Positions 1-64,000 of a stretch of 64,000 bases of DNA are shown here, one piece after another. Made by a program: the position numbers and the translations under genes. The stretch is taken from NCBI GenBank assembly GCA_020050835.1, contig JAGVKB010000118.1, positions 1 through 64,000 on the forward strand, in the 5' to 3' direction. The notes under the pieces were generated by a model. It was not told where the DNA came from. It was given only the letters and a program-made list of their open reading frames with translations, and did no database searches. Position 1 is the stretch's first letter; the number at the start of each line of letters is the position of its first letter. Origin of the DNA: Candidatus Obscuribacterales bacterium (GTDB lineage Bacteria > Cyanobacteriota > Vampirovibrionia > Obscuribacterales > Obscuribacteraceae).

Positions 1-1235
1 GCGGCAAGGAGAAAGTTCGCACCGGTGTAGAAGTTCTTCAAGATGGAGACTATAAGTACAAAGGCAGCGATGGCAAGGATCGCATCGCCAAGGTCGGCAA
101 GAGCGACGATCAAGGTGGCTTCTCCGATAACGTCGATGAAGCCCGCGAACGCTTGATGGAAGCGATGGAGGGTCATCTCGATGAAGGCCGCCGAGCAAGA
201 TTCCAGCAGATGGTCGCACGCTTTGAGCAGCGTTCGAAAGAGCGGGTGGAAGCTCAGACAGCCGGTGGCATGTCGTCCGAACAAGCTCAACAAGAATGGG
301 ATCAGAAGGTCGCCAAGACATTCGATCATCTGACCAATATGCTCAAGTCGGATGCACCGAATGCTACTTACGATCTTGCCACACGCTCTAAGCTCGTTGA
401 AAACATGGTGTACGCCATGGCCTGGCCGGTCAAAGCCAACGATCAGGGCAATTGGGGGTGTTGCTGGATGATCTCCGGGGTCTATCTGGGCATGATTCAA
501 CACCCCGATAAGATGTCCAAGATGCTGTCCGAGTTGTCGACCAGTGGAACCTTTACGGACACCAATGGTAAGACCTGGACGCCTGACAAGAGATTGCTGT
601 CGTTTACCGATCAAGGTGGCAACTGGACAATCGGCAATTGCGGCAACGGCAGACGCAGCCCGGTCTCAGAAATCTTGACCAGCGTCGCCGCCAACCTCTC
701 GCAAGACGGGCGTCGGATGGACCGCGGGGCCAGCGGTGGCACGATGGAAGGTTGCATGCATGCCATGAAGTTGATCACCGGCGATACCTGGCGAGGGACC
801 AACCAGCAGCAGATGACTTCGGCCCAATACAAGCAAGATCTCTTGCTCAAGGGTGGTGTCATTCTGTTCTCACCTGGTCACATGTACCTGGGAACGCTCG
901 AGAAGAACAACGGTCAGTGGCAAGTCACTTCCAGCTTGCAACACGGCGACCAGGGCCGTCATGTCAACGGAGTCGTGAGCGATCTCAAAGCCTGGAACGT
1001 CACCGGCGGGGGCCGCAAACAGTACAAGCCGGATATCCCGAACTTCCCGAGTGTAACTGATAAGCCGGTTGGGCCGAATGGACCGTCTCCTGGTCCAAAC
1101 CGACCGCGCAATCGCAATCGCTTCCGTGACGACGACGATCCGGGCAGCCCGGGCGATATCGGCAGCGCAGTCAATTCAAACCAGCCTAACTGGTCGCCGG
1201 GCCGATGGCAGACTCGCCGGTTTCGATATCGCTAA
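1..1235 (+). CDS. C-terminal part of YD-repeat protein with papain-like domain (5' partial)
   Basis: The reading frame is open from base 3, so the gene begins outside the window; the TTG at 153 is internal. What remains is the end of a YD-type repeat region, a helical segment (about 150-360), a papain-like domain and a Pro/Asn/Arg-rich tail ending RRFRYR. It is a close paralogue of the 2271-6230 protein over its whole visible length. The peptidase-like signature is DQGNWGCCW with the candidate Cys codon at 462-464, and PGHMY with His at 879-881. The position that holds Asn in the paralogue (DNQWG) is Leu here (SLQHG), so the third catalytic residue appears lost. The function is unknown; a toxin or effector role is inferred from architecture and from the downstream partner gene. 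Confidence 0.8.
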   Translation, partial: GKEKVRTGVEVLQDGDYKYKGSDGKDRIAKVGKSDDQGGFSDNVDEARERLMEAMEGHLDEGRRARFQQMVARFEQRSKERVEAQTAGGMSSEQAQQEWDQKVAKTFDHLTNMLKSDAPNATYDLATRSKLVENMVYAMAWPVKANDQGNWGCCWMISGVYLGMIQHPDKMSKMLSELSTSGTFTDTNGKTWTPDKRLLSFTDQGGNWTIGNCGNGRRSPVSEILTSVAANLSQDGRRMDRGASGGTMEGCMHAMKLITGDTWRGTNQQQMTSAQYKQDLLLKGGVILFSPGHMYLGTLEKNNGQWQVTSSLQHGDQGRHVNGVVSDLKAWNVTGGGRKQYKPDIPNFPSVTDKPVGPNGPSPGPNRPRNRNRFRDDDDPGSPGDIGSAVNSNQPNWSPGRWQTRRFRYR

Positions 1236-1284
1236 CCGTAAACAGACGGTCGGAAGTGTAAATTAGTAATTGAGGTCATTTACT

Positions 1285-1956
1285 ATGCAGGACAAAGAAA
1301 GATCTGGAGCCGCAGTGAGCGAACGGAAAGCAGTTGTAAGCGATCATGGCTCGATTGACAGCATGTCTTTGCTGGAAGGCTTCGAGGTCATGCCGCTCTC
1401 GGCCGAAGAGATGGAAAATGAGTATTTCGAATACAAGGTGCCGGGTACCACGGCTCGCATCTGCTATGAACAGTCGGAGATGGGGCTGTCTGAATTGGAT
1501 TGTGAAGCGTTGAAAGCTCTGTTCGATGAAGTGCTTAGTGAAAAGAATCCATCAAGGCAGCTCGATTTTAGTTACGATGCTAACGGAGTAGCGTCGAATG
1601 AAGCTGATTCGAACGCCTATTTCGCAATTTGCCAGAGCTTCGTGTTCGGCGGCTACATCGTGCGCGGTGGTTGCCGGCTCGATGAGGACAGAAGCACATG
1701 GGAGACGCATCGGGTTGGAGCGGACGCATCGGCCCGGACGGTGATTGTCGGCAATCTGCGATTTATGAGTCCCGATGGCAAGCCGCACAAGAATAGACAG
1801 GTTTGCGTCGTCATGCCGATAGTGCCGGGACCGGGCGGCTGTGGATATGTTTGGCTGGAAGGAACCGGCAAGGAAGTTGAAAGATACCGACAGCAATTTC
1901 TACAAGTTGTCGTCGGAGAAGGGAGGTTCAGGGAGCTGCCAGGCTCGATCATATAA
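1285..1956 (+). CDS. Small partner protein of the first papain-like locus
   Basis: A 223-aa protein without signal peptide or membrane segment. I place the start at ATG 1285 because GAGG lies about 9 nt upstream; an in-frame TTG at 1270 is less likely. It follows the large protein by 49 nt. It is homologous to the product of 6311-6841: both begin with a GSIxSMSLxxGF motif, then YFE[YF], and share a later V-W-L/F-E strand. That homology, and the same position behind a paralogous large protein, argues for a dedicated partner such as an immunity protein or chaperone. I do not recognise the family with certainty; the LPxGF start and C-terminal strand-helix pattern recall the Mog1/PsbP/DUF1795 fold. 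Confidence 0.75.
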   Translation: MQDKERSGAAVSERKAVVSDHGSIDSMSLLEGFEVMPLSAEEMENEYFEYKVPGTTARICYEQSEMGLSELDCEALKALFDEVLSEKNPSRQLDFSYDANGVASNEADSNAYFAICQSFVFGGYIVRGGCRLDEDRSTWETHRVGADASARTVIVGNLRFMSPDGKPHKNRQVCVVMPIVPGPGGCGYVWLEGTGKEVERYRQQFLQVVVGEGRFRELPGSII

Positions 1957-2270
1957 TCTTAGCCAAATTCCTGGAAGGGCAGCTCTGGTAGCTGTCCGGG
2001 AGCACGAAAAGAACGACCGCGCGGGCGGTTTTTGGAACCGTTGCTACGAAGAGTTCACTAGACAGCTGTTTAATTCGCCCTGGAGGTAACCACTTCCGGG
2101 TAACTCAGCTGCCACGAATATTTCACAAATCACACATACAATGCGGACCTGCACTTAAATGACGGTTCGCTCGGAATCGAACCGGTTCTTACCAACCAAG
2201 CAGAAGGCGGAGCCTTTTGCCGCCAATTGTGCATTGCTATCCCTAATCCTTTCGATTGCAATCTAACTAA
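1957..2270. other. Intergenic region before the 1319-aa gene
   Basis: No convincing gene. It holds the terminator at 2015-2033 and a 7-bp hairpin with arms CGGTTCG/CGAACCG (2163-2169 and 2178-2184, 8-nt loop). A short AAGGC-GGA-GCCTT hairpin lies at 2204-2216. The two later hairpins could sit in the leader of the following mRNA. No clear promoter hexamers or Shine-Dalgarno site precede 2271. Confidence 0.5.
2015..2033 (+). terminator. Intrinsic terminator after the first locus
   Basis: ACCGC (2016-2020), loop GCGG, GCGGT (2025-2029), then a run of five T from 2029 to 2033. It lies about 60 nt after the stop of the 1285-1956 gene and separates the first peptidase/partner pair from the second. 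Confidence 0.6.
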
Positions 2271-5200
2271 ATGGAAACAAACTCATTCGGCAACATGGAA
2301 TTCTCCGGCGCTGAGTCGCGCGTTCGCCTCACGGCAATCGAGCCCAACTATCTTGGCAGAATATCCGAAACATTCGAGTCGAATGCACCGGCAATCTTTG
2401 GCCGCTATTCGGCACAAGGCGGCTTTGCCAGCACGAATGGAAACCTCGCACTACAGGATCGGCGATTCGAGAGTCTCGCGAAAGGAGCTCGACAGTTCAC
2501 GGCTGAGTCTCTCGCTTTGCAGCAGAATGTCACACCGGCAAACCGTGTAGTCGAGCGCAGGCAGCTATCGCCTGTCAATGAAAGATTGCTTTCAGAGTTG
2601 CTGAGCGAACTTCAAAATACAGGCGAAGACCAAAAGTCAGATCGCTCGACTGAGCGCAATGTCATCATTCAATTTCCGGCGCTCTTTTCTAAAGTTGGTG
2701 ACTCTCATAGCCAGATCCAACCAGAGCCGGAATTAATCGCAAGAACCAATCGGCAGGGTGATGATACCGACATCTTTGCCGGACTGGCGACAACGACTGA
2801 AGGGAAAGGCGAAAAAGGGCGAGTCGAAGCGAAAGCCGAAACAAAGATTGAGCTTCCGCGTGAAGTTAACACAAAGTATTCAAACGGCAAAGGTGAGCTC
2901 AGAGCAAAGCGCGATCAAGATGGCAACTTGTGCGAGTTTACCCTGACAGACAAAGATGGTGAGATGAACTTTCACCGCGATGAGCTCGGCCGCTGGATAA
3001 AGACGGACAGGTTCGGGGTTGAGTCGATCGTAAACGGCAAATTCGAACTTTCGCGCGACAACGAGCTGGTCTACAAGAAACCCAACGGAGAGATGCACGT
3101 CCACAAAAATGACGGTGCCATCTCCAAAGGACGCGTATTGGCAGATGGCTCAACGGTTACGCTCGATGATAGCGGAAACAAAGCGGTCGTACTCAATCGA
3201 AAAGACGGCACCAAAGTCGAATGCGACTACGACAAAGATAAGCTAAGTAAGGTGGTCGAAACCGACGAGACCGGAAAGCATCGTACGACTTGGGCCAAAG
3301 ACGCCGATGGAGTCTGGCATAGTAAAAGCGAATCAAAGGAAAAAGACGGTAAGTGGACAGACAGCGGTGCCTCCTCCGGCGAGCGCCGAAATCTGCAATT
3401 GGCTGTAGACGGCCGATACAGCTATGAAGACAAGCTGCAGTACAAGCACGTACTCAACGGTGATGGCTCCGAGCGGATCGAACCGAAGGTGACCGCCAAT
3501 CAAGATGGTACCAAGACAGTCGAGATTCAGTATCCGGAGGGTAAGGGCTTCCGCACGCTTACTGTCGACAAGAGCAACAAGCTCATCAAGTTTACAGAAC
3601 AAGATGCTGATGGCAAGAGAAGTTACTTCAAGGATCCAAGCGGCAACTGGCACATGCGAGCCGGTCTGAAAAATGTCAGTGTGGGCGGCGACTTCCAACT
3701 TTTAAAGAATGGTGACTTCGTCTCGGTTGACCGGGATCGCTACGACATACAGCAATTGGACGGAACGGTAATTCACGAGCAGGTTAACTCGAACGGCACC
3801 AGATTGCGGCTCAACGACGATAACTCTGTTTCGATCCTTTCGCGCAAGGATGGCTCGACAGTTCAAATCGGTTATGCTGATGGTCAAAAGCGTTTGATTG
3901 TTGATACCAATAAGGATGAGACTCAGCGTACCGTCTGGGTAAAAAATGACAGCGGCACCTGGGTGTCCCAAAGTCAAAAGAGAGATACCGACGGGAGTTG
4001 GGCTTCCGATGGCAAGCCTTCTGAGCAGCGCAAAGATATTGATATCAATGGACAAGGCTTGACAATAGCCACTGATTTAAGGGGATTCAAGCACGTAATC
4101 GGCGCCGATGGCTCCAAGCTAAATGAAGGTCCGGGCGGATCCAAATTCACTTTCGACGCCAGCGGTCGCATCGAGTCGATCACTTACGGCGCCGGCTCCA
4201 ATCGTGCTTTCAAATTTCAGTATGATGGCAATGACAATCTAAGCAGAGTCGAGGTATACGACGGCAACGGAAGGTTGCAACAAACTCGCGCAAAAATAGC
4301 AGACGGTCAGTGGCGAGTGTCAAAGGCTGATGGTACTGATGGCGGTGTCTGGCAGGGTGACATGAAGCTGTCCGCCGAAGGCAACTTCATGCAACAGGAC
4401 TTGAAGGATAAGGAATCAGGTCAGTGGCAAGTGACGACGCCGGGATTTGATCGCTACATCGAGAAGGTGAGCTACGACGGTCGAAACATCACGCGCATTT
4501 ATCCTGACAAGGCTCAGATTGATTCGGAAAGAACGGAAAGCGGAGAGGAGCGAGTACGTAGAATTACGCGCGGGAAAGAGTCGCGGGAGTATCGATACGA
4601 TTCGAGCGGAAAGCTAAGTGAAGTGATTGATACCACTGCCAAGGGCACCAGCACCTGGAGACCGGAAGGTCCGGCAAAGATCTATCCAAATGGTGATGTC
4701 GCATACTCACGTCCGGACGGATCCGCAGTCATTAAGAAAGGCAATTTTTCGACAGTCGAGATAGATAAAGATGGCGACATCACTCGGGTCTCTACCAAGG
4801 ATGGCAAGGACAGAACGTTCGAGTTTGAAACAGTAAAGGACAAGAAAGAGCTGGTCAGAATCAGCGATACTCGCACCACCAGCGAAGGTGAGCGAAGGGA
4901 AGTATGGAATCGCCGCCGGAACTCCGACGGAAGCGTCGGCAGTCAGTTCGTATCCATTACTGCCGGTGGTCAGGAGCGGGTCAGAGATGGGCTGGAAGTT
5001 CTCCAGGATGGTGACTACAAATACACGAGCCCGGACGGCAAAGAACGTCTTGCGAAGGTCGGTCGCTCGGACGATTCAGGCGCATTCTCCGATACCGTCG
5101 ATGATGCTCGCGATCGTTTAAGAGAAACCATGGAGGCGCATCTCGATCAGTCACGGCGTACTCGTCTCGATGCCTTTATGAAGCAGTTCGAGAAGCGGGC

Positions 5201-6230
5201 CGGAGACAGAGTCGAAGCGATGGTGGCAGCCGGAATTGATAAGGACAAAGCGCAGCAAGAGTGGGAACAGAAGCTTGCCAGGACTTACGATCATTTGGCA
5301 GCAATGGTCAGAGGTGAAGGTGCCGGCTCGCCTGTCTACGATCAAGTCACTCGGGTGAAGATGGTGGAAAATGCCATGTACCTGTTCATGGAGCCGTCGC
5401 TCATGAATCAGGGCAATCATGGAACTTGCTGGATCGAAGCCGGCAACAATTCTGTCGGTTGTGTCAATCACCCCGATGCAATGGCTCGCATGTTGAGGGA
5501 AGTTTCGCTCAACGGCACCTTCCAGACTACCGACGGGCAAACCAGGACTATTCCCAAACGGCTGCTCAACTTCGATCGCGAGGCTCAGCAGTGGACTGTC
5601 GAGAATGCCCAGCAGCCTCGCGGTACATATACGCGCAGCGCGGTCGGGCAGGTCTTCGATCACGTGGCTTCATGGCTGTCTGATGGCCGGATGGATGGTG
5701 GCACCCATGGTGGCAGCCCGCAAGGATGCAACAGAGCCTTAAAGCTCATTACCGGCGATTCGGTGCCGGTAGTCAACATCTCCAGCAACCAGGCAAACCG
5801 TTGGGATGCCAATCGTATCTTAAGTGCGCAACATAGGCAGGCCTTGCTCGAAAAAGGTGCCTTGATTGTAGTCGGACCAGGTCACATGTTCTCGCAGAAA
5901 CTCGTGAAGAACAACGGCGAGTGGCAGGTTGTTTGGGACAACCAGTGGGGACCGGGCAACGATCGGGTGATCGGCAAAGTCTCGGATCTGCGTAATTGGA
6001 CGGTGCATCCGACCGTCGATTCATTTAAACCGGAGACTCCCGGTGTCAGAGTCCACGAAGACTCACCGGTTGGGCCGGTGCGTCCAAACGGTCCGGACAA
6101 TCCCAATCCTTACAACCCTGACGACTCGAATCCTGACTGTCCAGACGGCGATGGTTTCAGACCGCGCCAGTGGAGACCTCGTCCCTGGATTCGCTTCTTC
6201 CCGCGCTTGCGGCGCCGTTTTGGCTGGTAA
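2271..6230 (+). CDS. Large YD/RHS-like repeat protein with papain-like peptidase domain
   Basis: A 1319-aa protein. Residues 1-200 are hydrophilic and of low complexity with no signal peptide. About 205-930 carries degenerate YD/RHS-type beta repeats (many D-x-x-G, DGxW and YxYD-like turns). About 943-1040 is helical. About 1040-1240 is the papain-like domain: Gln1047 and Cys1053 in NQGNHGTCW, His1205 in GPGHMF and Asn1224 in WDNQWG, the order of a papain-type oxyanion Gln, Cys, His, Asn set. A Pro/Asn/Asp linker leads to a basic-aromatic tail ending RRRFGW. Repeat shell plus C-terminal enzyme is the layout of polymorphic toxins, so an interbacterial or self-processing peptidase is a reasonable inference; no export signal is visible. 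No good ribosome site precedes ATG 2271, so ATG 2295 is possible. Confidence 0.85.
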   Translation: METNSFGNMEFSGAESRVRLTAIEPNYLGRISETFESNAPAIFGRYSAQGGFASTNGNLALQDRRFESLAKGARQFTAESLALQQNVTPANRVVERRQLSPVNERLLSELLSELQNTGEDQKSDRSTERNVIIQFPALFSKVGDSHSQIQPEPELIARTNRQGDDTDIFAGLATTTEGKGEKGRVEAKAETKIELPREVNTKYSNGKGELRAKRDQDGNLCEFTLTDKDGEMNFHRDELGRWIKTDRFGVESIVNGKFELSRDNELVYKKPNGEMHVHKNDGAISKGRVLADGSTVTLDDSGNKAVVLNRKDGTKVECDYDKDKLSKVVETDETGKHRTTWAKDADGVWHSKSESKEKDGKWTDSGASSGERRNLQLAVDGRYSYEDKLQYKHVLNGDGSERIEPKVTANQDGTKTVEIQYPEGKGFRTLTVDKSNKLIKFTEQDADGKRSYFKDPSGNWHMRAGLKNVSVGGDFQLLKNGDFVSVDRDRYDIQQLDGTVIHEQVNSNGTRLRLNDDNSVSILSRKDGSTVQIGYADGQKRLIVDTNKDETQRTVWVKNDSGTWVSQSQKRDTDGSWASDGKPSEQRKDIDINGQGLTIATDLRGFKHVIGADGSKLNEGPGGSKFTFDASGRIESITYGAGSNRAFKFQYDGNDNLSRVEVYDGNGRLQQTRAKIADGQWRVSKADGTDGGVWQGDMKLSAEGNFMQQDLKDKESGQWQVTTPGFDRYIEKVSYDGRNITRIYPDKAQIDSERTESGEERVRRITRGKESREYRYDSSGKLSEVIDTTAKGTSTWRPEGPAKIYPNGDVAYSRPDGSAVIKKGNFSTVEIDKDGDITRVSTKDGKDRTFEFETVKDKKELVRISDTRTTSEGERREVWNRRRNSDGSVGSQFVSITAGGQERVRDGLEVLQDGDYKYTSPDGKERLAKVGRSDDSGAFSDTVDDARDRLRETMEAHLDQSRRTRLDAFMKQFEKRAGDRVEAMVAAGIDKDKAQQEWEQKLARTYDHLAAMVRGEGAGSPVYDQVTRVKMVENAMYLFMEPSLMNQGNHGTCWIEAGNNSVGCVNHPDAMARMLREVSLNGTFQTTDGQTRTIPKRLLNFDREAQQWTVENAQQPRGTYTRSAVGQVFDHVASWLSDGRMDGGTHGGSPQGCNRALKLITGDSVPVVNISSNQANRWDANRILSAQHRQALLEKGALIVVGPGHMFSQKLVKNNGEWQVVWDNQWGPGNDRVIGKVSDLRNWTVHPTVDSFKPETPGVRVHEDSPVGPVRPNGPDNPNPYNPDDSNPDCPDGDGFRPRQWRPRPWIRFFPRLRRRFGW

Positions 6231-6310
6231 ATTTAGGTTCCGGTGATTGAGTACCTTACCGTGATAATGTAGACCTATGCAATCCACCAACCAGATGGGA
6301 GCAAATACTC

Positions 6311-6841
6311 ATGAGCAGTGAAGTGAAGCTTGAAAACCAGGGCAGCATCGCATCGATGAGCTTGCCGAACGGATTTGCTAAGGGAAAGGAAGAGCCTGAC
6401 AACGGCTATTTCGAGTTTAGCGACGGTGGTTCGGCTGCAACCAAGTTCTGCTATTGGAGTCGAGAATTTTTTGCGTCTCCTTCCGATGTTCAAGAAATCG
6501 AGTCAGTGCTGTGCAAGGCTCCACATAAACTCGATCAAGAAGAGATTATGCAGATGATTCCTTGCATGGCCCCCGGTCGCTGGGCTTACAACGGTAATTT
6601 CGAGCAGGTGTCGTTCCAAACGCAAGATATTGGCGGGAAGAATGTCATGGTTGCCGAGTTGAAGTTCAACGATCAAGATAAGCGCAGTCTGGTTGTTTTT
6701 GCCAATCCGGATGCTAACAAGGGAACAATTGAGATCATCTGGTTTGAGGCTCCTAACAAGGCGTACGATACGCACAAAAATGCTGTAGCCGAATGTCTAC
6801 AGTCAATCAAGTGGAGAGGCGCCGAAAAGGTCATAAGATAA
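6311..6841 (+). CDS. Small partner protein of the second papain-like locus
   Basis: A 176-aa cytosolic protein, 80 nt behind the 1319-aa gene, with GGGAG upstream of ATG 6311. It opens with GSIASMSLPNGF, has YFEF near residue 35, and ends with a strand-turn-helix block, IEIIWFEAPNKAY followed by a helix to SIKW. The same C-terminal block occurs in the 42013-42651 protein (EEIFFQAPDSKAY ... SIVW), and the N-terminal block in the 1285-1956 protein, so this member bridges all three. Its constant position next to a papain-like protein suggests an immunity protein or chaperone for it. The family is not recognised with certainty. Confidence 0.8.
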   Translation: MSSEVKLENQGSIASMSLPNGFAKGKEEPDNGYFEFSDGGSAATKFCYWSREFFASPSDVQEIESVLCKAPHKLDQEEIMQMIPCMAPGRWAYNGNFEQVSFQTQDIGGKNVMVAELKFNDQDKRSLVVFANPDANKGTIEIIWFEAPNKAYDTHKNAVAECLQSIKWRGAEKVIR

Positions 6842-7069
6842 TTTAACCTTTCCGCCCGCTGGTTGCTCTGGAATCGTTGGAATCGCATCTCCCAAGGGCA
6901 TTGGGAATTGCTGATCAGATACATCAGCGCTGATGACGGGGATTTCTTTTTGGCGGTCGACCAAGTAAACTTCTGTTGCTCTTTAATAATTCCTTTACAT
7001 TGTTTGAGGGCAGGCAGGGATTCATTCCCTGCAGGTTTATATGTGGAATCCGCACAAGGAGTGCTGGTC

Positions 7070-7489
7070 ATGAACGAGCGGATCAAGATATTCATTGTTG
7101 AGTACGATTGTGTCAATCTCATCACGCTGATGCTCTGGCTAGATCAGTTTCCCGAGTTCGACGTGCTTGGAACAGCTGTCGATGCCGGCTCCATTAAGAC
7201 GCAGATCGCTGATTTGAAACCCGATATAGTCTTGCTCGACATCGCTACTCCTGGGCCGGAAGATATTCCGCAGCTGCGTGAGATTAAGTCCGTAAGCGAT
7301 ACTCCCGCTGTCCTGCTCCTTTATCAAGGGACCTCAGAAGAGTTGAAAGGACCGCTCACCAATGAATCGGATGGCTGTCTGGGAACGGAGTCCACCCTGG
7401 GAGATCTGCGCGATGCTATCCTTGCTGCATTAAAGCGAAGAAGACAGGCAATAAAAGCTCCGCTCGTGGCACACGCCAAAGCCGGCTAA
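7070..7489 (+). CDS. Stand-alone response-regulator receiver domain, atypical
   Basis: A 139-aa protein starting at ATG 7070, where AAGGAG lies about 8 nt upstream; the frame is open further upstream but that part is not protein-like. It has the receiver fold: VEYD acidic residues after beta 1 and the phospho-acceptor Asp57 in DIVLLDIATPG. It has no output domain. The conserved Lys after beta 5 is missing: the usual GYLxK is DGCLGTES here. It may bind partners without normal phosphoryl switching. No histidine kinase is directly adjacent; the CHASE2 kinase lies 1.4 kb away on the other strand. Confidence 0.75.
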   Translation: MNERIKIFIVEYDCVNLITLMLWLDQFPEFDVLGTAVDAGSIKTQIADLKPDIVLLDIATPGPEDIPQLREIKSVSDTPAVLLLYQGTSEELKGPLTNESDGCLGTESTLGDLRDAILAALKRRRQAIKAPLVAHAKAG

Positions 7490-7513
7490 CCTGGCAGTAA
7501 TGCTCTCAAGACA

Positions 7514-7546
7514 AAGTCAGGCAACGGTAATACCGCTGCCTGACTT
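7514..7546. terminator. Strong hairpin between convergent genes
   Basis: Arms AAGTCAGGCA (7514-7523) and TGCCTGACTT (7537-7546) pair perfectly, with a second perfect 5-bp stem CGGTA/TACCG inside, giving 15 paired positions. There is no T run. It lies between the convergent ends at 7489 and 7579 and could stop transcription from both sides or protect 3' ends. Confidence 0.5.
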
Positions 7547-7578
7547 CGGACATCGGGCGAGGAAAATCCTTTCTTAAG

Positions 7579-7953
7579 CTAGACAATCGGCCGCCTGATC
7601 AAGATTTTGTTGAACTCTATCCACACGGCGGTCTGCTGTCCCACGGTTCTTTGAAATTGTTGATTGGCGTCTATGCTCTGAACCATGCCTTGCGACGAAT
7701 AAGCTTGGTCACCATCTAGCCAGTGCATTCTTGCTCTCTGTTCGGACTTTCTCCTTTTGAGAAGTGAGTTTCCACCGGTTCTTGTTCTGGTTAGTAAGTT
7801 CTGCCTTCCGGATTTTGTAGACAAACTACTATCTCTTAGCCGTTTTAGTTCCTCAATTCGATTGTGGGAATCTTCTCCGAGTGGCGCATCTGAGCCTTTC
7901 CCGCGTTCGCCCCGAAGGAGTTTCTGCAATCTTTCCAATGCGGCTTGAAGCAT
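7579..7953 (-). CDS. Hypothetical protein, last gene of the signalling cluster
   Basis: A 124-aa hydrophilic, Arg/Gln-rich protein with a helical N-terminus (residues 1-45) and no signal peptide or recognised domain. GGAG lies about 10 nt before ATG 7953. A 26-bp palindrome-containing site (8041-8066) lies 88 nt upstream in promoter orientation and resembles the site before the kinase gene at 14271. Whether it is translated is uncertain because coding statistics alone support it. Confidence 0.4.
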   Translation of the reverse strand: MLQAALERLQKLLRGERGKGSDAPLGEDSHNRIEELKRLRDSSLSTKSGRQNLLTRTRTGGNSLLKRRKSEQRARMHWLDGDQAYSSQGMVQSIDANQQFQRTVGQQTAVWIEFNKILIRRPIV

Positions 7954-8040
7954 GCCAACTTACTCCGGGGCGACTTGGGTGTCCTGGAGGAGTAGTCCGG
8001 GGGGAACTCTTGCCTCCAGGTACAACTATCTTGTCTCGCC

Positions 8041-8066
8041 AGTTTCCAACAATTCAATTGGAAACT
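8041..8066 (-). promoter_or_regulatory. Palindromic operator/promoter-like element, copy 1
   Basis: Nine-base arms AGTTTCCAA (8041-8049) and TTGGAAACT (8058-8066) around an 8-nt spacer. Read on the minus strand it contains TTCCAATTGAATTGTTGGAA. The same 20-mer with one change (A to G) is found at 14321-14340, upstream of another minus-strand gene. In both copies a TTGA(A/G)T hexamer stands 18 nt before an xAxxAT hexamer. Inferred to be a binding site for a shared regulator. Confidence 0.5.
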
Positions 8067-8169
8067 TCTGGTGCCGGTTCGCGGCAACGCGCACGCTTTA
8101 GGCAACAAACAGATCAGGTTGTACCGCTCAGACTTCTGTCAAGTAATACTTAATGGCACGGCTTTGTTG

Positions 8170-8871
8170 CTAGTTTGCCGGTTGGGAGCCAGGTCTTCTC
8201 GATTGCCAGATCTGCAGAGCAGCCAGCCGCTTTTTGCCGCCCGTGTTTGCGACGATTTGCTGATCTTCGGGAGTTAGCAGCTTGTCAAATATACGGTCGC
8301 CGATGTTAGCAGCGGCTTTGGGAGTTTTGTAACTGAGCTCTCTGGCAATCTCCGCCCAACCTTTTCCTTCATTTAGAAGATCGAGTAACCTCGCTTCTTT
8401 AGCTGAGATATCCTCTCTTATGAAAACATGGCGCATCGGACGTGACACCAGAATCACGTCTCCTCTAATGGCCAGTTTGAGTTCATTTAGCATTTCTGGG
8501 ATTTCGGAGATGCGGGCGCGTTTGCACAGATAGCCGTCGCAGCCGGCAGAAAGCGCTCTTTGTCCGTCAGCCGGCGCGCGTGAGTTGGTCAGCACGATAA
8601 TCGTTCCGTAGTAGCGCTGGCGGTGCCTGAGCTCTTCTAGAATTCTCAGACCAGCCATCGAGTTTACCGTTCTGTCACCATCTGATTTCGGCAGCTGGAG
8701 ATCGAGCAGAACGCAGTTGCAATCAGCAAGCTTAGTCGACCGTATCCTTGAGAATGCCTGCTCCTCGGTAGTAATTACGCCTACAACGGACAAATCGGGA
8801 TCCTGTTCGAGCGCCCGTTTCAAGATAACGGCGAAATCTTCATCGTCTTCAATGATCAGTATTGCCGTCAT
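8170..8871 (-). CDS. Response regulator with C-terminal HTH-like domain
   Basis: 233 aa from ATG 8871 (GGGGA 7 nt upstream). Residues 1-125 are a receiver domain: IIEDDEDF acidic cluster, phospho-acceptor Asp in VLLDLQLPKSDG, LTNS after beta 4 and GYLCKRA carrying the conserved Lys. Residues about 150-215 resemble a LuxR/FixJ-type helix-turn-helix (SAKEARLLDLLNEGKGWAEI, then a second helix after SYKTPKAAAN) with a variant recognition helix. The start overlaps the stop of the CHASE2 kinase by 4 nt (ATGA), so the two are translationally coupled and very likely a cognate pair controlling transcription. Confidence 0.85.
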   Translation of the reverse strand: MTAILIIEDDEDFAVILKRALEQDPDLSVVGVITTEEQAFSRIRSTKLADCNCVLLDLQLPKSDGDRTVNSMAGLRILEELRHRQRYYGTIIVLTNSRAPADGQRALSAGCDGYLCKRARISEIPEMLNELKLAIRGDVILVSRPMRHVFIREDISAKEARLLDLLNEGKGWAEIARELSYKTPKAAANIGDRIFDKLLTPEDQQIVANTGGKKRLAALQIWQSRRPGSQPAN

Positions 8872-11147
8872 GCTGGTTCCCCTGTCTCTTCGGCGTGGTC
8901 CCCGTTGCACCCAGTTGCCGGCGGTGAACAGATGGCTAGCTGGATGCAGAAGCTGGTGCCCTTGCCAAGCGAGCTTTCGACTGTCACATTGCCACCCATG
9001 CGATCTATTAATGATTTTACGATGTCCAGCCCCAAACCTTGACTATCTTTTCTGGACGAGTCGATGCGATAGCCCGGCTCGAAAATGTGGTTCAAGTGTT
9101 CGGTGGCTATTCCTTTACCGTTGTCCGAGACGAGGATATGGTGAAAGGAGCCGTTGGATTTCAAAGTTACCGTCACCCCTGTTCCTTGCGGATTGTGCTT
9201 GATTGCATTACGCACCAGGTTATCGACTACCCGAGAAATCTCTAGTGCATTTGCTCGCACCCACAAGCTGCCAGGAGGCATAACCAGGTTAACCTGGCAT
9301 GAGTGCATTTCGGCCAGCGGCTTCTGTAAGTCGAGGCAGTCTTCCAGAACTTTGTTTAGATTGCATGTTCCGGGCAAAGTAGAATTCTGCTCGGTGCTAT
9401 CCTCGAAATCGTAAGTTTGAACCAGTTGATCGATCAACTCGCAAAGTTTATCTGAGTTTTTAACTAGCCTGGAGATTCGTTCACGTCTGGACTCCGCGTC
9501 CAATAGCTCCTCTTGAAGCTCAGCTAAAGTCCAGTTCAAGACGCTCACCGGTGCGTTTAGATCATGATTGATTCTTCTTACGAATTCATGCCGGCGTTGA
9601 CGGTCCATTAAGATCTCGCGATTCTCTGCTTCGGCTTGCTGTCTTTTCAAGTCAGCTTCATAGCGATCTCGAGCCAGAGTCAATTTCTCCTGTGCTGCCG
9701 ACAGCTTGACTTTGAATGTTTCTTCGCGTTCGCGCTCACGCTCCCAGATCATCGCCGCAAAGGCTCCTAATCCAAGCGCGGCACTGGGAACGAATACCGG
9801 CACCAACAGACGCGTGTAAGCGAAGAGCAAGCAGGACAGGATGAAAACACCCGCCAGCATGAAGACGAAGCAAAAGAGGTCTGCACCGATTCTCAAGATG
9901 CGTGATACCACCGTCGCCTTTACAAACCCCATCGTCGCGTGCTGAATGCGTTTCCAGATGAGCCAGGAGATGCTACCGGCCAGAGAGATCAGCGCTGTGT
10001 ATGCAAGTGCGCTCCAACCCTCCACCCTGATTGGCCAGCTTCGTCGGCTGACTGTTTCAAGCGCGTGCACCAGCACTTCCGAACCGCTCATCTGATTCAT
10101 ACCGACATTGGTGTAGGGCGTATTGAAAATGTCAACGACGCCATCGCCAAGCACCACGACCGCGTCGCAAAGAGTTACATCGGTGGAGCCAGGGCTGGGT
10201 GAAGTCATCTCCTTTCTCCGGCTTGGATCCAGCAGATACGAGAGCGGGCGAACCGGGTAAAGTTCAGAGTTGGGTGGTGCTGAAAAATCAATGTCCATCG
10301 TGTCCGGCAGATTCTCAGGCAACTGCTCGTGCAGAGCCTTTACTGCCTTGACCACGATTGAGTCGTGATCTTGTCCGTTCAATCCGGGCAGCGTAAGTGC
10401 GATGCGGCGGACTACTTGATCTTCGTCCGGCAGAATGCCTGTAATCCCGACGTACTTTTCGAGTAGATCGACTCCGGGCTCCAACTCTGTCAATCCGTCC
10501 AGGATTCCACTTGGCTTGGAGGGCACTTCCAGTTGAACAGAGGTGGAATTGCTGCGCCGATTGACAGTTCGGGCCATTAAGATTGGCACTGGATGTCCAC
10601 AAAGCTTTCCGGAAGCGCAGTCTGCAATCGCTTGAGCCAGTTTCGAATCGCCGGCTGTATATTGGGGAAAGTCATTGTCGAGCAGGATTAGGCCAACGCC
10701 GCTCTTTCCGAGGAAATCTATGATATCGGCCATAGTGGCGCGTGAAAGAGGGTGTTGCAGAAGCGGAGTCAGCCAGGGATGTTCAGCCACAGCCTCGACT
10801 GGTGGCTCGTCTTCAAGCTGATGATTGAAGATGACTATCTTGTGTTTGACCGGCTGATGATTGTTTTCAATCAGCCAGGAAAGCGTGTAGTCCCAAGCCC
10901 ACCACTGACGAGGAATTTCGTGTGCTTGATGATACTGCCACAACAGAGGCAAGTTTAGACGTTGCCACGCTGACTCCGACCAGACCAACCAGCTGCGAGC
11001 CTCGAAACGCCGATTGATAGTCTGCAGCTCTTGTCTTACCAGCAGGTGCGAACTTTCCAGTACTGCACCGGAGAAGAGCGCTACGAGGCTAAAGACTAAC
11101 CAGAGGCTCAGCGCTGAAGGTGGTTTTGTTGTCGATGTTTCGCTGAT
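8868..11147 (-). CDS. CHASE2-domain sensor histidine kinase
   Basis: 759 aa if started at the AUC codon at 11147. N-terminal membrane segment (about residues 14-34), an extracytoplasmic CHASE2-type sensor (about 40-350), then two or three membrane segments with a short coiled coil (EREREREETF), a HisKA domain with phospho-acceptor His528 in INHDLNAPV, and a HATPase domain (NLVRNAIKHN, DNGKGI, GLGLDIV). A TTG at 10988 is the first conventional start but would remove the first membrane helix, which CHASE2 proteins need to place the sensor outside. A stop codon lies in frame at 11151-11153, and AGGAG at 11156-11160 is spaced 8 nt from the AUC. It follows the FecR gene and is coupled to the response regulator. 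Confidence 0.85.
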   Translation of the reverse strand: MSETSTTKPPSALSLWLVFSLVALFSGAVLESSHLLVRQELQTINRRFEARSWLVWSESAWQRLNLPLLWQYHQAHEIPRQWWAWDYTLSWLIENNHQPVKHKIVIFNHQLEDEPPVEAVAEHPWLTPLLQHPLSRATMADIIDFLGKSGVGLILLDNDFPQYTAGDSKLAQAIADCASGKLCGHPVPILMARTVNRRSNSTSVQLEVPSKPSGILDGLTELEPGVDLLEKYVGITGILPDEDQVVRRIALTLPGLNGQDHDSIVVKAVKALHEQLPENLPDTMDIDFSAPPNSELYPVRPLSYLLDPSRRKEMTSPSPGSTDVTLCDAVVVLGDGVVDIFNTPYTNVGMNQMSGSEVLVHALETVSRRSWPIRVEGWSALAYTALISLAGSISWLIWKRIQHATMGFVKATVVSRILRIGADLFCFVFMLAGVFILSCLLFAYTRLLVPVFVPSAALGLGAFAAMIWEREREREETFKVKLSAAQEKLTLARDRYEADLKRQQAEAENREILMDRQRRHEFVRRINHDLNAPVSVLNWTLAELQEELLDAESRRERISRLVKNSDKLCELIDQLVQTYDFEDSTEQNSTLPGTCNLNKVLEDCLDLQKPLAEMHSCQVNLVMPPGSLWVRANALEISRVVDNLVRNAIKHNPQGTGVTVTLKSNGSFHHILVSDNGKGIATEHLNHIFEPGYRIDSSRKDSQGLGLDIVKSLIDRMGGNVTVESSLGKGTSFCIQLAICSPPATGCNGDHAEETGEPA

Positions 11148-11160
11148 AGGTTACTCTCCT
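11145..11160 (-). promoter_or_regulatory. Ribosome-binding site with candidate AUC start codon
   Basis: On the minus strand AGGAG (11160-11156) is followed after 8 nt by ATC (11147-11145), which opens the frame of the CHASE2 kinase straight after an in-frame TAA. No ATG, GTG or TTG lies near the site in any frame. Either a rare AUC initiation codon or a single-base error for ATG. Confidence 0.45.
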
Positions 11161-11202
11161 GCAATCTTGCCGATCTAACCCTCAATGCGAATCCGGATAT
11201 TC

Positions 11203-13116
11203 TCAGAGACCGATATGAACTTGCGGCAGCGGAAGATTCACGCCGCCACCGCCAGGGTTGCCACCGGGCAGGGGGGCGGGCAGGTAGCCCGGCAAATTCC
11301 CAGGCAGGTTGGCGGGAAGATTGCCGGGTAACCTGCCCGGCAGATTGACCGGAAGGTTGCCAGGCAAGTTACCGGGCAGATTCCCAGGCAGATTCCCAGG
11401 CAGATTGACTGGCAGGTTGACCGGCAGATGAATCGGCAAATTAGCAGGCAAATTAGCAGGCAAATTAGCAGGCAGATTACCTGCGCCGGGTTGGCTGCCG
11501 CTCATGCCACCTGGAAAGATGCCAGTCAACCCGACTGGTATCAAATGCGGTGCCTGACCACCGCTTTGTGGTGCCAGAACATTGAATGCGCTATTGACCG
11601 GTCTCAAGGTTGCGTCTTTGCTGCGCGCGCTAGATTCGGACACTACAGGCTGATTGAAGCCCTGGTTGCTGTACTGCGGCTGCTTGACTCTGCCATGCTG
11701 TGTATACCGATTTCGGTCTTCACTATCAGTTGCGCCAAGTGGCTGTATGGCAACAGTGTTTGTACTATCGATTGCATTTTGGTTTTGACCGATTACTCCA
11801 ACCGGTGTAAACAAGGAGATTGAATGAGGTGGAACCGGCATATCTCGTCCGACCAGCTGGCCGATTTTGTAGCTCTCAGTAGTTGGAACTCGCAAAATCT
11901 TGGCATTGTCAACCAGCACCCTGTCCTGCCCCTTGAGTTCGGGCAATCCGAGCGTTGAAGTCTGCGGAGAAAGTAATTCGGCTGGTGGCTGAGCTTTTAC
12001 CTCACGACAAACCGGTGGCAATCTTTCGAGTGAAGATTCAATCAAGGACAGGCTGTTAATCGGTTCGCCGAATTCTTGCAGAAGAGGATGATTGCGCAGC
12101 TTATCGCTGTCGACAATTGCCAGCGAAGTGAGCGTTCTTCTCGTTTCAAAAACATCCAGGACCGGACGAGCCTGCATCGCGATTCCGGTCGACTCCTCAC
12201 CAACTGAAGTGACGGCGCCGCCGACCGAGTTGCCAACGGCAAGTGCTTTGTGGTTGGAGGCCGAAAGCAGCGGCGACAGCAAGTTGCCGGCGAGCAGCCG
12301 ACTCGGGTCAGTGGCTGCCGGCGCTAAGGTAGGCAATCCATTCGGTCCTGGCGCTGAGCTCATCGCGGAGAGATGTCTCAACAGAGGCGAGCGACCAAAT
12401 CTGTTTCGATCGTCTCCGGAAAGATTTTGAAACGAGCCGGGTAGATGTGCGAGTGGTTTCAAGTTATGGCGCGATTTCGATTCAAGTCCTTTGTTTTGAT
12501 TGATTGGATCTTTATCCACCGTCGGTAGTTCGGAGCGTTGAGAATCTGGCGTAGCAGTGGGATTTAAGCGCACTTCATAGACGACGCCGGGATTGATTCT
12601 TACCAGGCTGTGATCGATTCGATTCATCACCTCGACGCAGCCTTCCAGAACGGTGACGCGAGAGACTTCCGGCGTCGATTGAACCAGTACGGTAGTGCCA
12701 CGAATTCTCGCTTGAAGTACTTTTGTCCAGACGACGTAATCCTTTTTCTCCTTGCGATGCTTGTCCAACTGAAAAAGCATCTCGCCACCCAATAAGTAGA
12801 CCAGTTTTTGATTGGGAGCAATGGCGAGAACAGTATTAGACCAAGCTCTAGTGGCTACATTCGGCCAAGAGACCTGGGCCCAGGATTTATTGCCTGTACC
12901 CAGTTGCATACCTTCTTTCAAAATATCGCCAACTAGGGCCGGCTCCGGGTCACGCCAGAGCTCCTTCGTCCAATCGACAAAGTCTCGCTTGAAAATAGTG
13001 CCGTGCGCTTCAGTCAGTTTGGCGCTTGCGTCGGCGGTCACCAAAGGTGCTGCTGCCCTTGCAGAGCTTATTGAGATGCAAAAGGCTGCCAGTGCGGCAA
13101 TAACCCTGCTGTTCAT
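11203..13116 (-). CDS. Exported FecR-domain protein with NLPx repeat tail
   Basis: 637 aa from ATG 13116, where AGGGGG is spaced 7 nt; a start 10 codons upstream is unlikely because the signal peptide begins at MNSRVIAALAAFCISIS and is cleaved near ARA-AAP. Residues about 35-190 are a FecR domain (GMQLGTGNKSWAQV, ARIRGTTVLVQS, VTVLEGCVEV). The middle is Ser/Pro/Leu-rich and probably disordered. The last 75 residues are about 18 tetrapeptides of type [AVG]NLP followed by a Gly-rich end. FecR-domain proteins often lie beside CHASE2 sensors, as here (the kinase starts 55 nt downstream), so this may be a periplasmic or surface partner of that sensor. Confidence 0.8.
   Translation of the reverse strand: MNSRVIAALAAFCISISSARAAAPLVTADASAKLTEAHGTIFKRDFVDWTKELWRDPEPALVGDILKEGMQLGTGNKSWAQVSWPNVATRAWSNTVLAIAPNQKLVYLLGGEMLFQLDKHRKEKKDYVVWTKVLQARIRGTTVLVQSTPEVSRVTVLEGCVEVMNRIDHSLVRINPGVVYEVRLNPTATPDSQRSELPTVDKDPINQNKGLESKSRHNLKPLAHLPGSFQNLSGDDRNRFGRSPLLRHLSAMSSAPGPNGLPTLAPAATDPSRLLAGNLLSPLLSASNHKALAVGNSVGGAVTSVGEESTGIAMQARPVLDVFETRRTLTSLAIVDSDKLRNHPLLQEFGEPINSLSLIESSLERLPPVCREVKAQPPAELLSPQTSTLGLPELKGQDRVLVDNAKILRVPTTESYKIGQLVGRDMPVPPHSISLFTPVGVIGQNQNAIDSTNTVAIQPLGATDSEDRNRYTQHGRVKQPQYSNQGFNQPVVSESSARSKDATLRPVNSAFNVLAPQSGGQAPHLIPVGLTGIFPGGMSGSQPGAGNLPANLPANLPANLPIHLPVNLPVNLPGNLPGNLPGNLPGNLPVNLPGRLPGNLPANLPGNLPGYLPAPLPGGNPGGGGVNLPLPQVHIGL
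11264..11481 (-). repeat. Tandem 12-bp repeats coding NLPx tetrapeptides
   Basis: About 18 tandem 12-bp units at the 3' end of the FecR gene. Three consecutive copies of GGCAAATTAGCA (11435-11446, 11447-11458, 11459-11470 on the plus strand) are identical, which points to recent slippage; other units vary at the fourth residue (A, V, G). Copy number is likely to vary between strains. Confidence 0.85.
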
Positions 13117-13263
13117 TTGTAGCCCCCTGGGACCGAACCAACTCACTGTCGATACATCGATTAAATCAGGCGTTGGCGAGAGCTATCCCAAACCCATTTA
13201 TGCCCCAAAACTACGCCTGGATCACAGATTAATAAGTCAGCGTATCTTGAAATTCCTCCTTCG

Positions 13264-14271
13264 TCAGGCGGCAAGGGATAAATCGTGATTGATAGCCTTT
13301 AGAGCCATCTCAAATTCTGCCATGCTTGCGTGCCGGCTGTCTTGATTGCGTGCGAGAGCTTTCCGGAGAAAGGCGCAAACAGATGGAAACAGATAGCTGG
13401 CAGCATTCCGGTCTGCAGGAAATACGTTACCACTGAGGCGATAAAGGATAGCATCGCCGATGGATGGATTAAACGGAAGGCGACCAGTGAGGCATTCGAA
13501 CATGATCAAGGCGAGCTGATAAATTTCAGACCGGCAGGAGAAGAGATCGTCATGCAGCTGTTCGGGCGAAAGATAGAACAAGCTGCCGCTGGTACGATCA
13601 CTCTTGATTGGCGGCTCTTCGGTGTTGAACTCGGAAATTCCGAAATCTATCAGTGTCACTTTCAATTCGTCGCTGGCAGTCGATACGATGATATTGGCTG
13701 GTTTCAGATCGCGATGAAAGATACCGAGCATATGCAATGCTCCAATTGCTCGTGCCACTTGCAGGCAGATCTCCTTAACTTGGTCGAACGGCAGCGGACC
13801 GGACCGCCTCAGGATTTGTTGCAATGATTCACCGCTGGCATACTCCATAGCTAAGAACGGATAGCCGGTTGCGGTCTCGCCAGCTTCCACTAATTTGACA
13901 ATTGAGCTGTGATTAATGCGAGCAAGTATCTCTGCTTCTCGTCTTATGACATCTTGGGCAGCCAGATCTTCTTCCCAGCGAGACACTTTGAGCGCAACCA
14001 GTTGATTGTCGTGTTGCCGTCTGGCCAAAAACACTGTTCCCATACCGCCTCGACCCAAAACTTTCAAGATTTCATAGACAGAACCGGAGCTGGCCGTTAT
14101 CTTAGCCGGTAGCGCTGCGGACCGGCTCTTTATTTTCAGTCTGGTAGCCAGGCTGCGGTTGAGCGCTTGGATAAGCGCTTCTGCCGTTTCCGGCTCATCA
14201 GTCTGGAATCGCTCTGGATTTCCAAACCTCATATCCGCGACTGTATCGGCAATCATTTCAACGGCACTCAT
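13264..14271 (-). CDS. Hanks-type serine/threonine protein kinase
   Basis: 335 aa, soluble, with no membrane segment. A 60-residue N-terminal extension precedes a complete kinase domain: GRGGMG (73-78), Lys95 in VALKV, HRDLKPAN (186-193) and DFG (209-211), with SPEQL in the activation segment. All catalytic residues are present. ATG 14271 has GAGGA about 6 nt upstream. It is divergent from the membrane protein gene at 14341, and the 69-bp gap holds a palindromic promoter element. It is the first gene of a minus-strand run with the FecR, CHASE2 kinase and regulator genes, so it may feed the same signalling route. Confidence 0.9.
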   Translation of the reverse strand: MSAVEMIADTVADMRFGNPERFQTDEPETAEALIQALNRSLATRLKIKSRSAALPAKITASSGSVYEILKVLGRGGMGTVFLARRQHDNQLVALKVSRWEEDLAAQDVIRREAEILARINHSSIVKLVEAGETATGYPFLAMEYASGESLQQILRRSGPLPFDQVKEICLQVARAIGALHMLGIFHRDLKPANIIVSTASDELKVTLIDFGISEFNTEEPPIKSDRTSGSLFYLSPEQLHDDLFSCRSEIYQLALIMFECLTGRLPFNPSIGDAILYRLSGNVFPADRNAASYLFPSVCAFLRKALARNQDSRHASMAEFEMALKAINHDLSLAA

Positions 14272-14304
14272 ATTTTGTCCTCGTGGCGACTGTCGCGCAG
14301 TCCT

Positions 14305-14340
14305 ATACTAAGAAGGACAATTCCAACAACTCAATTGGAA
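14305..14340 (-). promoter_or_regulatory. Promoter with palindromic element, copy 2
   Basis: On the minus strand TTGAGT (14334-14329), 18 nt, TAGTAT (14310-14305), about 34 nt before the kinase start. The -35 hexamer lies inside the inverted repeat TTCCAA-N8-TTGGAA (14321-14340), which matches the 8041-8066 element in 19 of 20 bases. A regulator bound there would cover the -35 box. The plus-strand gene starts immediately beside it at 14341. Confidence 0.5.
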
Positions 14341-15564
14341 ATGGAGCCGCTTGTGTCCGTACCGGTCGACCTGATTAGCTTTTCCTGGGCAAGCCTGTCT
14401 TTGACAGCGACGATGGTGGTTGTCCGGTTTATGCTCGAACGCGCTGCTGCCGGGCAGAAGGGAGCGGCCGCGGTCGCAAATGAAAGGCTTCGCCCGGCCG
14501 AGCTGTCCTACTTGCTGCGGACCGGTGATATGTCAAACGTGGCGATTGTGCTCTGCTTTGACTTGTTGCACAGAGCGGCTAAATCACGATTAACCGGCAA
14601 TGAGCCGGTCGAGCTGGCTGATTATGAGCGCAATGCCTGGCAGCGTGCAAAGGAATATGTAAAGGGATGGACCGAAAGCCAGATCGATAAAGTCGTACCC
14701 GACTTTTCCCGCGAAAGCTTGGCACAGGCCACAGGTAAGGTTTCGAAGATCTATAAGTTTGCTACCGGCACGGCGCGCAGCTTCGCCGCGGAGGTAATCG
14801 CGGACCCCAAAAGGTTAAAACGCTACATCTCCTTTGCTGGCGTTGCCAGATTCGCCTCTGACCTAGCCAGCGCCGGTTATCAGCAAGTCATTCAACAGGA
14901 GCTATCGGCCGACCTGCTCAGTAGAGGCTTGCTGGTAACAGCAGAAAGACGACGGCAGTGGTCGCTTAGATACAAGGTGGCAGCTGCGGCCGCCCTTTTA
15001 ACTACGCTCTTGGTTGCCTATCAGACTTTGCCCGATCAACGATTTGCGGTGGCATGCATGCTGTTTGGCGCGGTCAACGCCTTTCTGGCTGGGATTTTTT
15101 TGTTTCTCAAAGAGCTTCTGCCTGTCTACGGAGAATTGCGCGACATCTTTGCGCATCTCAGACGTGGTGGCTGGCGGGTTCGAGTTTTGAAGTTGCTGGT
15201 AAGGCTGCTTTCGGTGACTGTCTGGTCACTACTTACACTCTTGCTGCTGGTGGTTCTGCTGCTCGAGTGTCTGGCGATTCAATTCGGACTCGGCGTCGCT
15301 CCGGCTCAAAGTGCTGTGGCAATACTATTGCTCACCGGCAATTCGTTTTTCGTGATCGGCATGTTTGGCGCGGCTGACAAGCTCGAAAAGAGACCGCTGA
15401 CCAGCCGCCTGGGTGCAGAGGTGATTAAGAAGGAGCGGCACCGGCTCTCGGATGTAAGCCCGCTGGAATCGTTCAAGACATTGCTGTCCACACCAGGCTA
15501 TGATCCGGAGTTTTCCGAGCTGCTTGCCCTCTATGGCATCGAGACGCTCTGGTTGTTAGCTTGA
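14341..15564 (+). CDS. Membrane protein of unknown function
   Basis: 407 aa from ATG 14341; the frame is open further upstream but overlaps the divergent kinase promoter. A membrane segment lies near the N-terminus (LISFSWASLSLTATMVVV), followed by a soluble, helical stretch (about 35-200) and four hydrophobic segments between about 205 and 345, then a charged C-terminal tail. GGA sits very close to the start, so the ribosome site is weak. I recognise no family. Divergent expression from the kinase through a shared 69-bp region suggests common control. Confidence 0.65.
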   Translation: MEPLVSVPVDLISFSWASLSLTATMVVVRFMLERAAAGQKGAAAVANERLRPAELSYLLRTGDMSNVAIVLCFDLLHRAAKSRLTGNEPVELADYERNAWQRAKEYVKGWTESQIDKVVPDFSRESLAQATGKVSKIYKFATGTARSFAAEVIADPKRLKRYISFAGVARFASDLASAGYQQVIQQELSADLLSRGLLVTAERRRQWSLRYKVAAAAALLTTLLVAYQTLPDQRFAVACMLFGAVNAFLAGIFLFLKELLPVYGELRDIFAHLRRGGWRVRVLKLLVRLLSVTVWSLLTLLLLVVLLLECLAIQFGLGVAPAQSAVAILLLTGNSFFVIGMFGAADKLEKRPLTSRLGAEVIKKERHRLSDVSPLESFKTLLSTPGYDPEFSELLALYGIETLWLLA

Positions 15565-15713
15565 GATTCTCCTCGGCGACTCAGGCACCAGCCGCTATGA
15601 CACCATGCATGCACTGAACATTGAATTAGTGCCACTAGCGATAGAAAAGCCTAGCGGAATCTGTCAATGACTTTGAGACACTTTTCCGAACAAAAGTAGT
15701 CTAGTACTTGCAC

Positions 15714-15780
15714 GCCAATCCGACTGCGTCACGCGCAGGCAGGACTTGGAGATAGCCAACGGTAACGCAATCGGATTGGC
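15714..15780. repeat. Long imperfect inverted repeat
   Basis: GCCAATCCGACTGCGTCAC (15714-15732) pairs with GTAACGCAATCGGATTGGC (15762-15780) with two mismatches, around a 29-nt loop. A second hairpin GCTCGG-AAAG-CCGAGC overlaps its end at 15779-15794. It lies in the 294-bp gap between the convergent genes ending at 15564 and 15859. It could be a bidirectional transcription stop, a small structured RNA or a repeat element; no T run follows. Confidence 0.6.
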
Positions 15781-15858
15781 TCGGAAAGCCGAGCTTGAGA
15801 GATTTAGAACGCAGAGCCGGATTGCGAGCTTGTCGCGATGACAATCAGCGAACACCTA

Positions 15859-17205
15859 TTAGCCAACAGTAGAGGCTTCTGTTGGAATTCTTCCAGACCG
15901 ACACGCTTCCGCAAATAGCTGATAATCCGTGTGTGTTTGCTCTGCATACAACTGCGCGTACTTTGTCAACGATGTTGCAAATTTTTCGCTGGTGCCCAGA
16001 TACTCCGAGACCGCTGAAGCTGCTCCGGATTTAGCATGCGCCCTGGCCAATACTTTTCCTGCAACTCTTGCTATATCCGATATCGTCGATTTACTCCACA
16101 TTGCAGGATTCGGTGACATCTTCACATCCCGGAGCTGGCGAAGATAGAATTGCCGTCCTTGCTTTCCTTCGGTCCAGCCGAGAAACATGTCACTTGCTGA
16201 TTGCATTATTCTTTGCCCAATTACCACACGCTGTCCGTGATTCTCGAATTCACTTGCACCAAGATAGCGCTCAAATACGGATTGCCGCGACTCTTTCACC
16301 TGAAGAATGAGCAAATCGTCATTCTTACCAACAAGCAAGAGAACACCACAGTAAGTACCTACACTCCCTGTACCTACGACTTTTCGGGCAATGTCTGCAA
16401 TCTCGAAGTGCCGCAGAAGTCCTGCTCTATCTGCTGAAAGCGTCTGAAGGTAAAGGTCAAAGGACTTGCGTACATTCTTCATTTCGATATCTTGCACATG
16501 GTAGAGCAATGGCGGCATCTCCTTAAACTGCCAGCTCCCAGCCTTTTTCTCTGTCAGCTTCTGATGCAATACTTCTGGAGAAGATTTGATTAGCTCCTTA
16601 GCAAGAAGTTTTTTGCCTCTTTCACGATCCTCCTTCTTTGAAGCGCTGTCGATGTAGGTCTGGAAATCGAGCTTCGAGAACCACACATCCATCAGCCTTT
16701 GCTTGGCGTGGATTGCCATTTCCCGTTGGTACGAGCGCGCCAACTCAAAGGCAGCTTTCTCGCCCGCTTTGGCAGACAATGCTACCGAGTTTGCGGCGAT
16801 CACCAAACTGGCTGCCAGGCGTTTCAGATCCCATTCGAAAGGAGCCGGGTGAGTTTCATCAAAATCATTGAAGTCGACAATAATATTTCGCTCCGGTGTT
16901 GCAAATGCCCCGAAGTTAAGTATGTGGCAGTCACCACAACACTGGACTGTAATACCGGAATCTTCCTCTACCGCTAGGTCGTTAGCCATAATTGCAGCGG
17001 CTCCGCGATAAAACGTGAATGGTGAAACCAACATGCGACTATGCCTGATCGGAATGAGTTGCTGGTCACGCCCTGCGTTCGTCTGCTCAATGATTGCTAC
17101 CGGATCTCTTTTGCTCTTTGAAGTCTTAACTCCTGATGTCTGCTTAGTTATGCCTTCCCGCGAAGATTTGTCTTTCTTTCCGGCCGGCGCTGCTTTCTTG
17201 CCCAT
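15859..17205 (-). CDS. DUF2252 family protein
   Basis: 448 aa, soluble, with a Lys-rich N-terminus. It matches the DUF2252 family by its conserved blocks: FYRGAAAIMA, GDCHILNFGAF, DFNDFDETHPAPFEWDLKRL and, later, VGTGSVGTYCGVLLL, VKESR and VIGQR. The GDxHxxNxG and DFNDFDE elements resemble a phosphotransferase-like fold with the conserved Asp and His in the usual places. Its biochemical role is not established. GAGGAA lies about 9 nt before ATG 17205. It borders a degraded mobile region upstream. Confidence 0.85.
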   Translation of the reverse strand: MGKKAAPAGKKDKSSREGITKQTSGVKTSKSKRDPVAIIEQTNAGRDQQLIPIRHSRMLVSPFTFYRGAAAIMANDLAVEEDSGITVQCCGDCHILNFGAFATPERNIIVDFNDFDETHPAPFEWDLKRLAASLVIAANSVALSAKAGEKAAFELARSYQREMAIHAKQRLMDVWFSKLDFQTYIDSASKKEDRERGKKLLAKELIKSSPEVLHQKLTEKKAGSWQFKEMPPLLYHVQDIEMKNVRKSFDLYLQTLSADRAGLLRHFEIADIARKVVGTGSVGTYCGVLLLVGKNDDLLILQVKESRQSVFERYLGASEFENHGQRVVIGQRIMQSASDMFLGWTEGKQGRQFYLRQLRDVKMSPNPAMWSKSTISDIARVAGKVLARAHAKSGAASAVSEYLGTSEKFATSLTKYAQLYAEQTHTDYQLFAEACRSGRIPTEASTVG

Positions 17206-17849
17206 AATTCAATTTCCTCGCTTGATCACACCAGCTGACACTCTTTAAATCGATATACAAGTTCGACATTACCGGGCAGTCAATCTAGTAAAGTATCCCA
17301 TAAATCGCCGGGGAGCGACTGATCCGCCGTGTTGCATCCTGAAAGGCTCACTGGTTCGCGGAGATCTTTTCGACCGGCTCTACATGTCTCCGGAGTAAAG
17401 AGTAATACCAACTCGGATCGCATTTGCCCTGTTAGCCAAAGATAAGTTGGTGCAAAGCCGTACGTGTCCTCTTATGCGGAATCTGTGCAATCACATGCGT
17501 TGAATCGACCATGTGCCTATTACTACCACGACCAGGAAATACAAACTTGATGTTTCTCGGTTGTTTTTCATAGCGTCGTTTTAGGAGTTGAAAGACAGAG
17601 GGCTGTTCTCACTTCCGGGATAAGTGATCTCTATTCGATCACGCAAATGGCTTTTCTGTCCTCTTCTGTAATGCCTGATGCTGTGCGGCTTGCGGAGAGT
17701 ATTTCCGAACCTGAAAATTCTATGCCTCTTCCGTGTATGCCCAGTGTAGGCATTGGGACAATTTCTTTGTTGTGACAGCATCACCATATGTGATATCACA
17801 CTAGAGTTTATCGATAGCTTTGAGAAACGAAAAGACATCTCATGTTACT
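17206..17849. other. Non-coding flank of the mobile island
   Basis: No convincing gene; short open frames lack ribosome sites and recognisable sequence. A TTGACT hexamer lies at 17277-17282 on the minus strand, in promoter position for the DUF2252 gene. At 17472-17495 CTTATGCGGAATCTGTGCAA resembles the half-site next to the palindrome at 18861-18898, which is followed by the same GTGCAA, and could be a decayed second recombination site. Confidence 0.4.
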
Positions 17850-17923
17850 TCAAATCAATGATATCAGGACCGAGGAACTTCAACAAATGCTCAGATATCT
17901 GCGGCATTCTCCCGCGGCAGTCG
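17850..17923. repeat. Direct repeat copy A (integrase 3'-end remnant)
   Basis: About 74 bp, similar to 18527-18598 in the same orientation and sharing the blocks TCAATGATATCAG, CCGAG, AAATGCTCAGA and GCAGTCG. On the minus strand it encodes ISEHLLKFLGPDIIDLK and a stop. It begins within 2 nt of the toxin stop codon, so the toxin-antitoxin pair is bounded on this side by the repeat. Confidence 0.7.
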
Positions 17924-17924
17924 C

Positions 17925-18230
17925 TCAAGATTTGTCGCTGCTTCGAAAAACGTTTCTGAAGTTACGCGCACCGTGTAGCACTCGTACTGCTAACAACTGC
18001 TTCCCTTGCATCCTGTACGCGATGACATAACTGCTAACCGTCCAAAATAGATATCGCTTATCTTGCACATCTAGCCGTCCATGACCCATGCCGGGAAATT
18101 GCGCTAGCAGTTGGATAGTGCTATGGATCAACTCATCGAGGCGGCTAGCAGCAGTCGGATCGTCTTTCGCGATGTAGTCACAGATCGCTTCAACATCCGC
18201 GTTAGCGCGGTGAGAGATGCGATAGGTCAT
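17925..18230 (-). CDS. ParE/RelE-type toxin
   Basis: 101 aa, the usual size of this family. MTYRISHRANADVEAICDYI with FPGMGHGRLD and a C-terminal VLHGARNF block are typical of ParE-like toxins of the RelE/ParE superfamily. ParE members target DNA gyrase while RelE members cut mRNA; which applies here cannot be decided. The start overlaps the antitoxin stop by 4 nt, in the usual antitoxin-first order. The stop codon coincides with the edge of a direct repeat, which suggests that the module arrived as a cassette. Confidence 0.85.
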   Translation of the reverse strand: MTYRISHRANADVEAICDYIAKDDPTAASRLDELIHSTIQLLAQFPGMGHGRLDVQDKRYLFWTVSSYVIAYRMQGKQLLAVRVLHGARNFRNVFRSSDKS

Positions 18231-18487
18231 GAATTCTTCTTGGAAGCGCGACGCGTCTTTCTAAGGCGAAAGGCCTCTTCCCCGTCTAATGTTCTGTCTT
18301 CCTTAATGCTCTGCTCGCCCTCAGCCAGAAGTTCGTCCAACTCTCCCGGAACAAAGTCTCCAAATCGTTCCTGTTGATCGAGAGTCAGCAAAGCGGCGGC
18401 CACGACATCTTCAGCAGTTGCATACCGACCCGATTTCACCCGTTCTTCTATGAGCTTTTGTAATTTGGGGTCCAGAGAAAGGTTCAT
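18227..18487 (-). CDS. ParD-type antitoxin
   Basis: 86 aa. It starts with MNLSLDPKLQKLIEERVKSG and YATAEDVVAAAL, the ribbon-helix-helix DNA-binding region of ParD/CopG antitoxins, followed by a charged C-terminus that would bind the toxin. It is expected to repress its own promoter with the toxin. Its ribosome site (GGAG) lies inside the last codons of the integrase remnant that ends 6 nt upstream, so the module may rely on transcription from outside or from within that remnant. Confidence 0.85.
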   Translation of the reverse strand: MNLSLDPKLQKLIEERVKSGRYATAEDVVAAALLTLDQQERFGDFVPGELDELLAEGEQSIKEDRTLDGEEAFRLRKTRRASKKNS

Positions 18488-18493
18488 TGGTGA

Positions 18494-18860
18494 TTACTCC
18501 ATGTGCTCTGAATTCACAGGTTCCATCAAGTCAATGATATCAGCTCCGAGAAGCTTCAGTAAATGCTCAGAAATCTTTGCCATGTAAACCCGCAGTCGTG
18601 CGACGTTCACCACAACATACGGTGTGTCTCCGACCTTAACTTTCCGATTGGTGAGCAGCGCATACAGAAAGTCACTGAGTGGGAGGCAGTGCTCAATTTA
18701 ATTTTTGGAGCCCTCCGCTCTGACTGTCAGTGCCTTTCCCTCAAAATCCATATCAGACCAACGGAGAGTAGCAGCTTCATTTCTTCTCAATCCTGACAGC
18801 ATGAGAAAGACCAGATAGTCCCGGACTGTTTTCTGCCTCAAAGACATGACTGCTCGGTAC
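18494..18860 (-). pseudogene. Broken tyrosine recombinase (phage-integrase family)
   Basis: On the minus strand the frame reads WYRAVMSLRQKTVRDY, then LMLSGLRRNEAATLRWSDMD, the box I region of tyrosine recombinases with the first catalytic Arg. It is stopped by TAA after EGSKN; the same frame continues with IEHCLPLSDFLYALLTNRK and then KISEHLLKLLGADIID. The box II HxxR and the catalytic Tyr are absent, and the N-terminal half is cut off at the palindrome (18861). It is clearly non-functional. Confidence 0.75.
18527..18598. repeat. Direct repeat copy B (within integrase remnant)
   Basis: Second copy of the repeat at 17850-17923, within the 3' part of the broken integrase. The two copies flank the toxin-antitoxin genes on both sides, about 600 bp apart. 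Confidence 0.7.
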
Positions 18861-18898
18861 CAATTCCCCTTATGCCGAGCTCGGCATAAGGGGAATTG
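18861..18898. repeat. Perfect 38-bp palindrome at a recombination junction
   Basis: Two 19-bp arms (18861-18879 and 18880-18898) pair without mismatch or spacer; the centre reads TTATGCCGAGCTCGGCATAA. It forms the exact border between the broken recombinase and the broken adhesin-like gene. TTATG/CATAA half-sites are common in tyrosine-recombinase targets (the dif arms, for example), so this may be a recombination site or a joint of two inverted half-sites. Confidence 0.85.
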
Positions 18899-19236
18899 TG
18901 CAACGGATGTGTCGGAGTGCTTGCACTCAAGGAGATGGTATCGGTTGCTCCACCGCCAGTTACTTTCGCGGTAAAGGATGTTGCATTGTTGGCGGAGGTG
19001 CTGATAGATATGACCGCACTCGTGGATGACGCAGTTACGTTTACATTGCTCATGGTGGTGCCAATGTCCGATGCGAGAGCTTAAGCAATATCCGCTGATG
19101 TGTCACCGGATTGCACGGTGTAGCTGGCGGTTTCTTGACCCTGGGGAGTCGTTCCAGTTAGTGAAGCATCATATGCGGTGATGGAGACAACGTCTCCTGC
19201 AAGGGGCACTCCGCCTATGTATGCGTTAACGGTAGT
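18899..19236 (-). pseudogene. Fragment of a large adhesin-like repeat protein
   Basis: On the minus strand the frame encodes VNAYIGGVPLAGDVVSITAY, QETASYTVQSGDTSADIA and, after an internal TAA at 19081-19083, VNVTASSTSAVISISTSANN. This Thr/Ser/Val-rich beta pattern with YTVxSGDT is typical of one repeat module of giant surface proteins. It is cut by a stop at 19237-19239 and by the palindrome at 18898, so only one module survives. Confidence 0.6.
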
Positions 19237-19573
19237 TTATAGGGAAACCAGAAAGCATGATTGCCACGGTCTCCGCTCACTTAATCGAGCACACGAATCA
19301 ATCTTGAGTGCCGTCGGCACTCAATGCTCATTGCCAATAATGGGATGCCTGGCTACCGCAATAATGTCAGCGCAAAAAATTGTGCAACTTAGAAGACGCG
19401 CATAAAACCATCGAAGCAGAAGACCGTGTTGCTGTAAACCAGCAGAAGTGTATTCCGACTACTCTATGTAACGAGGCTTGAAATTTGTAGCCAATAGTGT
19501 TAACAAACTTGAACGGAATTGCTTCTGCGCCTGCGCTGGCGCGAAAATTGACTATCAGCAGAGGCGAAATCGA
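19237..19573. other. Intergenic flank with a 21-bp palindrome
   Basis: No gene seen. TTGAGTGCCG-T-CGGCACTCAA at 19304-19324 is a perfect inverted repeat with 10-bp arms; no T run follows. It may end transcription into or out of the degraded island. Confidence 0.5.
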
Positions 19574-19589
19574 GTTGTCATCCCGTCCT

Positions 19590-19598
19590 TGCTATAAT
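19590..19598 (+). promoter_or_regulatory. Extended -10 promoter of the SDR gene
   Basis: TGC followed by TATAAT (19593-19598), a perfect extended -10 element, 37 nt before ATG 19636. No good -35 hexamer stands 17 nt upstream, which fits an extended -10 promoter. The transcript would have a leader of about 30 nt. Confidence 0.6.
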
Positions 19599-19635
19599 CT
19601 AGGTCGTTTTCAATTGGAGTGTTTCATTTCCAGTC

Positions 19636-20484
19636 ATGTCAAGTAGCTACTCATTAGAAGATGGGTTGGCCGGAATTGTAACCGGGGCATCTTCGGGCAT
19701 CGGCAAGGCGCTGGCTGTTCGGCTGGCCGAGCAATACAAAGCCAAACTCGTGATCAATGCTCGCAATGCTCAGCTATTGCAAGAGACTGCAGCCGAAATC
19801 GAAAGGGCCGGCGGCAAAGCTGTCTGTGTTGCCGGCGATATCTCTGAGCGTGAGCTGTCTACCAGGCTTGTGGAGACATGTCTCTCGAGTTTCGGCGGAT
19901 TGAAACTGCTGGTAAATAACGCCGGCTTAGCCAAACCCGGCCCTGTAAAAGACCTTACTCCCGAGGATTGGCATTATGTTTTCAATGTCAATTTCTTCGG
20001 ACCGCTCTACTTGACATACGCGGCTCTTCCACATCTGCTGGCTCAAAAGAGCGGCAAGATTGTCAATATATCTTCGGTGGCCGGAAAGATCTCCTTTCCA
20101 GGCAGTGTTTGTTATGCCGCCAGCAAGTTTGCCTTGACCGGTATGTCGGAAGGAATGGCTGCCGAGCTGCAGTCGCAAGGCATCGATGTCATCACAGTCT
20201 GTCCCGGCTGGGTGCGTTCTGAGTTCTTCACGAACGTAAAAATGCCCGACAAGAGAAATCCAACTGTCATCGCTCAACGCAAGGATCTCATTGGCTGGCT
20301 GATGCGCAATTGTCTGAGCGTAAGTTCGGAGACGGCCGCTGCTGACATTGTGCGAGCTTGCGAACGCGGCGGCGGTCGCGAGATCGTGCTCACCGCCCCT
20401 GGTGTCATTATGGAGCGGGCGGCCGGCTTGTGCCCATCGCTGGTGCATGCGGCTGCTAAGCGATATCCCGCTGACCGCGCCTAA
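19636..20484 (+). CDS. Short-chain dehydrogenase/reductase
   Basis: 282 aa, a classical SDR. TGASSGIG (16-23) binds NAD(P), NNAG is at 94-97, the catalytic set is Ser146/147, Tyr160 and Lys164 (YAASK), and CPGWV follows. Basic/polar residues after the second strand (INARN) suggest NADP. The C-terminal 60 residues with a hydrophobic stretch may contact membrane or a lipid substrate. The substrate cannot be told from sequence. It is followed 19 nt later by the gene at 20504 and is probably co-transcribed with it. Confidence 0.9.
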   Translation: MSSSYSLEDGLAGIVTGASSGIGKALAVRLAEQYKAKLVINARNAQLLQETAAEIERAGGKAVCVAGDISERELSTRLVETCLSSFGGLKLLVNNAGLAKPGPVKDLTPEDWHYVFNVNFFGPLYLTYAALPHLLAQKSGKIVNISSVAGKISFPGSVCYAASKFALTGMSEGMAAELQSQGIDVITVCPGWVRSEFFTNVKMPDKRNPTVIAQRKDLIGWLMRNCLSVSSETAAADIVRACERGGGREIVLTAPGVIMERAAGLCPSLVHAAAKRYPADRA

Positions 20485-20503
20485 AGTTAGACGGAGGACT
20501 ACC

Positions 20504-21115
20504 ATGTCAGACAAAACCTTCGACCGCGATCAATTCATAAAAAAAGCTGCTGCATTTGGACAACAGGTCGAACTGGAAGAGAAGCTCGGTTCTCTGGTTG
20601 TTAAGGCGCTGGCGGTGGTAGGCGAAGCGGCGGTCAGGCTGGTCGCTGTATGCAGAGAAGGCGCGAGCGACAAAGGCCCCGTTATTACTACCAAAATTTC
20701 CGAGACGATGGTGCAAGTATCGGGCGGTGGCCGTAATCTCGTATTTGCAATGGCGCAGGGGATAGCCAGCGACCATCGGCTGCAGGCCCCCCGGGCGGAG
20801 GCTTGCGGGCAAGTCCTGGTGTTTACGCATTTGACGGGAGAAGCGGAGTCGCATCTGCTCACCTCGATGCGTGTGTATGAAAACGGCGAATGTACGGACG
20901 GCGAGCTCACCTGGAGCATCGAGTCCGGTGCCGATGGTTTCTTGCCATATCTGGCGCATTTTGTGCGTGGTGCTATCTTCCATTCCACTGTTTACTGGCC
21001 CGTGATCGATGAGATGCCGTTCTGTCTGCAAAAGGTGCCTGTCTATGAAGATCAGCTGCACGAGCAGACTCTCAAGAAGCCTTGTGTCGGATTCGAGTGC
21101 AATCTCAAAGGTTAG
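20504..21115 (+). CDS. Conserved-looking protein of unknown function
   Basis: 203 aa from ATG 20504, with ACGGAGG about 7 nt upstream, a strong site that rules out starts inside the SDR gene. Soluble, with no signal peptide. The N-terminal 30 residues are helical; the rest alternates strands (VITTKISETMVQVSGGGRNL, TWSIESGADGFLPYL). I recognise no domain. It lies in an apparent two-gene operon with the SDR and converges on the kinase-TPR gene. Confidence 0.75.
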   Translation: MSDKTFDRDQFIKKAAAFGQQVELEEKLGSLVVKALAVVGEAAVRLVAVCREGASDKGPVITTKISETMVQVSGGGRNLVFAMAQGIASDHRLQAPRAEACGQVLVFTHLTGEAESHLLTSMRVYENGECTDGELTWSIESGADGFLPYLAHFVRGAIFHSTVYWPVIDEMPFCLQKVPVYEDQLHEQTLKKPCVGFECNLKG

Positions 21116-21128
21116 CGACTTGCTTTTG

Positions 21129-23801
21129 CTATTGAGATGCAGGTTGGTTTGCTTTGAGTTCGGAAGCCTTGTTTGTTGTTAGCGATGCCGCTTGCTGCCT
21201 GCCGGTCTGACTCAAGAGCGATGCATAGCGCATTAGGACCGATATGTGCTTCTGTTTATCGGGAAAGTTTGATTGCTGGCAAAGTTTGAGCGCACGCTTG
21301 ATCAATCTCTCGGCCTCCTCATAGCGCTCCTGGTTAATGTAGAGCGCGGTTTGGTTATCCCAGATCGTGACCAGATCGACATTGGGAGCCGGCTCCGTAT
21401 TCGCCGACAGCGCTGCCTGATTGAAGCACGTCTCGGCTTCTGACCAGTGCTTCAGCTCGGTCAGGCAGTTGCCGAGACCGATAAGACTTGCCACGAAAGT
21501 TTTCAAATCGTCCTTGGGTTGTTCTTTTAAGCAATCGATCGTCCTTTTGAAGTAAAGAATGGCGTTGTCCCGCTCACCGGACTGTGCAAAGGCATTTGCC
21601 AATTCATAGTTAAGTCGTGCCGTACTGGTCTTATTGTTTGCAGTATCTTGCTCTGACCGTGCAAGCAAACGCTTGTAGATTTGAATCGCCTCAGCGCAAC
21701 CAGCTTTCGACCGGCAGACTAGAAGATTGGCCAACAGCTCCTGCGTATCGGGATCGCTCTCGCCCTTGTGTTTTTCTTGAATAGCGATCGCTTTCTTAGT
21801 TGTGGTTATTGCCTGATCGGTCAGTCCTGCGGAAAAGTACAAACCAGCTAAATGAACTAAAGTCTCCGGGCGTGCTTGCCGCTCGTACTTCTCTTCAAGT
21901 AAGACCGCTTCATTGCAGAGAATGGCGGCTTGCCTGAATTCCCGATGATTGGCAAACCCGTCGGCACACCTGATATGGCAAGTTCTCAGTTGTTCGATAT
22001 AGGCTGGCTCAACCATTTTTGAGCAGATTTCATTTTCGGCCTTGGCTAAATCATATTGCTGCATTTTGAGATAGTACCTTCCGAGCGTGGCATGGCTGAA
22101 CATTACAAAGGAATGTTCGGGACCGAAGCGCTTTTGAAAAACCTCGATCGCCTGTTTATATAGCGCTCCGGCCTCCTTATACTGTCCTTGTTCTAGATAG
22201 AGATCGCCGAGGCTCGGGATGACCCATGCCAGATCTCTGTTCTTAAAATTCTTGTTTAAGGAAAGCAGACTGTAGGCCTGCTCGTAGTATTTGGTTGCAG
22301 GATCATATTGTCCGAGTTGCGCATAGGTCATTGCTACTCGCCTGAGCGATTCAACTAGTTCTTCTGCATGAGGATTGATTTTATACTGGAGCTTAACTAT
22401 TACCAGCTCCTTGTCCAGGAAGGATTTGCTCACCTTCGTCTTGACCTCTCGATCGAACTGATTATTGGCTTTTACCTCCAGCTGTTTCAAAAGCTCGCTG
22501 TAAGTCTTCCTGGCCTTATCGTCGCTGCCTTCAAGCTCATAGAGAGAACCAAGTTCTAGTTTCAGCTCTTCTACCTGGGGTGCATCAATACCATTTTCGT
22601 GCTCGACAATTGGAATCATCTTTAAGCAAAGCGCGATCGCTTCTTCGTATCGTCTTTGCTGCCGGCACAGCTTCGCCAGGGAGCGCATTTGCGGCAGTAA
22701 AGCTGGATCCTCCGGTCGCAAGTTCTGCTCCTGGAGGAAAAGTGAGAGCCGGTTCTGAGCATAGGCCGCGAAACTATTGAACTCGGCGCGACAAACAAAT
22801 AGCGATGCACCAATGGCAGCTGCAATTGCGACTGACAGAAATGTCTTAGTCGAGCTGTGCTTGAATCGGCCCTTTCCCGATGAGCTAACAGATTGCGTTG
22901 CGGTTTGCTTTATCTTTTCCCTTAACTCGGCAGGCAGCGTTGCGATACCGCGGTCGAGCGACTCGAGAATCTCTTCCATCGATTGTTGTCGCTTCTCTGG
23001 AGTCTTTTCCATCGCCTTGAAAATGATTGCTTCCAGCCAAGCAGGCACCTGAACGCTGGGGCAGCAGTGAATAAATGCTGGCGGCTTTTCGGAGAGATGC
23101 TTCGAAGCAATCTCTACCGGCGTCGCACCGGCAAATGGCGGTTTGCCTGATAAGGTTTCGTACATCAAACAGCCTAAGGAGTAAATATCAGAGCGAGCAT
23201 CTACCTCTCGCCCGATCAGCTGTTCTGGGCTCATGTAGACTGGGCTTCCGAATATCTCGCCGGCGCCTGTTAATCGTTGCGATTGCTGCTCTTCCGGTCC
23301 GTACACTCTGGCAATGCCGAAATCAACCAGTTTTGCGGTCAACATCCGATCCGTTGTTGCCACCAACATGATATTGCTAGTCTTGATATCGCGATGCACC
23401 ACTCCGCAGCGGTGAGCGTGTGCCAACGCTGATGCGGTCTGTTTGAATACAACTAGCGAACTGGCAAGGTCGAAAGCTCCACGGTCGGAGATGGCTTCGA
23501 ACAAGCTCTTGCCCTCGATGTAGTCCATTACGAGAAACGGTTCGCCGCCGGCTAGCGTACCAAAATCATGTATGTCCACGATGTTTGGGTGAGAAAGCGC
23601 GCTGACCGCCTTCGCTTCTCTCGTAAATCGTTCTAGCTTGAGCGGATCGCTGGCGAACTGCTTAGGAAGCATTTTGATGGCAACGGTTCTGCCCATCAGT
23701 TGATGCTGTGCTTTGTACACGACGCCCATCGATCCCTGCCCAATCGAGGAGAGGATCTTGTAACGCTCATCTAAGACGGCTCCAGTCTCCAGGTGCTCCA
23801 A
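21129..23801 (-). CDS. Membrane Ser/Thr kinase with TPR repeats
   Basis: 890 aa. A PknB-like kinase domain occupies about 1-290: GQGSMG (21-26), Lys43, HRDIK (136-140), DFG (160-162) and SPEQL. A single membrane segment (319-337) separates it from an extracytoplasmic region of about 540 residues made of TPR-like helical pairs (ALxLCLKMIPI, YDPATKYYEQAYSLL, YKEAGALYKQAIEVF, AIxIQEKH). All kinase residues are intact. The TPR part probably senses or scaffolds envelope proteins. AAGGA directly abuts ATG 23801. It converges on the gene ending at 21115 and lies downstream of the MFS gene. Confidence 0.9.
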   Translation of the reverse strand: MEHLETGAVLDERYKILSSIGQGSMGVVYKAQHQLMGRTVAIKMLPKQFASDPLKLERFTREAKAVSALSHPNIVDIHDFGTLAGGEPFLVMDYIEGKSLFEAISDRGAFDLASSLVVFKQTASALAHAHRCGVVHRDIKTSNIMLVATTDRMLTAKLVDFGIARVYGPEEQQSQRLTGAGEIFGSPVYMSPEQLIGREVDARSDIYSLGCLMYETLSGKPPFAGATPVEIASKHLSEKPPAFIHCCPSVQVPAWLEAIIFKAMEKTPEKRQQSMEEILESLDRGIATLPAELREKIKQTATQSVSSSGKGRFKHSSTKTFLSVAIAAAIGASLFVCRAEFNSFAAYAQNRLSLFLQEQNLRPEDPALLPQMRSLAKLCRQQRRYEEAIALCLKMIPIVEHENGIDAPQVEELKLELGSLYELEGSDDKARKTYSELLKQLEVKANNQFDREVKTKVSKSFLDKELVIVKLQYKINPHAEELVESLRRVAMTYAQLGQYDPATKYYEQAYSLLSLNKNFKNRDLAWVIPSLGDLYLEQGQYKEAGALYKQAIEVFQKRFGPEHSFVMFSHATLGRYYLKMQQYDLAKAENEICSKMVEPAYIEQLRTCHIRCADGFANHREFRQAAILCNEAVLLEEKYERQARPETLVHLAGLYFSAGLTDQAITTTKKAIAIQEKHKGESDPDTQELLANLLVCRSKAGCAEAIQIYKRLLARSEQDTANNKTSTARLNYELANAFAQSGERDNAILYFKRTIDCLKEQPKDDLKTFVASLIGLGNCLTELKHWSEAETCFNQAALSANTEPAPNVDLVTIWDNQTALYINQERYEEAERLIKRALKLCQQSNFPDKQKHISVLMRYASLLSQTGRQQAASLTTNKASELKANQPASQ

Positions 23802-23876
23802 TGGACATTCCTTGTCGACACTACAGCGACACTATTCCCACAAATCGATTGTCCGTCTCTGGATACGAATCGTTGC

Positions 23877-25277
23877 TTACTTTATCGCGAGGCTTTGTTC
23901 GCCAGCTTTCGGCATGAAGAAGGAGGCGACCACGCCAACCAGGTAAATGCTTGCCACGGTTGCGGCTGCCAACGCATATGAGCCGCCGAAATGCGAAATC
24001 AGCGCGCCGCTGCCCACAGCTGCTCCAGCTGCGGCGAATCGACCGATATTGTAAGTAAAGCCAAAGGCTGTACTGCGAATTTTTTGCTCAAACAGCTCAG
24101 GCAGATAGGCATAGAGAATTACGAACGGCAGGTGCGCGAAGAATCCCAGACAGATTATCCAGGCAAGCAAGATTATGCTGTAGCTCTTAACTGTCAGGAA
24201 CATGCCTACTGCCAGCATGAATGCCATCAGGAAACTGATGCCGATGGAGCGAGCATACCCGAGCCGCTTGATCAGAAAGCAGCCGACTAGACCGGACAGG
24301 ATCATGCCGGTATCTTTTGCGAACATGGCAAAACTGCGCTGTTCGACCGCCAGTGATGAGGTCAACTGATTCACCCAAGCGGGTATCCAGGCAACAACCG
24401 CCCACCACGGGATGATCGCCACACTGGTGACGATGATTGCCACCATCGTCTTTCGAAGATAGTCCCGATTGAAGAGATCCCACAACGTAAAGCGCAACAA
24501 CATCCGCTCTTCTTCGGTGCGCTCCTGCTCCGCCTTAGCCTTTGATGCTTTGCGTTTGTCGCTCAGCTCGCGAAAGCTTTCCGGCTCTTTCAGTTTCGAA
24601 CGGATGTAAACCGTCAGCAAAGCTGGACTGATTCCAGCCAGGAACAACCAGCGCCATCCGCAGTGCCCAAGCCAGAGATTGAGCAGAGCTGTCAGCATAT
24701 AACCAAACCCGAGCGAGCTCGCCATAACGCTTATCGCATAAATGCGCGATTTATTCGGCCAGTACTCAGACAGAAGCACCGCCCCGATTCCTAGTTCTCC
24801 ACCTATTCCTGCCCCTACCAGAAATCGATAGAAGCCCAGCTCCATCCAATTGTGAGCGGTAGCGCACAAGCCGGTGCACAGCGCATACAGAAGGATTGTG
24901 ATGGTTAGAGTTCGGGCCCGCCCGATGTAATCGGCAAGGACGCCAAAAGCCATTGAGCCGATTGCCCATCCGACCATAAACAAGGCGATGATGTATGAGC
25001 CATGAAGACCGACTATTGCATGCGACTTGGTGCCCAAGAGCTCGGAAAGGGCAGGATAAAGCACCATTGCAAAGATGGAAGAATCCATCCCGTCGAACAC
25101 TCCGCCCGCCCAGGTTGCCAGGAGAACGTGCCAGGGCTTCGAGCTCTCTTGCTGCAAATTTTGGGTAGCGACATTGGGGTGATTTGAGTCCGCCAGAGTC
25201 CCCGGAGTGAGAACTTGAACCGTTTTGCCACGGTTAGCCGGCTCCGCAAGAGCATCTTCTGTGGTTATTGTGCTCAT
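23877..25277 (-). CDS. MFS transporter, sugar/aromatic-acid porter type
   Basis: 466 aa with 12 predicted membrane helices and a long central cytosolic loop rich in Lys/Glu (about 240-265). GVLADYIGRARTL matches the MFS motif A between helices 2 and 3; RFLVGAGIGGELGIG in helix 4 and LPELFEQKIRSTAFG in the second half fit the aromatic acid:H+ symporter/sialate-like branch. A 45-residue hydrophilic N-terminus precedes helix 1. The substrate is unknown. AGAGG lies 5 nt before ATG 25277. Confidence 0.85.
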   Translation of the reverse strand: MSTITTEDALAEPANRGKTVQVLTPGTLADSNHPNVATQNLQQESSKPWHVLLATWAGGVFDGMDSSIFAMVLYPALSELLGTKSHAIVGLHGSYIIALFMVGWAIGSMAFGVLADYIGRARTLTITILLYALCTGLCATAHNWMELGFYRFLVGAGIGGELGIGAVLLSEYWPNKSRIYAISVMASSLGFGYMLTALLNLWLGHCGWRWLFLAGISPALLTVYIRSKLKEPESFRELSDKRKASKAKAEQERTEEERMLLRFTLWDLFNRDYLRKTMVAIIVTSVAIIPWWAVVAWIPAWVNQLTSSLAVEQRSFAMFAKDTGMILSGLVGCFLIKRLGYARSIGISFLMAFMLAVGMFLTVKSYSIILLAWIICLGFFAHLPFVILYAYLPELFEQKIRSTAFGFTYNIGRFAAAGAAVGSGALISHFGGSYALAAATVASIYLVGVVASFFMPKAGEQSLAIK

Positions 25278-25579
25278 CTGCCTCTCTATCGCCAGTCTTA
25301 CCGGATGTTCAGCGTGCCATTCAAGGCAATCGGTGGACGCTCTTTGCCAGAAAAATTAACGCTGGTAATACCAGATGGCTGAAAGTTCGGTCGAGCATTA
25401 ATTAGATTGCGAACGTATGTTAAATGAATGTATTTCTACTTTGAAAGTGGGCATGGTTAATAAACCCGATTTATGTTGCTAAGGAGTGTCTATCGACTGG
25501 TTGTTATTTATTATTGATACTCTGTACCTAGGGGCCGCGGTGTCCGAATGCTGTCAGCTTGGCAGCCGAGGGGTGGAAT
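25278..25579. other. Divergent promoter region, MFS gene / SPFH operon
   Basis: A 302-bp gap between divergent genes, AT-rich from about 25390 to 25530. A possible plus-strand promoter is TCGACT, 17 nt, GATACT just before 25525, which is weak. No gene seen. Confidence 0.4.
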
Positions 25580-26575
25580 ATGTTTGACCTTTTCAAGAAG
25601 CAGTTCATAGAAGTTATCGAGTGGACGGAAGATCAAAATGGTGTTCTGGCTTATCGCTTTCCCACCATGGACCAGGAGATCAAGAATGGTGCACAGCTGA
25701 CCGTTCGCGATTCGCAAATGGCCGTGTTCGTCAACGAAGGCAACATCGCCGATATCTTCAGCCCGGGGCGTTATGAGCTCAGCACCAAAACTCTGCCGAT
25801 CTTAACCACCCTGATGAATTGGGATAAGGCGTTCAAGTCGCCGTTTAAATCTGATGTTTACTTCTTCTCGACCCGCGAGCAGATCGATCAACGCTGGGGA
25901 ACGCAAGCACCCATTACCTTTAGAGACAAAGAGTTCGGTGCGATTCGCTTGCGGGCATTCGGCACTTATTCATACCAGATTGAGGAGCCATCTACGTTCT
26001 ACCAGAAAATCAGTGGCTCGCGTGAGATGTACACTGTCAGTGAGCTCGATGGGCAGTTGCGATCAGCCATTGTCACGTCAATTGCTACAAAGCTTGGCAA
26101 AGGGGAGACGCCGTTTCTAGACATGGCTGCCAATCAGCAGGATTTCTCCGAGCAGCTGAAGAAAGAGCTCGATCAACCGTTTTTTAGCTATGGTTTGAAG
26201 CTGGCCACCTTCCTGGTGCAAAGCGTTACGCTGCCGGAAGAATTGCAGGCTTATCTGGACAAGCAATCGTCGATGAATCTAGTCGGCGACTTGAAGCGAT
26301 ATGCTCAGTTTCAAGCGGCCGACAGTATTTCGGCCGCCGCGCAAAATGGCGGAGGATTGGCTTCGGCTGGTGTCGCGATGGGGGCCGGAGCAGTAATCGG
26401 GCAAACCTTTGCCCAGGCGATGCAGGGCAATGACAGCCAATCCGGAGGGCAAGCAGCGGCGATGGAAGATCCATTCGAGCTTCTGGAGAAACTGCAAGGG
26501 CTGCTCAAAAAAGGTGTGATTTCGCAAGAAGAGTTTGATGCTAAGAAAGTGGAGATTCTCAAGAGAATTTCCTGA
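25580..26575 (+). CDS. SPFH/YdjI-like (virion-core-like) protein with SHOCT end
   Basis: 331 aa from ATG 25580, with GAGGGG about 7 nt upstream. Residues 1-230 resemble the YdjI group of SPFH-type proteins (IEVIEWTEDQNGVLAYRFP, then QLTVRDSQMAVFVNEGNIAD and LRAFGTYSYQI). A Gly/Ala-rich linker leads to a SHOCT-like C-terminal helix pair (LLKKGVISQEEFDAKKVEIL). In Bacillus the relative belongs to an envelope-stress operon. It is the first gene of a run in which each start touches or overlaps the previous stop (TGATG at 26573-26577), so it is expected to act with the DUF4178 and DUF350 proteins at the membrane. Confidence 0.85.
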   Translation: MFDLFKKQFIEVIEWTEDQNGVLAYRFPTMDQEIKNGAQLTVRDSQMAVFVNEGNIADIFSPGRYELSTKTLPILTTLMNWDKAFKSPFKSDVYFFSTREQIDQRWGTQAPITFRDKEFGAIRLRAFGTYSYQIEEPSTFYQKISGSREMYTVSELDGQLRSAIVTSIATKLGKGETPFLDMAANQQDFSEQLKKELDQPFFSYGLKLATFLVQSVTLPEELQAYLDKQSSMNLVGDLKRYAQFQAADSISAAAQNGGGLASAGVAMGAGAVIGQTFAQAMQGNDSQSGGQAAAMEDPFELLEKLQGLLKKGVISQEEFDAKKVEILKRIS

Positions 26576-27210
26576 TGATTAAGCTCGCCTGCCCAAGTTG
26601 CGGCGCCGAAGTTAAATTTCAATCAAAGGCTTCTGTCTTTGCGGTTTGCAGCTTCTGCAAATCGACTCTTGTCAGGCAAGACATGAATCTTGATGTCTTG
26701 GGCAAGATGTCTGATCTGCAGGATGATTTAACTCCGTTGCAGTTAGGTACGCAAGGGCAATATGATGGACGGCAGTTCGAGCTGATCGGCAGGCTCAAGA
26801 TCGCCTACAGCGACGGGTACTGGAACGAGTGGTACACGCTGTTTGGCGGCGAGGAAACCGGCTGGTTGGCTGAAGCTCAAGGCTTCTACGCCGTTTGCTT
26901 TCAGCTTGAGACACCTGGACTCTATCTACCGCCGGCCAAAAGAATAAAGCCGGGTTTGACGATCGATTTGGAGCCAGCCGGTACATTTCTGGTAGAAGAT
27001 GCGCGCGATGTGTTTTGCATATACAGTGAAGGCGAGCTTCCGATCAACGCCGCTCAGGGGCGGGAGTCTTTCAGCGTTGATCTGGCCGGGCCAAAAGACC
27101 AGATGGCAACTGTCGAGTACGCCGAAAATTCAGACCGAATCTACATCGGCAGCTATCAGGATTTTGACACGTTTAATTTTCGGAATCTGAGGACGATCGA
27201 TGGCTGGTAA
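26575..27210 (+). CDS. Zinc-ribbon DUF4178 protein
   Basis: 211 aa. Two CxxC pairs (CPSC at 6-9, CSFC at 26-29) form a zinc ribbon; about 55-195 is a DUF4178 domain (LGTQGQYDGRQFELIGRLKI, WNEWYTLF). Soluble. Translation starts inside the stop of the SPFH gene and ends 11 nt inside the next one, so it is tightly coupled. DUF4178 proteins occur in neighbourhoods with DUF350 and spermidine-synthase-like enzymes; their activity is unknown. Confidence 0.85.
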   Translation: MIKLACPSCGAEVKFQSKASVFAVCSFCKSTLVRQDMNLDVLGKMSDLQDDLTPLQLGTQGQYDGRQFELIGRLKIAYSDGYWNEWYTLFGGEETGWLAEAQGFYAVCFQLETPGLYLPPAKRIKPGLTIDLEPAGTFLVEDARDVFCIYSEGELPINAAQGRESFSVDLAGPKDQMATVEYAENSDRIYIGSYQDFDTFNFRNLRTIDGW

Positions 27211-28552
27211 GTCTCAGACTCCTGATTCCACAGGTGGACCGTCTGGTGCCAAACCGAGCGCCAAGACATTTTCGTGCACCAACTGTGGTGCTTCAGTAAC
27301 GATTCGATATCCCGGGCAAGCTATGTCCGTTGCATGCGAATCCTGCCACTCGGTTCTGGATGTGACGCATCGCAATTACCAGATACTTTCTAAATATGGG
27401 GCGGAGACATCCGGATACAGTCCGCTTTTAGCGCTCGGAGCGAGGGGGAAGTTATTTGGTCGGCCCTGGGAAGTAATCGGATATATGGTGCGGGAAGATG
27501 TGGCGAGCGGTTTTTCGTGGGATGAATATTTGCTCTTCAACCCTTATTACGGATATCGCTGGCTGACGCATACCAAAGGGCATTTTAACTTTGTCACGCC
27601 GATTAAGAAGAAGCCTCAAACCAGCCAATCCTACAAGTTCAATTCCCCTGAGTGCGCCATTCTAGACGACCTCAACTACCGTCTGTACTACCGCGGGCAG
27701 GCCTCTGTCTTATTTGTGCTGGGCGAGTTTTATTGGCGTGTAAAGGCTAACAGCGCGGTAGCGATGGAAGACTACATCTGCCCGCCTAAAATGCTGTCAT
27801 CAGAGGCGGATGAGAAGGAGATCAATTGGAGTGTCTCGGAGTATGTCGAGCCTGCCGTGATTCGCGAGGCCTTTAAATCTGACGATCCGTCCTTGAAGCG
27901 ATTGCCGCTCGGTATCGCTCCTAATCAACCCAACAAGGCGGCATCGGCATGGAAAACCATGAAGTGGCTATGGATGATGTTCCTGGTGATCTGCACCGGA
28001 ATTGAAATCGTCCATGTCGCCGGTTCGGCCAGCAAGGAGCTGTTGGACTTCAATTACACCTATGTTCCGAATACCAAAAGCGCAGATATCACTACTCCGG
28101 TCTTTACGGCGTTCAAGGAGAAGGCCAATCTGTCCCTGTCATTTAAAACTCAGGTGGACAATAGCTGGTACTACGTGTCCGGGGAGCTGGTAAATAACAA
28201 GACCGGCGAAACGTATCCTTTCGAGCGCAGCATCGAATACTATCATGGTTACGACAGCGACGGCTCCTGGAGCGAGGGCAGTCTGGAGTCTCAGCTGTTG
28301 TTTTCTGGGATACCAGGCGGTCAGTACTACTTGAACTTAGATATGGAGAGCGGGTCCTTCAAGGACAGCAATCCACGCACATTGCTGCTTACTGTGCGGC
28401 GTGATGTGCCGACTTACGTCAATTACTTCTTGAGTCTGTTCTTCCTCTCAGTCCTTCCTTGCATGTATTGGTGGAGCAGCCGAAGTTTCGAGGTCGCTCG
28501 CTGGTCTGACAGCGATTATACGCCGTATCCGTCTTCGTCCGATTCCGATTGA
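27200..28552 (+). CDS. Membrane-anchored zinc-ribbon DUF4178 protein
   Basis: 450 aa. After a 25-residue polar start comes a zinc ribbon (CTNC ... CESC), then a DUF4178 domain (GRPWEVIGYMVRED, WDEYLLFNPYYGYRWL). Two membrane segments (about 255-278 and 395-415) enclose an extracytoplasmic beta-rich segment of about 115 residues. It is a larger paralogue of the preceding gene and could carry the complex to the membrane. Start overlaps the previous gene by 11 nt. Confidence 0.85.
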   Translation: MAGKSQTPDSTGGPSGAKPSAKTFSCTNCGASVTIRYPGQAMSVACESCHSVLDVTHRNYQILSKYGAETSGYSPLLALGARGKLFGRPWEVIGYMVREDVASGFSWDEYLLFNPYYGYRWLTHTKGHFNFVTPIKKKPQTSQSYKFNSPECAILDDLNYRLYYRGQASVLFVLGEFYWRVKANSAVAMEDYICPPKMLSSEADEKEINWSVSEYVEPAVIREAFKSDDPSLKRLPLGIAPNQPNKAASAWKTMKWLWMMFLVICTGIEIVHVAGSASKELLDFNYTYVPNTKSADITTPVFTAFKEKANLSLSFKTQVDNSWYYVSGELVNNKTGETYPFERSIEYYHGYDSDGSWSEGSLESQLLFSGIPGGQYYLNLDMESGSFKDSNPRTLLLTVRRDVPTYVNYFLSLFFLSVLPCMYWWSSRSFEVARWSDSDYTPYPSSSDSD

Positions 28553-28567
28553 GGAGAGTCGCATTCG

Positions 28568-28705
28568 ATGGTTCGATTTTATGTCATTTCGTCAGCGATC
28601 GTTTGCTTGGTGTTTTTGTACGCATCACAGTCTGGGATCGTTTTGATTGGCGCGGGAGCCAATTCCCCCTCCAAGCCGAGGGGACCGGGTCAGTTTCACA
28701 AATAG
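28568..28705 (+). CDS. 45-aa membrane or exported peptide
   Basis: MVRFYVISSAIVCLVFLY begins a hydrophobic segment followed by a short Gly/Ser/Pro-rich tail (NSPSKPRGPGQFHK). GAGGAGA lies about 10 nt before ATG 28568. It fills the gap between the DUF4178 and DUF350 genes, and its stop is followed by the strong ribosome site of the DUF350 gene. Such small membrane proteins are easily missed; sequence beyond the hydrophobicity gives no function. Confidence 0.55.
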   Translation: MVRFYVISSAIVCLVFLYASQSGIVLIGAGANSPSKPRGPGQFHK

Positions 28706-28721
28706 GTGAGGAGGAAAGACT

Positions 28722-28940
28722 TTGGAACAAGTATTTGCGCTCAAGTATGTGGTGGCGGCCGTTGTTTATTCAGGGGTCGGCATCATGATTTTGCTTCTGT
28801 CGATGGTGATCTTTGACAAGATGACACCGGGCGATCTCTGGAAGGACATCGTGCAAGAAAAGAATCTGCCGCTTGCAGTCGCTCTCGGTTCGATGATGCT
28901 CGCTGTCGGAAATATCATCGCTTCGGCCATACACGGCTAA
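28722..28940 (+). CDS. DUF350 membrane protein
   Basis: 72 aa from a TTG codon that is well supported by GAGGAGG (28708-28714) with 7-nt spacing. Two membrane helices (about 8-28 and 49-70) with KMTPGDLWKDIVQEKNLPLA between them match half of a typical DUF350 protein. DUF350 proteins are found with spermidine-synthase-like and DUF4178 genes. It ends 4 nt before the GTG start of the next gene. Confidence 0.8.
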   Translation: MEQVFALKYVVAAVVYSGVGIMILLLSMVIFDKMTPGDLWKDIVQEKNLPLAVALGSMMLAVGNIIASAIHG

Positions 28941-28944
28941 ACAA

Positions 28945-30447
28945 GTGACATATCCGCTGCTCCTTACTGCCTTTGCCATATCGACCTGTGGCTTGGTCTA
29001 TGAACTGATCGCTGGTACGGTAGCCAGCTACCTGCTGGGCGATTCGGTGACGCAGTTTTCGACCGTGATCGGTGTCTATCTCTTCTTCATGGGCATTGGA
29101 TCTTTCCTGTCCAGATATGTCAACAAGAACATCGTTCTTACCTTCGTTCAGGTCGAATTGCTTGTCGGTCTGGTCGGTGGATCTTCTGCGACTCTCTTAT
29201 TCATTCTTTTCGAGCGCGTTGAGAGTTTTCGCATCCTGCTTTACGGATTGGTGGCGATCATCGGCATATTAATCGGGCTGGAAATTCCCCTTCTCATGCG
29301 AATTCTAAAGGACCGGCTGGAGTTCAAGGAGTTGGTATCACAGGTTTTCACCTTCGATTATGTGGGCGCTTTGCTTGCATCTCTTATCTTTCCATTGATC
29401 TTGGTTCCTTACCTGGGTTTGATTAGAGCGTCCTTCTTGTTTGGTCTTCTAAATGTCTTGGTGGCAATCTGGACTATCTACCTGTTCAAAGCCGAGCTGC
29501 CGTGGCTGCGCAGCTTAAGAGCGATGGCAGTCGTGCTGGTGATCGCCCTGGTCGGAGGTTTTGCTTACTCGGACAAGCTGATGGCTTTCGCGGAGTCTTC
29601 GACCTTTCAAGATCCGATTATCTACTCGACGTCGACACCCTATCAGCGGATCGTAATTACCGGTGGTGGCAAGGACGTCAAGCTCTTTTTAAACAACAAC
29701 CTGCAGTTTAGCTCGCGCGATGAATATCGCTATCATGAGGCGCTCATTCATCCGGCCATGGCCAGCCTGAAGCATCCCCGGGATGTGCTTGTCCTCGGTG
29801 GCGGAGACGGAATGGCGGTCAGAGAAATTCTCAAATATCCCTCCGTCGCCTCGGTGACATTAGTCGATCTCGACAGCGAAATGGTAAGTCTCTTTCGGGA
29901 TCAACCGCTATTCTCTCAACTTAACGGCGATGCCCTAAAGGACAAACGAGTCTCAATCATCAATCAAGATGCTTTTACCTGGCTGAAGCGATGTCACAAT
30001 ACTTTTGATATTGCTATTGTTGACTTTCCTGATCCCAGCAATTTTTCGCTCGGGAAGCTTTACACCGACACCTTTTATCGGGCCGTCAAGAAAGTGCTTG
30101 GTCCACAAGGGTTGGTAGTCGTACAGAGCACATCTCCCTACTTTGCCAAAAACTCATTTTGGTGCGTAGTCAGCACTTTGAGTTCGGTTGGATTCCAGAC
30201 CGTTCCGTATCACGCCTATGTTCCATCATTCGGCGATTGGGGCTATGTAATTGGTGCGAAATCGCCATTTCAACTCGCAGCGAGCTATCCGGACGGATTG
30301 CGTTATGTGTCGGCTGATACGGTCAATCAGTTGTTCTCGTTTCCCAAAGACATGCTACCTACCATCAATTCGGTCAACAAGCTGAACAATCAGTCCCTCG
30401 TTCATCTATTCGAGTCGGAGTGGGGCGAGTATGCCGAGACCCATTAG
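28945..30447 (+). CDS. Membrane spermidine-synthase-like aminopropyltransferase
   Basis: 500 aa from GTG 28945. About seven membrane helices occupy residues 1-215; the C-terminal half (225-445) is a spermidine-synthase fold: LFLNNNLQFSSRDEYRYHEA, the SAM-type loop VLVLGGGDGMAVREIL, VDLDSEM and the DFPDPSN catalytic region. The GGGDG, Asp and DxPDP residues needed for dcSAM and amine binding are present, so it is probably catalytic. Membrane-fused forms are known but their real acceptor is unknown; no SpeD is visible here. It overlaps the next gene by 17 nt. Confidence 0.85.
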   Translation: MTYPLLLTAFAISTCGLVYELIAGTVASYLLGDSVTQFSTVIGVYLFFMGIGSFLSRYVNKNIVLTFVQVELLVGLVGGSSATLLFILFERVESFRILLYGLVAIIGILIGLEIPLLMRILKDRLEFKELVSQVFTFDYVGALLASLIFPLILVPYLGLIRASFLFGLLNVLVAIWTIYLFKAELPWLRSLRAMAVVLVIALVGGFAYSDKLMAFAESSTFQDPIIYSTSTPYQRIVITGGGKDVKLFLNNNLQFSSRDEYRYHEALIHPAMASLKHPRDVLVLGGGDGMAVREILKYPSVASVTLVDLDSEMVSLFRDQPLFSQLNGDALKDKRVSIINQDAFTWLKRCHNTFDIAIVDFPDPSNFSLGKLYTDTFYRAVKKVLGPQGLVVVQSTSPYFAKNSFWCVVSTLSSVGFQTVPYHAYVPSFGDWGYVIGAKSPFQLAASYPDGLRYVSADTVNQLFSFPKDMLPTINSVNKLNNQSLVHLFESEWGEYAETH

Positions 30448-32071
30448 CCGATCGCTTTTCCTGAAAGGTCTGGTCGGGCTGACGGCCGGCGCGACGGTCG
30501 GAAAGCTTTGGTACGACTGGATGCAAGCGAAGGCAAGCATACCTTGTAAGATGCTTGGACCGTCTATGTCGATCGGGCACAAGCTTCGTGACGGTGCGAC
30601 ACTCGGACGAAAGTCTGAGCAGCCGCCGGAAGAATGCAAAGTAACCATCATCGGCGCCGGCATATCCGGCTTATCGGCAGCTTGGTGGCTCAAGCGACAA
30701 GGTATGACCGACTTCAGAATTCTTGAACTGGAAAGCCATGTCGGTGGCAATTCCGCCAGCGGTAGCAATCGGGTTAGCGCTTACCCCTGGGGGGCACATT
30801 ATGTGCCATTGGCCAATCAAGAGTCCCAATATGTAAGGATGCTCTTCGAAGAGCTCGGCATTATCGCCGGATATGACAGCACAGAGCGACCGATTTACAA
30901 CGAGTTGTTTCTCTGCCACGAACCGCAGGAGCGCCTGTTTAAAGATGGATCCTTTCAGGAAGGGCTGGTGCCCAAGCGAGGGTTGCAGAAATCGGACAGT
31001 CGACAGATCGCCAAATTTTTTGAAACAGTCAAGCGCTTTCGGGACACAGTGGGCTCAGACGGCAAACCGGCTTTTGCTATTCCGCTCGACTTGAGCTCGA
31101 CCGATCAAGCAATTGTTTCGCTCGACAAGCTTTCGATGTCGCAATGGCTGCAAGATAATGGTTTCGACTCAAAGCCGCTTTTGTGGTATGTGAATTACTG
31201 CTGCCGGGATGATTATGGCTCTGCGCTCGAGCATGTTTCGGCCTGGGCCGGCTTGCATTACTTCGCCGGTAGGCGGGGCAATGCAGCCAATGCCGAAAAC
31301 AACTCAATTGTAACCTGGCCGGAAGGCAATGGTTTTCTGGTCGACAAACTCAAGCAGGGCTTAAAAGATCAGATTATCTCCGGTGCGCCCGTGATTGCAG
31401 TTAGTGATTCAGGCAGTGCTGTTGACACGGTCTTTGTGCGCAGTGAAACAGGAGAGTGTCTGTCCACCAAATCTGAGCGAGTAATCTTTGCGGCACCGAG
31501 GTTTATCTCGAAATTCTTGTTGAAGGGCGATCTTGCTAAATCTCAGGTCGACTTCGAGGCGCTCAGTTATGCACCATGGTTGGTGGCAAACATTACGCTC
31601 CGGACAGTGCCTCGGGCTCGAGGCACTGCGCTAGCCTGGGACAATGTGAGCTATTACAGCCGATCGCTCGGCTACGTTGTTGCTACCCATCAAAACATCA
31701 CGACAAGAGCGGGCGAGACGGTCGTTACCTATTATCTGCCGCTGTCAGGCAGCGATCCCAATGTTGCACGCCATGAGCTTCTGTCCACTTCGAGCGAGCA
31801 CTGGTCGAAAGTGATTGTCGCAGACCTGGAGCAGATGCATCCGGAGATCAGCAAAGATATTATCGCCATCGAGCTTTGGCCGTGGGGGCACGGGATGATA
31901 CGCCCTTCGGTCGGATTCATTTGGGGAGATACTCGCCGTAAAATGAAAGAGAGCCAGGGCAAGGTGTTCTTCGCGCATTCCGATATGAGCGGTATCTCGA
32001 ACTTCGAAGAAGCGCAATATCATGGGATTAAGGCTGCTCAAGGCGTGCTCGACCAGTTGAGGCGCTCATGA
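30431..32071 (+). CDS. FAD-dependent amine-oxidase-like oxidoreductase
   Basis: 546 aa. The N-terminus ISRSLFLKGLVGLTAG is a Tat-like signal with only one Arg of the pair, followed by a possible lipobox-like IPC at 39. FAD-binding GAGISG is at 75-80 with an acidic ILELE at 97-101, and VGGNSASG follows, as in monoamine/flavin oxidoreductases. The C-terminal FAD contact is near the end (AHSDMSGISNFEEA). It lies directly behind the spermidine-synthase-like gene, so an amine or polyamine-derived substrate is a natural guess. It overlaps both neighbours (17 nt and 4 nt). Confidence 0.8.
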   Translation: MPRPISRSLFLKGLVGLTAGATVGKLWYDWMQAKASIPCKMLGPSMSIGHKLRDGATLGRKSEQPPEECKVTIIGAGISGLSAAWWLKRQGMTDFRILELESHVGGNSASGSNRVSAYPWGAHYVPLANQESQYVRMLFEELGIIAGYDSTERPIYNELFLCHEPQERLFKDGSFQEGLVPKRGLQKSDSRQIAKFFETVKRFRDTVGSDGKPAFAIPLDLSSTDQAIVSLDKLSMSQWLQDNGFDSKPLLWYVNYCCRDDYGSALEHVSAWAGLHYFAGRRGNAANAENNSIVTWPEGNGFLVDKLKQGLKDQIISGAPVIAVSDSGSAVDTVFVRSETGECLSTKSERVIFAAPRFISKFLLKGDLAKSQVDFEALSYAPWLVANITLRTVPRARGTALAWDNVSYYSRSLGYVVATHQNITTRAGETVVTYYLPLSGSDPNVARHELLSTSSEHWSKVIVADLEQMHPEISKDIIAIELWPWGHGMIRPSVGFIWGDTRRKMKESQGKVFFAHSDMSGISNFEEAQYHGIKAAQGVLDQLRRS

Positions 32072-33198
32072 CAAATTCCCTGATCGAGCCTCAAGCAACC
32101 AGAGCCTGGTCTCAACCGTGGTTGTCTTCGGCACGCTTCGATTGTTCTCTGATTCTGGCGCCGGCGTTTATAACAGCGTTGATAGCACTGGCTTTCAAGG
32201 GACACCTGGAAAATAGCGACAATCTGCCGCTCTGGGCCTGGGTCGGTCTTGTGCTTCTGATTGACGTCGCTCATGTCTATGCCACTTTGTTCCGAACTTA
32301 TTTAGACAAGAATGCCTTTGCGAAGAACAAGACGTTATTGCTGGTGGTGCCGGCCGCTTGCTGGATTGCAGGCAGCCTCTTGTATGCAATTGACGGACTG
32401 CTGTTCTGGCAGTGTCTTGCTTATCTGGCGGTCTTTCACTTTATCCGCCAGCAGTTTGGTTTTGTCGTGCTCTACTCGAAAGGCGATCCGCCGGAGCTGC
32501 GCAAGTTTAAGTGGCTGGACAGTCTTTGTGTATATGCGGCTACCGTCTATCCTCTCCTTTACTGGCACGCGCATCTGCCTCGCAACTTCAACTGGTTCGT
32601 CAGCGGAGACTTCGTCGAGTGTGTGCCCGCTTTTATGGTGGAGATTGGTCTGGCGGTCTATCTGGCCGTGCTGGTCCTCTATCTGGCAAAGGAGTCGGTG
32701 GTTTTTGCCCGCTGTGGATTTCTCAACCTGCCTAGAAATCTTCTGATTGCCGGTACCGCCTTGAGCTGGTGGGTTGGCATAGTAGCTCTGAATTCGGATT
32801 TAGCATTTACCATGACTAATGTCGTCAGTCACGGCATTCCTTACATGGCTTTGATCTGGCTTTATCATCACAGAAGTGCCGCTTTGCCGGAAAATGAAGT
32901 CAGCGGTGGTGTATTTAAGCGGAAGCTGAGTCTGCTCAAGGATTTCGCCATTGCCTATGTCCCGGCCTTTCTATTGTTTTTGGCAGCTCTGGCGTATTTA
33001 GAGGAAGGACTGTGGGACGGTTTGATCTGGCGCGAGCACTTAAGTTTCTTTCCGCTGTTCACTCATCTGCCTAGTATCTCGGATCCGGCTCTCCTGGCTA
33101 TCTTGATCCCGCTGTTGTCGCTTCCTCAATCCACTCATTATGTTCTGGACGGATTTATCTGGCGAGTCAAGGACCGGACGAGCAGCTGGTCCGCTTGA
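32068..33198 (+). CDS. His-rich polytopic membrane protein of unknown function
   Basis: 376 aa with about eight membrane helices. Conserved-looking His clusters sit at helix ends: DVAHVY, FHFIRQQFG, VVSHGIPYM, LYHHR and STHYVLDGFIWR. This arrangement resembles membrane-bound di-iron or other metal oxygenases, but I do not recognise the family. The start overlaps the FAD oxidoreductase stop (ATGA), making it the last gene of the operon. An oxidation or hydroxylation step on the product of the two preceding enzymes is a hypothesis only. Confidence 0.7.
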   Translation: MTNSLIEPQATRAWSQPWLSSARFDCSLILAPAFITALIALAFKGHLENSDNLPLWAWVGLVLLIDVAHVYATLFRTYLDKNAFAKNKTLLLVVPAACWIAGSLLYAIDGLLFWQCLAYLAVFHFIRQQFGFVVLYSKGDPPELRKFKWLDSLCVYAATVYPLLYWHAHLPRNFNWFVSGDFVECVPAFMVEIGLAVYLAVLVLYLAKESVVFARCGFLNLPRNLLIAGTALSWWVGIVALNSDLAFTMTNVVSHGIPYMALIWLYHHRSAALPENEVSGGVFKRKLSLLKDFAIAYVPAFLLFLAALAYLEEGLWDGLIWREHLSFFPLFTHLPSISDPALLAILIPLLSLPQSTHYVLDGFIWRVKDRTSSWSA

Positions 33199-33278
33199 GC
33201 CGTAAGAGTGACGCATGAAGCCGGGCGATTCAGGCGAATGACACAGGTTAGGGCGCTGCTGACTCTTGCCGGGGCAGC

Positions 33279-35204
33279 TTAGCCGACGATTATCTTTGGA
33301 CGTTGAATCGGATTTGGTTCGACTTCGCGCAATATCTCGCGGGTAACCGGTGCTGTTTCGCCTTCGCCCAGGAAAATGTATTTCACGACATAGCTCAACG
33401 GGTGGCCTTCGGTCCAACCGAAGTAGGCGTGTGGAATGGTTCCGGTGCGATTTCGCAGGTGCAGCAAAATGGCTGCGATCGCATTAGGGATCGCTGGGCT
33501 CGCACAGCGCAATACAGCAAAACCGTCTATGGAATGACCGCGCACGTGTAAGCAATCTCCGCTGAACTCGGAGGGATCTGTCAAGCTGACTTCCAGGAAG
33601 ACGAAGGAAGCTTCCTCCTTCGTCAATTTGTGAATCGCTCGTGTTTCCGACTCCTTATTTGAATAGTCAGCGCCGTCAGGGCGATGAGCCAAGAGGCAGA
33701 TCTGTCCGGATTCCTTGAGCATCAAGTCGATTAAGTGATTTGCCTCGGCATCCAATTCAACCGATTGGATGCGCAGCTCGAGCGAGCGCATCGCTCTTGA
33801 GAACAGCGATGTCACCAGAATGGTCGCAATGAAAAATGAAGCGATCTGCAGACCTTCCGGTCGCTCGATCATGTTGGCGATCGATGTGTAGACGAAAACC
33901 AAGAGAATGGTCGAGAAAGCCAATCGGTTTAGTATGCCTCGCTTCCAGGTGGAGAGAAACACGGCGAATGCAGCTGATGTAAACAGCACCAGCACGCCGG
34001 TAGCGTACGCGCCGGCCTGGGCGTCGACGTCAGCCCGGAAGATGATGGTGACTGCAAAGGTGATTAACGTAAAGAAAAGGACGAGCGGACGCTGTGCGCG
34101 AGCCCAATTGGGAGCCATGCCGTAGCGAGGAAGATATTTGGGTACGAGGTTGAGCAATCCGGCGATCGCCGAAGCGCCTGCAAACCATAAGATCAAGATA
34201 GTGCTGGCATCGTAGACTGTTCCCCACCCTTCGCCCATGTACAGGTGCGCCAGGTAGGCGAGCGCTCGTCCGTTGGCAGCTCCGCCATCGGCAAACAGCG
34301 GCGCTGGAATGAGCAGAGTCGTCAGGACACCGCCGAACAGGAGAAATACCGCCATAATGAGCGCAGCTGTCAGCAGAAGCTTTCTGGCATTTTTAATCCG
34401 CCCTTCCGGATGGTCGATCGTGTCGGTGGGATCGCCTTTTACCAGCGGCATGACGGCCACGCCAGTTTCGAAGCCCGACATGCCCAGTGCCAGCTTTGGA
34501 AATAGTATGAGCGACAGCCCAATCATCTCTGGGATGGAGTGATACTGCTTGAATAGATTATTCTGCCAGTCAACTAACAGCTCGGGGTGTGCAACCACCT
34601 GCATGGTTGCTACTGCAATGACCACCAGGTTGCTGACCAGATAGAAAAGCACAATGCCCAGCGAAAACCCGATCGCCTCCCGGAAACCTTTGATGAACAC
34701 GGCGCCTAGGAGGGCGAGCATAAACAAAGTAGTGGCAATCCGGTTGCTCATCCAGGCAGGGCAGAGCGGATTCTCGACAATGTGAGCGGTGGCGTCAGCT
34801 GCCGAAAGGGTGATTGTTATTACGAAGCCGGTCGCAGCAAATCCAAGCAAAATCAATACGAGCGTTTTACCTCGCCAGCCTGGCACGAGGTGTTCCAGCA
34901 TTGAGATACTGCCTTGTCCGTGCGGGCTTTCGCGAGCCACTTTGAAGTAAAGCGGCACCAATCCAAACAAGGTCATGAGGACTACAATCGACGTCGCAAT
35001 CGGAGAAAGCAGACCAGCTGCCAGGAAGGCGATACCGGGCTGATATCCCATCGTTGAGAAATAATCGACGCCGGTTAGGCACATCACTTTCCACCAGGCA
35101 TCCTGGTGAGTAGGTGCGGCCTTATGATGAAGTCCGATGCCTTCGAAAAACCATCTACGAAATCGGTTGTGTACTGTTTGAGCTCGGCGTTCAGCTACCG
35201 CCAC
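33279..35204 (-). CDS. APC superfamily amino-acid permease
   Basis: 641 aa from GTG 35204 (AGGGG about 6 nt upstream). About 12 membrane helices fill residues 45-470; [20 protein letters not shown] is the helix 1 unwound region seen in APC transporters. A cytosolic C-terminal domain of about 150 residues ([20 protein letters not shown]) may regulate transport. The substrate is unknown; cations or amino acids are possible. It lies 67 nt behind a universal stress protein gene, a pairing that suggests nucleotide or stress control of transport. Confidence 0.8.
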
Positions 35205-35271
35205 ACCATGTCCCCTGAGTTCATTCTTGACACTATCTTAGCGCTTCAAAGAGGGAAGCTTACTACATGGG

Positions 35272-35733
35272 TTACCTTGCTTGAGCAAAAGCAAGGTGAT
35301 TCTTCTTCAAAATTACAACTGAGCAGGGGGCCTTATGTGCTACTTCGCCCGAAACGCTTCCCAGTATTAACCTTTTCAGCCCCCGGCGCCCACGGCATCC
35401 CATGATGATTAACGATGCCGTTTGGCTCTGGGCGAGTCTGACCAGTTCGTCAACAGCACGGCCTTCCAGGATATGCTCAGCAACGCGCGTCTGCGGCGAG
35501 TGTTGCCTGATCGCTTGGGCGAACTCGCCGACCAAGTATGAGGCTGTTTCTCGCGCCTTTTGCAATTCAATATCCCAGTGGGGGTCGCCGCGCCGCGGCG
35601 CGGCCGAAGCTTCTATCACATGGGCCACGTGGAATTCGGTGCTGAGCTTCCAGTCGTGCCTGACGATGAAATCCTGCAGGCTGGTTCCTGTGAATTGATC
35701 GTGTAGGGCGACTATAACTCTTTCCTTGTCCAC
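35272..35733 (-). CDS. Universal stress protein (UspA family)
   Basis: 153 aa, one UspA domain. It starts DKERVIVALHDQFTGTSL and ends with the ATP-binding pattern GCRGRRGLKRLILGSVSGEV, that is G-2x-G-9x-G-S. GTG 35733 with AAGGAA about 11 nt upstream. Probably an ATP-binding regulator made together with the downstream permease. Confidence 0.9.
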   Translation of the reverse strand: MDKERVIVALHDQFTGTSLQDFIVRHDWKLSTEFHVAHVIEASAAPRRGDPHWDIELQKARETASYLVGEFAQAIRQHSPQTRVAEHILEGRAVDELVRLAQSQTASLIIMGCRGRRGLKRLILGSVSGEVAHKAPCSVVILKKNHLAFAQAR

Positions 35734-36333
35734 TTTTCGTCGTTTCCTTCATTGTCAGAACGCTAGATTGTCAATTAATTGTAAAGATTATATCAAGAAA
35801 CTATCAAGGTGAAAAGATTGACAGGGTTTTCGTGTCCGTTGAACTGGCCGCTCTTCGAGATGGCAGCAATTTTTTCTGGAATGCTCTTGGAGGCAAAGGT
35901 TTGCCGACTGATTGAGACCGGAGGGGAGCTGTTGCCCGGGCTGATACTGAATATGGTGTCATATCGCTCAAATAATTCAGCGGACTATCGAGTGGGTACG
36001 GGCCATATATTCGATCGCCAGCGAAAGTGGAAAGGCGAATCGCTCAACCGTCCGGATTCGAGCGCTTGCAATCGCTAAGAGTCGAAGCGGGACAATGGTT
36101 GAGCTTGCAATCCAGATTCGATTGATTCTGGATTAATCGAGTTTTACCAGCTGCTTTGTATCGTCATCTCGGTTGGCTTTGCAAGCTATAAAGTGGGTTG
36201 GACGCAGTGTTTGCTTCGTTGTTACGACCGTTAAGCCTTTGGGATTAAACCGGATGAATGAGCAAAAAGTTGGTTGGATCGGCGTAAAATGCAGGACAGT
36301 ATTAGGTGCGTTCCGTCAGAGATTTGTCAAGTG
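35734..36333. other. Long intergenic region upstream of pckG
   Basis: 600 bp with no convincing gene; an open frame of 89 codons (35809-36078) has no ribosome site or recognisable sequence. A hairpin with arms AATCCAGA (36109-36116) and TCTGGATT (36127-36134) and a 10-nt loop lies about 200 nt before pckG. The length and the hairpin suggest that regulatory elements for pckG may be present. Confidence 0.45.
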
Positions 36334-38172
36334 ATGAAAACTATGAGTTCCAGCCTTGTTATTGATGCAGAGTCGAGTTATCCGGTAGCGAATCGAAAAC
36401 TTAAAGAGTGGGTCAACGAGCTAAAGGCTCTTTGTCAACCCGATAAAGTTTACTGGTGCGACGGTTCGCAGGAAGAGTTCGAGCGGCTCTGCGGCGAAAT
36501 GGTCAGCGCCGGTACGCTCATCAAGCTCAATTCCGAAAAGCGCCCCAACAGTTTTCTGGCTCGTTCGGACATCTCAGACGTAGCCAGAGTTGAAGACCGG
36601 ACTTTCATCTGTTCCAGAAACGAAGAGGATGCTGGTCCGAACAATAACTGGATGAGCCCGACCGAGGCCAAACAAACTCTGACGGGGCTGTTTAGCGGCT
36701 GCATGCGCGGGCGCACTATGTATGTAATCCCATTCAGCATGGGTCCTCTGGGATCGAAGATTTCTCACATCGGGGTCGAAGTTAGCGATTCGCCTTATGT
36801 TGCAGCGAGCATGAAAATTATGACTCGCATGGGCAAAGCGGTTGTAGAGAGCCTGGGAGCGGACGGCGATTTCGTGCCTTGCCTGCACTCGGTCGGCAGC
36901 CCGTTGGCTCCTGGCGCGACAGATGTTTCGTGGCCGTGCAACCGGGACCACAAATATATTTGCCACTTCCCTGAAACTCGAGAGATCTGGTCGTTCGGCT
37001 CCGGATACGGCGGCAACGCTCTTTTGGGCAAGAAGTGTTTTGCCCTTCGCATCGCCTCCAACATGGCTCGCGAAGAAGGCTGGCTGGCAGAGCATATGCT
37101 CATCCTCGGGATAGAATCACCTGAGGGCGACAAGAAGTACATTGCTGCCGCATTCCCCAGTGCCTGCGGCAAGACCAATCTGGCAATGCTGGTTCCGCCG
37201 GCTGCCTTGAAGGGCTGGAAAGTCACCACTATTGGTGACGATATCGCTTGGATTAAGCCCGGCGCCGATGGACGACTTTACGCAATTAATCCGGAAGCTG
37301 GTTATTTCGGAGTGGCTCCTGGAACGTCAGATAAGACGAATCCGAACGCGATGGCAACCATGCGCGAGAATTGCATATTCACCAATGTGGCGCTCACCCC
37401 CGATGGTGATGTTTGGTGGGAGGGGGCTACCGACAGCCAGCCAGCGCAGCTGACCGACTGGCAGGGGAACTCCTGGACGCCAGGCTGTGGCAGACCCGCA
37501 GCCCATCCGAATGCCCGCTTTACTGTCCCGGCTAACCAGTGCCCTTCGCTCGATCCGCAATGGGACGATCCGAAAGGAGTGCCGATCAGCGCGTTTGTTT
37601 TCGGTGGCCGTCGAGCAACAACTATTCCGTTAGTCACCGAAGCATTTAACTGGAACAACGGAGTTTATATGGCAGCCACCATGGGCTCTGAAACTACTGC
37701 TGCTGCTGCCGGCAAGGTCGGTGAAGTACGTCGTGATCCGATGGCTATGCTGCCTTTCTGCGGATACCATATGGGCGATTACTTCGATCACTGGCTGCAA
37801 ATGGGCAGAGCGGTGAGCTCGCCACCGCACATATTCTGCGTCAACTGGTTCCGTCTCGACGAAAAAGGCAAATTCCTTTGGCCCGGTTTCGGCGAAAACA
37901 TGCGCATCTTGCAATGGATGTTCAAACGAGTTGCTGGTGAATCAGGTGCCCAGCAGACCGAGCTTGGATGGATTCCGCGTTATGCGGATATCGACTGGTC
38001 CGGATTGGATTCGGTGACGAGAGAACAGTTCGAAGCGCTGATGAAGGTGGATTCCCAACAATGGCAAGCCGAGCTCGAATTGCAGAGCGAGCTTTTCGAA
38101 AAACTCAAAGACAGGTTACCGAAAGAATTGGTGTTCATGAAGGAACTGCTCCAACTTGGCCTCAATCGATAA
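36334..38172 (+). CDS. pckG: Phosphoenolpyruvate carboxykinase (GTP)
   Basis: 612 aa from ATG 36334, the usual length of the GTP-dependent enzyme; ATG 36289 is an alternative with a non-homologous extension. It converts oxaloacetate and GTP to PEP, GDP and CO2, the first committed step of gluconeogenesis, in the cytosol. The kinase-1a loop FPSACGKTN (274-282) holds the hyperreactive Cys278 and Lys280 of the GTP family; [24 protein letters not shown] and the NWFRLDEKG block are further hallmarks. With ppdK elsewhere in the window the cell has two entries to PEP. It is followed 13 nt later by a lipoprotein gene. Confidence 0.95.
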
Positions 38173-38185
38173 GACCGAATCAAGC

Positions 38186-38932
38186 ATGATTCGTCGGCAA
38201 AAGTCTGTAGCAATTGCTGGGGTTGCGGTTTCGATCTTGGCAGCCCTTGCGACTGGCTGCGTCTATAGCAGCTTGGCTGCTCCGCTAGTCTCGACTGCTC
38301 TGGTTGCCATGGTGGAGCCTGAAAAGATGGGTGATGGCGCCGAATTCCTGTCCGCAATGGATAGAGCCGCCGGTCAGTGGAACAGTTACACTTGCGAATC
38401 GCATCTGGAGATTTTCAAGACTGATAAGACTTCCAAGTCCGGTTGCAAGGTCTTTTATAAAGACAAACAGATGCGAATAGAAGTGGTCGGTGGCGGATAC
38501 CGGGATGGCTCGGTAGTGGTCCGCCGCCGAGACGGCACCATCCGCGCCAAGGGCGGCTGGATGCTGGGCGGTATTGAAATGAACCTCGATCCTGATTCGC
38601 GCATGCTCGTTTTGCAGAATGGCACCAATGTAATGAGGACAAACCTGCCGGATCTCGTCACTGAATTTAAGGAGATGCTGCGACGGGGATGCACCAGCCG
38701 TGTAAGCGCTCTTCCTGTGCAAGACCAGTCGGGTGAGACCAAAGTTTACGTCCTGGAAATTTATGAGCCAGCTCATTCTCCAGCCAACCTTACTCGCCGT
38801 GTTTTTGTCGACTCGAATCTCAAGATTCCCCTTCGAATCGATGCCTATGTTAATGGCAAGCTTGCCAGTTCTGCCAGTTTCAAGAATATGAATCGAAACG
38901 CCGGACTGTCCGACGATCTTTTCCAGCTCTAA
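38186..38932 (+). CDS. Lipoprotein of LolA/DUF1571-like type
   Basis: 248 aa from ATG 38186. Signal ends at the lipobox LATGC (Cys at about residue 25). The mature part has WNSYTCESHLEIF, KVFYKDKQMRIEV and a C-terminal LKIPLRIDAYVNG followed by strand-rich sequence, the half-barrel pattern of LolA, LppX and DUF1571 proteins that bind lipids or lipoproteins. The role is inferred from fold only. It is followed by an exported protein gene 12 nt later, with which it probably forms an operon. Confidence 0.7.
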   Translation: MIRRQKSVAIAGVAVSILAALATGCVYSSLAAPLVSTALVAMVEPEKMGDGAEFLSAMDRAAGQWNSYTCESHLEIFKTDKTSKSGCKVFYKDKQMRIEVVGGGYRDGSVVVRRRDGTIRAKGGWMLGGIEMNLDPDSRMLVLQNGTNVMRTNLPDLVTEFKEMLRRGCTSRVSALPVQDQSGETKVYVLEIYEPAHSPANLTRRVFVDSNLKIPLRIDAYVNGKLASSASFKNMNRNAGLSDDLFQL

Positions 38933-38944
38933 CGAGGAGAGAAA

Positions 38945-39664
38945 ATGAAAGTTTACGTCGACACTACTAGGACAGGACCGGCTGCGCACAATTGGAGGCG
39001 CAGTCTAAAGAGCTCAGCGTTTGCGGCGCTGGCTCTCATGGTAATTGCGATGATACCGGCTTTTGCCGAGCCAGAAAAAGCTGACAGCTCGAGCAATGGT
39101 GGCAAGCAGCAGCTCGAGGAGCTGAGTCTAAACGACATTCAAGATGTCGGTATTTTGCTGCGTCATATCAAGCAGCAGTCTATCAACGTATACGAGGAGG
39201 CGGCCCGAAAGCCGGTCAAGCCAGAGGATACTGCCGATGTTCCAGTGATTGCTTCGATTCCGGTTAAGGGTGATGACGTCGACTTCCTGCCTGCTCGCCG
39301 CGAATGGCTGGTCTTTTTTCTCGCCACAATGGAGCCTGTCATTCGAGACCTGACGAAACAGGTCAAAGATTTGCAAGCTGGAGTCAGTCAGATCGTCATT
39401 CCAGCACCGCTTGAAAAGGAGTTCGATCCGCTCTGGGACAGATGGTCCAAAGATGTACAAGAGATGAACAGCCATCTCGATCAACTGGTGCCGCTTTTCG
39501 ATGATGCTCCTCACAACAATCAGGAGATTCAAAAGGTTGCAGTCAAGCTCTTTGACGACACCACCCGCTTGGAAGCGATTCGAAAGTCAGTGTTCAAGGT
39601 GATGCAACAGATTCAGCAGAGCAGTCCCAACTCCAAGATTATGATTTCGCCGGACGCCAAGTAA
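38945..39664 (+). CDS. Exported protein of unknown function
   Basis: 239 aa with GAGGAGA 5 nt before ATG 38945. A long signal peptide (about residues 22-41, cut near AFA-EPE) leads to a mostly helical, charged protein (LSLNDIQDVGILLRHIKQQS, LVFFLATMEPVIRDLTKQVK). No recognised domain. Its place behind the LolA-like lipoprotein suggests a common envelope role. Confidence 0.7.
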   Translation: MKVYVDTTRTGPAAHNWRRSLKSSAFAALALMVIAMIPAFAEPEKADSSSNGGKQQLEELSLNDIQDVGILLRHIKQQSINVYEEAARKPVKPEDTADVPVIASIPVKGDDVDFLPARREWLVFFLATMEPVIRDLTKQVKDLQAGVSQIVIPAPLEKEFDPLWDRWSKDVQEMNSHLDQLVPLFDDAPHNNQEIQKVAVKLFDDTTRLEAIRKSVFKVMQQIQQSSPNSKIMISPDAK

Positions 39665-39913
39665 TCAACTTGCCCTGCTCGCATTTTTTCGACTCGAAGC
39701 ATTCACTAGTCAATGTTTCGAGCAGCGCAAGCTGTAGAAACCGGTACGTTCAAAATCGGCTCGAATTGCACTTTTGTCATTATGCGACCAAGCCGATGTT
39801 AAGCTGGATCGGCATTGATAGAGACTGTTCGGAACAATCGCTGGATGTGAGCCGTCATCAACTGGGCTGAACCAAGGAGTGTTGGCTGATCAACTCGACC
39901 AGGAGGACACCCA

Positions 39914-40258
39914 ATGTACGGCACTAAAAATAAAACATTCCAGCAACCTGAGTCTTTTGAGCGCTCTGTGCAGCCTGTAAGCGGTTGTCGGAAACATTGT
40001 GTAGAAGATAGTTTGGCCAGGTTTGGTGCAAAAGTAGATAGATGTATCGGGCGAGTTGTAGAGCTCAAAGTTAAGGTCCTTGAGCGCGCGTATATATCTC
40101 TTACCGGTTTGAACCAAAGACTTAAGACCCGCTGTCAGTCGTTACGATCAGGCCGGCAACGGATAAAGCTGGCCTGGTCTGAGTTAAGGTGCGGATTGCG
40201 CACCGCCTGGCAGGATGTGAAATCAGGCTGGGCGAAAGCAGTCGATCGGCTGCACTAA
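39914..40258 (+). CDS. Small basic amphipathic protein
   Basis: 114 aa, with AGGAGGA 6 nt before ATG 39914, a strong site. Residues 45-110 form continuous basic amphipathic helix (LKTRCQSLRSGRQRIKLAW, then GLRTAWQDVKSGWAKAV). No signal peptide, no recognised domain. The 249-bp gap upstream (39665-39913) shows nothing else. Confidence 0.55.
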   Translation: MYGTKNKTFQQPESFERSVQPVSGCRKHCVEDSLARFGAKVDRCIGRVVELKVKVLERAYISLTGLNQRLKTRCQSLRSGRQRIKLAWSELRCGLRTAWQDVKSGWAKAVDRLH

Positions 40259-40328
40259 CGCGGCTTCCGAACTTTAGAGCTCTTAACTCTCTTCACAAAC
40301 TTCATTTATGAGAAATCCGGAGGTACTC

Positions 40329-40901
40329 ATGAAGACAGTTCAGAAATACGAGATGCCATTGAGCGAGATGCAGGGGCTGGTGGCCATGCTCGGACGAATT
40401 CTCATCAGTTCTCTATTTTTTGTCAGCGCAATAGCGAAGATAATCGACCCGTCAGCGACCATGTCTATGATGTCCGAACTGGGCGTTCCTTTCATTCCAT
40501 ATCTCTATGCCGCGTCAATAGTGATTGAACTGATTGGTGCTCTGGCGTTGTTGACTGGTATCGCCGCTCGGCAGGCCGCAGTGTTGTTGATTTTCTACCT
40601 GATTCCGGTCAGCTACATGCTAGTCAACGGTTTGACCATTTCGACCTATATGACTACTGTGCAAATGATCCTATTGCTGCAAAATCTAGCGACGATGGGC
40701 GGCTTGTTCATTCTGGCTGCATTTGGAGCCGGTCCGCTTGTGGTAGAGGCCGAAAAACCGCTACTTTGCAAAACGGCTGAAGACGGGCAGGTGTCGTGCC
40801 AGAAGGCGACTTCTGATGAGCCGAAGAAAATTGAAATCAACCGGACAGATCCGCGATTGACCGCGTCCGGCAGCGCAAAACTTCACAGCCGGATTGAATA
40901 A
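40329..40901 (+). CDS. DoxX-family membrane protein
   Basis: 190 aa from ATG 40329 (GGAGG 6 nt upstream; ATG 40308 lies before that site). Four membrane helices with GRILISSLFFVSAIAKIIDP at the first, as in DoxX proteins, then a 45-residue charged tail. DoxX proteins are associated with quinone or thiol redox at the membrane in some species; here the role is open. Confidence 0.85.
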   Translation: MKTVQKYEMPLSEMQGLVAMLGRILISSLFFVSAIAKIIDPSATMSMMSELGVPFIPYLYAASIVIELIGALALLTGIAARQAAVLLIFYLIPVSYMLVNGLTISTYMTTVQMILLLQNLATMGGLFILAAFGAGPLVVEAEKPLLCKTAEDGQVSCQKATSDEPKKIEINRTDPRLTASGSAKLHSRIE

Positions 40902-40934
40902 CGCGGCTTGCAAGTTTCGATAGGAGAAAGAGAG

Positions 40935-41690
40935 ATGCAAACAGTATCAGCGCATAACTTCGTGATTCAAGAGCATAAGACAGAACCGTTTCACAAGCGG
41001 CAGAATGAATCCGAAGTGGAAGCGGTACAGAGAATCGTCAATGATCACGCATTCAAGGGTTGGGAATTGATTGAGACCTGCGGTGATGAGATTTTAAGAC
41101 CGGTTTTCGTGTTCCGCCGCATACCTGTCGGAGAGCCTGCACCGCAGTATCTCGCTAAAGAGGTACCCGCGGTGAAAGGACAAGAAGAGATTCAGACGGT
41201 AGCGAATTACCTCTGGGACATGCACGATCAAGGATGGCTTCCTGTCTGTGTTCTTAATAGCCCGGTCAGCCAGCCGCTGGCGGTTTTTAGGCGAAGTTTG
41301 GAACCGCTGGACAAGGTGCAAATACAGTTGGTGGCAGTAGCGCCGGAAATCTTTCCGATGAAAACCAACTCCTTGGTTTTCGAGTTGTTGGACCAACAGA
41401 TAAGCAGAAATCTGGCGCTGCAATGCGTTATACACGGCGGCTTGTATCTGATTCTGGTGCTCGTTTCGAAAGAGCCCGATACCAACTATCAATACCTGAC
41501 CGACCATGCAAATGCAGGCTTATTTGGCAATCAATGCCGATCGTTGGAGGACTTGATCAATAAGCGCAATGAAAATGGCTGGGAGGTCTGCGGTGCTTTC
41601 GAGGATTCATTCCTCTGGCCTTGTCTCGTATTCAGGCGACCCACTGCTCTGCCTCCGGTCGAGCCGATTGCGCCGGACGCGAGCGATTGA
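40935..41690 (+). CDS. Protein with three DUF4177-like modules
   Basis: 251 aa from ATG 40935, preceded by AGGAGAAAGAGAG. Three repeats of a GW-x-strand-VFRR pattern: FKGWELIETCGDEILRPVFVF (about 45-65), QGWLPVCVLN with LAVFRR (about 95-120) and NGWEVCGAFEDSFLWPCLVF (about 220-240). DUF4177 domains are small alpha/beta units of unknown function, usually single. A module between the second and third lacks the GW. The protein is soluble. Confidence 0.65.
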   Translation: MQTVSAHNFVIQEHKTEPFHKRQNESEVEAVQRIVNDHAFKGWELIETCGDEILRPVFVFRRIPVGEPAPQYLAKEVPAVKGQEEIQTVANYLWDMHDQGWLPVCVLNSPVSQPLAVFRRSLEPLDKVQIQLVAVAPEIFPMKTNSLVFELLDQQISRNLALQCVIHGGLYLILVLVSKEPDTNYQYLTDHANAGLFGNQCRSLEDLINKRNENGWEVCGAFEDSFLWPCLVFRRPTALPPVEPIAPDASD

Positions 41691-41749
41691 TGACAGATTT
41701 TAGTTGCTTTTGTCATCCCCGCTCGGGCTTGCAGTCAAGGAGGAAATGG

Positions 41750-41983
41750 ATGACGACTGTTAAATCAGCGCTAGCTGAATGTGAGCTTAAAGAGGAAGAG
41801 GAGTCTATACCGGCGTTTCGATGCGCATTTGTAACATGCGGCTGTGTGGTGGAGAATGCCAAAGACTTCTGCTGCGTAGTCTGTGCCGAGGCCGATGCCA
41901 ACGAACAACGCGGCTGTACATGCGGACACAGCGAATGCCTCAGAATGGTTAGACCACCATGCGGGGTGGAGCTCTTACGTTGA
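41750..41983 (+). CDS. Metallothionein-like Cys-rich protein
   Basis: 77 aa from ATG 41750, with AAGGAGG about 6 nt upstream. After a 20-residue acidic start comes a Cys-rich part whose order (FRCAFVTCGC, FCCVVCAEADANE, CTCGHSEC) follows the prokaryotic metallothionein (SmtA/BmtA) pattern xCxxxxCxC...CxxxC...CxCGHxxC. Ten or eleven Cys and one His would bind zinc, copper or cadmium and buffer metals. The upstream DUF4177-like gene ends 59 nt earlier. Confidence 0.7.
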   Translation: MTTVKSALAECELKEEEESIPAFRCAFVTCGCVVENAKDFCCVVCAEADANEQRGCTCGHSECLRMVRPPCGVELLR

Positions 41984-42012
41984 TTGTGGATAGAGACCCG
42001 CGTGGGCCTCAA

Positions 42013-42651
42013 TCAGTTCCACACAATGGAGTGCAACGCTCTCTTTAATTCTGGAAGATAGTGGGTGTATGCTTTTGAGTCCGGTGCCTGGAAGAAGATC
42101 TCTTCAGCTGGACAAAGCGGTGCTTGCGGATCTCCATCATAGAAGAATCCGAAGAACTCATTTAATGCCGTGGCGGTTTCGGGATCTTGATACCAGCCCT
42201 GCACCGACAGTAGTGCCTTGCCGTTCCACTGCAGAACCTCAGCTCGATTAAGTTGAAAACAAGCACCGCGCCAGCCGGTTTCTCGGTTGAGTACCTGGTT
42301 GTTGCTGGCTGTGCCTAATACCTCGCTCAAGCTGCCAATTAAAGCGATCTCTGATTCGCTTGGTGTGGCACCGGTGTTAATAAAAACAATGTTGCCATGA
42401 TCGTGCAAGATGCGGCGAAACGCGGCGCTACTTTGCTCGCTGATCGGCAATCCACGGTAAGCGAGGCAGAGCTTTACCTCAGAATTATTGGCCGGTCCAA
42501 ACGAGCGTCGCGATTGAAAGCCGACTCCGCCGGCAGTTGAAGATAGCTCAGTCCAGCCGGCCGGAACTCGCATGAATTTGATCTGCCGATGATTTGTGAC
42601 TTCTATCATTTTCTGCCATGTATTGCCGGCAAGTTGTGCAGAGTCTACCAT
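42013..42651 (-). CDS. Small partner protein of the third papain-like locus
   Basis: 212 aa; I prefer ATG 42651 because GAGG is spaced 6 nt from it, while ATG 42663 has no site. Soluble. It opens with KFMRVPAGW and ends with EEIFFQAPDSKAYTHY and a helix to LHSIVW, matching the 6311-6841 protein (WFEAPNKAY, SIKW). It follows the peptidase-like gene directly (the frames are 23 nt apart), the same order as at the first two loci although the host protein is very different. This argues for a protein that must accompany the papain-like domain. Confidence 0.75.
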   Translation of the reverse strand: MVDSAQLAGNTWQKMIEVTNHRQIKFMRVPAGWTELSSTAGGVGFQSRRSFGPANNSEVKLCLAYRGLPISEQSSAAFRRILHDHGNIVFINTGATPSESEIALIGSLSEVLGTASNNQVLNRETGWRGACFQLNRAEVLQWNGKALLSVQGWYQDPETATALNEFFGFFYDGDPQAPLCPAEEIFFQAPDSKAYTHYLPELKRALHSIVWN

Positions 42652-42674
42652 TTCAGTCCTCATTGGTTAAGATT

Positions 42675-44711
42675 CTAAGCGTCGATTTCCACAGTTCTGG
42701 TCAAACTGCCGGAAGCTGTCACGGCCGATCTTTCGGCCATCACCTTATCGGCTTGCAGTTGAGAGCGACGAGCGTCCCCCTGGGGCAGCTGGTCCAGTTG
42801 GGACTGCACTTGCGCCGCCTCGGCCAGCGCGCTGAGCAATTGCTGAGCTTGACCGGAGTCGAGCACGTCCTTCTTCTCGAATTTCTTCTTGCCCTCCTCC
42901 GGCTTCTTGGAATCGGGCTCCTTCTTTTCCTTCTCAGGCTCTTTCTCTTTATCTTTGTCTTTGTCCTGATCGACTCTCGACTTGCTGTCTGGATCGAAGT
43001 TGTGATCGCCGGGCTTGTATCCCGACCCCGGAGTGTTTTGGGTGTCGTTCATCCAACCCAGCACTTTGTCTGCGTCTTGTGCTTTGCCGTTGCTGTCGGT
43101 GAAGTTGAACTTGCCGCCCCAGTTGTTGATCACATTTACCTTATCGCCGGCCGCCATCGAAACCGATACCGCGTGCCATCCACCTGCGCCACCTTGCCCT
43201 TCTGATCCGCTCCAATGACCAGTATGCATGCCGATCGTCGAGTACTGCCAGCCTTTAGCCTCGTTGGCTTTGAGCTGATTCTTCATATCTGCTCCATTTG
43301 TGAAGCTGGAGACATTGCTGATTTGACCGAAAGCGGCGGCGTTGACGAAAGTTGTTGCTTTGCCGAAATCGTCTCCGAAGCGTTGACCGAATGCCGCCTG
43401 TTTTGTGCTGCTCACTCCGCTGGCGCTAATCTCGGGCGAATCTCCGACCACCTTTCCGGTCGCTCTGTCAACCACACTTTCGCCTGTGTCGCCATGTCCT
43501 GTCGCATTGGGGTTTTGCTTGTAAATGCGATTGCCGTTGCCCTGGCTGTCGCTGCCGTACTTTTGATTCAAATTCAATTGCGCCATCGCAATGTCATTGT
43601 TGTGTCCGCTCGCGCCGCGCGCGTCTCCTTTCGGCCAGAGCCCGTTGTTTCTAGCCTCGCCATCCAGCCGCAGGCTCGCTGTATCCAATTTGACTGTCTT
43701 TCCATCTGCTTGAAATTGACCGGTTCTAGCGATGTCCGCCTGGCGTTGTGCATAGGTGCTCGGCGATATCGCCGCTTCTTGTCTGGCAATTGATTGAAGC
43801 GCGCAGGTGTTATGCATGCCCTGGTTAAAATTGTGCTCGGGGTCAGCCAGTTTTGACACAGTGTCGGTGATTATCTTGTTAACATCGTCCTTGTTGTAGA
43901 TGTTTTCGCCGTTGTGTTTGAGACCGTCTTTACCTTCGGCCTTGCCGTCGGCTAGTTGGCTGAGCGCGTCGTAAGTCTTCTTCAGCTCCTGCTGCTGGTT
44001 TACCTTTCCGTCTCGGCCTTCTACTTTGTTGTTGAGGATGCGCTTGTCCATCTCACCCAAGCGCTTCTCAAGCTCCTTATAATCGCCTTCGTTGAGCCGT
44101 CCCTTCATCTGCTCCAGGAACTTATCCTTTGCCTGTTGAGAGGCGGCATCCAGCGGGACATCTCCTTCTTTGGTCTTGTCCTTGGCCTGATCGCTTGCTG
44201 GCTGCGCTTTGTCTTTGGTGGCGGGCGGCTGCTCGGCCGCTTTGATGGCAGCTCCCTCGGCGGCCGCGGCGGCAAAGTTCTGGGCGGTACCTTCGCCTGG
44301 CGCTCCTCCCGCTGCTGCTTTGACAGCTCCTTCAATCGCCGCGTTGACTGCAGCCTTTTGCGCGCCGCCAGGCGACTTGCCGGCGCCATTTGGTTGCTCG
44401 GACCCTGGTCCTTCCGGCATCAGCCTCTTCTGGGCAGCTGCGTATAGTTGAGCCGGCGGTGGATCGACATTTAACGCTTTGAATTCTCCGGTTTTGGGAT
44501 CTTTGTCCCAGAGCTTCTCCCTTTCTTGCTTGCCCTTCTCTTTGTCGTCGCGAGTATCTGATTTGGCCCGGTCTTCTCTTTCGCGACTGACGTCCTGGCT
44601 AATCCGGGCCATCGTCTCGACATTGGCGCCACTACTGCTTGCAGCATCAGTGACCGGACTGCTGTCCTTGGCCTGGGTCGTATCTGGTGGTGGAATATCG
44701 TCTTTTGGCAT
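42675..44711 (-). CDS. Papain-like domain protein with disordered flanks
   Basis: 678 aa from ATG 44711; an upstream in-frame TTG at 44750 is less likely. Residues 1-200 are Ala/Lys/Gln-rich and disordered. A helical segment (about 200-290) precedes the papain-like domain: Cys303 in NQGMHNTC, His513 in GGWHAVSV and Asn530 in NNWGGK, the same Gln-Cys-His-Asn order as the 2271-6230 protein. TGQFQADGKTVKLDTASLRL parallels NGTFQTTDGQTRTIPKRLLN there. The C-terminal 115 residues are highly charged (DKDKDKEKEPEKEKKE) and then helical. No YD repeats and no signal peptide. Acts with the partner gene just downstream. Confidence 0.8.
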   Translation of the reverse strand: MPKDDIPPPDTTQAKDSSPVTDAASSSGANVETMARISQDVSREREDRAKSDTRDDKEKGKQEREKLWDKDPKTGEFKALNVDPPPAQLYAAAQKRLMPEGPGSEQPNGAGKSPGGAQKAAVNAAIEGAVKAAAGGAPGEGTAQNFAAAAAEGAAIKAAEQPPATKDKAQPASDQAKDKTKEGDVPLDAASQQAKDKFLEQMKGRLNEGDYKELEKRLGEMDKRILNNKVEGRDGKVNQQQELKKTYDALSQLADGKAEGKDGLKHNGENIYNKDDVNKIITDTVSKLADPEHNFNQGMHNTCALQSIARQEAAISPSTYAQRQADIARTGQFQADGKTVKLDTASLRLDGEARNNGLWPKGDARGASGHNNDIAMAQLNLNQKYGSDSQGNGNRIYKQNPNATGHGDTGESVVDRATGKVVGDSPEISASGVSSTKQAAFGQRFGDDFGKATTFVNAAAFGQISNVSSFTNGADMKNQLKANEAKGWQYSTIGMHTGHWSGSEGQGGAGGWHAVSVSMAAGDKVNVINNWGGKFNFTDSNGKAQDADKVLGWMNDTQNTPGSGYKPGDHNFDPDSKSRVDQDKDKDKEKEPEKEKKEPDSKKPEEGKKKFEKKDVLDSGQAQQLLSALAEAAQVQSQLDQLPQGDARRSQLQADKVMAERSAVTASGSLTRTVEIDA

Positions 44712-45114
44712 GACTTGAAGGAGGGTAGTTGCAACCAACAATCGACGCAACGAGCTGTTGCGCTTGATGGTGCTTCGGTTTTGCTTTCGTCGGTCTGAGC
44801 GAGGTCCGTCTGGATACTAAGGAATCCGGCTGTTTCAAATTCGTCTTTCGTATTTCACGTGGTTAGCCTCGCAACTTTTTGTGAAAGAGTCGTGAAACTT
44901 TCTTACTGACGAACTGGGCGTCGAACCGGCGGCAGCACGAGTTATGTCTCTACCGGTCGACCTCGTTTCAGCCTGTTTAGAACTGCCCGTGTCCAGCTTT
45001 GAATTGGTTGAGCCGTAACGGTCAGCAAAATGAGCTAGCTTAGTTATAGAAAGGAATCAACCAGTTGCGCCGGTGAAAGCTTGAAGAGTTGGTAGCGAGA
45101 GACAGCTGGTCTTG
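44712..45114. other. Intergenic region upstream of the third locus
   Basis: 403 bp. The only frame of note is ATG 44944 to TAA 45018 on the plus strand (24 codons, MSLPVDLVSACLELP...), with no ribosome site. Its SLPVDLVS resembles SVPVDLIS near the start of the 14341 membrane protein. No promoter or terminator is clear. Confidence 0.35.
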
Positions 45115-46308
45115 CTATGACTGCGAAAGGACTCCAGCTTTAATCAGCCGCTCGCATTGGCGTCTGGAATAACCGGCTGATTTGAGGATTTCAATAGGAC
45201 CGTGCGACTGACCTGAACTTGGCTCGACATTTTTTTTATCGGCGCCGGCACCATTTTTTGCGGTCCGTGTCGTAATTGGAGTCGCCAGCTGCGGAATCAG
45301 CCCCAAAGTTGGATGCATGAGGTTGGCCAGAACGAAACGCTCGCGTGCCGGCAAAGAGTCGAGCGCTTCGGCCAAAGTTTGAACCGGCGATACACAACAG
45401 TTGGTGCCGTCAAACAACGCTTGCCACTCAGCCAGAGGTCTCTTCGCAAAGATGGCGGCCAATTCGTCTCTAAGCTTGGCGTTTGCGCCTCCGGTGTACG
45501 TCTTTACCAACTCCGGGCGACCTACCGTCTGGCAAAAAATCTGCCAGAACTGCGGCTCGAGAGCCGCGACGGCGATGTAGCGCCGGTCGGAGCATTCATA
45601 AATGTTGTAATTGGGCAGCTCGGTTTGATAAGTGTAGTTACCTGACTCCGGCGGCTGCCCGGTGTACAACATCGCTGTGCTTAAGACATTCATCGTCGAA
45701 AGTGCACATTCGAACATGCTTATGTCAACGTGTTTCCCCTTGCCGCTCGCATTTCGCTCATGGAGGGCGCTGGTTACGCCCAATGCTGCGTAGACAGCTG
45801 ACAGATAGTCCGAGATCAAAGCTCCAGGCAAGACCGGAGTGCCGTCCGGCTGCCGATTGTAGTTGAGAATGCCGGATTCGGCGACGAAATTCAAGTCGTG
45901 CCCCGGACGCTGGCTCCAGGTTGAGCCTTGACCGTAGCCTGAAATCGAGCAGTAGATCAAACGGTTGTTCAGCTTCTTAAGCTGCTTAAAACCCAAACCG
46001 AGGCGGGTCATTACCCCTGGCCGAAAGTTCTCCAGGACGATGTCGACCTGCCGGCTCAAGTTTTGCGCTACTGCCAGACCTTCGGGCGCCTTCAAATCAA
46101 GTCGCAGCCGCCTCTTATGGCGATGGATGCTCCAGTAATAGAGGCTCTCGCCCTTGACGATCGGAGGAAGGGATTGCCCGAGTCCTGGTTTCATCGACTC
46201 GACTCGGATTATTTCGCAGCCCAAGTCGGCAAGGATAGTTGAGCAGAGTTCGCCCGGTAGCAAGTGGGTGAAGTCCAGAATGCGCACTTTCTTGAGCGGT
46301 GAAGCCAT
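45115..46308 (-). CDS. Family III CoA transferase / alpha-methylacyl-CoA racemase-like
   Basis: 397 aa, the usual length of the CaiB/BaiF family. VRILDFTHLLPGELCSTILA, VENFRPGVMTRLGLG and PGHDLNFVAESG mark it; the Asp in PGHDLNF (about residue 153) is the catalytic acyl-bearing residue. The family moves CoA between acyl groups or racemises 2-methylacyl-CoA; ESGILNY with PVLPGALISDY leans to the racemase branch. AGGAGAG lies 7 nt before ATG 46308. No other fatty-acid genes lie nearby. Confidence 0.85.
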   Translation of the reverse strand: MASPLKKVRILDFTHLLPGELCSTILADLGCEIIRVESMKPGLGQSLPPIVKGESLYYWSIHRHKRRLRLDLKAPEGLAVAQNLSRQVDIVLENFRPGVMTRLGLGFKQLKKLNNRLIYCSISGYGQGSTWSQRPGHDLNFVAESGILNYNRQPDGTPVLPGALISDYLSAVYAALGVTSALHERNASGKGKHVDISMFECALSTMNVLSTAMLYTGQPPESGNYTYQTELPNYNIYECSDRRYIAVAALEPQFWQIFCQTVGRPELVKTYTGGANAKLRDELAAIFAKRPLAEWQALFDGTNCCVSPVQTLAEALDSLPARERFVLANLMHPTLGLIPQLATPITTRTAKNGAGADKKNVEPSSGQSHGPIEILKSAGYSRRQCERLIKAGVLSQS

Positions 46309-46512
46309 ATGGGCTCTCCTTGCCGGGAGCGGAGGTCCAGAGTATAGCCGATTGCGCCGGTCAATCCGTTAAGCCGGCGCTGCTTTTGGGTATCAGTGAT
46401 AGAGGGTGCAATCGCTCCTCGCCAATCCTGAGCTGCTGTTCGAGCTAATGTGTGCAGATCAGGCTTTAGCCAGGTGAACTGCCGGCAGATTCCAGGGAGC
46501 AGAATATAGCCA

Positions 46513-47952
46513 GTGGCTGAACTGGAGATTTCGATCAAGTGCAAGTCCGTTCCGGCCCAGGTCGGGCTAACTGCAATGGGTGCGCTCATGCCTTTTTGGG
46601 CGCTCTTCATTCCATTCTTGCTGGGTCAGTTTATTCAGCTGGTTCTCCTCAATCCCCAGTTGGCTCTCAATCCCTGGTTGTGCATCGCCGTCATGGCCTT
46701 GCTCTCGTCGATACCGCTAATGGCCGTTCTGCTGAGCGCTATCTGCGAAGATGATCGCATTCTGGTCAGTAAGGAAGGTCTGGCATTTCCTTTGCGTTAT
46801 CTGCCCGGGCTGTCCTTTCGAAGGGAGCGGCTCTGGTCCGATCTTCAACATGTGGGCGTTTCCTGGAGCTCTACCGTCGAATTTGGCGCCAACGATTATC
46901 TGACTTTGTTTTTCAAGTCGGGCGGTACGGTCAAAGTCGGGCTATCACAAGTCTCTAAAGCAGATCTCGAGCAGCTCTTGCTGGCAGTCGAGGTCTGGTC
47001 GGGCGAAGGCTGCCGTCCGCCAGAATTGATTGACTTTCAAAATACCTTGCAGAACGAAAGCAAAGGCATCGCCAGCCTCAGTTACACGCAGATGTGGGAG
47101 GAGGAGCTGCGCCGGCGCTTCAGCGCGACGTCATTTGTTCCGCTCGAGCCCGGGCATGAGCTGGCGGCCGGACATTTGAAAGTAGTCAGGCAACTGGCCT
47201 TCGGGGGACTTTCGGCGATTTACCTGGCGCAACGAAACAATCTGGACTTAGTCGTCGTCAAGGAAGCTGTGATTCCAGCCAACGCTGACGTGCAGTCCCG
47301 GGAGAAAGCATATGAGCTGTTCAAACGAGAGGCGATGTTATTGACTAAGATGGACCACCGGCAGATCGCCCGGGTGCTCGACCATTTTGCGCAGGACGGT
47401 CGCAATTATCTGGTGCTTGAGTACATTAACGGGCAAGATCTAAGGCAGCTGGTCAAACAAAACGGTTCACAGCCGGTCGAAAAGGTTATCGACTGGGCTT
47501 GCCAGATCGCTGAAATTCTCACCTATCTACACGGTCAAACACCGCCGGTGATTCACCGCGACCTGACCCCGGACAATCTTGTCTTGAAGGAAGACGGCAC
47601 GCTCACACTGATTGACTTCGGAGCCGCTAATGAATTCGTCGGCACTGCTACCGGCACATTAGTTGGTAAGCAGTCTTACATCTCGCCGGAACAGTTTCGA
47701 GGCAAGGCTGTTACTCAAAGCGACATCTACGCCTTCGGTTGTACGCTTTTCTTCTTGCTTTCTGGAAAGGATCCCGAGGCGCTCTCCGTCTCCTGCCCCG
47801 TTGAAGCCGGAGTTTCGGTGCCGTTCGAGCTCAATCAATTGATCGAGCGATGCACGGCGCTCGAGGCGGATAAGCGTCCTTCGACCGCTCGCGAGATACA
47901 CGATCTGCTTTCGCAGATCATGCCGTCACAACCGGTATCAGCCGTGTCTTAA
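46513..47952 (+). CDS. Membrane Ser/Thr kinase with HRDxT variant, copy 1
   Basis: 479 aa from GTG 46513. Two membrane segments (about 20-45 and 53-78), a PH-like stretch (about 80-165), then a kinase domain: a poor Gly loop LAFGGLSA (228-235), Lys250, Glu273, HRDLTPDN (348-355) and DFG (368-370). The usual Lys in HRDxKxxN is Thr352. DFG Asp and HRD Asp are kept, so catalysis is possible. The following gene (48004) is a paralogue with the same layout, so the two arose by tandem duplication and may work together. Confidence 0.85.
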   Translation: MAELEISIKCKSVPAQVGLTAMGALMPFWALFIPFLLGQFIQLVLLNPQLALNPWLCIAVMALLSSIPLMAVLLSAICEDDRILVSKEGLAFPLRYLPGLSFRRERLWSDLQHVGVSWSSTVEFGANDYLTLFFKSGGTVKVGLSQVSKADLEQLLLAVEVWSGEGCRPPELIDFQNTLQNESKGIASLSYTQMWEEELRRRFSATSFVPLEPGHELAAGHLKVVRQLAFGGLSAIYLAQRNNLDLVVVKEAVIPANADVQSREKAYELFKREAMLLTKMDHRQIARVLDHFAQDGRNYLVLEYINGQDLRQLVKQNGSQPVEKVIDWACQIAEILTYLHGQTPPVIHRDLTPDNLVLKEDGTLTLIDFGAANEFVGTATGTLVGKQSYISPEQFRGKAVTQSDIYAFGCTLFFLLSGKDPEALSVSCPVEAGVSVPFELNQLIERCTALEADKRPSTAREIHDLLSQIMPSQPVSAVS

Positions 47953-48003
47953 GTTAGTCGAGTCAGCGAGGCGGGAGATGAGCAGCGTGGAAGGACAAGC
48001 GAT

Positions 48004-49692
48004 ATGACCGCTGAAAACATTGTGGCTGTAGATGAAGCCGACGAAGCGCTGCTCTTGCCGGAGTCCACGACGCCGACTGCTGCCGACAGTCCGAATCATG
48101 ACGCAGTAGCAATATTGATCGATGTCGACGAAGAGATTGAGATCGCTTACAGACCGTTTGCCGGTGCGGAGAAATGGCTCAAATACAGATTCTCGGCCTG
48201 GAGCGAAGCAAAAGCCTGGTTCGTTATGACCTTGATCGCCGTGTTCGTTTTCATGGGTGGTCCTGGTAAATTGGTGGCATGGCTGGCCGTCTGGTTGGCT
48301 GAGCACCTCGGGCAAGGTGAAGCCGGTACCGCTGCGGCGATCGCTGTTGCCAGTCAAGCCGTACTCTACTATTTCTTTGCCGGATTCGGTGGTCTGTTGG
48401 CGCTGACCGCCTGTGCCTATTACGCGCAGCCGACCCATATCGGAATCTCCAGATACGGAATCCGGCATCTCTTGAAGCGCAAGTTCGTCAATTTAGTGGG
48501 ACCGCTTGTCGAGTGGCAGAAGGTAAAACATATTCAGTTGCTCCGACCGCCGGGAAAGACTTCGCCGCAAGATTGGTTGGTCTGCTTCAATTCTGCTGCT
48601 GGTCCGCTTATGAAGTTAAAACTGGGGGCGATTGCCAAGACTGATGAGCGCGCTGAGCTGTTGAACGCAATAGACAAGTTCGCGGCCGATAAGACCAGGG
48701 ACTCTGACTTGGTTGAGCTTCTAACACCGGCTCACGATCACAGTTACACTGAGCTGTGGCTTAAGGCTTTGAGCGCACCGCCGAAACGAGAGCGACTGAC
48801 ACCGCTCTTAGAGGGAGTGCGGCTGAAGGAAGGTAGATTCGAAGTGTTGGGACAGCTGGGAGTGGGCGGTCAGGGCACCGCTTATCTCGCGCTTGATCGC
48901 GACGCAAAGACCGCAGGCGAAAGTCCTGAATGCCGAGTCGACAGGCAAGCGGCGTCAGACAGTGCCGGAAGCACCGGGCCGGACAGCAGGATTGTTTTGA
49001 AGGAATCGATCTTGCCGGTTTATGTCGATGTGAATGTGCGGCGCGAGGCCTTGGAGCGATTCCAGAACGAAGCGCTCATGCTGAGCAAATTGGATCATCC
49101 CCAAATCGTCAAGTTGCGTGATTACTTTGTGGAGGATCATCGCAGCTATCTTGTCCTCGAGCACATCGACGGAATGTCCCTCAGGCAGCTCGTCTCCGGT
49201 CAGGGCTGCTTGTCCGAAGAGGCGGTCCATGGGCTCGCCGTGCAGATGTGTGAAATCCTCTCCTACCTGCACGAGTTGGCACCACCAGTAGTGCATCGTG
49301 ATTTTACTCCCGACAATTTAATCTTGAATTCGCGGGGCAAGCTCAAGTTGGTAGATTTCAATGTCGCTCAGCAAACCGAGTTTACGACAACCGGCACGGT
49401 CGTGGGCAAGCATGCTTACATTCCACCGGAGCAATTCCGAGGCAAACCGACTCCTCAAAGCGACATCTATGCGCTTGGCGCTACTTTGTTCTATCTGCTG
49501 ACTGCCGAAGATCCCGAGCCCATAAGCCAGTCGCATCCAATTTTGAAGCGAGACGATATTACTGCCAGGCTGGATAAGATTGTCGCTAGTGCCACCGCCA
49601 TTGACACCAAGCAACGCTATCAGTCCATTCAAGCTTTGATGAGCGAGTTGTCGATTCAAGAGGAGGAAAGTAGAGCCGCGCAAGACTCTTGA
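48004..49692 (+). CDS. Membrane Ser/Thr kinase with HRDxT and DFN variants, copy 2
   Basis: 562 aa. An acidic N-terminus, two or three membrane segments (about 72-140), then a kinase domain: GVGGQG (286-291), a 25-residue polar insert between the loop and Lys333, Glu356, HRDFTPDN (431-438, Thr435 in place of Lys) and DFN (451-453) instead of DFG. The Asp of DFN can still hold Mg. Tandem paralogue of the 46513 gene, 51 nt downstream. The motif losses point to altered or regulated catalysis rather than a dead gene, since the rest is well kept. Confidence 0.85.
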   Translation: MTAENIVAVDEADEALLLPESTTPTAADSPNHDAVAILIDVDEEIEIAYRPFAGAEKWLKYRFSAWSEAKAWFVMTLIAVFVFMGGPGKLVAWLAVWLAEHLGQGEAGTAAAIAVASQAVLYYFFAGFGGLLALTACAYYAQPTHIGISRYGIRHLLKRKFVNLVGPLVEWQKVKHIQLLRPPGKTSPQDWLVCFNSAAGPLMKLKLGAIAKTDERAELLNAIDKFAADKTRDSDLVELLTPAHDHSYTELWLKALSAPPKRERLTPLLEGVRLKEGRFEVLGQLGVGGQGTAYLALDRDAKTAGESPECRVDRQAASDSAGSTGPDSRIVLKESILPVYVDVNVRREALERFQNEALMLSKLDHPQIVKLRDYFVEDHRSYLVLEHIDGMSLRQLVSGQGCLSEEAVHGLAVQMCEILSYLHELAPPVVHRDFTPDNLILNSRGKLKLVDFNVAQQTEFTTTGTVVGKHAYIPPEQFRGKPTPQSDIYALGATLFYLLTAEDPEPISQSHPILKRDDITARLDKIVASATAIDTKQRYQSIQALMSELSIQEEESRAAQDS

Positions 49693-49832
49693 GAAGCCCT
49701 GTCCGGGGCTCAACGGATGGTTGCTTTATCCGTCTCATAGCCTGGTATCGGCGCTGTGGTTAGGTCTTTGAGAAAGCTGCTAGTATAAAGTAAATGAGCA
49801 GTGATCCTTTGTTCGGAGTGTACGAGTCCCAT

Positions 49833-50411
49833 ATGGGGGTCACAAACATATTTCGTAGCATGCCATCATCCCTTTTGCCGCTCTTCATTGCTGCATCCGG
49901 GTTGACATCTGTTTTGCCCGCCTCAGCCGGACCAGAGGCAGGTACCGTTAATGTCGTCGTCCAGAGCACCAGCAAGGCTAGCAGCTCCACAAGCAGGAGT
50001 ACGAAGTCCAATCAAATTGAAGCTCAACAGGGACAGACGGTTGTCACTGCATCGGTACCTGCAAAGGGATTTGATAAGCCTTACGGTTATCATCTCCAGC
50101 CGATTCTTTCGAAAATCGGAGCATCGGACTCTCAGCGCAAGCAGATTACCGTTATCGTCGAGCAGTACCGTCCAAAACTAGAGCCGATGCGCGTTGAGTA
50201 CCGGCAGAAGAGCCGGGAGTTCATCGATTTCATTATTACTGGCAAGCCGGCCGAAGTAATAATGGCCAGGCAGGTTGAGCTGAACAATCTCTACGGTGTA
50301 ATCATTACCCAGTACAGTCTCATGCGATTGGAGATCCGTCGCCTTTTATCTCCGCAACAATGCATGAAGTATGAAGAATACAGACAGACGCAAGGTTGGC
50401 GGTCGAAGTAA
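49833..50411 (+). CDS. Exported Spy/CpxP-like protein
   Basis: 192 aa from ATG 49833, which gives a signal peptide (SSLLPLFIAASGLTSV, cut near ASA-GPE); ATG 49794 is possible but would be nearly leaderless behind TAGTAT at 49781-49786. The C-terminal 100 residues are helical with YGYHLQPILSKIGASDSQRK and LLSPQQCMKYEEY, the LSPxQ-type repeat of Spy/CpxP periplasmic refolding or metal-sensing proteins. Ser/Thr-rich linker at 45-75. It converges on the ABC permease gene. Confidence 0.65.
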   Translation: MGVTNIFRSMPSSLLPLFIAASGLTSVLPASAGPEAGTVNVVVQSTSKASSSTSRSTKSNQIEAQQGQTVVTASVPAKGFDKPYGYHLQPILSKIGASDSQRKQITVIVEQYRPKLEPMRVEYRQKSREFIDFIITGKPAEVIMARQVELNNLYGVIITQYSLMRLEIRRLLSPQQCMKYEEYRQTQGWRSK

Positions 50412-50422
50412 CTCAAGGCTAG

Positions 50423-50458
50423 GCATGCTTGGCTCGAATCGAGCTCAGGAAAGCATGC
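50423..50458. repeat. Nested inverted repeat between convergent genes
   Basis: Outer arms GCATGCTT (50423-50430) and AAGCATGC (50451-50458), with an inner perfect stem GCTCGA (50432-50437) and TCGAGC (50439-50444). It lies between the Spy/CpxP-like stop (50411) and the permease stop (50445), partly inside the latter gene. It is a likely bidirectional transcription stop although it lacks a T run. Confidence 0.6.
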
Positions 50459-51236
50459 GCGTCAGTCGGCCTTTCTTGCGAGCTTCTTGAAACATCGTCT
50501 GAAAGAGCCAGGCTGCTAAGAGAGCGTAGAAAATGTTCAGTCCGAAAGCCCAGCAAAGATGCTCAGTGCTCAAACCTTCTCCCTTCAAGACTTGTCTCAT
50601 CCCCTCAAACACGTGGGTGGACGGAAGCAAAAGGGCCAGCGGCTGAATCCAGGGTGGCAGTATGCTGACCGGATAGAATACCGCCGAAATAGGCTGAATC
50701 GCAAATGGAATCGCCCATGCCAGCGCTTCTGCCGCTTGTCCCCAGCGCAAGAGCAGTGCGGTTGTCATCAGTCCCATCGACCAGCCGAGCAAGAGAAGAT
50801 TCGCAAACAAGGGGATAAGGGCCAGCCCCAGCGAAAGCAGATTGAACGAATAAAAGCAGAACGCCATGCCGGTAAGGACGCTCACGATTACCAGAACCTT
50901 AATCATCCCGACTACGTAAGTAGCAGCAATGAACTCGCTTAGTTTCACCGGCGCTACAAAAATGTTCAACAGATTGCGCGACCAGACTTCCTCGAGGTAG
51001 GAGATTGTTACGCCTTGCTGAGCACGGTAGAGAATGTCCCAAAAGATCATCGCTCCCAGTAAGAAGGTAATAGCCGGCGGCGCTCCGGTTCTGACTTTCA
51101 GCAGATAGGTGGTGACGAATCCCCAGACCAATAGGTCCATCGTCGGCCAGAAGAAGAGCTCCACTACCCGCGGTGCATTGCGCGAGTAAAGAATGGTGTG
51201 TCGCCTGACTAATGCGGCGATGATGCGAGCGTTCAT
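50445..51236 (-). CDS. ABC-2 type transporter permease
   Basis: 263 aa with six membrane helices. RVVELFFWPTMDLLVWGFV at the start and IQPISAVFYPVSILPPWIQP near the end are typical of ABC-2 permeases for drugs, lipids or polysaccharides. ATG overlaps the stop of the ATPase gene by 4 nt, so they form one exporter of two such pairs. Substrate unknown. Confidence 0.9.
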   Translation of the reverse strand: MNARIIAALVRRHTILYSRNAPRVVELFFWPTMDLLVWGFVTTYLLKVRTGAPPAITFLLGAMIFWDILYRAQQGVTISYLEEVWSRNLLNIFVAPVKLSEFIAATYVVGMIKVLVIVSVLTGMAFCFYSFNLLSLGLALIPLFANLLLLGWSMGLMTTALLLRWGQAAEALAWAIPFAIQPISAVFYPVSILPPWIQPLALLLPSTHVFEGMRQVLKGEGLSTEHLCWAFGLNIFYALLAAWLFQTMFQEARKKGRLTRMLS

Positions 51237-51985
51237 TTCGCCTCCTGGCTGAGCAGATCTCCCGAGCGTGCGATCCGGATGAATACTTCTTCGAGAGAAG
51301 TCTCTTCAAATCGGTGCAAAATCTCGTCTGGTGTACCTTCTGCCAGTATCTTTCCTTTGTAAAGAAACAATATTCGATCGCAAACTTCCTGCACGTCTTT
51401 CATGTTGTGCGAGGTGTTGATGAGAGTGATTCTTTTCTCTCGCTGAATCTGTCTGAGCAGTTTCCTAACCTTGTCGGCAATATCGGGATCGAGGCTGGCC
51501 GTCGGCTCGTCTAACAAAAGCAGCTCCGGGTCGTTCAAAAGCGCTTTGCAAAGATTGACTCTGGTCGCTTCACCGGATGAAAGCTGTCCGGTGATCTTGT
51601 CTTTCAAGTGGGCAATCTCAAACATTTCGAGCAGTTCGGCAGCTTTCTTGCGGGGCTCCTTAACTTGATAGAGCTCGGCAAAGATGAGTAGATTCTCCCA
51701 GACCTTAAGGTTGTAGGGCAGATTGATATAAGCCGATGAAAAGTTGCATCGCTTGAGGATCTGGACCCGCTTGGAATCGAGATCTTGCCCGAAGATGGAC
51801 ACGGTGCCGCTGGTAGGGCTGAGCAGTCCGAGCAGCATTTGAATCGTACTGGTCTTGCCGGCTCCGTTTGGACCTAAAATCCCGACCGTCTCTCCCCGCT
51901 CGACCGCAAAGGAGATGCCGGCGACAGCGACCGTGCCATCGAATTCTTTCTTTAGATTCGAAATCTGAACAACTATCTCACCCAT
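51233..51985 (-). CDS. ABC transporter ATP-binding protein
   Basis: 250 aa from ATG 51985 (a TTG three codons upstream is possible). Walker A GPNGAGKT (37-44), signature LSSGE, Walker B LLLLDEP and the H-loop in INTSHN are all intact. It is the partner of the ABC-2 permease, with a coupled start. It belongs to the large CcmA/DrrA-type group, so export is likely. Confidence 0.9.
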   Translation of the reverse strand: MGEIVVQISNLKKEFDGTVAVAGISFAVERGETVGILGPNGAGKTSTIQMLLGLLSPTSGTVSIFGQDLDSKRVQILKRCNFSSAYINLPYNLKVWENLLIFAELYQVKEPRKKAAELLEMFEIAHLKDKITGQLSSGEATRVNLCKALLNDPELLLLDEPTASLDPDIADKVRKLLRQIQREKRITLINTSHNMKDVQEVCDRILFLYKGKILAEGTPDEILHRFEETSLEEVFIRIARSGDLLSQEAK

Positions 51986-52190
51986 TTCGCTCAAGAAGAT
52001 ACCACATACTGCCGCCAGAGCTGGGCAGGAGCCGCTGCGTAAACCGGGTTAAGCGACCGGTCGTAAAGTTCAACCGGCGTGTTCGAGGAGGCAAGCAAGG
52101 AGAGACCAGGCTGGTGGGTAGAATTACTCTAGAAAGTTAAGGGTCGGACAAGCCGGCTCGAGCAGTCCAGCAAGACCGGAGCCGTTATCT

Positions 52191-53393
52191 GTGAGCGAGT
52201 CAGAATCTACAACTAGTGCAAAATTCCATGATGATCTGTTTTATGCGAGGCAGAAGTTAGAAGCGCTCACTAAAAGATATGTCGAAGGGTTGTTCGCTTC
52301 CCAGGAAGCTGCTGTCGGGCACGCTCATCTGCTCTCGACGATCCTCGATTCGGTTGGCGATGCGCTGATAGTCGTGGATAAGCATGAAAAGATCCTGCTG
52401 GTCAACCGCGAGGCGGTCCGGCTGGGAGGCTGGAATATGGAGGAGATGGACAGAAGCGAGTTCGTCCGGCGTTATAAGTTTTACAAGGATGAAGGAAAGA
52501 CGCTGCTGCCGGCCGACGAAGAGCCATATGCGGTGGCGCTGCGAGAACGCAGATGCGTGCAGATAGAAGGTTTTGTCACTGGCGAGCATCTTCCTGTCCA
52601 AGGTCTGTGGATTCGGGCCAATGCCGCGCCGATCATCGACGATCAAGGCGAGATTCTCGGGGTAGTCACCGTCTTGCAGGACATTACCGAGCGGCGGCGC
52701 TTACAAACACAGCGCGATTCTTTGGCGACGCTGATTACGCACGATCTCAAGAATCATTTGGTATCGGAATGTGCCTTTCTGGAGATGCTGAAAGAGGACT
52801 TCGCCGACAGGCTGGTCGGAGACGATCTCAAATTGCTGTCAGAGCTGAGAGACAGCAATCAACGTTATCTGGAGATAGCCAGCACCTTGCTGGAGCTTTA
52901 CCGGACGGATCTTTTCGTGGTCGAGTCCAGCCGTGCTGATGTGGATATCGGCAAGTTGCTGGAAGCAGCCTTGGCTTTGAATCAGATTGAAGCTTCTAAG
53001 CGCGGCGTAAGCATCCAGCTAGTCAAAACGGACAGTCTCCCAACTATCAAAGGGATAAGCTCCTCATTGCGGCAGGTGCTGCATAATCTGCTGCAGAACG
53101 CGATTCATGCCAGCCCCGCCGGTGGGGTGGTGGAATTGAGTCTGACCAGCAACCCGACCCATGTTGTTGTAAAGGTTAAGGATTGCGGTCCGGGGATTTC
53201 GGCGGAGCATTTATCCAAACTCTTCGAGCAATCGCAAGTCGCGGCGAAATTTAGCGTGAATCCTACCTCTACCGGATTCGGCCTCTATCTTTGCCGGTTG
53301 CTGGTACAGGCCCAAGGCGGCAGCCTGACTTGTGAAAGCAAGCCTGGTGAGGGCGCGCTCTTCATCCTGGCGATGCCGATTCGCGCCGATTGA
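52191..53393 (+). CDS. Cytosolic PAS-domain histidine kinase
   Basis: 400 aa from GTG 52191. No membrane segment. A coiled N-terminus, then a PAS domain (about 48-168, ILDSVGDALIVVDKHEKILL and LGVVTVLQDITERR), HisKA with His184 in ITHDLKN, and HATPase (LLQNAIHAS, DCGPGIS, GFGLYLC). The ITHDLKNHL form resembles non-HPK1 types. No response regulator is adjacent, so it is an orphan kinase. Its 3' end is 13 nt from the convergent ppdK stop. Confidence 0.85.
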   Translation: MSESESTTSAKFHDDLFYARQKLEALTKRYVEGLFASQEAAVGHAHLLSTILDSVGDALIVVDKHEKILLVNREAVRLGGWNMEEMDRSEFVRRYKFYKDEGKTLLPADEEPYAVALRERRCVQIEGFVTGEHLPVQGLWIRANAAPIIDDQGEILGVVTVLQDITERRRLQTQRDSLATLITHDLKNHLVSECAFLEMLKEDFADRLVGDDLKLLSELRDSNQRYLEIASTLLELYRTDLFVVESSRADVDIGKLLEAALALNQIEASKRGVSIQLVKTDSLPTIKGISSSLRQVLHNLLQNAIHASPAGGVVELSLTSNPTHVVVKVKDCGPGISAEHLSKLFEQSQVAAKFSVNPTSTGFGLYLCRLLVQAQGGSLTCESKPGEGALFILAMPIRAD

Positions 53394-53406
53394 TGAAAGC
53401 CGGCTC

Positions 53407-56163
53407 TTACTTGTCGCGCTCTTCGGCTTTCAGATTGGCTTGTGCGGCTGCTAATCTGGCGATCGGCACGCGATAGGGCGAACAGCTGACGTAAGTCAGC
53501 CCGATCTGATGCGCGAAAGCGATTGATGATGGCTCGCCGCCATGCTCTCCGCAGATTCCTAACTTGAGGTTGGGTTTGGCTTGAAGACCGTACTCCACGG
53601 CAATCTTCATCAGTTTGCCTACACCTTCGCGGTCGAGCACTTCGAATGGATTCTGCGTCAAGACCTTCAATTTTGTCTCCTGGTAGTCTATTCCTTCCAG
53701 GTAGCGCTGCAGGAACTTACCTTCGGCGTCGTCGCGGCTGTAACCGAAGGTCATCTGCGTGAGATCGTTGGTGCCGAAGCTGAAGAATTCCGCATGCTCG
53801 GCGATTTCATCGGCGGTGAGCGCTGCTCTGGGAATCTCGATCATGGTGCCGAATTTATAGTCGATCGAGACTTGTTCTTTCGCCATGGTTGCCTTCGCGA
53901 CGTCCTCGAGCTGGGCGCGGGCGATCTTCAGTTCGTTGACGTGTCCGATCAGCGGAATCATGATTTCGGGCAAAACGTTTATCCCGTCTTTCTTGAGCGC
54001 AATCGCTGCCTCGAAGATAGCCCGCACTTGCATGGCGCTGATCTCCGGATAGAGCAAACCGAGCCGGCAGCCGCGCAGCCCCATCATCGGATTGGCTTCG
54101 TGGAGCTCTTTGACTTTGCGCAGCAGCGTCTCTTTATCTTTCAGCTCGGTACCTGTGATTCCTTTCGCTTTGAAAGTAGCGACCTGTTCGGTCAACTCTT
54201 CGAGCTTAGGCAGGAATTCGTGCAACGGCGGATCGAGCAGACGGATAGTGACAGGAAGCCCCTGCATTACCTTGAAGATTCCTTTGAAATCTTCCCGTTG
54301 CATCGGCAATAACTTGGCGAGCGCCGCCTGGCGCTCAGCAGTAGTAGCTGCCAAGATCATCGCTTGCATGACCGGCAAGCGATCCTGGCTCATGAACATA
54401 TGCTCGGTGCGGCACAGTCCGATCCCTTGCGCGCCAAAGTCCAGGGCTACTCTGGCGTCTTCCGGTGTGTCGGCATTAGCGCGAACTCCCAGTTGCCTCT
54501 CTTCGTCGGCCCACGACAAAAGCGTTCGGAACTCTTGACCGAGCTCCGGGTCCAATCGGTTGATCGCGCCGGCGAAAATTTCCCCGGTCGATCCGTCGAT
54601 CGAGAGGATTTCGCCCTTTTTGAGCGTGCGACCGTCAACGGTCAGCGTCTGACGCTCGAGGTCAATCTTGAGTACTTCGCAGCCGGCTACGCATGGCTTG
54701 CCCATGCCGCGGGCCACTACCGCCGCGTGACTGGTCATGCCACCGCGGCTGGTGACCACCCCTTGCGCGGGCACGATGCCGTGAATATCGTCTGGACAAG
54801 TCTCGATCCGCACCAATATAACTTTCTTACCGTCGGCGGCAAGCCTTTCAGCATCATCCGGATTGAAGACGATCTCGCCGATAGCCGCTCCGGGAGAGGC
54901 GTTAAGTCCGGTGGCCAGCAGCCTCCCTTCCTTTCGAGCCTTGGCCTTATCGTCGCTGTCGAAGCTTGGCAAGAGCAGCTGATTGAGCTGGATTGGCTCG
55001 ACTCGATTGAGCGCCTCCGGACGCGAGATGATGCCTTCATTTGACATGTCGACCGCCGTCTTGACGGCAGCGGCTGCGGTTCGTTTGCCGGTTCGAGTCT
55101 GCAGCAGATACAATTTGCCTGACTCGACTGTAAATTCGCAGTCTTGCAGATCTCGATAGTGCATTTCGAGTCGCTCGGTGGTCGCTAACAACTCGTCGTA
55201 AACTTTCGGCATCTCGCTTGCCAGCTTGGCGATCTTATTGGGAGTTCTAATCCCGGCTACCACGTCTTCGCCTTGAGCGTTGACCAGGTATTCCCCATAG
55301 AGCATCTTTTCGCCGGTGCTCGGGTTGCGAGTGAAACAGACGCCGGTGGCCGATTCGTTGTTCATGTTGCCGAACACCATCGCCTGCACGGTGACTGCCG
55401 TGCCGAGATTGTGATCGATTTGATTGAGATTGCGGTAGTAGATCGCTCGGCTGTTGTTCCAAGATCTAAACACTGCCTCGATCGCTCCTTTCAGTTGATC
55501 GCTTGTGTCTTCGGGAAATTGGACATGTGCTCGTTCCAGCACTAGTTTTTTATACTTCTCGACAAGCTCCATCAGGTGCTCAGCGGTCAGCTCGGTATCG
55601 AGCTTGATACCAAGCTCGTCTTTCATGTCTTCCAGAAGATCTTCAAAGCAGTCCTTGTTTATGTCGAGCACCACATTGCCGTACATCTGAATAAAGCGCC
55701 GGTAGCTGTCCCAGGCGAAGCGAGCATTGCCGGTCAGCTTAGCCAGAGCTTCGACCGTGCTGGCATTCAAGCCGAGGTTCAAGATGGTGTCCATCATTCC
55801 GGGCATGGAGAACTTCGCACCGGACCGCACGCTCAGCAGTAACGGTCTTTTCGGATCGCCCAGCCGGCAACCGAGCGTCGACTCGATCTCCTTCAATTTT
55901 GCCCAGACTTCTTCGAACAATCCGGACGGAACCTGTTTGCCTGCTTCGTAATATTGACGGCAGCAATCGGTCAAAATAGTCATTCCAGGCGGAACATTGA
56001 CTCCCGCCGAGATCATCTCGGCCAGCCCGGCTCCCTTACCGCCAAGCCGCTCGCGCATGATGGTGCGGTCGCCGGCGAAGACTCGATAGGCTTCAGCAAA
56101 CAGGTAGACTCTGGCCAGTCCTGCGGTTTGTGCCTTCTGATCCGAACCTTTAGTGCTGAGCAT
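53407..56163 (-). CDS. ppdK: Pyruvate, phosphate dikinase
   Basis: 918 aa, slightly longer than the usual 870-900 because of about 20 extra N-terminal residues. It interconverts pyruvate, ATP and phosphate with PEP, AMP and PPi in the cytosol. The N-terminal ATP-grasp part has LGGKGAGLAEM; phospho-His479 lies in GGMTSHAAV; the C-terminal PEP barrel has GLCRTEHMF, GLRGCRLG and FSFGTNDLTQ. GAGGA is about 9 nt before ATG 56163. The regulator gene lies immediately upstream (32 nt), the expected arrangement. Together with pckG it allows flux from lactate or amino acids to sugar. Confidence 0.95.
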   Translation of the reverse strand: MLSTKGSDQKAQTAGLARVYLFAEAYRVFAGDRTIMRERLGGKGAGLAEMISAGVNVPPGMTILTDCCRQYYEAGKQVPSGLFEEVWAKLKEIESTLGCRLGDPKRPLLLSVRSGAKFSMPGMMDTILNLGLNASTVEALAKLTGNARFAWDSYRRFIQMYGNVVLDINKDCFEDLLEDMKDELGIKLDTELTAEHLMELVEKYKKLVLERAHVQFPEDTSDQLKGAIEAVFRSWNNSRAIYYRNLNQIDHNLGTAVTVQAMVFGNMNNESATGVCFTRNPSTGEKMLYGEYLVNAQGEDVVAGIRTPNKIAKLASEMPKVYDELLATTERLEMHYRDLQDCEFTVESGKLYLLQTRTGKRTAAAAVKTAVDMSNEGIISRPEALNRVEPIQLNQLLLPSFDSDDKAKARKEGRLLATGLNASPGAAIGEIVFNPDDAERLAADGKKVILVRIETCPDDIHGIVPAQGVVTSRGGMTSHAAVVARGMGKPCVAGCEVLKIDLERQTLTVDGRTLKKGEILSIDGSTGEIFAGAINRLDPELGQEFRTLLSWADEERQLGVRANADTPEDARVALDFGAQGIGLCRTEHMFMSQDRLPVMQAMILAATTAERQAALAKLLPMQREDFKGIFKVMQGLPVTIRLLDPPLHEFLPKLEELTEQVATFKAKGITGTELKDKETLLRKVKELHEANPMMGLRGCRLGLLYPEISAMQVRAIFEAAIALKKDGINVLPEIMIPLIGHVNELKIARAQLEDVAKATMAKEQVSIDYKFGTMIEIPRAALTADEIAEHAEFFSFGTNDLTQMTFGYSRDDAEGKFLQRYLEGIDYQETKLKVLTQNPFEVLDREGVGKLMKIAVEYGLQAKPNLKLGICGEHGGEPSSIAFAHQIGLTYVSCSPYRVPIARLAAAQANLKAEERDK

Positions 56164-56195
56164 TCTAGCTATCCTCTAATTAATGAAGGTAAGGG

Positions 56196-57083
56196 TTAAC
56201 TTATAGCGCCGGATTCCGCCTGCTGGCGGAGATATAGGAAAATTTCGCTGGATGTCTCTTCAATCGCTTTTGCGGAGACATCTATGCAATGACACTTCAA
56301 ATCGCGCATCACGCGCTTGGCGTGACGCACCTCATGCCGAATATTATCTGGGTCTACATAGTCGGTGCCGGCCGGCATTCCCAGTACCTGAGCGCGGGTT
56401 GAGCGAATGTCTTGCAGAAGATACGGATCAATCGTCAGTCCGATGATTTTCTTGGCCGATATTTCAAAGAGCTGCAACGGCGGGTCCACCCCCATCACAA
56501 TCGGCACATTGGCCGCTTTCAACCCATAATGGTGCGCCAGGTACATACAATTGGGAGTTTTGCTGGTGCGCGAAACGCCGATCATCACTACGTCGGCTTG
56601 CATGATTCCATCGGTATTCTTGCCGTCATCATATCGAATGGCGAAATCGACGGCGGCGATCCGGCGAAAGTATGTTTCATCGAGCAGGTGCAACCGTCCC
56701 GGCTGTGACAGCGGCTGAGAGCAGGTTAAGTCGGACACCCTCGACATGAGCGGACCGAGCAGATCGATAATGGGAATCTGATAACGGGTCGCTTCCGATT
56801 CGAGCGCTTGCTTGAATTCTGGCAGAACGAGCGTATAAGCAATTACCGAGCGGCCATTGGCGAGCTCGCGCACCAGATTTATGATCTGCTGGCTGCTGCG
56901 AATCTGAGGCAGGCGATAGATACTTGCCAACCCGGGTGGAAATTGTACCAGCGCTGCTCGCGCAACTGCCTCAGCCGTTTCTCCGCTGGAGTCGGACAAA
57001 GTGAAAATAATCAGTTGACTACCGTCGACCGGTAACCTGGCATCCACGTGCGAAACCAATCCGTCCAGTACGTCCTGCATCAT
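56196..57083 (-). CDS. ppsR: PPDK regulatory protein (kinase/phosphorylase)
   Basis: 295 aa of the DUF299 family. It inactivates PPDK by ADP-dependent phosphorylation and reactivates it by phosphate-dependent removal; PEP synthase is the alternative target in this family, but the ppdK neighbour points to PPDK. VSRTSKTPN in MIGVSRTSKTPNCMYL is the P-loop-like nucleotide site, and LSDSSGETAEAVARA opens the protein. It starts an operon with ppdK on the minus strand. The first two codons are both ATG; the exact start is not resolved. Confidence 0.9.
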   Translation of the reverse strand: MMQDVLDGLVSHVDARLPVDGSQLIIFTLSDSSGETAEAVARAALVQFPPGLASIYRLPQIRSSQQIINLVRELANGRSVIAYTLVLPEFKQALESEATRYQIPIIDLLGPLMSRVSDLTCSQPLSQPGRLHLLDETYFRRIAAVDFAIRYDDGKNTDGIMQADVVMIGVSRTSKTPNCMYLAHHYGLKAANVPIVMGVDPPLQLFEISAKKIIGLTIDPYLLQDIRSTRAQVLGMPAGTDYVDPDNIRHEVRHAKRVMRDLKCHCIDVSAKAIEETSSEIFLYLRQQAESGAIS

Positions 57084-57155
57084 CCGCCTGCGATCGTAGC
57101 TGCGGCTTTCAGCCCTCTGTGTAACACATTTCCGCCGGAAATATATGAGAGGTTG

Positions 57156-57911
57156 TTAGACGGAGATCCTGAGATTCAGTGTTTTGATAATCGGCAAAAG
57201 GTCCAGACCGGAAGAAGTAGTCTTGATCAAATTACCCTGATTGACTTCCGCTACGCTGATCGAGCGGCTGTATCGCACACAGCCAAGGTACGGCACGCCA
57301 GTTCGCTCGTGCAAGGCGAGAGCCTTCTCTTCCAGTGTAAAATCTGGTTGATTTAAGCGGCTTGAGCCCGGTTCTGGCTGCCCGACTGCCGGGGCAGTCG
57401 TCTCGACTGTCACTAATCCGACAACGTTAATCAGTCCGGCTGCAATTAAATAAGTAGAGTTGAGGATCAATTGCTCGACAGCCGCCGGGCCTTCTCTGGC
57501 TACAATGATGGCCGGCAGGTCAAGCTCTCGAGCTAAGTCGCAAACATCGACCCAGCGACCTTGCCGGCCTTCCAGCCGAAGCGGGTGAGAGCAAGAGCCG
57601 GGCAGCTCTACCAAGACCGTCTCGGTGCCTGCGCTGGCAATACGGGCGGCTTCGGTCCAATGAAAGCTGCTCAAAGATTCGCAGTGGTTGACAAACCTGA
57701 CCGGATAATCTAACGGTGTATGGCTGATCGAGCTGATGAAGGCCAGTTCGGCTTCGGCCGATTTACGCGAGCCGAAGCTGACAGGCTTTATCGCTCTGAC
57801 TGGAAATCCTTGCTCGCGCAGAGTGCCGGCCAGTCCGGTTAAAACGACAGTCTTGCCGCAGCCAGACTCGCAACCGGCGACGAGCAATCCGGACTTTCTG
57901 CTGCTGCCCAC
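57156..57911 (-). CDS. BioD-like P-loop protein (dethiobiotin synthase family)
   Basis: 251 aa from GTG 57911 (AGGAAG about 9 nt upstream). The Walker A region CESGCGKTVVLTGL, AIKPVSFG and the VELPGSCSHPL block resemble BioD, which makes dethiobiotin from diaminopelargonic acid with ATP and CO2. The usual GTDTGVGKT is replaced by CESGCGKT, and no other biotin genes lie near, so it may be a diverged BioD-like ATPase. It lies between the S41 peptidase and the ppsR gene. Confidence 0.65.
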   Translation of the reverse strand: MGSSRKSGLLVAGCESGCGKTVVLTGLAGTLREQGFPVRAIKPVSFGSRKSAEAELAFISSISHTPLDYPVRFVNHCESLSSFHWTEAARIASAGTETVLVELPGSCSHPLRLEGRQGRWVDVCDLARELDLPAIIVAREGPAAVEQLILNSTYLIAAGLINVVGLVTVETTAPAVGQPEPGSSRLNQPDFTLEEKALALHERTGVPYLGCVRYSRSISVAEVNQGNLIKTTSSGLDLLPIIKTLNLRISV

Positions 57912-57977
57912 GGCGCTGTACTTCCTGCTACTTGAATAGTCAAAACGCTGGACAATACTAACATGTCCTGACTAATA

Positions 57978-59321
57978 CTAACTCTTCACACCGACTGCGA
58001 CGGAGGGACCGCCCAGCCTCTTCTTGAGGACCTCAATTGCTTTCAGGAGTTGAATATCCTTCATATCCTCCGGGCTGCGCTTGGCGGTCGGTCCGTCCGG
58101 ATCTAGCCACCACTGCCCTTTGCCGTCGCGATAATCCTTTTCGGTAAGGTCCACCGTGACATCAGGGGTAATGCCCTTCTTGTGTATGTCAGTGTCGTTT
58201 GGTGTCAGATACCGAGCGATCGTTATGTTGACTCCTGAGCCGTCTTCCAGGCGATTGATGCCTTGCACCAGCCCTTTGCCGAATGTACGTTGCCCGACTA
58301 GTTGCGCTCTGCCGTTGTCGCGGAGCGCCCCGGAGGTGATCTCGGAGGCGCTGGCGCTGCCTTGATTGATCAGGATCACCATCGGCTGATTCGTAATTGG
58401 ATGAGCATCCGACATGGCCGGAGTTTTGTAGCCATCGCGATCTACTGTGGAGACAATATTGCCGCCTTCCAGGAACATATTGGATATGTCAATTGCGTTA
58501 GTCAGCAAGCCGCCTGGATTGTCTCGGAGATCGAGAATGAGCCCCTTGGCCTTGGCCACTTGTGAAAGAGCGTCGCGCATCTCTTTGTTGGCTTGTTGCG
58601 AGATGAAGCTACTCAACCTGATGTAACCGACGTCACCGTCAATGATCTTTGAGGTTTGCACCGCTCTAATCGGAATCTCGGCGCGGGTAATTGCAACAGA
58701 AATTTTCTGCTTGCTGCGGACTAAGGTCAATTTGACTTCGGTATTGATCGGTCCTTTGATTTGCTTGGCCGCTTCCTCGACTGAGATGCCCTTGGTTGAT
58801 TTGCCGTTGATCTCGGCAATTTCGTCACCCGGCATCAATCCGGCCTTGGAAGCCGGTGTGCCTTCAATCGGAGCGATCACTACTATTTTTTGAGCTTTAT
58901 CGAGCCCGATCTGTACGCCTATTCCGTACAAGTGCGCATCGATCTGTTGTTTCTCGTCGTCAAATGCATCGCGGTCCAGGAATCTAGTGTAACGATCGCC
59001 CAGGCTGGCTAGCATCGTCTCGATCGCCTTGTGCGAATCGTCGAGCGTTTTCAATTTGCCGTCGTACTTATGCTCCCACCGGTTCCAGGCTTGATTATTG
59101 TAGGTCTGATCGTAATAGTCTTCGCGAATCAACTGCCAGACGCGCCGATACAAACCATCCGGGTCGATCGGATTAGTCGAGAAAATACGTTGAGTGATGC
59201 GAGAGTCGGCGCCTTTGAAGGCCAGTAAGTTGGGGTTGTTAACCAGGTTTGTTCCGCCCATGGAAGCGGCTAGAACGAACGGGACTGCCAGAAGAATTTT
59301 CCACCACATTTTGCTTGCCAT
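57978..59321 (-). CDS. C-terminal processing peptidase (S41 family)
   Basis: 447 aa. N-terminal signal or anchor (WWKILLAVPFVLAASM), a helical segment, a PDZ domain (about 140-215, PIEGTPASKAGLMPGDEI) and an S41 core with LILDLRDNPGGLL, the Ser-bearing NQGSASASE and the Lys-bearing RTFGKGLVQ. All catalytic parts are present. Such peptidases trim or degrade exported and tagged proteins in the envelope. A 657-bp upstream spacing to the MTA phosphorylase includes no other gene. Confidence 0.9.
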   Translation of the reverse strand: MASKMWWKILLAVPFVLAASMGGTNLVNNPNLLAFKGADSRITQRIFSTNPIDPDGLYRRVWQLIREDYYDQTYNNQAWNRWEHKYDGKLKTLDDSHKAIETMLASLGDRYTRFLDRDAFDDEKQQIDAHLYGIGVQIGLDKAQKIVVIAPIEGTPASKAGLMPGDEIAEINGKSTKGISVEEAAKQIKGPINTEVKLTLVRSKQKISVAITRAEIPIRAVQTSKIIDGDVGYIRLSSFISQQANKEMRDALSQVAKAKGLILDLRDNPGGLLTNAIDISNMFLEGGNIVSTVDRDGYKTPAMSDAHPITNQPMVILINQGSASASEITSGALRDNGRAQLVGQRTFGKGLVQGINRLEDGSGVNITIARYLTPNDTDIHKKGITPDVTVDLTEKDYRDGKGQWWLDPDGPTAKRSPEDMKDIQLLKAIEVLKKRLGGPSVAVGVKS

Positions 59322-59722
59322 TTCTAAGTTTGAGGTGCCTGCTGGGGAGGATGACCAGAACTTTTGAGTCTTTGTTCCTTCGTCAACTTTCGGTGCCTGC
59401 GAGTAATCCTGGGACTAGGTATAACAATCCCGCAAATTGACATGATAACAACTTGAGCGATAACTTGCCGAATCTTCGCTAATCATGACTCAAGCATTGT
59501 ACCCAAACCCTTGTGAATATAAGCGCTGCGGGCATGACCGGTCCGGCCGGCGGACTTTCGAGAGGAGAGCTGTTAGAGTTAGACTCTTCGCAGAAAGATC
59601 GGTCCTTTGCGCCGGCTCCGCACGGTCAGTGAGCGCGCGCTGAAATGATAGTATTAATAACCGGCCGGACCTCATGTTTGGTAGGTGATTTTTCCTGATC
59701 TTTCCCGTGGAGTAACCAGGCA
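59322..59722. other. Divergent intergenic region, S41 peptidase / mtnP
   Basis: 401 bp with no gene. CCGGTCCGGCCGG-like GC-rich blocks (about 59540-59560) and an AT-rich TAGTATTAAT near 59650 could carry promoter elements for the plus-strand gene. Nothing else is evident. Confidence 0.35.
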
Positions 59723-60526
59723 GTGGATAAACCGGTGGCAGATATCGGCATCTTTGGCGGCTCCGGATTTTACAAATTGCTCGAGGCGGCAGAAGAGCGA
59801 GCGGTTGAAACACCATACGGCGCCCCGAGCGACAAGCTGGTTGTGGGAGAGTTTGGCGGCAAGCGCGTGGCCTTTCTGCCCAGGCATGGTGCGCAGCACC
59901 AACTTCCTCCGCACAAGATCAACTTTAGAGCGAATCTCTGGGCGATGAAGTCGCTCGGGGTGACGCGAATCATCTCTCCATGCGCTGCAGGCAGTTTGCA
60001 GAAACACGTCAAGCCTGGAGATTTCGTAGTCTGCGACCAGTATGTAGACCGGACGAGCGCGCGCTGCGATACATTTTACGATGGTCCGATCACTACTCAT
60101 GTCTCAGCGGCCGATCCGTACTGCCCCGAGCTGCGAAAGTTCGCCGTTGAAGCCGGCGAACTTTCAGGGATCAAGATTCACAAGCAGGGGACGGTTGTGG
60201 TCATCCAGGGACCGAGATTCTCCACCAAGTCCGAATCAAAATGGTTTACCGCCATGGGCTGGGAAGTCATTAACATGACTCAATATCCGGAAGCCCATCT
60301 GGCACGCGAGCTGGAGATGTGCTGCCTAAATATCTCGCTGATCACCGACTACGATTCCGGGCTCGTGGGCGACGTCGAACCGGTCTCTCACGCCGAGGTT
60401 GTGAAGGTATTCGGAGAGAACATCACTAAATTGCAAGGCATGCTTGTCAAACTGCTTGCCCTGCTTCCGAACGAGCGACAGGTTTGCAGCTGCAGTAAAG
60501 CGCTGGCGGGAGCGCGCTTCGGTTAA
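59723..60526 (+). CDS. mtnP: S-methyl-5'-thioadenosine phosphorylase
   Basis: 267 aa from GTG 59723. IGIFGGSGFYKLL, PRHGAQHQLPPHKINFRANL, ISPCAAGSLQ and the INMTQYPEAHLARE block are hallmarks of the purine phosphorylase family members acting on MTA; the Thr-Gln-Tyr-Pro form favours MTA over inosine. It splits MTA, the by-product of polyamine synthesis, into adenine and methylthioribose-1-phosphate. This links it by metabolism to the spermidine-synthase-like gene at 28945, although the two lie 30 kb apart. Confidence 0.9.
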   Translation: MDKPVADIGIFGGSGFYKLLEAAEERAVETPYGAPSDKLVVGEFGGKRVAFLPRHGAQHQLPPHKINFRANLWAMKSLGVTRIISPCAAGSLQKHVKPGDFVVCDQYVDRTSARCDTFYDGPITTHVSAADPYCPELRKFAVEAGELSGIKIHKQGTVVVIQGPRFSTKSESKWFTAMGWEVINMTQYPEAHLARELEMCCLNISLITDYDSGLVGDVEPVSHAEVVKVFGENITKLQGMLVKLLALLPNERQVCSCSKALAGARFG

Positions 60527-60591
60527 ACTTAAAGTCAAGTGCGAGCTACTTCCGACGTTACTTTGTTGCAAAGTGAGTATATGCGCCGCAA

Positions 60592-60792
60592 GTGCTAATA
60601 ATTAGATCCATTACAATCCATCAGATCGTCGCGCTTCTTGGCCTCGTGCTGGCGATCTCCGTGTATGCTGTGCTAAACAGGTTTGGAGTACCATACCGAA
60701 TGTGTATGGGTGCAGCAATTCTATCTGTTCTAGTGGTCGGCATTTTTTGGTCGGCCGTGCAGCTTGGAGCCGATGATGAAGACGAAGAATAA
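60592..60792 (+). CDS. Small two-helix membrane protein
   Basis: 66 aa from GTG 60592, with two membrane segments (about 9-28 and 39-58) and an acidic tail GADDEDEE. No clear ribosome site. It overlaps the next peptidase gene by 17 nt, which suggests that it is translated and coupled. No family recognised. Confidence 0.5.
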   Translation: MLIIRSITIHQIVALLGLVLAISVYAVLNRFGVPYRMCMGAAILSVLVVGIFWSAVQLGADDEDEE

Positions 60793-62182
60793 AAAGCGGA
60801 GTTTTCTAGTTTCACTTATTTTGAGCTTGGGAGTTGTTATGAGCGCGAACGCCGCCGATTGGAAAAAACCATTGATACCGGTAACTGAAGACTTCACTCT
60901 GCCTAACGGCCTGAGGGTAGTTCTTTCGGAGGATCATTCAGTGCCGGTTGCCGCCTTGGCGATTGTCTATGATGTCGGGTCGCGCAATGAAGAAAAGGGA
61001 AGGTCGGGATTCGCTCATCTGTTCGAGCACATGATGTTCGAAGGATCGGAGAATGTCGGCAAGACTGAGCATTTCAGTTATGTGGAAAGCGCCGGCGGTT
61101 CTCTCAATGCTTCTACCCACAATGATTTCACTAACTATTATGAAAAGCTTCCCTCCAATCAGATCGAGCTTGCTTTGTGGCTCGAATCGGACCGGATGCG
61201 GTCTCTCAAGGTGACCGAAGAGAATTTCAAGAATCAGCTTGAGACGGTCAAAGAAGAGAAGCGCTCGCGCATAGACAATCAACCCTATACGCCCGCGGCC
61301 CTGAGATTTGAAGAGCTACTCTTTGACAACTGGTCGAACGCTCATCCGGTGATCGGCTCTTTCGAAGATCTCGAGGCTTCCTCCGTCGAAGATGTGCGCA
61401 AGTTTTTCAAGACTTATTATGCGCCTGACAATGCCGTGATGGCGATTGTCGGTGATTTTGACGCCAAGCAGATGCACGGACTGGTCGAGAAGTATTTTGC
61501 TTCGATTCCCAAACAATCCAGACCGCCTCTGCCGAGCGTTGATGAACCGTTGCAGACCAAGCCGAAATACGAGAAGGTAGAAGATCATCACGCTCAATTA
61601 CCGGCATTCTGGTTTGGCTGGAAGGGACCAGGCCGCCGAGAGCCTGACTCTTACGCGATGGGAATTCTCGAGAAGATTTTGTCGTCCGGTGATTCCTCCC
61701 GCCTTTATCAGAGGATGGTCAAAGGCGATCAAGTAGCCTTGAGAGCTGATGCTGGTTTGGATGAGCGACGTGGACCGTCCGCATTTGAGGGGTTCGTTAT
61801 TTATAAGCCGGGCCATTCGGCTGAACAGGTGCGCGATATCGTCTGGGAAGAGATTGACAAAGTTAAGAAGGAGCCGGTTTCCGAAAAGGAGATCGAAAAA
61901 GCGAAGAATCAGATACTGCGTGGATTGTTTGCGGCCGGAAGCTCGTCGAGCCTGCAGCGTTGCCTGGGCCGGGCAGAGATGTTGGCCGAGTATACTCTCT
62001 TCTTTGGTGATCCCAAGTTGGTTGATGCGGACCTCGATGCGTATCTGAAAGTGACTGCCGAAGACGTTAAGCGCGTCGCCAATAAGTACTTTACCCGGGA
62101 GGGAATCACGGTTGTCGACGTGCAACCGGTGCCGGCCAAGGCTGAGGCCGAAGCTGAAGCGCCGGTGCTTCAGCACAAGTAG
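60776..62182 (+). CDS. M16 zinc peptidase, catalytic subunit
   Basis: 468 aa from ATG 60776, with GGAG 6 nt upstream. Signal peptide (SFLVSLILSLGVVMSANA). Inverzincin motif HLFEH (His81, Glu84, His85) with the distal Glu in ETVKEEKRSR makes it the active member of an M16B pair. The product is exported; the C-terminal lobe lacks the R/Y pair motif. The downstream gene supplies that half. Substrates of such bacterial pairs are unknown peptides in the periplasm. Confidence 0.9.
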   Translation: MKTKNKKRSFLVSLILSLGVVMSANAADWKKPLIPVTEDFTLPNGLRVVLSEDHSVPVAALAIVYDVGSRNEEKGRSGFAHLFEHMMFEGSENVGKTEHFSYVESAGGSLNASTHNDFTNYYEKLPSNQIELALWLESDRMRSLKVTEENFKNQLETVKEEKRSRIDNQPYTPAALRFEELLFDNWSNAHPVIGSFEDLEASSVEDVRKFFKTYYAPDNAVMAIVGDFDAKQMHGLVEKYFASIPKQSRPPLPSVDEPLQTKPKYEKVEDHHAQLPAFWFGWKGPGRREPDSYAMGILEKILSSGDSSRLYQRMVKGDQVALRADAGLDERRGPSAFEGFVIYKPGHSAEQVRDIVWEEIDKVKKEPVSEKEIEKAKNQILRGLFAAGSSSSLQRCLGRAEMLAEYTLFFGDPKLVDADLDAYLKVTAEDVKRVANKYFTREGITVVDVQPVPAKAEAEAEAPVLQHK

Positions 62183-62224
62183 TTTGTCGAAGCCTGAATT
62201 CTTCAAGGAGCTGGAGGGTTTGTG

Positions 62225-63850
62225 ATGGGAATTGCAGAAGCGGCCAAGCCGAGACAGTCGACGACGATCAACGCGCCGGAGCCAGTCTGGTCGCACCCGT
62301 ACCGGCGGAGCACCGCAGGCAGTGTCGGTCGAGTCGAGAGCGTGTCCGTATTTTTTTCACTGATTGTTTTGTTAGGAGTATTGACTTTCATCATGACAGC
62401 TATTACACCGGCAGAGGCCGTCGAAGCAAAATCGGAGAACATTAAGGCAGCCACGGCCGAATCATGGCGCAAGACACCGCCGACGCTGCCGGTGCCAAGA
62501 CCGTTCAAGCTGCCGGCATTCACTACTTACAAATTAGCCAACGGCTTGACCGTTCAACTGGTCGAGGACCATCGTGTACCGTTTATAACGGTTAATCTCG
62601 GCATCAAAGCGGGCTCGTCGCGCGAGCGCGACGAGGTCCGAGGGCTGGCTGCCATCACCGCCGACATGATCACCGAAGGCACCGCCAAGCGGAGCAGTAA
62701 GCAGATCGCCGAAGAGGTGGACTTCATTGGCGGTGGGCTCAAAGGAGGCGCCGACCTCGACTTCACATTGATCGTGGGGTCGTCGTTGTCCGGATATGCT
62801 GAGCGCTTGCTGGACGTGGTATCGGATGTAGTGCTAAACCCGTCTTTCCCGGAAGACGAGTTGAAACTCAAAAAGACCAACTTGATTCAAGAGCTGGTAA
62901 TGAAACGCAGCCAACCAGACTTCTTACAGGATGAGCGCTTTATGAACGTCCTGTTTGGGCAGCATCCTTACGGAGTAATAGCCCCCAGTCCGGAGAATGT
63001 CGAGAAAATTACCCGGAAGGACTTGCAGGACTTTCATAAGACATACTTTGTTCCAAACGAGTCCGTGCTGGTAGTAGTAGGCGACTTCCAGCCCGACAAG
63101 ATGAAGGCGTTGATTGAAAAGGACCTGGGCGCCAACTGGCAATCCGGACAATTGGCTCAATTGAAGTACCCGGCTGTGCCGCAGTATCACGGGCGGAGAA
63201 TCTACCTGGTCGACAGACCGGGCTCGGTTCAGTCATCGATCAAACTGGGCAACGTTGCGATCAGCAAGAGCGATTCGGATTATTTTCCGCTATTAGTAGG
63301 CAATCAAGTTCTGGGTGGAGCCGCTCACTCAAGACTATTCCTCAATATCAGAGAGCAGAAGGGCTACACATATGGTGCCTACAGCAGCTTTGCTGCGCGA
63401 AAGGAGCCCGGCCCGTTTGCTGCCGAGGCCGAAGTGCGCACTGAAGTGACCGGTTCGTCTCTGCAAGAGTTCTTATATGAGCTCGACAGGATGCGCAACT
63501 TGAAGGTTACCGACAAGGAGATCCAGGATGCCAAAAGATATCTCGCGGGCTCCTTCGCTTTGGGATTGGAGACGCAGGCTGGACTGGCACAGCGCTTATT
63601 GGAAGTGCAGCTCTACGAGCTTCCCAAGGACTATCTCGAGACTTACACCGACAAGTTGATGGCAGTGTCGCTCGATGACGTGAGAAAGGCCGCGCGCAAG
63701 GATATCGATTTCGAAAACATGGCGATTGTCGTCGTCGGAGACGGCAAGAAGATCAAAAAAGAACTGGAGTACTTTGCGCCGGTTGAGCTTTTCGACACCG
63801 CCGGCAAGCCGGTGGGCAACGATGGAGCAGCCGGAAAGAAATCGTCTTGA
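62225..63850 (+). CDS. M16 peptidase-like protein, non-catalytic subunit
   Basis: 541 aa; ATG 62225 is preferred because GGAGG is spaced 7 nt from it. A 60-residue polar N-terminus precedes a membrane or signal segment (VFFSLIVLLGVLTFIM). The position of HxxEH is GLAAITADM, so the zinc motif is missing, but NIREQKGYTYGAY keeps the Arg/Tyr motif of the complementary subunit. With the upstream gene it should form a heterodimer like the mitochondrial processing peptidase alpha/beta pair. Confidence 0.9.
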   Translation: MGIAEAAKPRQSTTINAPEPVWSHPYRRSTAGSVGRVESVSVFFSLIVLLGVLTFIMTAITPAEAVEAKSENIKAATAESWRKTPPTLPVPRPFKLPAFTTYKLANGLTVQLVEDHRVPFITVNLGIKAGSSRERDEVRGLAAITADMITEGTAKRSSKQIAEEVDFIGGGLKGGADLDFTLIVGSSLSGYAERLLDVVSDVVLNPSFPEDELKLKKTNLIQELVMKRSQPDFLQDERFMNVLFGQHPYGVIAPSPENVEKITRKDLQDFHKTYFVPNESVLVVVGDFQPDKMKALIEKDLGANWQSGQLAQLKYPAVPQYHGRRIYLVDRPGSVQSSIKLGNVAISKSDSDYFPLLVGNQVLGGAAHSRLFLNIREQKGYTYGAYSSFAARKEPGPFAAEAEVRTEVTGSSLQEFLYELDRMRNLKVTDKEIQDAKRYLAGSFALGLETQAGLAQRLLEVQLYELPKDYLETYTDKLMAVSLDDVRKAARKDIDFENMAIVVVGDGKKIKKELEYFAPVELFDTAGKPVGNDGAAGKKSS

Positions 63851-63852
63851 GC

Positions 63853-63874
63853 TCGGTTCAGACCGATTCTTTTT
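63853..63874 (+). terminator. Intrinsic terminator after the M16 genes
   Basis: TCGGT (63853-63857), loop TCAG, ACCGA (63862-63866), then TTCTTTTT. It closes the mtnP-distal plus-strand run. Confidence 0.65.
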
Positions 63875-64000
63875 GCGCATTGGCTCTAATCTTCTTGATG
63901 CCGGCGAAGTCGGGCGCCGTCTTTTGCCAGGATCAGAGGCATTAGATAGTTGCTCCCTGAAATTCTTCGGTCAACTGCTTTCAGCCGTAAGCTTAGTGAG

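Follow-up and report, generated by a model that had tools for sequence, protein, structure and literature searches.

How did two unrelated truncated genes come to meet at a perfect palindrome in the 64,000-nucleotide stretch of DNA analysed here (hereafter, the window)? The palindrome occupies positions 18861-18898 and consists of CAATTCCCCTTATGCCGAG followed directly by CTCGGCATAAGGGGAATTG, confirming the sequence-only reading of this DNA, which had described it as free of spacers and mismatches. At 38 bp, it far exceeds every other spacerless perfect palindrome in the window, the runner-up being 18 bp; approximately 2e-7 such palindromes would be expected by chance (64000 x 4^-19), and the 7.0-Mb genome assembly contains a single copy. 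The central 20 bp, denoted P, have the form TTATGCCGA-NN-TCGGCATAA and correspond to the terminal palindrome of RIT ("recombinases in trio") elements, which have been described in C. metallidurans (PMC2864759). The features of the locus are as follows:

18861-18898, no strand: perfect 38-bp palindrome, comprising P, the inverted hexamers and 3 more matching bases.
18870-18889, no strand: P core, TTATGCCGA-GC-TCGGCATAA, two back-to-back RIT half-sites; the same 20-bp core is found at RIT ends and is enriched in IMG/VR.
18864-18869, plus strand: left hexamer TTCCCC, putative crossover spacer towards the integrase half, from the 6-bp spacing rule at 104 RIT-bearing sites.
18890-18895, plus strand: right hexamer GGGGAA, putative crossover spacer towards the RHS half, a perfect inverted copy of the left hexamer.
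18514-18863, minus strand: target half 1, remnant of a tyrosine integrase of the P4 type (PF00589, E 1e-7) whose homologues in relatives are intact.
18896-19245, minus strand: target half 2, truncated RHS/YD-repeat gene, with 66% nucleotide identity to locus L199 and homology to L200.

The proposed position of the palindrome between two truncated genes was borne out, with the C-terminal part of a tyrosine integrase on one side and the N-terminal side of an RHS/YD-repeat gene on the other. The integrase fragment (GNWYRAVMSL..., running on the minus strand from 18863 down to ~18514) lacks the N-terminal part and carries an internal deletion and a stop codon. In the WYRAV region, to which the comparison with homologues L205-L233 was confined, intact genes of relatives read ..HKLxxWYQAVxSL where the window has GNWYRAVMSL, and the Arm-DNA-bind_3 and PF00589 domains of the intact homologue L205 identify the gene as P4-type. 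The cut in the window falls in this WYRAV region; other loci are hit at the HxxR box. The RHS fragment (...THPLHN) retains an Ig-like repeat and is missing its C-terminal part, the ORFs of its homologues L199 and L200 extending beyond the cut point. Since homologues of both genes run past the cut, the palindrome marks the meeting point of two unrelated truncated genes, and both flanks are conserved coding sequence right up to the hexamers. An RHS fragment at the start of contig C64 of the same assembly was rejected as the missing half, being a different paralogue. Nearby, a ParD/ParE toxin-antitoxin pair (17925-18487, minus strand; PF03693 and PF05016) sits between 70-bp repeats of the integrase tail (17838-17907 and 18514-18583) that are 79% identical to each other, as if it had been brought in with a duplication of that tail, and the segment at 19317-19522 shares 77% identity with C87:8868-9073 of the same assembly.

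Surveys of public sequences tie the core to RIT elements. P has 18 matches in IMG/VR, where two shuffled controls of identical composition have 1 apiece, and more than 117 matches across many phyla among the 84,980 bacterial and archaeal genomes searched; about 4 chance sites are expected in 257 Gb. Many of the matches on viral contigs adjoin three tandem tyrosine recombinases of ~404, 312 and 329 aa, and the RIT elements beside P are ~3.3 kb long, with terminal repeats TTATGCCGA-N8-TTATGCCGA. An RIT end or half-site lies exactly 6 bp from P at 104 of the 138 distinct sites, and at least 2 Rit-type recombinases are encoded at 52 of the 75 RIT-end sites that have at least 600 bp of flank. Where the flank was sufficient, P was located about equally often at the ritA end (23 sites) and the ritC end (24 sites), and the arrangement of P and hexamers recurs in RIT elements on finished plasmids. 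Nine solo P sites with a poor hexamer match (L019, L072, L076, L078, L111, L124, L138, L143 and L145) are probably due to chance.

The same survey uncovered several relatives of these elements. Four loci, namely L068, L084, L286 (2223-5011) and L287 (4573-5011), have RIT ends and P with no recombinase match or annotation; at ~0.4, 1.3, 2.8 and 0.44 kb, respectively, they are apparently non-autonomous RIT derivatives. At L018/L027, L051 and L064, P is joined at exactly 6 bp to another end, which starts with TTGnACTAA followed by a CCGCT stretch. An RIT-related element at L264 (3533, 6942) has a matching altered palindrome, TAATCACGA-GC-TCGTGATTA, a related element at L266:1979 carries the TTATTCCGA palindrome, and another at L267:1-40 ends in TTATGTGCC half-sites, which suggests that P and RIT ends change together. 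In IMG/VR, the variant palindromes TTATTCCGA and TTATGTCGA show no enrichment, with 1 match each.

Perfect inverted hexamers surround P at 31 of the 104 RIT sites and at 12 of the 34 solo sites, compared with 0.9 and 0.56, respectively, from shuffling, and at RIT sites the inverted match ends at 6 bp. In the window, the flanks match over 9 bp rather than 6, where the additional 3 bases may be fortuitous, and GGGGAA deviates from the common NNNNCA form. Among 39 complete elements, the hexamer outside P is identical to that at the far end in 19 (a=c), as expected for a 6-bp target duplication. The hexamer inside P, with C and A as its final two bases, resembles target hexamers, as though taken over from an earlier target; in the part of a 2023 comparison that deals with SEs, these elements are given a 6-bp spacer that records previous sites (PMC10214605).

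Removal of the element and joining of the flanks restores DUF3489, tyrosine integrase, IS256 and IS200 transposase genes, as recognized by Pfam, as well as IS21 and ritC genes, as judged by eye (the element at L126:3538 is inserted in ritC of another RIT element). An ORF-continuity test of the empty sites did not discriminate (29/32 versus 28/32 with shuffled partners) and was replaced by gene-family tests. With DUF3489 genes as targets, P adjoins the C-terminal half in 13 cases to 0 and RIT ends adjoin the N-terminal half in 17 to 0; for tyrosine-recombinase targets, the corresponding counts are about 15 to 0 and 5 to 0. Because these counts are without exceptions, every joint in both target families follows one rule, whereby a left type (target left or P) is connected through a hexamer to a right type (target right or RIT end).

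Public sequences contain four classes of joints. The usual insertion (class i) has the order target-left, RIT, P, target-right. In class ii, represented by L283, RIT stands between the left (N-terminal) halves of two different DUF3489 genes, with no P. In class iii (L092, L095 and L132), a single RIT is bordered by P on either side, with right halves beyond; a reading of these loci as two RIT copies each was rejected, as they are single elements. In class iv (L198 and L063), P stands alone and joins two different integrase genes by their right halves. L198 comes from a genome of the same bacterial family as the window, has the same GC centre, and both of the integrases that it joins are broken. 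Recombination between the P-hexamer-RIT joint of an inserted element and a second target would be expected to yield classes ii and iv as its pair of products; no matched pair of the two was seen in any single genome.

The window palindrome fits class iv on account of its inverted hexamers, the broken coding sequence on both sides and the lack of an RIT end. The half-site TTATGCCGA of the RIT terminal repeats is exact in both arms of P, the 6-bp spacers (TTCCCC and GGGGAA) are in place and lead into the broken genes, and the right half of the integrase is thereby joined to the right half of the RHS gene with the hexamer GGGGAA on both sides. The terminal repeat TTATGCCGA-N8-TTATGCCGA is absent from either side of the palindrome, no recognizable ritA-ritB-ritC trio is present in the window or in the assembly to which it belongs (95.7% complete), where recombinase matches to RIT are limited to generic integrases of ~30% identity, and no reciprocal RIT-bearing product was found in this genome. 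Relatives from the same family (L195, L197 and L265) do carry the trio, and the element behind the joint has probably been lost or resides in the missing part of the assembly. We thus consider it quite likely that the palindrome is a recombination joint of the RIT type, one that lacks the RIT element itself. The earlier suggestion of a recombination joint is accordingly well supported, as RIT attachment joints have this core at this distance from the flanks.

We propose the following scheme. Left halves would be supplied by the left side of a target or by either end of the 20-bp palindrome P, and right halves by the right side of a target or by either end of the RIT body. With right-type ends at both termini, the RIT body would need P, which is left-type at both termini, as an adaptor, so that P is presumably required for insertion. 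The product would have the order target-left, RIT, P, target-right, with P at either the ritA or the ritC end. Later recombination of the internal P-hexamer-RIT joint with a second target would strand P between two right halves and, in the same event, place RIT between the two left ones. Most likely, the window joint arose in this way from the P-hexamer-RIT junction of an RIT that is now absent, with a second target as the partner. The core, the spacing, the symmetry of the hexamers, the joint rule with its four classes and the truncation of both genes are read directly from sequence, whereas the order of events and the making of this joint by RitABC are inferred.

An RIT element inserted together with P in one gene might instead have been excised, leaving P and a hexamer behind, with the different flanking genes resulting from an unrelated later rearrangement. 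Such a scar is to be expected in principle, since in canonical insertions P and the hexamer adjoin the RIT body and would remain upon its loss. However, the flanks of the window palindrome belong to two different genes and yet display exact inverted hexamers directly at P, and an unrelated later break would not hit the second side at precisely this 6-bp distance from P. We therefore regard an excision footprint as unlikely. Much less probable still is that the palindrome is the attachment site of the adjacent broken integrase, as the sequence-only reading had it. Although the palindrome directly adjoins the tyrosine-recombinase fragment, its core is tied across many phyla to RitA/B/C elements, and tyrosine-recombinase genes serve as targets elsewhere. 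As the palindrome interrupts the neighbouring P4-type integrase gene, and such genes are targets in other loci, the broken integrase is most probably a target rather than the enzyme. The degraded half-site proposed at 17472-17495 (TTATGCGGA, one mismatch) does not exceed chance, considering that the window has 24 one-mismatch half-sites outside the palindrome arms, compared with 1-30 for shuffled motifs.

An RNA-level role is extremely improbable. Strong folding of the stem (-40.2 kcal/mol for 85 nt, z -4.9) would suit a transcription terminator or another intergenic hairpin element, but no T-run follows the stem, which is absent from the terminator scan, has no Rfam match and lies inside broken coding sequences; moreover, a hairpin RNA would leave the hexamer and spacing rules at the DNA level unexplained. 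Nor is there much to recommend an assembly fold-back artefact, which had been named as a possible refutation. Misassembly can create perfect palindromes, and this assembly is fragmented (154 contigs), yet the flanks differ beyond 9 bp and come from different genes, and the same core and spacing rules recur in finished plasmids and many independent assemblies, making such an origin of the palindrome most implausible. The preferred reading thus remains that of an RIT-type joint without its element.

Telomere-resolvases (protelomerases) are relatives of tyrosine recombinases that act at perfect palindromes, but P in the window lacks a hairpin telomere context. Hairpin replication was also rejected as the origin of P, since at 41 of the 104 RIT sites the centre of P lacks self-complementarity. 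To our knowledge, GInt islands and Tn554 have no P-like 20-bp palindrome. In the sections of the 2023 comparison devoted to them, these elements resemble RIT in the concerted action of multiple tyrosine recombinases or related proteins and differ in their gene sets and ends (PMC10214605). SEs share with RIT joints the inverted terminal motifs, the 6-bp spacer and the hexamer recording the previous site, but encode intA-tfp-intB-srap, and the sections describing them make no mention of a palindromic adaptor (PMC10214605). RIT elements themselves (PMC3414803, PMC2864759) have in common with the window the core half-site, the 6-bp spacing and the palindrome flanking their ends, whereas the window has no RIT genes, and its solitary palindrome separates two broken genes.

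RIT is a widespread but poorly understood mobile element, and the way in which a trio of tyrosine recombinases mobilizes a single element has been an open question; the 2023 comparison enters RIT as not tested for target specificity, for the formation of empty sites and for movement (PMC10214605). RIT elements were already known, but P as a two-ended adaptor seems to be undescribed. A literature search with the half-site strings yielded only unrelated-looking titles among the matches listed. The joint rule provides a concrete, testable scheme, which states where exactly the element ends, in which hexamer the crossover would fall, what the palindrome would do and which side products are to be expected, and the 20-bp P offers a marker for finding RIT elements, gene-poor derivatives and scars in raw sequence. 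On balance, we lean slightly towards the view that RIT transposons are two-part elements, in which a gene-bearing body with identical right-type ends would depend on a separate 20-bp, two-ended, left-type adaptor enabling insertion through a single directional type of joint. That adaptor may stay behind as a hub joining unrelated genes and thereby rearrange genomes.
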